A DNA stretch of 20,074 nucleotides. It comes from a virus. The position numbers and the translations under genes were made by a program. Below, piece by piece: positions 1 through 20,074 of this stretch; positions within the stretch are counted from its first letter, which is position 1, and each line of letters opens with the position of its first letter. The stretch spans positions 1-20,074 of the IMG/VR virus record IMGVR_UViG_3300022072_000189; one strand, written 5' to 3'. The notes under the pieces were generated by a model. That model was given only the letters and a program-made list of their open reading frames with translations, had not been told where the DNA came from and made no database searches.

Positions 1-2109
1 TTTTAAAGCTATTTCATTACTAGATCTAGTTTCTGTAAATTTACGTATAGATTGTAAAGCATTTTCATATTTTGTAGTTAAAGTTCCGTTTTTATTTCTT
101 ATAACAGGTTGTTTATCTACTCTTACTTTTTCAACTATTCTATTTATAACTTGTTTAGCATTAGTTAAAGTACGTTGAAAACCAGCTTTTGATTGAATAT
201 AACCTTCTTTATTTATGTTACCAGCTTTAAAATCTTCATTTAATTCTTTAATACTTTTTTCAGAACTCTGTATTGTTTCTTCAGCAGTTGCAGCTCTTTT
301 TAATTGTTCGGGTGTAAGCCTACTTCCTAAGTCGTTTCCTTCTTTTACTAAAGCTCTTAAATTAGCTTTTTCAAATCTTATTGCTTTTCTTATACCTTCT
401 TTAACTTTAGGATTTGTTTCTAAAGCTTCATTTTGCTTTAAAACACCTATGGTAAAAATAGAATTAGCTGCTGTATTTCTAAGATGTTCAGGTGTAACTT
501 GATCTCTCATAGCCTTGTAACCTGTTTTTATACCTTTACCAGCAGCGCCAAATAACAATGTACCAGCATATGTTTGTAAAGCTGTTTCAACACCTTGTTC
601 TTTTACACCTTCCCAAACGTACTCAGCTAATTCTTCATCTTTCAATCCTTTACCTAAACCTGTATTTAAAAGTTCAATGGGAAGTTGAGCCAACTCTGTT
701 CCCGTTTCAGTTAGAGCACCCCATTGAGCAACTACAAATCCTTTAGCTCCATAAGAACCAGAATTTATTACTTTTGTTATACCTTTTATTCCTACTTTTT
801 CTAAAACAACACTAGGCAAAGTTAAAGCAGCTGGTACAGCAAATTCAAGTTTACCCTCTTTTGTAGCTTTATCAAAAGCTTCTTCTTTAGATAGGCTAGG
901 ATAAAGTCTTTGTGCTTTTTCTTCATTATAACTAGTCCAAAGCTGTGGACCTATTTGAGCAGTAATCATAGCTTGGCCAACCCTAGCAGCTGTAGTAGGA
1001 TTTTTTGTTACGAAAGCCGTTGCTGCAGTTGCTGCTATGGTGGGTAATACACTAGTTGAAACTGTTTCAAAGGCAGAAGCTAGAGCCGGAAGTAATTGCG
1101 TAAAACTTCTATTTTTAATAGCTTCTTCAATGCCAGGCCCAGTATAATTTCTTACTTTGTCTATGTTTTCTAGTGCGCGTATGTATTCGGCTCCTCCTTT
1201 TCTAGAATCACCTCCTACTTCTTTGTTACTTAAATTATATACTTTTTTTATATCTTCATACTGAGGTCCATTTTTTAATAATTCATTTTGTTCTTCAGTA
1301 TATGTTTGAGAAGTTAATTTTCCTTTTCTATCTTTATAAAACTCAGCATCTTCATAAGCTTTGTTTAATTCTTGCCATCTATCTTCGTTTTTTTCTCTTT
1401 TAATTTTTTTATTTGTTTCAGGATCTATAAAAGAATAATCATTTCTTATTGCTGATAAAGCTTTAGAACCTATTTTTTTTAAAGGATCAAATCTTGATTC
1501 ACCACGCTGCTCTAAAACTTCTCCTGAATCTAAAACAGTAGCTATCACATCTGCCCATTCAGGTCCTACTAATTCATAAGCTGATCTTTTGAACGTTTCA
1601 CTCAGAGTTAGTTTTGAACGCTCCCAAGAATTGGCGAAATTATCAATAACCCCTAACGTTCCTTCAAAAGCTTTAATTCGTTGTCCTGTTCTAGGGTCTA
1701 CATTAACGCCAGCGGCTTGTTCAGCATTAGGAAGTAAATCTCTAATTTCTTTTAATTCTTTTCCATCTTTCCAAGCTTTATAAGCCTCCATTCTGCTTTC
1801 TGGAATTGGAGCAGGAGAGGGAGCCCCGGCATAACTAGGAGAATATCCTTTAGGAGATTTATCGTATATTTTAAACGATTCTATTACATCTTCGAATTCT
1901 TCATCATTTACCTTAAGCTTATCTAATGAAACGCCAAATTCATTTACATTAGGTGGTGCCTTTTGAGTCTCAATATTATTGGTACTAGAAGCAAGCATCT
2001 CAGACCTTTTAGCGTCAACTAAAGCTTGTATCTCTTGATCAGACACGCCCTGAGCTTTCATGGATGAAACCATTTCTCTAAGTTCTTGTTTTTGTTCTTC
2101 TGTAAGCAT
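1..2109 (-). CDS. Large virion cargo/ejection-type protein, 3' end missing
   Basis: An uninterrupted reading frame of 703 codons starts with ATG at 2109 and is still open at base 1, so the C-terminus lies outside the window. I checked every codon by hand and found no stop. The N-terminus is a short charged helix (MLTEEQKQELREMVSSMKAQ), followed by a Pro/Ala-rich linker near residues 90-105 and a mostly helical body. Residues 344-370 are hydrophobic and Ala/Thr-rich, and residues 424-443 are also apolar; both could meet a membrane. Residues 464-525 carry a Gly/Glu/Gln pattern (TETGTELAQ, EGVKEQGVETALQ) of a kind seen in large internal virion proteins of podoviruses. It is the third of three consecutive putative cargo genes after the tail genes, the place taken by gp16 in T7. 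No lysozyme or transglycosylase motif is visible in this part. Role inferred from position and composition. Confidence 0.65.
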   Translation of the reverse strand, partial: MLTEEQKQELREMVSSMKAQGVSDQEIQALVDAKRSEMLASSTNNIETQKAPPNVNEFGVSLDKLKVNDEEFEDVIESFKIYDKSPKGYSPSYAGAPSPAPIPESRMEAYKAWKDGKELKEIRDLLPNAEQAAGVNVDPRTGQRIKAFEGTLGVIDNFANSWERSKLTLSETFKRSAYELVGPEWADVIATVLDSGEVLEQRGESRFDPLKKIGSKALSAIRNDYSFIDPETNKKIKREKNEDRWQELNKAYEDAEFYKDRKGKLTSQTYTEEQNELLKNGPQYEDIKKVYNLSNKEVGGDSRKGGAEYIRALENIDKVRNYTGPGIEEAIKNRSFTQLLPALASAFETVSTSVLPTIAATAATAFVTKNPTTAARVGQAMITAQIGPQLWTSYNEEKAQRLYPSLSKEEAFDKATKEGKLEFAVPAALTLPSVVLEKVGIKGITKVINSGSYGAKGFVVAQWGALTETGTELAQLPIELLNTGLGKGLKDEELAEYVWEGVKEQGVETALQTYAGTLLFGAAGKGIKTGYKAMRDQVTPEHLRNTAANSIFTIGVLKQNEALETNPKVKEGIRKAIRFEKANLRALVKEGNDLGSRLTPEQLKRAATAEETIQSSEKSIKELNEDFKAGNINKEGYIQSKAGFQRTLTNAKQVINRIVEKVRVDKQPVIRNKNGTLTTKYENALQSIRKFTETRSSNEIALK

Positions 2110-2125
2110 AAATGTTATTTAAAAT

Positions 2126-3844
2126 TTATTCTATAGTTATACCTTCAAATATTTCTGGACGACTTGCCTTAAATTGTTTTCTAGAATATCCTGGTCTAGA
2201 TTCAAAATCAGGATCTAAACTCATTGTTATTTGCCTAATTTTTTCTTGTTCTTCTTCAAACTTTAGCCTTTCTGCTTGTTGCCTTTTAAGTGCTTTGTTA
2301 TAATCACGAAAACTTTTAGCATAAATTGGAGCTAACTTCATAGCATCTTCTTTAGATTCTTTTGTGTCTTTAGCATTTGAAGCTCTTCTGCCTTGTTCAT
2401 TTTCAAACCTTGCAAGTAAAAAATCTTTAGCTCCAGCCTCTGTAGATAAATTATAAGTGGTTGTTAAAGCCGGTTCACCTTCGTATTTTGCTATTTGATC
2501 AAAACTAACTATATAATCTCCGTTTTCATTAAATCCTTCTTGTAAATTTGTAGCTGTATTGTCAAATCCAGTTCCTTTAGCTACATTGAAATCTTGAGCA
2601 GTTGCACCAAGAAGATTATCACTTGATATTATATTATTTTGATCAATAGTCATTCCTTGAGTACCTTCTTTAATTATTGAAGCGTAAGTTTTATCAACTA
2701 ATGTAAGTCCTGATTTAGGAGGTTGCGGAGTTACTTTCATAGATTTATTGTAAACAGAAGTTAAAACAGCCATTTCCTGATCAATCATTTCATCTAAAAC
2801 TTTAAGCCTAGCATCGGCTCTAGTCATAGGCTCACTTTTTGCTTGTAAGTTAGTATTACCAAAAGGAGAGTCATATTCTTCACCTTGACTATTTACAATT
2901 TTTAAATTGTCTATATCTATATCACTCGCTATCATATCAACCTTTTCAACAGTTCCTGTTAATGCTTTAACTCTTGCTTCTATAACATCTCTAGGTATGT
3001 TTAAAGTATCCATACCGTACATAAACAACGGATCGCCTCCTTCATTATCACTAGCCATTTTATCTATTCTAGTTTCAATAGCTTTTCTTTGTGCTTTTCC
3101 AGGAGGTTGAGGTATTTTTAAGTCACCTGCTTTATTTTTACCAGTTTTTTGATAACCAGCTATATCAGCCTCAAGATCAGTCATGTATCCATCAGTAGAA
3201 TCAGTTAAAGATGCTGCTTTGTCAACAACCTTAGGCATGTTTAATGAAAATTCTCTAAGTTTTTTATTTATTTGTTCGCCTTGAGAAGTTACTCCTTTTA
3301 AAATTAACTCATCACCTTCAAAAACAATACCCCCATCAAATTTTCCGTTTAAAAGTTCACTATAAACTCTTTGAAACTTTGGTTCCATAGAATTAGATAT
3401 TTCCCCTGTTTGAGATCCAGTAGAAAAAGCTCTCATTTGTGTATCTAAAAATTTTTTACCATCTCGAAGCAAAGGAACTTGATTTAACATGGTTCTCATT
3501 AATTTAGCTTGATCAGCAGAGTCCATGTCTTTATTATTTTTTATACTGTTATATGTAGATATTAAATCTTGATTTGTTTTATCAAAAACAGCATTTAATC
3601 CAGCAAAACTATCTTGTTGATTTCCGTCATTAAACGTTTGATAAGTTAGCGCATCTGATTGCTCTATTGCGGCCTCTTGTGCTTCAGCTGCAATTTTTTC
3701 TTGTTCTAATTGTTTTTGTTGCGCTCTTATGTTAGAAACATTATTAGCATAATTTTGACGTGTTGCTAAATTTGATTGTGCAGCTGCCTTTTGACCGGCT
3801 TGAGTTCCTTTAACTCCAGCCATATAATCCCATGAAATTGCCAT
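2126..3844 (-). CDS. Putative internal virion / cargo protein, 572 aa
   Basis: I do not recognise a named family. The protein is hydrophilic, with no signal peptide or membrane segment. Residues about 5-62 are rich in Ala, Gln and Glu and look like a coiled coil (ANNVSNIRAQQKQLEQEK). Residues about 510-540 are a second strongly charged helix (KALKRQQAERLKFEEEQEK). The middle is mixed alpha/beta with many Asp and Asn residues. The gene sits between a 436-residue membrane-segment protein and a much larger protein, 14 and 16 bases from its neighbours, which suggests co-transcription. By order and size it resembles the middle member of an ejection-protein trio (T7 gp14-gp15-gp16) or a crAss-like cargo protein. 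That role is inference. The ATG at 3844 has an A/T-only leader and no Shine-Dalgarno sequence. Confidence 0.65.
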   Translation of the reverse strand: MAISWDYMAGVKGTQAGQKAAAQSNLATRQNYANNVSNIRAQQKQLEQEKIAAEAQEAAIEQSDALTYQTFNDGNQQDSFAGLNAVFDKTNQDLISTYNSIKNNKDMDSADQAKLMRTMLNQVPLLRDGKKFLDTQMRAFSTGSQTGEISNSMEPKFQRVYSELLNGKFDGGIVFEGDELILKGVTSQGEQINKKLREFSLNMPKVVDKAASLTDSTDGYMTDLEADIAGYQKTGKNKAGDLKIPQPPGKAQRKAIETRIDKMASDNEGGDPLFMYGMDTLNIPRDVIEARVKALTGTVEKVDMIASDIDIDNLKIVNSQGEEYDSPFGNTNLQAKSEPMTRADARLKVLDEMIDQEMAVLTSVYNKSMKVTPQPPKSGLTLVDKTYASIIKEGTQGMTIDQNNIISSDNLLGATAQDFNVAKGTGFDNTATNLQEGFNENGDYIVSFDQIAKYEGEPALTTTYNLSTEAGAKDFLLARFENEQGRRASNAKDTKESKEDAMKLAPIYAKSFRDYNKALKRQQAERLKFEEEQEKIRQITMSLDPDFESRPGYSRKQFKASRPEIFEGITIE

Positions 3845-3858
3845 ATTATATTTTTATA

Positions 3859-5169
3859 TTATCCTTGTCCATATTTTGCAGTTGCAACATTGCCTACTGC
3901 ATCAGCTACTCCCCCTGCTGCTCCTAAAATTTGAGCTTTTTGTTGATTTAAATCTGCATTAGCACCAGCTGATTGTCCTCCAGCTACAGATGCTAAATCT
4001 GATAATTGTCTATATTTCATTTGTTGAACAGTTTGATCACCGCCAGCAACCAATTGATCTGCTTTAAATTGTGAATCAGCAATATACTTATTTGCATTAG
4101 TTTGATTAGCAGCATTAAATTGATTCATACTGTTTTCAGCACCAAAAGCAGCTAAACCAAACTGATTTTGTGAAGCTATATTAGCCATGCTAAATTGATT
4201 TTCTTGACCTGCGCTAAATTGACCAGCTGCATTATCTGCATTAAATTGAGCTTGAGCAAATTGATTTTGCGCTTGCGCTTTAAATCTACTTGCTTGATTT
4301 TTTGCGTCTGCTGTAAATCTATTAGCCTGATTTCTTGCGTCAGCGCCAAATTGAGATGCTTGATTAGCGGCTTGAGCACCAAACTGAGCAGCTTGATTTA
4401 CGGCGCCTACGTTAAACTGTGATTGACCTAAGTCAAACTGTGAAGCTAAATTACCTTGAGCTAATTGTGCTCTTTGTAATTCTCCTTCACCACGAGCTCT
4501 TAACATTTCGTTTTGTTTAACTTGTTGATCAATACTAGAAGCAACTCCCTGTTTGGATTTTGCAGCTGCAGCGGCTAAAGCGGTAGCACCACCAGCACCA
4601 GTACCAGCTTGAGCAGCTAAATCTTGTGAGGCAGCTAAAGCTTGATCTGCTTCTTGAGCTTGCATTTCAGCGGCTGCTGTAGAAACCTGTAGGTTGTTCA
4701 TGGTATTTGTTAAACCGGTATTAGCACCTCTTTGTAATTGTCCAATGTTTGTACCTTGAGCTGTATAACCTTCGCTGGTATATCCTTCACCCGTATAACC
4801 TCCCGCAGTATAGCCTTTTGCTTTACCTATTTCTCCAGGTTTATAACCTTTAGCGTCTCCTAATTGATTTGCGGCGCCTAATTCTGCTATTTCAGCTTTT
4901 TCAATATCATAAGAAGCTCCAGAAATATCTTTATAAGCATTTGTAAATTCCATTGCTTCTACATCAGCCATTCTTTTATTTAAAGCATCTTCCTTAGCTT
5001 TTTTTTCTTTTTTCTTTTTACCTATACCTAAAGCAGATATACCCATTTTAACTAAAGCAACACCTCCTGATATAGCTGCGGCTGTAACTAAAACAGCACT
5101 ACCTTTTAATATTTCAGGGTCAGAACCAAGATGTTCTATTAAACTTAGATTTTCTATCAAACTAATCAT
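3859..5169 (-). CDS. Putative ejection protein: N-terminal membrane segment and 11-residue repeats
   Basis: A 436-residue protein whose first 50 residues include an apolar helix (about 23-50) ending in a lysine cluster (KKKKEKKAKE), consistent with a transmembrane or pore-forming segment. Residues 119-138 are four copies of a five-residue GYTxx unit. Residues 160-240 are Ala/Gln-rich helix. Residues 258-356 form nine consecutive 11-residue repeats, with Asn at 258, 269, 280, 291, 302, 313, 324, 335 and 346. Eleven residues make three helical turns, so this should be one long amphipathic helix or right-handed coiled coil. The start overlaps the end of the cupin-like gene by 8 bases, implying translational coupling. 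The combination of membrane helix, long Ala/Gln helix and position after the tail genes recalls T7 gp14-type ejection proteins. The function is inference; the repeats are seen directly. Confidence 0.7.
   Translation of the reverse strand: MISLIENLSLIEHLGSDPEILKGSAVLVTAAAISGGVALVKMGISALGIGKKKKEKKAKEDALNKRMADVEAMEFTNAYKDISGASYDIEKAEIAELGAANQLGDAKGYKPGEIGKAKGYTAGGYTGEGYTSEGYTAQGTNIGQLQRGANTGLTNTMNNLQVSTAAAEMQAQEADQALAASQDLAAQAGTGAGGATALAAAAAKSKQGVASSIDQQVKQNEMLRARGEGELQRAQLAQGNLASQFDLGQSQFNVGAVNQAAQFGAQAANQASQFGADARNQANRFTADAKNQASRFKAQAQNQFAQAQFNADNAAGQFSAGQENQFSMANIASQNQFGLAAFGAENSMNQFNAANQTNANKYIADSQFKADQLVAGGDQTVQQMKYRQLSDLASVAGGQSAGANADLNQQKAQILGAAGGVADAVGNVATAKYGQG
4102..4398 (-). repeat. 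Nine tandem 33-bp units encoding hendecad repeats
   Basis: In the 436-residue protein, Asn recurs at exact 11-residue steps from residue 258 to 346. Typical units are NQAAQFGAQAA, NQASQFGADAR, NQANRFTADAK and NQASRFKAQAQ. Phe occurs at unit position 6 in six units and at position 3 in the other three. At the DNA level the 33-bp units have diverged, so they are best seen in the protein. The spurious frames on both strands over 4176-4422 are a by-product of this periodicity. Confidence 0.85.
4756..4815 (-). repeat. Four GYTxx pentapeptide repeats (15-bp units)
   Basis: Residues 119-138 of the 436-residue protein read GYTAG, GYTGE, GYTSE, GYTAQ. A degenerate GYK unit precedes them at residue 108. 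The segment is probably a flexible Gly/Tyr linker between the membrane-proximal part and the helical repeat part of the protein. Confidence 0.8.
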
Positions 5170-5659
5170 CTATTTTTTTATTAATATATTTTTCAAATTC
5201 TTCATGAGTGTATGCGTAATGGTAATCTTCTAAAACATCTAGATCTTTTGTGTCTTTAGGGTTTTTAAATATATTTTGAAAAACTGTTTTTTCATGTGCA
5301 TATATTACTCTTTGTGTTCCAGCTGATGAAGTTTGATAATGAGGTGCTTTAAAATAATTTTCACCTTTAGCATCAACAACTGTTATAGATCCTTTTAAAA
5401 GAAACCAACCGTGTTTTCTTTTATGTATGAGACTTATTACTATTGAATCTTTCTGCATTATCATTCTTCTTACATAAATACCAGGTAAAAATTCATGCTC
5501 TGTTGTAACTGTTTCCTTACTTCCTTCTCTTACAGCTCTTCCATTATTACCTACTATATTACTACCATCTACCCTGCTTAAAAGTAATTTAGATAAATTA
5601 GTTACTTTTTCTTTCCAAGGTATTTCTAATTCTTTATTTGATTTAATTATTTCAGTCAT
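5162..5659 (-). CDS. Cupin-like phage protein, 165 aa
   Basis: Residues about 57-135 read as the small cupin-type beta barrel found in many phage structural modules: FLPGIYVRRM, then ISLIHKRKHGWFLLKGSITV, an APHYQTSSAGTQRVIYAHEKTV stretch split across strands, and a closing strand. His79, His83, His107 and His122 are candidate metal ligands, but the full classic cupin metal motif is not obvious. The N-terminal 50 residues are polar and probably helical or disordered. The family is recognised by pattern; its role in virions is unknown, and sugar or metal binding is only a guess. It lies between a 78-residue gene (10-base gap) and the 436-residue putative ejection gene, with which it overlaps by 8 bases. 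The stop codon is TAG, so this phage does not appear to recode TAG. Confidence 0.7.
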   Translation of the reverse strand: MTEIIKSNKELEIPWKEKVTNLSKLLLSRVDGSNIVGNNGRAVREGSKETVTTEHEFLPGIYVRRMIMQKDSIVISLIHKRKHGWFLLKGSITVVDAKGENYFKAPHYQTSSAGTQRVIYAHEKTVFQNIFKNPKDTKDLDVLEDYHYAYTHEEFEKYINKKIDD

Positions 5660-5669
5660 TTAATAATAT

Positions 5670-5906
5670 TTATTGTGAAGAGTATATTGACTCTGAGTTT
5701 ATTGCAAATAGTTCAGCATAACTAGCTGCGGCTGGAACAGGAAGTGTAAGTCTTACTGAAGCGTAAGCACCTTTTATTCCACCCACAATCTTGTTATCTG
5801 TTTGAACTAAAGATCCACCTACAACTTTATAGTTAGGTTCTGACGAACTTATAGGTGCAAAATACTTGCCTTCTTTTTCTTGAAAAGGGAAATTTACTAT
5901 AGCCAT
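5670..5906 (-). CDS. Small conserved-position protein of unknown function, 78 aa
   Basis: Not recognised. The sequence starts MAIVNFPFQEKEGKYFAPIS, lacks cysteine and has alternating apolar residues in the second half (KGAYASVRLTLPVP), suggesting a small beta-strand protein. No signal peptide or transmembrane segment is evident. It starts one base after the stop of the 1345-residue muzzle/stab gene and ends 10 bases before the cupin-like gene, so it is almost certainly translated from the same message. A small tail-associated structural role is plausible from position only. The coding call rests on tight packing, codon use matching the neighbours and an A/T-rich leader like those of the other genes. 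Confidence 0.6.
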   Translation of the reverse strand: MAIVNFPFQEKEGKYFAPISSSEPNYKVVGGSLVQTDNKIVGGIKGAYASVRLTLPVPAAASYAELFAINSESIYSSQ

Positions 5907-5907
5907 A

Positions 5908-8900
5908 TTATGCGTTTTGAATTATTGTTACAGATCCATTTGGTAATGCTGGTGATATTCTTGCGTTTGTATTAATAATTGTAATAGTACCACTTCTTTG
6001 AACACCCGTGTTGTTATCTGAAACACTAACAGTAAAATTTGTTTCTGGATTAAAATTAACAGGAGAAGCATTAGATCCATTGATTAATATCCAATTATCT
6101 GATGTTTCTAATCTTGTGCTTACGTTGCTTAATGAAGAAACACTCTGTGGTGATGATCCTGTGGCTGCAAATTGAGGTAATCCTACTGAGTTTACAACAG
6201 CTGTTTCCGGTCCTCCGCTAACTGTTGTTATAGCTATTATACTAGCTGTAGTTGGATTTGTTAACTTGACGCTATAAGCTGCATTAAAATTTGTTCCCGC
6301 GTCTATAACAGAAGTAGTTGTAGACGCTATTGATGAACCTCCAGACTGTTGTGTTAAAGCAAATTGAGCACTATCTGAAACCATAGTATCTGTTGCAGGT
6401 ATATTTGTATAAGTTATAGTTGCAGTGATATTTACTGTATCAAAAGGTGAAATTTTATATGTACCAACATATGGAGCATTAAATGTAATATTACTAGCAA
6501 GAGTAGGAGATATCCATGTTAAATCTGTTTTAGCTGTTGCAGTTCCAGTTACATCAACTGTTCCTGAAGCCGGTAAAGCTGGCACGGTTAAATTATAAGT
6601 ATATACTGCATTGTCTTTATTATTAGCTATCGCAGGCAGTGGAGCTGTTGCTCTTGTAACAACCGGCGGTAAAACAGGATTAAATGAAGATATTCCAGAT
6701 GTATCTAAAGTTACATTACTTGGATCTATATAATATCCATCTTCTGCTAATAAAGTAAATTGAGCAGTTCCTGTTCCAGCATTATTAAATACTTGAGATG
6801 CAGGTGTAAGATCTGAGAATGTTACAGCATCATCTGTATTTATTGTTAATAAAGCAGGTAAGTTAGCTAATACAGCACCTACGCCACCAACGTTTATTGT
6901 TTGAATGGAGTCTGCGCTTCCAACAGTGTAAGAAACTCTAAATACTATATTACCTTCAGAGGTTAAACTAGTTGGATTTATAACACTTAAACTTGTGTTA
7001 CCTGAAAGAGTTATATCTGTAGGTAAAATAAAATTATAAGCAGAACTTATAGGTCTTGCTGTTATTATCCAAGTTATAACATCGTTTTGTTTACCAATTA
7101 ATGTTGATTCACCTGTAACACTACCATTTACAGCTGTACCTATTATCTGCAACGATGTAGATATTATTGTTGCAGGCGTTGGTAATGTACCAATACTAGA
7201 AACATCTGTTTCAATAAAATCTAATGTCCAACCAGTCGATCCTTCATAACCTATAGTATTAAATTGTTTTATAGTAGAAGGAGATTCATTAAATATAGGC
7301 TCAACATATGATGGTTGAGTGCCTAAGCCATAAAAGTTATTTCTAAAACCAACCGTTGGATCGTTATGTTTCCATAGGTTACCTGTAAAAAATGTGTAAT
7401 AAGTATTATTTAAGCTTAAACCTGATTCTTGATTAAAAGATCTAAAGCTACTCCAGCCTTGAGAGTTTTCGTCAAATGCTAATGTTAAATATCCATCTGC
7501 AGCTGTGCCTACATTTGTATCTTCGTTACCATCAAGGCCTTGACCAACTATTGTTAACATAAACAAACTAGAGTACTCATCATAACTACCAACAATACTT
7601 GTTGAAGCTTTTAATGCATCTCTAAAAAAGTCAGCCATACCTATGCTAGATATTTCTTGTATACCTTGAGGTGTTAATTTTAATACAGTACCATTGTTTT
7701 TATCTGTAAAGTATTTATTAAAGCCAAACTCAGCATATGATAATGGATCTTGAGATATTCCAAATCTACCTGCATAAGGTGCAACTGTACCTAAAAATTG
7801 TGTATTACTAGTTACAGGTATTTGACCACCTTCAGCTGAATATATAAAATCTTTATCAATAGGTGATCTAGATATTTTATCTTCTTGAAATATTAAAAGT
7901 TGAGTATCGTCTGCAGCTAGTTTTTGTATAGCTCCATCTTGTGGATCTACTGATATTGTTAAACCGCCTTCAGACTCATTAAATTGATTTATATAGTTAA
8001 CACCTGTTCTAGAGTTAAAAAGTCCACTAGAGTGTATTAGAGTGTTAAACCTTAGCTCTTCTGCAAAGTTTTCTTGAACAACATAAGCTCTAACACCTAC
8101 ATCAAAAAAAGTTTCATTAAAAGCAGCTCTTAGTCTATTTAATTCTATATGCGCTCCTGATCCAGTTGGATTAAAGTCTAATAAATAAGAATTAAAAAAA
8201 TCTATGTTTATTGCTACACCTGTTATAGATGATACTAAACCACCCGTAGATGTTTCATAAAATATATCTAAATCAGACTCTACTGGTTGCGTTTCAAAAA
8301 CACATATACCAGACGTTACACTTGTACCAGAATTATTTACTGTAATTGTAGACGCTGTGCCTGTTGGATTAGCTATAGCTTGTATTGACTGTAATGCCCC
8401 GTATGTTGTAGAAAATATATTTTGACCTCCTACGTACTTAGGATAAACAGATACATCACATGGAGATATTGTAGCTGAAGTACTTGGTGGTATAGCAGCT
8501 GTTTGATCTCTTGGTATTTTATTTTGACTATCACCTAATCTTTCAACAGTATTAGCTGATGACACACCTGATATCCAATTATAATATTCTTGTTCACGTT
8601 GTTTAACAACAACTCTATATGAGTAGGCCCAAGAAGGTATTTCGTTTGTAGGATCTGCAAAAGTAATTCTTAAAGCATTAAATGCAGTTGTTGAATCAGC
8701 TGAACCCGTGTTTGGATCTATAAAAACAGTATCACCACCTGAGTTTGATAATATAACAGGAGATTGTCTACCAAATTTATCGGCTAAAACAATACCTATT
8801 TGATATGTTCTTCTTGATTTTAAAGACAAAGGATTTTTACCTGGCCCCCAGCTTATTCTTGATGAATCTTCACCAGTTCTACTTACGCTAAAGTTTATAT

Positions 8901-9945
8901 TAGGTATGTTATAATTTTGTAAAAAATTACCATAAACTAATCTAGCACCTACTAATTCTTGAGATTGAGCTATTCTAGGAACAGCATCATATACTCTTGT
9001 TAATTGATCACTTGGTAAAGTTCTAAATGGATCTTGCGACGCATAGAAAAAGTTTATAGATGTTTCACCTGCAACAGGCTTATCTTCAACAACATACAAT
9101 GCACTAGATCCTGTTTCTTTATATATCAATTCAACTTGAGTAATACCGTATCCGGCTGGAGTAGGTATTTGTAATTGAACAGATTTTATAGCATTTACAA
9201 ATGTTTCTATTTCTCCAAAGTCATTAATACTTGTAGATATTGTATCAGGATTACCTAGTCTTGAAAATATAGTTGTACTAAAAGGTGCTAATGTGCTATA
9301 CTCACCATCGTCAAATTTCCATCTATATGAAAATCTAACCATTTTATCTTCTAAAAAGTTAGATGTTATTGGTTGGCCTTGTTCATCATTTGCACCTACA
9401 GCTAAAACAGTTGGTGATTCATATGGTGCAAACTTAGCTACTGAAGCTAAGTTATCAAAAGCGCCAGCTGTATAATATGTAGGATCATTTACTGCTCTTA
9501 CAACATTTATTTTTCTTGGTGGATTACGATTATCTGTCCAAAATAAAAGATCATCAACTAAGTTAATACCTGATATTTTAAAATCTTTATGAAAATTTAA
9601 TGATAAACCACTAACTAAAGTTCTTAATTGCTTGGATGATTGATCGTAAGAAAAAATACCGTGCTCTCCGCCATTACTTCCATCATAAGAATCATTTGAA
9701 GTTACATAAAAGTATATTCTATCATCACTATTGCTTCTATAAGAACCTATACATGATCCACCAGTTATACCTGAAGATGCAACTTGAATATTACCTAGTA
9801 AATTTTCAATAGCACCCATGTCGGCACTTTCTGATTTACCTACATTTATATTTAATGCTTCTCTATATTCACCGGCTGGCACTAACCTATCGTCTAGGTC
9901 TCGATTCATTCGGCCACCATTGAACATTCTTTTAATTTCTGGCAT
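5908..9945 (-). CDS. Tail stabilisation / muzzle protein with C-terminal BACON-like domain
   Basis: A 1345-residue tail protein. The first 35 residues (FNGGRMNRDLDDRLVPAGEY, then REALNI) match the start of crAss-like 'stab' proteins, related to P22 gp10, which close the portal channel and build the tail needle base or muzzle. Residues 1 to about 920 are beta-rich with many Gly/Asp turns, as expected for a large propeller-like body; NESPSTIKQFNTIGYEG near 885-903 fits that family. Residues about 920-1260 are Thr/Ser/Val-rich and look like three roughly 100-residue beta-sandwich units. Residues about 1262-1345 resemble a BACON domain. P22 gp10 is only about 470 residues, so this is a much-extended version. 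It sits directly after the two ring-protein genes (9-base gap), the expected neck-to-tail order. The family assignment is from memory of motifs; the domain boundaries are approximate. Confidence 0.8.
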   Translation of the reverse strand: MPEIKRMFNGGRMNRDLDDRLVPAGEYREALNINVGKSESADMGAIENLLGNIQVASSGITGGSCIGSYRSNSDDRIYFYVTSNDSYDGSNGGEHGIFSYDQSSKQLRTLVSGLSLNFHKDFKISGINLVDDLLFWTDNRNPPRKINVVRAVNDPTYYTAGAFDNLASVAKFAPYESPTVLAVGANDEQGQPITSNFLEDKMVRFSYRWKFDDGEYSTLAPFSTTIFSRLGNPDTISTSINDFGEIETFVNAIKSVQLQIPTPAGYGITQVELIYKETGSSALYVVEDKPVAGETSINFFYASQDPFRTLPSDQLTRVYDAVPRIAQSQELVGARLVYGNFLQNYNIPNINFSVSRTGEDSSRISWGPGKNPLSLKSRRTYQIGIVLADKFGRQSPVILSNSGGDTVFIDPNTGSADSTTAFNALRITFADPTNEIPSWAYSYRVVVKQREQEYYNWISGVSSANTVERLGDSQNKIPRDQTAAIPPSTSATISPCDVSVYPKYVGGQNIFSTTYGALQSIQAIANPTGTASTITVNNSGTSVTSGICVFETQPVESDLDIFYETSTGGLVSSITGVAINIDFFNSYLLDFNPTGSGAHIELNRLRAAFNETFFDVGVRAYVVQENFAEELRFNTLIHSSGLFNSRTGVNYINQFNESEGGLTISVDPQDGAIQKLAADDTQLLIFQEDKISRSPIDKDFIYSAEGGQIPVTSNTQFLGTVAPYAGRFGISQDPLSYAEFGFNKYFTDKNNGTVLKLTPQGIQEISSIGMADFFRDALKASTSIVGSYDEYSSLFMLTIVGQGLDGNEDTNVGTAADGYLTLAFDENSQGWSSFRSFNQESGLSLNNTYYTFFTGNLWKHNDPTVGFRNNFYGLGTQPSYVEPIFNESPSTIKQFNTIGYEGSTGWTLDFIETDVSSIGTLPTPATIISTSLQIIGTAVNGSVTGESTLIGKQNDVITWIITARPISSAYNFILPTDITLSGNTSLSVINPTSLTSEGNIVFRVSYTVGSADSIQTINVGGVGAVLANLPALLTINTDDAVTFSDLTPASQVFNNAGTGTAQFTLLAEDGYYIDPSNVTLDTSGISSFNPVLPPVVTRATAPLPAIANNKDNAVYTYNLTVPALPASGTVDVTGTATAKTDLTWISPTLASNITFNAPYVGTYKISPFDTVNITATITYTNIPATDTMVSDSAQFALTQQSGGSSIASTTTSVIDAGTNFNAAYSVKLTNPTTASIIAITTVSGGPETAVVNSVGLPQFAATGSSPQSVSSLSNVSTRLETSDNWILINGSNASPVNFNPETNFTVSVSDNNTGVQRSGTITIINTNARISPALPNGSVTIIQNA
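5911..6162 (-). other. BACON-like domain at the C-terminus of the muzzle protein
   Basis: Residues about 1262-1345 show the BACON pattern: a strand, then a Trp (Trp1285 in LETSDNWILINGS), then NFTVSVSDNNTGVQRSGTIT and a final strand ending VTIIQNA. BACON domains occur mainly in Bacteroidota secreted proteins and have been reported in crAss-like phage tail proteins, where mucin or carbohydrate binding has been suggested. The match is by eye, not by profile search. Confidence 0.65.
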
Positions 9946-9954
9946 ACTAATTTA

Positions 9955-10893
9955 TTAGTGTTTAATCCATTTAGATTTACCTCTAAATATTTGAGTCATC
10001 TCAGGAAGCTTCATATTAGATAATCTAATTTTGGCATTACGCATTTTAGCTGCTGCTTCTTTTTTGTATAAAGCAGATATTTGTACTGTAGAAGGTCTTA
10101 ACTTAGTTAAATTGTAAAGCATAGATGCCATAACAGCATCTTGAGCTAACTTAGGTACAAAAACATTTGAAAAATCGCCATTATCACCTAATCCATCTGA
10201 AATATATCTTAGTGTAATTAAGTCGTTAGCTTGAAAGCCAGAGCTAAAATAAACTTGTCCAGCTGTTAAATCTAAAACATAAGTACCATTCATGTTAGCA
10301 AGCTCAGGTGTTAATCCATATCTTTGACCCCACATACCTCCTATGTTTTCTGGACCATATATACTATTGTAGTAACCTATGTAATAACTAGATAATTCTT
10401 CAACAGTTAAAAGTGATATTGCTTTTTGATAACGATCTATTGTGTCTGATGTTTCTGCAAATACTATATTGCCTGTTTGATCATAAAGATATTGATAGTT
10501 TTCGTCCTGAGCAACGCCATTGTTTGGTTTAGTTGTTTGAGATGGCATTATAGGTCTCATATTACCGTATTTGTCAGTAAAAGAAAAACTAACATAATTA
10601 ACATAATCAGAAGGTAATGACATTTGTAATGTAGAACTTAATTGTATTTCTATTGCTTTTTCAGAATAAAAAATATCAAAGCTAAATTCTTGCACCGCTC
10701 TTTGAGCCCAAAATGCAACTTCATATCTAGGCACCTTTGTCAATGTTTTTCCATCACCAACAAAAGCTACCATGAAGTTATTTATAATATCATTTATATT
10801 TGTTCTTCTGTATGATCCTGGTATATCTGTACCATTTCCTCCATCTAATGCTGAGTAATTATCTACGTCTAAAGGTTTTCTTGATATTGCCAT
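9955..10893 (-). CDS. Ring / tail tubular protein (neck connector), 312 aa
   Basis: Resembles the tail tubular or P22 gp4-like connector proteins of crAss-like podoviruses, which form dodecameric rings below the portal. Diagnostic stretches are FWAQRAVQEFSFDIFYSEKA (residues 61-80), the strand-rich SLPSDYVNYVSFSFTDKYGN (92-111), and a late helical region (FVPKLAQDAVMASMLYNLTK) followed by a basic helix that ends the protein. The N-terminal helix bundle plus central beta domain is the usual plan of this family. The start codon overlaps the stop of the 241-residue connector gene by one base (TAATG), so the two are probably translationally coupled and made in similar amounts. No Shine-Dalgarno sequence precedes the ATG. 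Confidence 0.78.
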   Translation of the reverse strand: MAISRKPLDVDNYSALDGGNGTDIPGSYRRTNINDIINNFMVAFVGDGKTLTKVPRYEVAFWAQRAVQEFSFDIFYSEKAIEIQLSSTLQMSLPSDYVNYVSFSFTDKYGNMRPIMPSQTTKPNNGVAQDENYQYLYDQTGNIVFAETSDTIDRYQKAISLLTVEELSSYYIGYYNSIYGPENIGGMWGQRYGLTPELANMNGTYVLDLTAGQVYFSSGFQANDLITLRYISDGLGDNGDFSNVFVPKLAQDAVMASMLYNLTKLRPSTVQISALYKKEAAAKMRNAKIRLSNMKLPEMTQIFRGKSKWIKH

Positions 10894-11618
10894 TATTGTT
10901 CAGTTGTTTCAAGTTGTTGTTCTTTTCCTAATGCAAATTGAGCTACATCAGCTTGTTTAATTACAACACCTGCATATGCTAGTATTCTAATTATTAATTC
11001 TGATTGTTCTGATGGATCTAATTCAAAATTATAAGACTTAGCATTTGCATCGTAACTATCTGTTGATGGATCAAAAACCGTTGGATCATAATAAGGTATA
11101 GTTCCATTTAAAATATAACCCCATTTTGGTCTAGTTGGTTTTGATAAATAATCAAAAGTAACACCGGTAGTTACACTAGATGGTAAAACTTTTACACCAT
11201 TAGATGCTAAAGTATATACGGGCTGAGTGGGAACTGGATAAGTTAATGGTGATAAATTTATGTATTTAGCGTCTTCATGAGATGAATAATCAGCAACAAT
11301 ATTATTAACATTTACTACTCCTAGTTTGTAAAAATCAGTAGGATAAGGAAATATACCATTAGATATAGTTGGTGTATGTAGTTTATAAAATGCATTTATT
11401 TTTTGAGCAACAGTTAATGTTGGATTTGAAAAATCACTATCAACATTGCTACCGCCAGTTTGCATTTCATAGGTCATTTCTCTCATGAAATAACTAGCAA
11501 ATATAGATTCTTGAGCTTGAGTTGCTAAACTATTAAACTCTTCAGGGGTTATGTAGCCTCTGTTATCTTTGTTAGTAATAACAAGAACCGCTTGATATAC
11601 AGTGTTTATATTTACCAT
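10893..11618 (-). CDS. Ring / head-tail connector protein, 241 aa
   Basis: The N-terminus MVNINTVYQAVLVI, then NKDNRGYITPEEFNSLATQA (residues 16-35), is the hallmark I associate with a ring/connector protein of crAss-like and related marine podoviruses. A helical N-terminal part (about 1-75) is followed by a beta-rich middle (about 90-180) and a C-terminal helix (SEQSELIIRILAYAGVVIKQ) after residue 203. It likely forms one of the stacked rings between portal and muzzle. It lies between an unrecognised post-capsid gene and the second ring protein. A strong 11-bp stem-loop sits in the 62-base gap upstream of its start, and the leader itself is A/T-rich. Family recognition is by motif, with no search done. 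Confidence 0.75.
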   Translation of the reverse strand: MVNINTVYQAVLVITNKDNRGYITPEEFNSLATQAQESIFASYFMREMTYEMQTGGSNVDSDFSNPTLTVAQKINAFYKLHTPTISNGIFPYPTDFYKLGVVNVNNIVADYSSHEDAKYINLSPLTYPVPTQPVYTLASNGVKVLPSSVTTGVTFDYLSKPTRPKWGYILNGTIPYYDPTVFDPSTDSYDANAKSYNFELDPSEQSELIIRILAYAGVVIKQADVAQFALGKEQQLETTEQ

Positions 11619-11643
11619 TTATTTTGTTTATTATTAATGTTGT

Positions 11644-11674
11644 TGATATAGAGTTGATTTCTCACTCTATATCA
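11644..11674 (-). other. Perfect 11-bp stem-loop between two neck genes
   Basis: The inverted repeat TGATATAGAGT / ACTCTATATCA has a 9-base loop and no mismatch. In the minus-strand message it lies just after the stop of the 261-residue gene but is followed by AACAACATTAA, not a T-run, so it does not look like a standard terminator for these genes. On the plus strand it is followed by ATGTTTTC, a weak T-tract. It could protect or process the mRNA, or be a protein-binding palindrome. Confidence 0.6.
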
Positions 11675-11680
11675 TGTTTT

Positions 11681-12466
11681 CTAGCTTAGTTTTTTAGTAA
11701 TAGACTTCATCAAGTCTAAACCTTCATCGGTTTTAAAATACTGTGCTAAAGCCCCATAAGCGTTTTGCTCAAATGGAACTGTCATTATTTTTTTGCCGTT
11801 AGCATGTTTAAATACAGTATTATTATCTGTTAATTTAATAATACCTGATTCAACTGCTCTGTTAGCTAAATTACGTAATTGCAAATCTTCATCTTCACTT
11901 AGCTCAATAAATAACTGAGGATTACTTCTTGCAAAACGATATGCATCTCTTTTTAATTCTTTAGAAGAAGTTTTAGAAACATTAGAACCTAATTCTGTTC
12001 TCATTATTGCTTCTAAGTGACTAATATCTAACTCGTTAACTAAATTTAATGCTTGTAATTCATATTCAACATTATCAACTTCATCTTCAGCATCCTTAGC
12101 GTCATCAATTTCTTCCCATAAAACACCTATTAATGGGTGATATATAGACATTAATTTTTGAACGTTTTGTTTATTTCTTGGTACAAATATAACACCTTCT
12201 TCAAATATAATATGTTCTAAAAGTGCTTGTCCTTTTTGTTCATCAACAAAAATACTAGGAAAATTAGAGGCTAATCTTATCTCTCTATTTTCACCAGTAG
12301 CGTCATTAAACCATAATAATGGATTTCTAGGCGAACCTTTTGTTTGTATTGTCCAAGTTATAGGAGCTCTATTGTTAGTTAATACGTACGTTCTGTCTTT
12401 TATTTCCCAATTTTTTTCTAAAGGAGAAACTCTAGACACTTGTTTTTTTGTTATTGTTGTAGTCAT
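11681..12466 (-). CDS. Unrecognised post-capsid protein, 261 aa
   Basis: I do not recognise a family. Residues about 20-100 are beta-rich (YVLTNNRAPITWTIQTKG), leading to LLEHIIFEEGVIFVPRNKQN (82-101), which reads like a short domain ending in a basic helix. Residues 115-140 are very acidic (EEIDDAKDAEDEVDNVEYEL). The remainder is helical, with a winged-helix-like pattern in DAYRFARSNPQLFIELSEDE (174-193) and the following ESGIIKLTDNNTVFKHANGK strand pair. The gene is located between the capsid gene and the first ring protein, where head-completion or capsid-decoration proteins are often encoded. Its start lies about 20 bases past a strong terminator, so its expression probably depends on read-through. 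The stop codon is TAG. Function unknown; I cannot exclude a DNA-binding role. Confidence 0.65.
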   Translation of the reverse strand: MTTTITKKQVSRVSPLEKNWEIKDRTYVLTNNRAPITWTIQTKGSPRNPLLWFNDATGENREIRLASNFPSIFVDEQKGQALLEHIIFEEGVIFVPRNKQNVQKLMSIYHPLIGVLWEEIDDAKDAEDEVDNVEYELQALNLVNELDISHLEAIMRTELGSNVSKTSSKELKRDAYRFARSNPQLFIELSEDEDLQLRNLANRAVESGIIKLTDNNTVFKHANGKKIMTVPFEQNAYGALAQYFKTDEGLDLMKSITKKLS

Positions 12467-12473
12467 GATTAAA

Positions 12474-12515
12474 TAATATAAAATAAGAATACTGGGCTCC
12501 GAAGAGCCCGTATCC
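12474..12515 (-). terminator. Rho-independent terminator after the capsid gene
   Basis: Minus-strand reading gives GGATAC, GGGCTC, loop TTCG, GAGCCC, a bulged A, and GTATTC, followed by TTATTTTATATTATTT. The inner stem is a perfect 6 bp closed by the very stable C(UUCG)G tetraloop; the outer stem adds 6 bp with one G-U pair. It begins about a dozen bases past the capsid stop codon. T7 has its main terminator in the same place, just after gene 10. The GC-rich stem stands out in very AT-rich surroundings. Confidence 0.88.
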
Positions 12516-12528
12516 TGTAGTTAAAAAA

Positions 12529-14049
12529 TTAAGCGTCTTTAAATAACACAAAGTTATTTGCCGCTTGTGTAATGAGACATCTTTCACTTAAGTAGTTCAT
12601 TCTCATTTCATCAACATCAGTTGTGGCAGCGCCTCCAACAGATCCTGTTACCCAAGATTTGTTTTTACGATTATCAACTTCTGAAGCTCTATATCTAACG
12701 TGTAAGAATGGACGCTTGATATTTTGACCTAATTGTTGGTCATAAACAGTAGAAGTACCTGCTGGTACTAATACACCTTCAATATCGCCAAAACCTCCAC
12801 GAGTAGCCCAGTCATTTAAGTATTTCCAGTCAGTCTTATAAAAGTCATAAGAACCTCTACGATAACCAGAGAAACCTAAATTAAGCGCCATGTCTTCGTC
12901 GTTGTTGAATACTCCATAAGAAGTACCACCAGCGTAAGCTCCATTTTGCTGTGCTAATATGTCATCAATTTCTAAAGAAAGATTTCTATTTAAGAAAAGC
13001 ATATTTTCTTCTATAGCACCTTGCTTATCTAATTGCTTAAGAACTGCATCAAAGTCAGTTAATGCTCCACCACCTGCAGCTTGCGCTCCAAATCCAGAGT
13101 AAACGTTTCCACGAGCTTCTAATGAAGCAAAGAAACCTTCAGTACCTTTAGCAGTTTGAGTTGATCCATATCCTAATACAGCACCTGTTCCGTTCTGTAA
13201 TTCACCTTCAACCATAGACATTTCTAAATAGTCTTCCCAACGAAGTCTATTTTCATGCTCTGATTTCATATACCATAGATATCCATTAGCACCGTTCTCA
13301 GAAGTAACTTCAATCCAACCAATCTGAGCTGTGTCAGATCCATTGATAGAATAATTTTCTTTTAAGATAATTGGTGAATTGGCAAAAGTAGCATAGCTAG
13401 GATCTAATTTACCAGTAAAACTTGACGTTCCCTTTGCAAATTCTGAACCATAAGCAATAACTGTAAAGCGATCAGCTGTAAGAATAGCTGGCACTCCACC
13501 GTAAGTTTTAATTGAAAAGTGTTGAGCATCAACAAATGTAACTACACCTTTAACAACAGGTGCTCCAGCTGCTCCAACCGCTGATGTAGCACTTGATTGC
13601 TTTTGGATCATTACTGTTTGTCCTAATCTAAAGTTAACTTGTGTAGTTTTTTGTGTTGTACTTCCGCTGCTTTCAACTGCTGTTTGAGCTGCTGCAGGTA
13701 CATAATAATGTTGTACATTACCACCAGCTGTAGCTGCATTTCCTGCTGCTGCTGCTGTTGCTGCATTATTAGCTACATGTAAACATCCTACGTATCTAGT
13801 ATGTAATCTTCCTTGTTCTGTCCATATGATTTGGTCAGAAGCTGAAGGCATTTCCGCTGATACCATACGTAAAAAAGCTCCGATAGTTCTATTGCCATAT
13901 CGTTCTACTTCTTTTTCGTATACATCAGGTAAAAATTGTTGTCCCCACTGTGCAAAATTTGTGTCAGTGAAGTTAATGTAATTCCCAGCATACATATTTT
14001 TTGTTTGCGTGGGTTGTAATGGTGCGGGTATACCGCCTGTAAAAGCCAT
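12529..14049 (-). CDS. Major capsid protein
   Basis: A 506-residue protein placed between a scaffold-like gene and a terminator. The N-terminal region (NMYAGNYINFTDTNFAQWGQ, residues 18-37, then VYEKEVERYGNRTIG) and the following SAEMPSASDQIIWTEQGRLH stretch are typical of major capsid proteins in crAss-like and related marine phages with an HK97-type fold. Residues about 92-245 appear to be an inserted domain: an Ala/Gly-rich segment (95-110) followed by beta strands (GQTVMIQKQ, VVTFVDAQHFSIKTYGG). The helical KSEHENRLRWEDYLEMSMVE (262-281) should be the spine region. Codon use is somewhat richer in G/C than in neighbouring genes, as often seen for strongly expressed genes. The leader (ACACTTAAAATCAAAACA) has no Shine-Dalgarno sequence. 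Identification rests on motif recognition plus gene order. Confidence 0.82.
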   Translation of the reverse strand: MAFTGGIPAPLQPTQTKNMYAGNYINFTDTNFAQWGQQFLPDVYEKEVERYGNRTIGAFLRMVSAEMPSASDQIIWTEQGRLHTRYVGCLHVANNAATAAAAGNAATAGGNVQHYYVPAAAQTAVESSGSTTQKTTQVNFRLGQTVMIQKQSSATSAVGAAGAPVVKGVVTFVDAQHFSIKTYGGVPAILTADRFTVIAYGSEFAKGTSSFTGKLDPSYATFANSPIILKENYSINGSDTAQIGWIEVTSENGANGYLWYMKSEHENRLRWEDYLEMSMVEGELQNGTGAVLGYGSTQTAKGTEGFFASLEARGNVYSGFGAQAAGGGALTDFDAVLKQLDKQGAIEENMLFLNRNLSLEIDDILAQQNGAYAGGTSYGVFNNDEDMALNLGFSGYRRGSYDFYKTDWKYLNDWATRGGFGDIEGVLVPAGTSTVYDQQLGQNIKRPFLHVRYRASEVDNRKNKSWVTGSVGGAATTDVDEMRMNYLSERCLITQAANNFVLFKDA

Positions 14050-14067
14050 TTGTTTTGATTTTAAGTG

Positions 14068-15324
14068 TTATTTATTCCATTTAACGCGCAACTTATTAGG
14101 ATTATCATTATTATTTGAAATAGCTCGTATTCCAGATGTATTATTTTTTGGCATTGAAGCATTATCTTTTCTAGGATCCATATTTATATTTTTTGCTTTT
14201 TTTGCACTTTCTCTTATAGCATCAGCTCGCCCTTGCTCATAAAAGTGTCCAGCTATTTTATCCGCATTTTGTGCGGTAAATAAAGCCTTATGATAATTAG
14301 GTACATTTTTTATGTTACCGCTCTTATCTAAATGTGTTTCAATCCAATTATTAATAGAATATTGAAATTCCTTTACCTTCTGTGGGTTATCAACTTTATA
14401 CCTATACTTGTTTTCACCAACCTTAAAATCAAAACCTTTGAAATCATTGTTAAAAACTTTATCAGTTTGTAGTTTAAATTCATTTATTTTAACCTCACTT
14501 TCAGCTTTTTGTTGCTTATAACTATCATAATACTCGATTGCTTCGCGTTGTTCTGGAGACATATCATTTTGCTTTCTTAACTTAAGATCAGCATAATATT
14601 TATCCTTACTAGAATTGAAATGATTCTGAGCATTAAATAGTTCTTCTTTAAAAGCTAATTGCTTAGCTTTAATTTCTTGCGGATCGTCCGCGTCTCCATC
14701 ATATCCAAAATTTTTGTTTAATAAAAATTCTACATCATCTGAATCAAGATGGGGTTTACTTTGTTTGTAGTATTCTCTTAATAAACTCGTATTGTCCATT
14801 TTAGAAACATCACGATTTAGACTAACATAGTCTTCAACTGTACCGCCCGTTTCTTCCATAAACTTTACTAGTTTATCAATATTTTCTGGTAAAACTTTTT
14901 CTTTAGTTTCAACAATCTTTTCTTGTGCTAACTCAGGTTGTTTTATTTTTTCTTCTTCAACCTCTTCATCTTTTATTAATTCTAATGGAGAATCTGGTAC
15001 ATCAGCTACTTCTTCTTCTTTTTCTTCTTGCTGTTCTTCTTTAGTTTCTTCTTTACTGGGTTCGACCCGTACTTCGCTGTCCACCTCTTTGCTATCTCCG
15101 GATGGTTCATCCACAGATACCTCCTCTGTTTTTCGCTCCTGAACGGCATCTTCTTTTGTTTTTAAAGGTTCATCTAAATTTATTTTATATACACCATCGT
15201 CTTGTAAACCAAACTCTTGACTTACTTCTCCTTTTTCAACTGCTTGTTCTAAAACAGTTTCTTCTTGACTTTGCTGACTTGTGTCTGCATCTGGCATAAC
15301 TTCTACTTGTACTTTTTCTTCCAT
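14068..15324 (-). CDS. Putative scaffold protein, 418 aa
   Basis: Located between portal and major capsid genes, the standard place for a scaffold. The first 145 residues are extremely acidic and low-complexity, with runs of Glu, Lys and Val (EEQQEEKEEEVADVPDSP). The middle (about 150-350) is helical and charged, with segments such as LVKFMEETGGTVEDYVSLNR. The last 50 residues are basic and Asn-rich (NNDNPNKLRVKWNK), like the basic tail with which scaffolds such as P22 gp8 bind the capsid shell. No protease catalytic motif is visible, so a protease-scaffold fusion is unlikely. Bases 15055-15150 (residues about 59-90) have markedly higher GC than the rest. The function is inferred from position and composition; there is no sequence match I can name. 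Confidence 0.7.
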   Translation of the reverse strand: MEEKVQVEVMPDADTSQQSQEETVLEQAVEKGEVSQEFGLQDDGVYKINLDEPLKTKEDAVQERKTEEVSVDEPSGDSKEVDSEVRVEPSKEETKEEQQEEKEEEVADVPDSPLELIKDEEVEEEKIKQPELAQEKIVETKEKVLPENIDKLVKFMEETGGTVEDYVSLNRDVSKMDNTSLLREYYKQSKPHLDSDDVEFLLNKNFGYDGDADDPQEIKAKQLAFKEELFNAQNHFNSSKDKYYADLKLRKQNDMSPEQREAIEYYDSYKQQKAESEVKINEFKLQTDKVFNNDFKGFDFKVGENKYRYKVDNPQKVKEFQYSINNWIETHLDKSGNIKNVPNYHKALFTAQNADKIAGHFYEQGRADAIRESAKKAKNINMDPRKDNASMPKNNTSGIRAISNNNDNPNKLRVKWNK

Positions 15325-15350
15325 AATATAATATAATAATTAATTGTTTT

Positions 15351-17765
15351 TTATCTTGGTTCAAACCTAGATAAATCAATACCGCCTAGTACATCATTAC
15401 CTTTTGATTCAAATGATTTAGCTGGCTTACCACTATCCGGTGGTCCAGATAAACTTGCTGTTGAGGTTTTCATTGCCGCAACGTCTTTTTGAGTTTCACT
15501 TTGTTTTTCTACTAATTCTTTTTGAGCTTGTAATTCTAATTCTTTTAATTGAACATTTAACTCATATTCAAACTGCATTAATTCTCTTTTTGTTCTAGCT
15601 TCTACTTCAAGTTTTTTAATTTCAAACTCAATATCAGCTTGTCTGTATTGTATTTTAGATTCTGTTTTAACTTGCTCAGCTTGAGCTTTAGCATTTTCAA
15701 CAACAACTTGTGCTTGGCCTTGTGCTTCAGCTTGTGCTGCGCTAGCTGCCTGAGCTTGCTGTTGATCTACTTGTTGTTTTTTAATTCTTCTATATTTAAG
15801 AAGTTGATTTGCTAATTGTATGTTTTTTATTTCTCTAACATCAATTGCATCCTCTAAAAATATACTACCTTGACTTAGTGCTGCTTGTATGTTAGCTTCT
15901 AACATAGCTTTTTCTGCTTCGTCTGGTTCAAGTTCTAAGAATATACCAAAATCATGCAAATGCATATTCTCCATTTCTTCTAAAGATCCTACTGAAAATG
16001 GACCTATAGCATTTATAAACGCTTCTTTTGTTGGATGATATTCCAAAACATCTTTAAATCTTAAAGCTATGCATTCAGCAATTCTCGTTGTTATAGACAT
16101 GCTGCTGTCAAGTATATGTCTTGTTGCCACATTACTATTTGCTGCAGCTAATTTTTGTACACCTACTAATGCTTTTGGATCTGGATCAGAACCATCTCTA
16201 GCTTCATTTAAACCAGTTATATCACGCATCATTTGTATATACTGATTATAAGCACCAACAAGTATTTGAACTTGACCACCTCCACCGCCTGGTAATTCTG
16301 TAATAGGTACTTTACCTATGTTTTGTTCTCCATCTACAGTAAGCGATCTACCTATAATAGACCCTGTTTGAAAGTACATGTTTAATGCTTCTTGCGGATT
16401 ATAGTTAGTACCATTACCTAAATCAATTTCAGCTAAACCATCTGCATCTAAATAAACACCTGAAGGTGTCATTTTTTGTATAGCTTGTTGCATTTTTAAA
16501 TGCGTTAATTGAATTAAATCAGCATAAGGCATCATTTTAGAAACTAAAGAATTTATAGCACCTCTATATATTCTAGGCGCGCTAACAACATAATTCATTA
16601 ATACTAAATTAGTATTAGAATTAGGCCTTATCATATTAGAAGCTTTTTCCCATTTTAATAAAGTATTAGAACCTAATATTAAAACACCTTCATAAACTAC
16701 TTCTACAGCTTCAGCTACTTTTTCAAATCTAGATCTTTGATCTTTTGGTGGATCAAAAGTATCATCTTTTTTAATAGCTTTGTTTGCGCCTGTAGATGTT
16801 TCTTTTATTTTATATACGTTATTTTCCCAAGTTTTCCAATTGAAATATAATACTGAAACAATATTGTCATCGTTATTGTTTTGAGCATTAGTGTTGTCGT
16901 TGTAAGAAGTCCAGTCATAGCTTTGTCTTGCAAGTTCTCTAAACTCTTCATTAGAAGTATCAGGAAACTCTTTTTTTAATTCATTTAATTTTACTCTTTT
17001 AACTTCACCAAAATAATAACAATCAGTAAAATCAGGATCTTCAGTGTAAGACCATATTAAATTAGCTGGATCAACATAATTTAATTTTATACCATCAGTA
17101 TTATTAAACGTACATTTACCAGCACCAATACCTATAGTGGCTAAATCATAATCAATACGTTTTTTAATATTTTTATATTTATTAATTAAAAAAACATTAT
17201 TAATAGCTTGTTCTTCTGCTATTTCTATACCTTGCTTATAATTAAGCTGCATGTATAATTGAAACTCTTCACTGTTTAAAGGTAATTCATCTTCTGGAAC
17301 AGTTCTAGGCGCTTGACCTAATTCTGCTTCCATAACTTTTAAAAGTTCAGCAGCTGCTAAATCTCTTTCAATACCTTTTACAAATTTAGTTTTTCTATCT
17401 GTAGCTAAAGGATCTTGACCAACTGCTTTTATAGAAAATAATCTATCTTGCATACCATTAACTACTATATCTACAAATTTAGGTATAATAGGTACTGGCT
17501 TCCAGTCTAAATTTAAATATGACAAATCTCCATTTACAGAAAATTCATCTTTATATTTACCTATAGATTGTTCACCTCTAGCATATAGTCTAAGCATATT
17601 GTATTGATTAGAAGACTGATAGAATCTTCCAACATTACCATCTCTGTTAAACCAATCTTGCTCGATAGCTTTAGCGACTTGTAAACCATAATCATCTGAA
17701 CGCTTTTCACTGTCGGAAACTGCCTGACTAGGAAATGAGCTGTATTGCCCTGTTGTTTTTGCCAT
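15351..17765 (-). CDS. Portal protein, 804 aa
   Basis: A large portal of the size seen in crAss-like phages. The N-terminal region contains YLNLDWKPVPIIPKFVDIVV (residues 83-102), a pattern I associate with portal proteins of this group, followed by the wing and stem regions. The conserved region near residues 527-556 (GVQKLAAANSNVATRHILDS) is typical of podovirus portals. Residues about 655-765 form a long coiled coil, first Gln/Ala-rich (QQVDQQQAQAASAAQAEAQG) and then Glu/Lys/Leu-rich, which could form a C-terminal barrel like that of the P22 portal. The last 40 residues are Ser/Gly/Pro-rich and probably flexible. The start is 2 bases past the terminase stop. Bases 17700-17760, encoding the first 20 or so residues, are unusually GC-rich (about 45% by hand count). 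Confidence 0.85.
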   Translation of the reverse strand: MAKTTGQYSSFPSQAVSDSEKRSDDYGLQVAKAIEQDWFNRDGNVGRFYQSSNQYNMLRLYARGEQSIGKYKDEFSVNGDLSYLNLDWKPVPIIPKFVDIVVNGMQDRLFSIKAVGQDPLATDRKTKFVKGIERDLAAAELLKVMEAELGQAPRTVPEDELPLNSEEFQLYMQLNYKQGIEIAEEQAINNVFLINKYKNIKKRIDYDLATIGIGAGKCTFNNTDGIKLNYVDPANLIWSYTEDPDFTDCYYFGEVKRVKLNELKKEFPDTSNEEFRELARQSYDWTSYNDNTNAQNNNDDNIVSVLYFNWKTWENNVYKIKETSTGANKAIKKDDTFDPPKDQRSRFEKVAEAVEVVYEGVLILGSNTLLKWEKASNMIRPNSNTNLVLMNYVVSAPRIYRGAINSLVSKMMPYADLIQLTHLKMQQAIQKMTPSGVYLDADGLAEIDLGNGTNYNPQEALNMYFQTGSIIGRSLTVDGEQNIGKVPITELPGGGGGQVQILVGAYNQYIQMMRDITGLNEARDGSDPDPKALVGVQKLAAANSNVATRHILDSSMSITTRIAECIALRFKDVLEYHPTKEAFINAIGPFSVGSLEEMENMHLHDFGIFLELEPDEAEKAMLEANIQAALSQGSIFLEDAIDVREIKNIQLANQLLKYRRIKKQQVDQQQAQAASAAQAEAQGQAQVVVENAKAQAEQVKTESKIQYRQADIEFEIKKLEVEARTKRELMQFEYELNVQLKELELQAQKELVEKQSETQKDVAAMKTSTASLSGPPDSGKPAKSFESKGNDVLGGIDLSRFEPR

Positions 17766-17767
17766 AT

Positions 17768-19999
17768 TTATTTTATTATCTCACTTCTTGATCCTTTGTT
17801 ATTATATCTTGAAAAACCAAAATCAAGTTTTTTTACTTTTCTTTCTGCGCTAGGTCTGTACATATGTTTTCTACAGGCCATTAAAGCTAAGCCGCTACTT
17901 ATAGATGCATCATGAGCTGTTCTTCTTGATATATCAAATCTTGCCCAATCTTCTAATGTTCTTTGAAAAAACATATCACCGTGATCTTCTTCTTTAATAC
18001 CTACATATTCTTCTATGTAAGATTCTATAGCCGCTGCGTGTGCTTGTTTAATATCTTCAGAAGTGTTAGGTATACCACCTAGCTCTGCTTCTGTTTTAGA
18101 TAAATTATATCTTAATTTGTCAGGTCTATTCATAGAAAAACCTCTGTAACCTCTTCTTTTTAAATGATATAATAATCTAGGTTTATTGTTTTCAGCAAGT
18201 ATTGGCATACCGTAAAATATTAATGCCATAAGTACATCTTCAAAAAATATCTCAGCTGTTTGAGGCCTAGCTATATATTCTAAAAAAAACTTAGTACTAG
18301 GTATTGAAGGATCCATTGAAAACGTAGTTAATCCGTGAAGAGCACCATTAGACCCACCACCCCCAACAGTACCGCTGATATCATAACTATCGCATCCGAA
18401 GGCTCCGAGGCCATCATTACCAGGATATTTAATACCATTTTTAATTATTATATTATTTTGAAACTTATTGTTTGGTATCCAAGATATATAAAATCTACCT
18501 TTATTATTTGGTTGCCATATTACTTTACTATCAATTTTACCATTTAGCCAACCAAAGTTACCTCTAACAACATGACCTTCTCTTGTCATTTCTTCGTTAA
18601 AATCTATTTGCTCGTATATCTTAGTTAAATTAAATAAAGAATTAACTGTTTCATCTCTAAAAGCATGTTTTTCAGATCTTGGAAATTGTCTGTAGTATTC
18701 ATTTAAAGCATCACTATCGTTTTTTAATCCTTCTACTTCATTTTCCCAATGATCGATGACTCCGTTAAAAATTTGCTCACCATCAATTCCCTTAATCGGT
18801 TCTGATGGAGTGTTGAAGACAGGATATCCATATTTATCGATAAAGCCTTCATATCCCCATTCCATAGGTATGAACAAAGAATATAGTCCACTTGCAGTCT
18901 GGCCATTGCGGTTTCTATTCGTGACATCTGAATTGTTGTATAATTTTTTAAAATGATCTCCACCTTTACTTAAAGCATTAGATGTTGATCCCATCATGCA
19001 TTTACCTACTATTCGTGCTCCAAGCCTGAGGCACGTTTTCGTGACTCTCCAGTTGTTGAGTATATTGTCCGGCCTCTCCCATTTACCCGATTCATCATGG
19101 ACGAGGAGTTGTAGCTTTTCTCCATCATACGAGTTGTCTCCCGTATTCTTCCAGTCGATCGTGGTATCGAGCCCCTGCCCAAATTCCTCCTGATTATAGG
19201 TTTCTTTGATGGCATTTCTGGTAAGTCTTCTTGACGGTATTTTATAGGATAGCTCCGTCTTCGGTCGTTCCATCCCATCCTGTATTGGTTTGAAAAAAAA
19301 TGGATAGTTGATTGATATGGGTACAATCTTGTCTGTAAACATCTTCTTTGCATCTGCTCCAGTCTTAGATAAGACCCCAAATCTAGAGTCCTTGGAAGTG
19401 GTTGCCAAGTTAACAGTCTCTGAGGATGCCATAAAGCTAAACCCAGACCGTCTATTCTTGAGGTAGCACATTCCATAAGATCTTTTATCTGCCTTGCACG
19501 CCTCCCAAAAGTAGTAAAATATTCTGTTTGCCTGCCTAAAATCTGGTGCTCCCACGTCGATCTTTGTCCAATTGAGATAGACATAGTGCGATCCTGTAAT
19601 GTAGTTTGCGGAACCGTTGCACATGAACCAATACCCATCATTACGATAATTAAACTCCCTATCAATATATTGATAATATTTTTCTTTAATATCTTCTGAA
19701 ACGGTTTGAAAATCATATATTGTTTTTATATTTTTTAATGATGAAGGTTTTTCAACTATTTTAAAAAACTGATCTTTTTTATTTAAATCTTCTCCGTGTA
19801 TTTTATCTGGAGTTTTAGGTATTCCTACCTTAAGATTTTGTATTTCATATATATCACCTAATGTACCATCCTTGCTTATTATTACGCAGTCAAGTTCTTC
19901 GTTGTAACCATACTCATATTTTTTATATCTATTATTTCTTTTAACAGACTTTTCTTTCAAATGATCAGTATGAATTTTATATAAAGATTGTTCGTACAT
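17768..19999 (-). CDS. terL: Terminase large subunit (packaging ATPase and nuclease)
   Basis: A 743-residue DNA-packaging motor protein. The ATPase has a deviant Walker A, KNRRSGFS (residues 181-188), where Lys181 opens the motif and Phe replaces the usual late Lys; lambda gpA has the same layout. Walker B is LQLLVHDE (296-303) with Glu303 as the likely catalytic residue, and MMGSTSN (335-341) fits the coupling motif. The RNase H-like nuclease has Asp537 in FGCDSYD, Glu603 in LAENN and Asp697 in HDASIS as probable metal ligands. The first 115 residues are a polar extension. The start codon overlaps the upstream stop by one base (TAATG), so translation is probably coupled. The ATPase-coding part has much higher GC and different codon use from the ends of the gene, with smaller rises over other parts. 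Highly confident in function. Confidence 0.93.
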   Translation of the reverse strand: MYEQSLYKIHTDHLKEKSVKRNNRYKKYEYGYNEELDCVIISKDGTLGDIYEIQNLKVGIPKTPDKIHGEDLNKKDQFFKIVEKPSSLKNIKTIYDFQTVSEDIKEKYYQYIDREFNYRNDGYWFMCNGSANYITGSHYVYLNWTKIDVGAPDFRQANRIFYYFWEACKADKRSYGMCYLKNRRSGFSFMASSETVNLATTSKDSRFGVLSKTGADAKKMFTDKIVPISINYPFFFKPIQDGMERPKTELSYKIPSRRLTRNAIKETYNQEEFGQGLDTTIDWKNTGDNSYDGEKLQLLVHDESGKWERPDNILNNWRVTKTCLRLGARIVGKCMMGSTSNALSKGGDHFKKLYNNSDVTNRNRNGQTASGLYSLFIPMEWGYEGFIDKYGYPVFNTPSEPIKGIDGEQIFNGVIDHWENEVEGLKNDSDALNEYYRQFPRSEKHAFRDETVNSLFNLTKIYEQIDFNEEMTREGHVVRGNFGWLNGKIDSKVIWQPNNKGRFYISWIPNNKFQNNIIIKNGIKYPGNDGLGAFGCDSYDISGTVGGGGSNGALHGLTTFSMDPSIPSTKFFLEYIARPQTAEIFFEDVLMALIFYGMPILAENNKPRLLYHLKRRGYRGFSMNRPDKLRYNLSKTEAELGGIPNTSEDIKQAHAAAIESYIEEYVGIKEEDHGDMFFQRTLEDWARFDISRRTAHDASISSGLALMACRKHMYRPSAERKVKKLDFGFSRYNNKGSRSEIIK
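18330..18430 (-). other. GC-rich patch over the terminase nuclease motif
   Basis: About 50% GC by hand count, against roughly 25% just to its left in the same gene after 18421. It encodes residues about 524-557, including FGCDSYDISGTVGGGG. Glycine and alanine codons explain part of this rise, so it is weaker evidence of foreign origin than the ATPase segment. Confidence 0.5.
19005..19650 (-). other. Segment of atypical GC and codon use inside terL
   Basis: A hand count over 19021-19620 gives about 44% GC, while 19681-19800 is near 20%. The reading frame is continuous across both edges. Codons inside are often G/C-ending (GAG, AGG, CCG, GAC, CTC, AAC, GTC, ACG, TGC in residues 307-325), unlike the A/T-ending codons outside. 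It covers residues about 117-332, from before Walker A to the coupling motif. A milder elevation (33-38%) continues left to about 18740. Confidence 0.75.
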
Positions 20000-20074
20000 T
20001 ACTTTATTCTTTCTTCAACACCTAAAAATGTTTTATTAGTTTTTACATTTTCTTTTTTAGATGTTAGTTCTTCA
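19999..20074 (-). CDS. C-terminal end of the gene upstream of terL (possibly small terminase)
   Basis: Only the last 24 codons and the TAA stop are in the window; the visible end reads NVKTNKTFLGVEERIK. The stop overlaps the terL start by one base. Position directly before terL suggests a small terminase subunit, but 24 residues are too few to recognise a family, and another packaging-region gene is possible. The coding call rests on the open frame and on the TAATG junction, which is also used at 10893 in this operon. Confidence 0.55.
   Translation of the reverse strand, partial: EELTSKKENVKTNKTFLGVEERIK

Follow-up and report, generated by a model that had tools for sequence, protein, structure and literature searches.

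A 436-aa protein encoded by the IMG/VR virus record IMGVR_UViG_3300022072_000189 (20,074 bases, analysed over its whole length and called the window here) contains nine 11-residue units in a single register, which array-bearing relatives keep while the array changes in length by whole units. The gene lies behind the muzzle gene, in a slot where isolated phages carry a shorter homologue. Considering this slot together with the homologues annotated from MS/MS and the gene rows of crAss001 and T7, we therefore read the product, with slightly better than even confidence, as the ejection or cargo protein that comes first (in the "gp14-slot") in a crAss-like podovirus, and whose array would form a self-associating helical bundle or tube extending the DNA path. 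As no sequence link to T7 gp14, crAss001 gp45 or phiX174 H was found, this is a statement of slot and role and not of membership in those families. The features discussed are the following, in window coordinates:

5908..9945, minus strand: muzzle protein, 1345 aa, upstream anchor of the module (PF25729 crAss_MUZ_C, 27.3 bits, barely above the cut-off of 27)
3859..5169, minus strand: 436-aa gene with hydrophobic N-terminus, conserved core, hendecad array and Ala/Gly-rich C-terminus (open reading frame; 18 IMG/VR loci, 79 by profile; slot in relatives)
5038..5094, minus strand: residues 26-44, hydrophobic and a candidate membrane segment by Kyte-Doolittle hydropathy, with a Lys-rich stretch after it at residues 51-59
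4411..4752, minus strand: conserved core, the family signature, residues 140-253 (TNIGQLQRG, NLQVSTAA, QFDLGQSQFN), from invariant columns and hhalign to the phi40:1 gp099 family
4102..4398, minus strand: nine in-register 11-residue units, residues 258-356, from lag statistics, shuffles, and register and unit-wise length change in relatives
2126..3844, minus strand: 572-aa protein, next gene, in the crAss001 C2 / T7 gp15 slot; putative role from gene order
1..2109, minus strand: start of a very long protein, 703 aa inside the window, in the crAss001 gp47 / T7 gp16 slot; putative role from gene order

Genomic setting of the 436-aa gene

On the minus strand the window encodes terminase and portal, then a protein of 418 aa, the major capsid protein, a protein of 261 aa and two virion structural proteins, probably ring proteins by their position, followed by the 1345-aa muzzle, two small genes, the 436-aa and 572-aa genes and the start of the very long protein, which reaches at least 1416 aa in relative L002. 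Terminase, portal, capsid and tail proteins of the crAss-like (Crassvirales-type) group are present in order, as judged by PHROG matches and by comparison of the order with isolates. With tblastn, capsid and portal retrieved 85 and 87 phage records, all below 60% identity and mostly from Flavobacterium and Cellulophaga, with Maribacter and Tenacibaculum phages also among the matches. On account of the muzzle match and these tblastn results the virus is, by sequence, a crAss-like phage; its host probably belongs to the aquatic Bacteroidota, where both the affiliation and the word aquatic are taken from the nearest isolates. A BACON-like stretch is found at the C-terminal end of the muzzle (5917-6108; PF13004, 23 bits, below the cut-off of 25), and the C-terminal stretch of the portal (15396-15755) gives a certain 11-residue signal as well (z 3.3 over the best 120 residues, the stretch being picked post hoc).

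Among the 18 loci of the first IMG/VR scan, the muzzle and a 78-aa gene precede the gene of the 436-aa type in 14; of the other four, L017 has the muzzle only, L014 starts within the gene, and two (L018 and L019) come from a different phage group. Homologues of the 572-aa neighbour and of the very long protein were detected in three and six of the 18 loci, respectively, some of which end earlier. For the putative ejection protein of the initial annotation, an ejection or cargo slot is supported by the position behind the muzzle and by the matching slot in relatives and isolates. The gene at 5162-5659 matches "short tail fiber" PHROGs (1.8e-18), and its slot, which holds a different protein in L006, L016 and several isolates (with an acetyltransferase-like annotation in MW202828), appears to have been swapped between lineages. 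The upstream gene of several relatives, the acetyltransferase-like one in MW202828, had no match in a Pfam search and aligned to T7 gp13 with an hhalign E of 0.00097 (probability 22), a likeness that is only suggestive.

The 11-residue array and its register in relatives

Asparagine occupies residues 258, 269, 280, 291, 302, 313, 324, 335 and 346, i.e., position 1 of all nine units, and phenylalanine stands at unit position 6 in six of them, the remaining three having it at position 3. Over residues 151-400, residue identity was raised at lags 11 (z 5.8), 22 (z 4.8) and 33 (z 4.8), values reached by none of 500 shuffles each, and nine equal residues at one spacing (4 to 30) were seen in none of 500 shuffles of the whole protein and in 1 of 500 when residues 201-400 alone were shuffled. 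The spacing of Asn and the positions of Phe given in the initial annotation are confirmed. Its wording, "nine exact 11-residue repeats", holds for the spacing of Asn but not for the units, which share on average 37% pairwise identity in protein and 50% in DNA, with Asn as the sole invariant residue. The units are degenerate, and the spacing rather than the letters is conserved. The register starts near residue 245 (FDLGQ-QFN) and fades past residue 356.

Of 146 residues shared between two units, 91 also share the codon, which is no more than the 89.2 expected from codon usage; the units are therefore old. A recent tandem duplication or an assembly artefact was rejected as the source of the array for this reason and because the array is found on many contigs. 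Tandem Repeats Finder detected in the array only a two-copy 33-base repeat (4277-4341). The 99 residues comprise 27 Ala, 19 Gln, 15 Asn and 11 Phe, with 10 charged residues and 2 Val, Ile or Thr in total. A second, shorter repeat with steps of the GYTxxG type is located at about residues 119-139 of the same protein (4753-4815), where Tandem Repeats Finder reports 4763-4801 with a period of 15 bases. Searches of the window protein against Pfam, PHROGs and NCBIfam gave no match, and tblastn with this protein and relative L042 against 50,697 phage records (E 0.01) retrieved nothing, i.e., no isolate with the array version.

A profile scan raised the number of loci to 79, which together with L017 give 75 distinct relatives (L018 and L019, from the other phage group, are not among them). 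Reading these sequences by eye, we found an array in 60, the same 60 rows that group in the tree described below, none in 13, and two truncated proteins. Complete array-bearing relatives have 345-517 aa, 44-143 of them in the array, and array-less relatives that also lack the S74-like domain described below have 202-248 aa. The distance between an FDLGQ-type and an FKAD-type anchor was 90 (one relative), 101 (ten), 112 (nine) or 123 residues (six), and hence 2 modulo 11 in all 26 relatives with both anchors, while 49 of the 75 gave no result (19 without the first anchor, 30 without the second). Internal gaps in pairwise alignments of 53 sequences (pairs of at least 55% identity) were multiples of 11 in 443 of 762 cases and not in 319, a count in which the pairs are not independent and repeats favour gaps of such lengths.

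Choosing units by their letters gave 4 to 13 units per array, with the unit types in one order in most rows as judged by eye. This choice is biased. The Asn counts and the helix profile used seven fixed units without a letter filter, and in 56 relatives 352 of the 392 units so taken begin with Asn. The unit analyses leave out the 19 of 75 relatives without the first anchor, among them L044, L047, L061 and L081, which show the repeat by eye. A register that is not conserved in relatives had been named in the initial annotation as an argument against its reading; we found it kept in array-bearing relatives, and array-less relatives do exist. Insertions and deletions of whole units can come from recombination between repeats without selection. 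In a tree of the core, all 60 rows with an array fall into one group (support 93/88, below the star of the tool); 12 rows without it adjoin this group, and the isolates and L101 lie outside; L090 was too short to be included, and the truncated L084 sits on a very long branch. Given few columns and an arbitrary root, a single gain of the array is likely, not proven.

Virion homologues and known ejection proteins

Most invariant columns of the family fall in the core, about residues 140-253, in alignments of 15 as well as of 59 sequences. A homologous core with a V/I-S-T motif, common to the window family, is found in the proteins of phrog_13764 (Cellulophaga phi40:1 gp099, Flavobacterium elemo gp20, Maribacter Panino gene 72 and MW202828), to which phi18:3 gp120 was joined by tblastn. 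Against the profile of these isolates the array family gave an hhalign E of 4.3e-6 (probability 87) and the array-less relatives 3e-15 (probability 98.5). Like the window protein, the phrog_13764 proteins are encoded after a protein of muzzle size and before a protein of 450-645 aa and a very long one; unlike it, they have 200-227 aa (302 in MW202828) and no hendecad array, and their N-terminal hydropathy is below the cut-off of 1.6 in phi40:1 (1.44) and elemo (1.12), compared to 1.89 in the window. The records of phi40:1 gp099 and phi18:3 gp120 annotate them as virion or structural proteins from MS/MS, and, with the core related by hhalign, this supports a family link to virion proteins; the virion location as such applies, per record annotation, to the homologues. 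Two further proteins of phi40:1 annotated from MS/MS, gp100 and gp101, occupy the slots of the 572-aa and the very long protein, the likeness being one of position.

A subset of the family ends in an S74-like C-terminal domain, present in 14 of the 75 distinct relatives (11 with and three without the array anchor) according to a motif that itself demands Ser with Lys at +5. No match to S74 or Peptidase_S74 (PF13884) was found in the window protein. At E 0.01, PF13884 was matched by six of 59 members, and in a check of ten proteins two of the motif-bearing L005, L010, L011 and L015 matched Pfam at 19.1 and 18.9 bits (cut-off 22). The domain can also be aligned (E 2.3e-11) with the end, annotated as pfam13884, of Pseudoalteromonas H6/1 gp17, by annotation a putative ejection protein and the first in a row of three annotated ejection proteins. 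In addition to its S74 end, H6/1 gp17 (L119:2637-3713) has a weak 11/22-residue signal (z 3.1 and 4.1). According to the accessible part of the literature on S74-type domains, the Ser-Lys dyad S578/K583 described for MYRF and endosialidase has the same spacing, and these domains act as trimers via a triple beta-helix (PMC3742443). The S74 end would thus support self-association of some members, and equally the fibre reading weighed below. Among the 59 array members, 11 match PHROG 6121 ("virion structural protein"), the matches seen in detail running into the S74 end. PHROG 4287 ("DNA ejection protein") matches five of 59 and was set aside, because the match of L050 covers both the array and the S74 end and may be due to the S74 domain.

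The gene row of crAss001 offers a positional counterpart, since C1 (gp45) is the first large protein behind the muzzle there, as is the 436-aa protein in the window, which has two small genes in between. In the portions available of the crAss001 structural work, C1 is found in capsid and tail and expected together with C2 in the channel (PMC10172136; PMC10136315); it is described as virion cargo with a predicted transmembrane helix and a resolved helical tail segment, and the cargo proteins are proposed to unfold partly on exit (PMC10172136). C1 has 842 aa, compared to 436, and a weak 11-residue signal (z 3.7); with gp45 as single-sequence target, no similarity to the window family was detected.

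In the T7 gene row (gp12, gp13, gp14, gp15, gp16) it is the place of gp14 that resembles that of the window protein. T7 gp14 is ejected first and forms an outer-membrane pore, and gp14-like proteins have 181-240 aa, as stated in the accessible sections of PMC8954989, a range exceeded by the 436 aa of the window protein. In size T7 gp14 corresponds to the array-less relatives without S74, and it has no lag-11 signal (z 0.7). Membership in the gp14 family (PF24072) was considered and rejected (hhalign E 0.24; array-less relatives 0.12; isolates 0.0084 with probability 5; no Pfam match).

A hendecad-containing DNA conduit is described for phiX174 H, which forms a decameric tube of 170 A with three hendecads and eleven heptads and with Asn, Gln or Arg as 18 of 23 inward residues, according to the accessible text of PMC7354561. 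Hendecads and amide-rich residues are shared with the window protein, for which a long helix is predicted and a part in DNA passage through the envelope proposed; unlike it, H comes from an ssDNA microvirus and has three hendecads and then heptads, where the window family has 4-13 hendecads. Membership in the H family was likewise rejected (blastp E 0.53; hhalign E 0.088 over 9 columns). A search of the literature on phage hendecads and 11-residue repeats found by title no work on a crAss-like or podovirus ejection protein, subscription journals lying mostly outside its scope. Within the titles searched, the statement in the initial annotation that no podovirus ejection protein defined by such hendecads had been described was not contradicted, but H of a microvirus is a precedent.

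Predicted structure and competing readings

AlphaFold2, run on 59 rows (the window protein and 58 of the 60 array-bearing relatives, without L074 and L023, the latter being identical to the window), predicted main helices at residues 18-72, 153-187, 196-328 and 340-433 and short ones at 2-15 and 89-100, with a mean pLDDT of 62.7 and a pTM of 0.32. In the array, pLDDT was 71-74 in the blocks of residues 261-310 and 43-50 in those of 321-350, with a break in the model at 329-339 (pLDDT below 50). A helix is thus predicted across most of the array, as had been proposed, at modest confidence, but its description as straight and 150 A long is doubtful, as the long helix that was modelled is interrupted within the array. 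Structure models of low-complexity repeats lean to helix, and the helix prediction is weak for that reason. Foldseek searches of the model against PDB and BFVD returned nothing at E 0.001 or better, and a sequence search of PDB with family profiles gave no match. A second model, of the array-less, S74-bearing L092, had a mean pLDDT of 63.9 (70-91 over the last 70 residues) and likewise no Foldseek hit at E 0.001 or better; VIA-align returned long helices with Z up to 10.6, below the ~13 common for helical models, and barely tested the S74 part.

Of the periodic power in family hydrophobicity, a one-face helical component accounts for 11% (permutation p 0.60), and the strongest component, with 46%, is the pattern of a two-faced helix or a beta strand (p 0.10). 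As a test of helix versus strand this measure failed, since the one-face component takes up 19% in the three hendecads of phiX174 H, whose helical structure is known. On an 11/3 helix the family fractions of Asn, Gln or Arg are 0.92, 0.58 and 0.81 at 98, 131 and 196 degrees and 0.33 at position 9 (164 degrees), and hydrophobic residues reach 0.94 at 65 degrees and 0.74, 0.75 and 0.92 at 229-295 degrees. This pattern would be one of two hydrophobic seams with polar residues between them, suited to a barrel helix, and not of one amphipathic face; it is not significant by permutation (p 0.39 for the arc of 98-196 degrees, which might correspond to the amide/guanidinium lumen face of phiX174 H), and positions 7 (327 degrees) and 11, outside the arc, are often Asn, Gln or Arg too (0.53 and 0.39). 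In the window protein itself a one-faced moment is weakly present over the nine units (p 0.011), originating from units 1-4 (0.342 versus a shuffle mean of 0.136, p 0.003) and not from units 5-9 (p 0.50). The term amphipathic used in the initial annotation is not supported as it stands, the family pattern not being one-faced.

The N-terminal membrane segment proposed earlier is present as a hydrophobic segment and candidate only, with a 19-residue Kyte-Doolittle maximum of 1.89 starting at residue 26. The cut-off of 1.6 is exceeded in 15 of 56 array members, including the window protein, and not in the other 41, and membrane insertion by this segment is therefore not general, while in the window protein it may occur.

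If the protein is the first ejection or cargo protein, it would be stored in the virion and leave through the tail ahead of the DNA. The conserved core would be ancestral, and the hendecad array, added behind it in one lineage, would be an extended and largely alpha-helical rod, several copies of which associate into a bundle or tube. On an 11/3 helix, Asn1, Gln/Arg5, residue 9 and Gln2 would form the polar arc between 98 and 196 degrees, and the hydrophobic seams (position 8 on one side, 6, 10 and 3 on the other) could provide the helix-helix contacts. Once the muzzle opens, the protein would engage the envelope, in the window perhaps by its N-terminal hydrophobic segment, and each unit of the array would lengthen the DNA path by ~16 A (11 residues at 1.5 A). 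In its most specific form, which we put forward as a possibility short of probable, this is a modular tube of adjustable length, i.e., a parallel multi-copy barrel ringed inside by Asn, Gln and Arg that extends the ejection core in steps of 16 A tuned by each lineage to its tail or host envelope, and thus an independently evolved counterpart of the phiX174 H tube in dsDNA phages.

The array might instead be a low-complexity, largely unfolded spacer of Asn, Gln, Ala and Phe-Gly that aids threading through the tail, its period being a relic of old repeat growth. The low pLDDT over residues 321-350, the Ala-, Gln-, Asn- and Phe-rich composition and the partial unfolding proposed for crAss001 cargo (PMC10172136) would all suit such a spacer, and repeat recombination also yields whole-unit indels. 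However, a spacer has no need of an Asn in each 11-residue step, the register persists in 56 relatives despite the divergence of the units, whose order is mostly constant (by eye, with letter-chosen units), and codons in the window give no sign of recent duplication, so that we consider this reading unlikely. Quite improbable, in our view, is a trimeric fibre or spike-like virion part that is not ejected, in which the repeats would be a triple-stranded stalk (coiled coil or beta) and a C-terminal S74 chaperone would fold several relatives. This would account for the S74-like ends with their Ser/Lys spacing as in S578/K583, for the alignment to H6/1 gp17 and for the trimers made by S74-type domains (PMC3742443), and the strongest hydrophobic component would suit beta too; yet the window protein has no S74 match, three array-less members carry the domain, which is therefore independent of the repeats, the annotation of H6/1 gp17 is that of a putative ejection protein, and the gene, in a cargo slot, encodes an array that is predicted to be helical and poor in Val, Ile and Thr.

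Amphipathic 11-mer helices on membrane surfaces are known from synuclein-type repeats, and a single helix of this kind could coat or perturb the host membrane. The one-faced moment of units 1-4, and that over all nine units, would fit, but units 5-9 have none, the one-face component of the family is small and the array has 10 charged residues in 99, which makes this reading very improbable.

In the accessible parts of PMC10172136 and PMC10136315, the account of the passage through the envelope in crAss-like phages rests on partial density of one phage. The preferred reading as a first ejection or cargo protein would be informative here, as a repeat in the cargo slot that changes in length by whole units leads one to expect a rod or tube whose length can be counted in units, and array-bearing and array-less natural versions allow comparison. 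If true, the idea of a hendecad DNA conduit would extend from microviruses to tailed phages.

Repeats of 11 residues of the NQFN type also occur in gp25 of Puniceispirillum phage HMO-2011 and gp59 of pelagiphage HTVC103P (lag-11 z 6.2 and 4.0, best 120 residues), which share the repeat type with the window protein and differ from it in their length of about 700 aa and in belonging to another phage group; both are annotated as hypothetical. In the HMO-2011-type relative L018, the match to the window protein is limited to residues 311-388. In HMO-2011-type podoviruses we observed NQFN-hendecad proteins of ~700 aa at L018:4213-6507, L117:6915-9035 and L118:5833-7920, and among the virion proteins of aquatic podoviruses such arrays may be more widespread.
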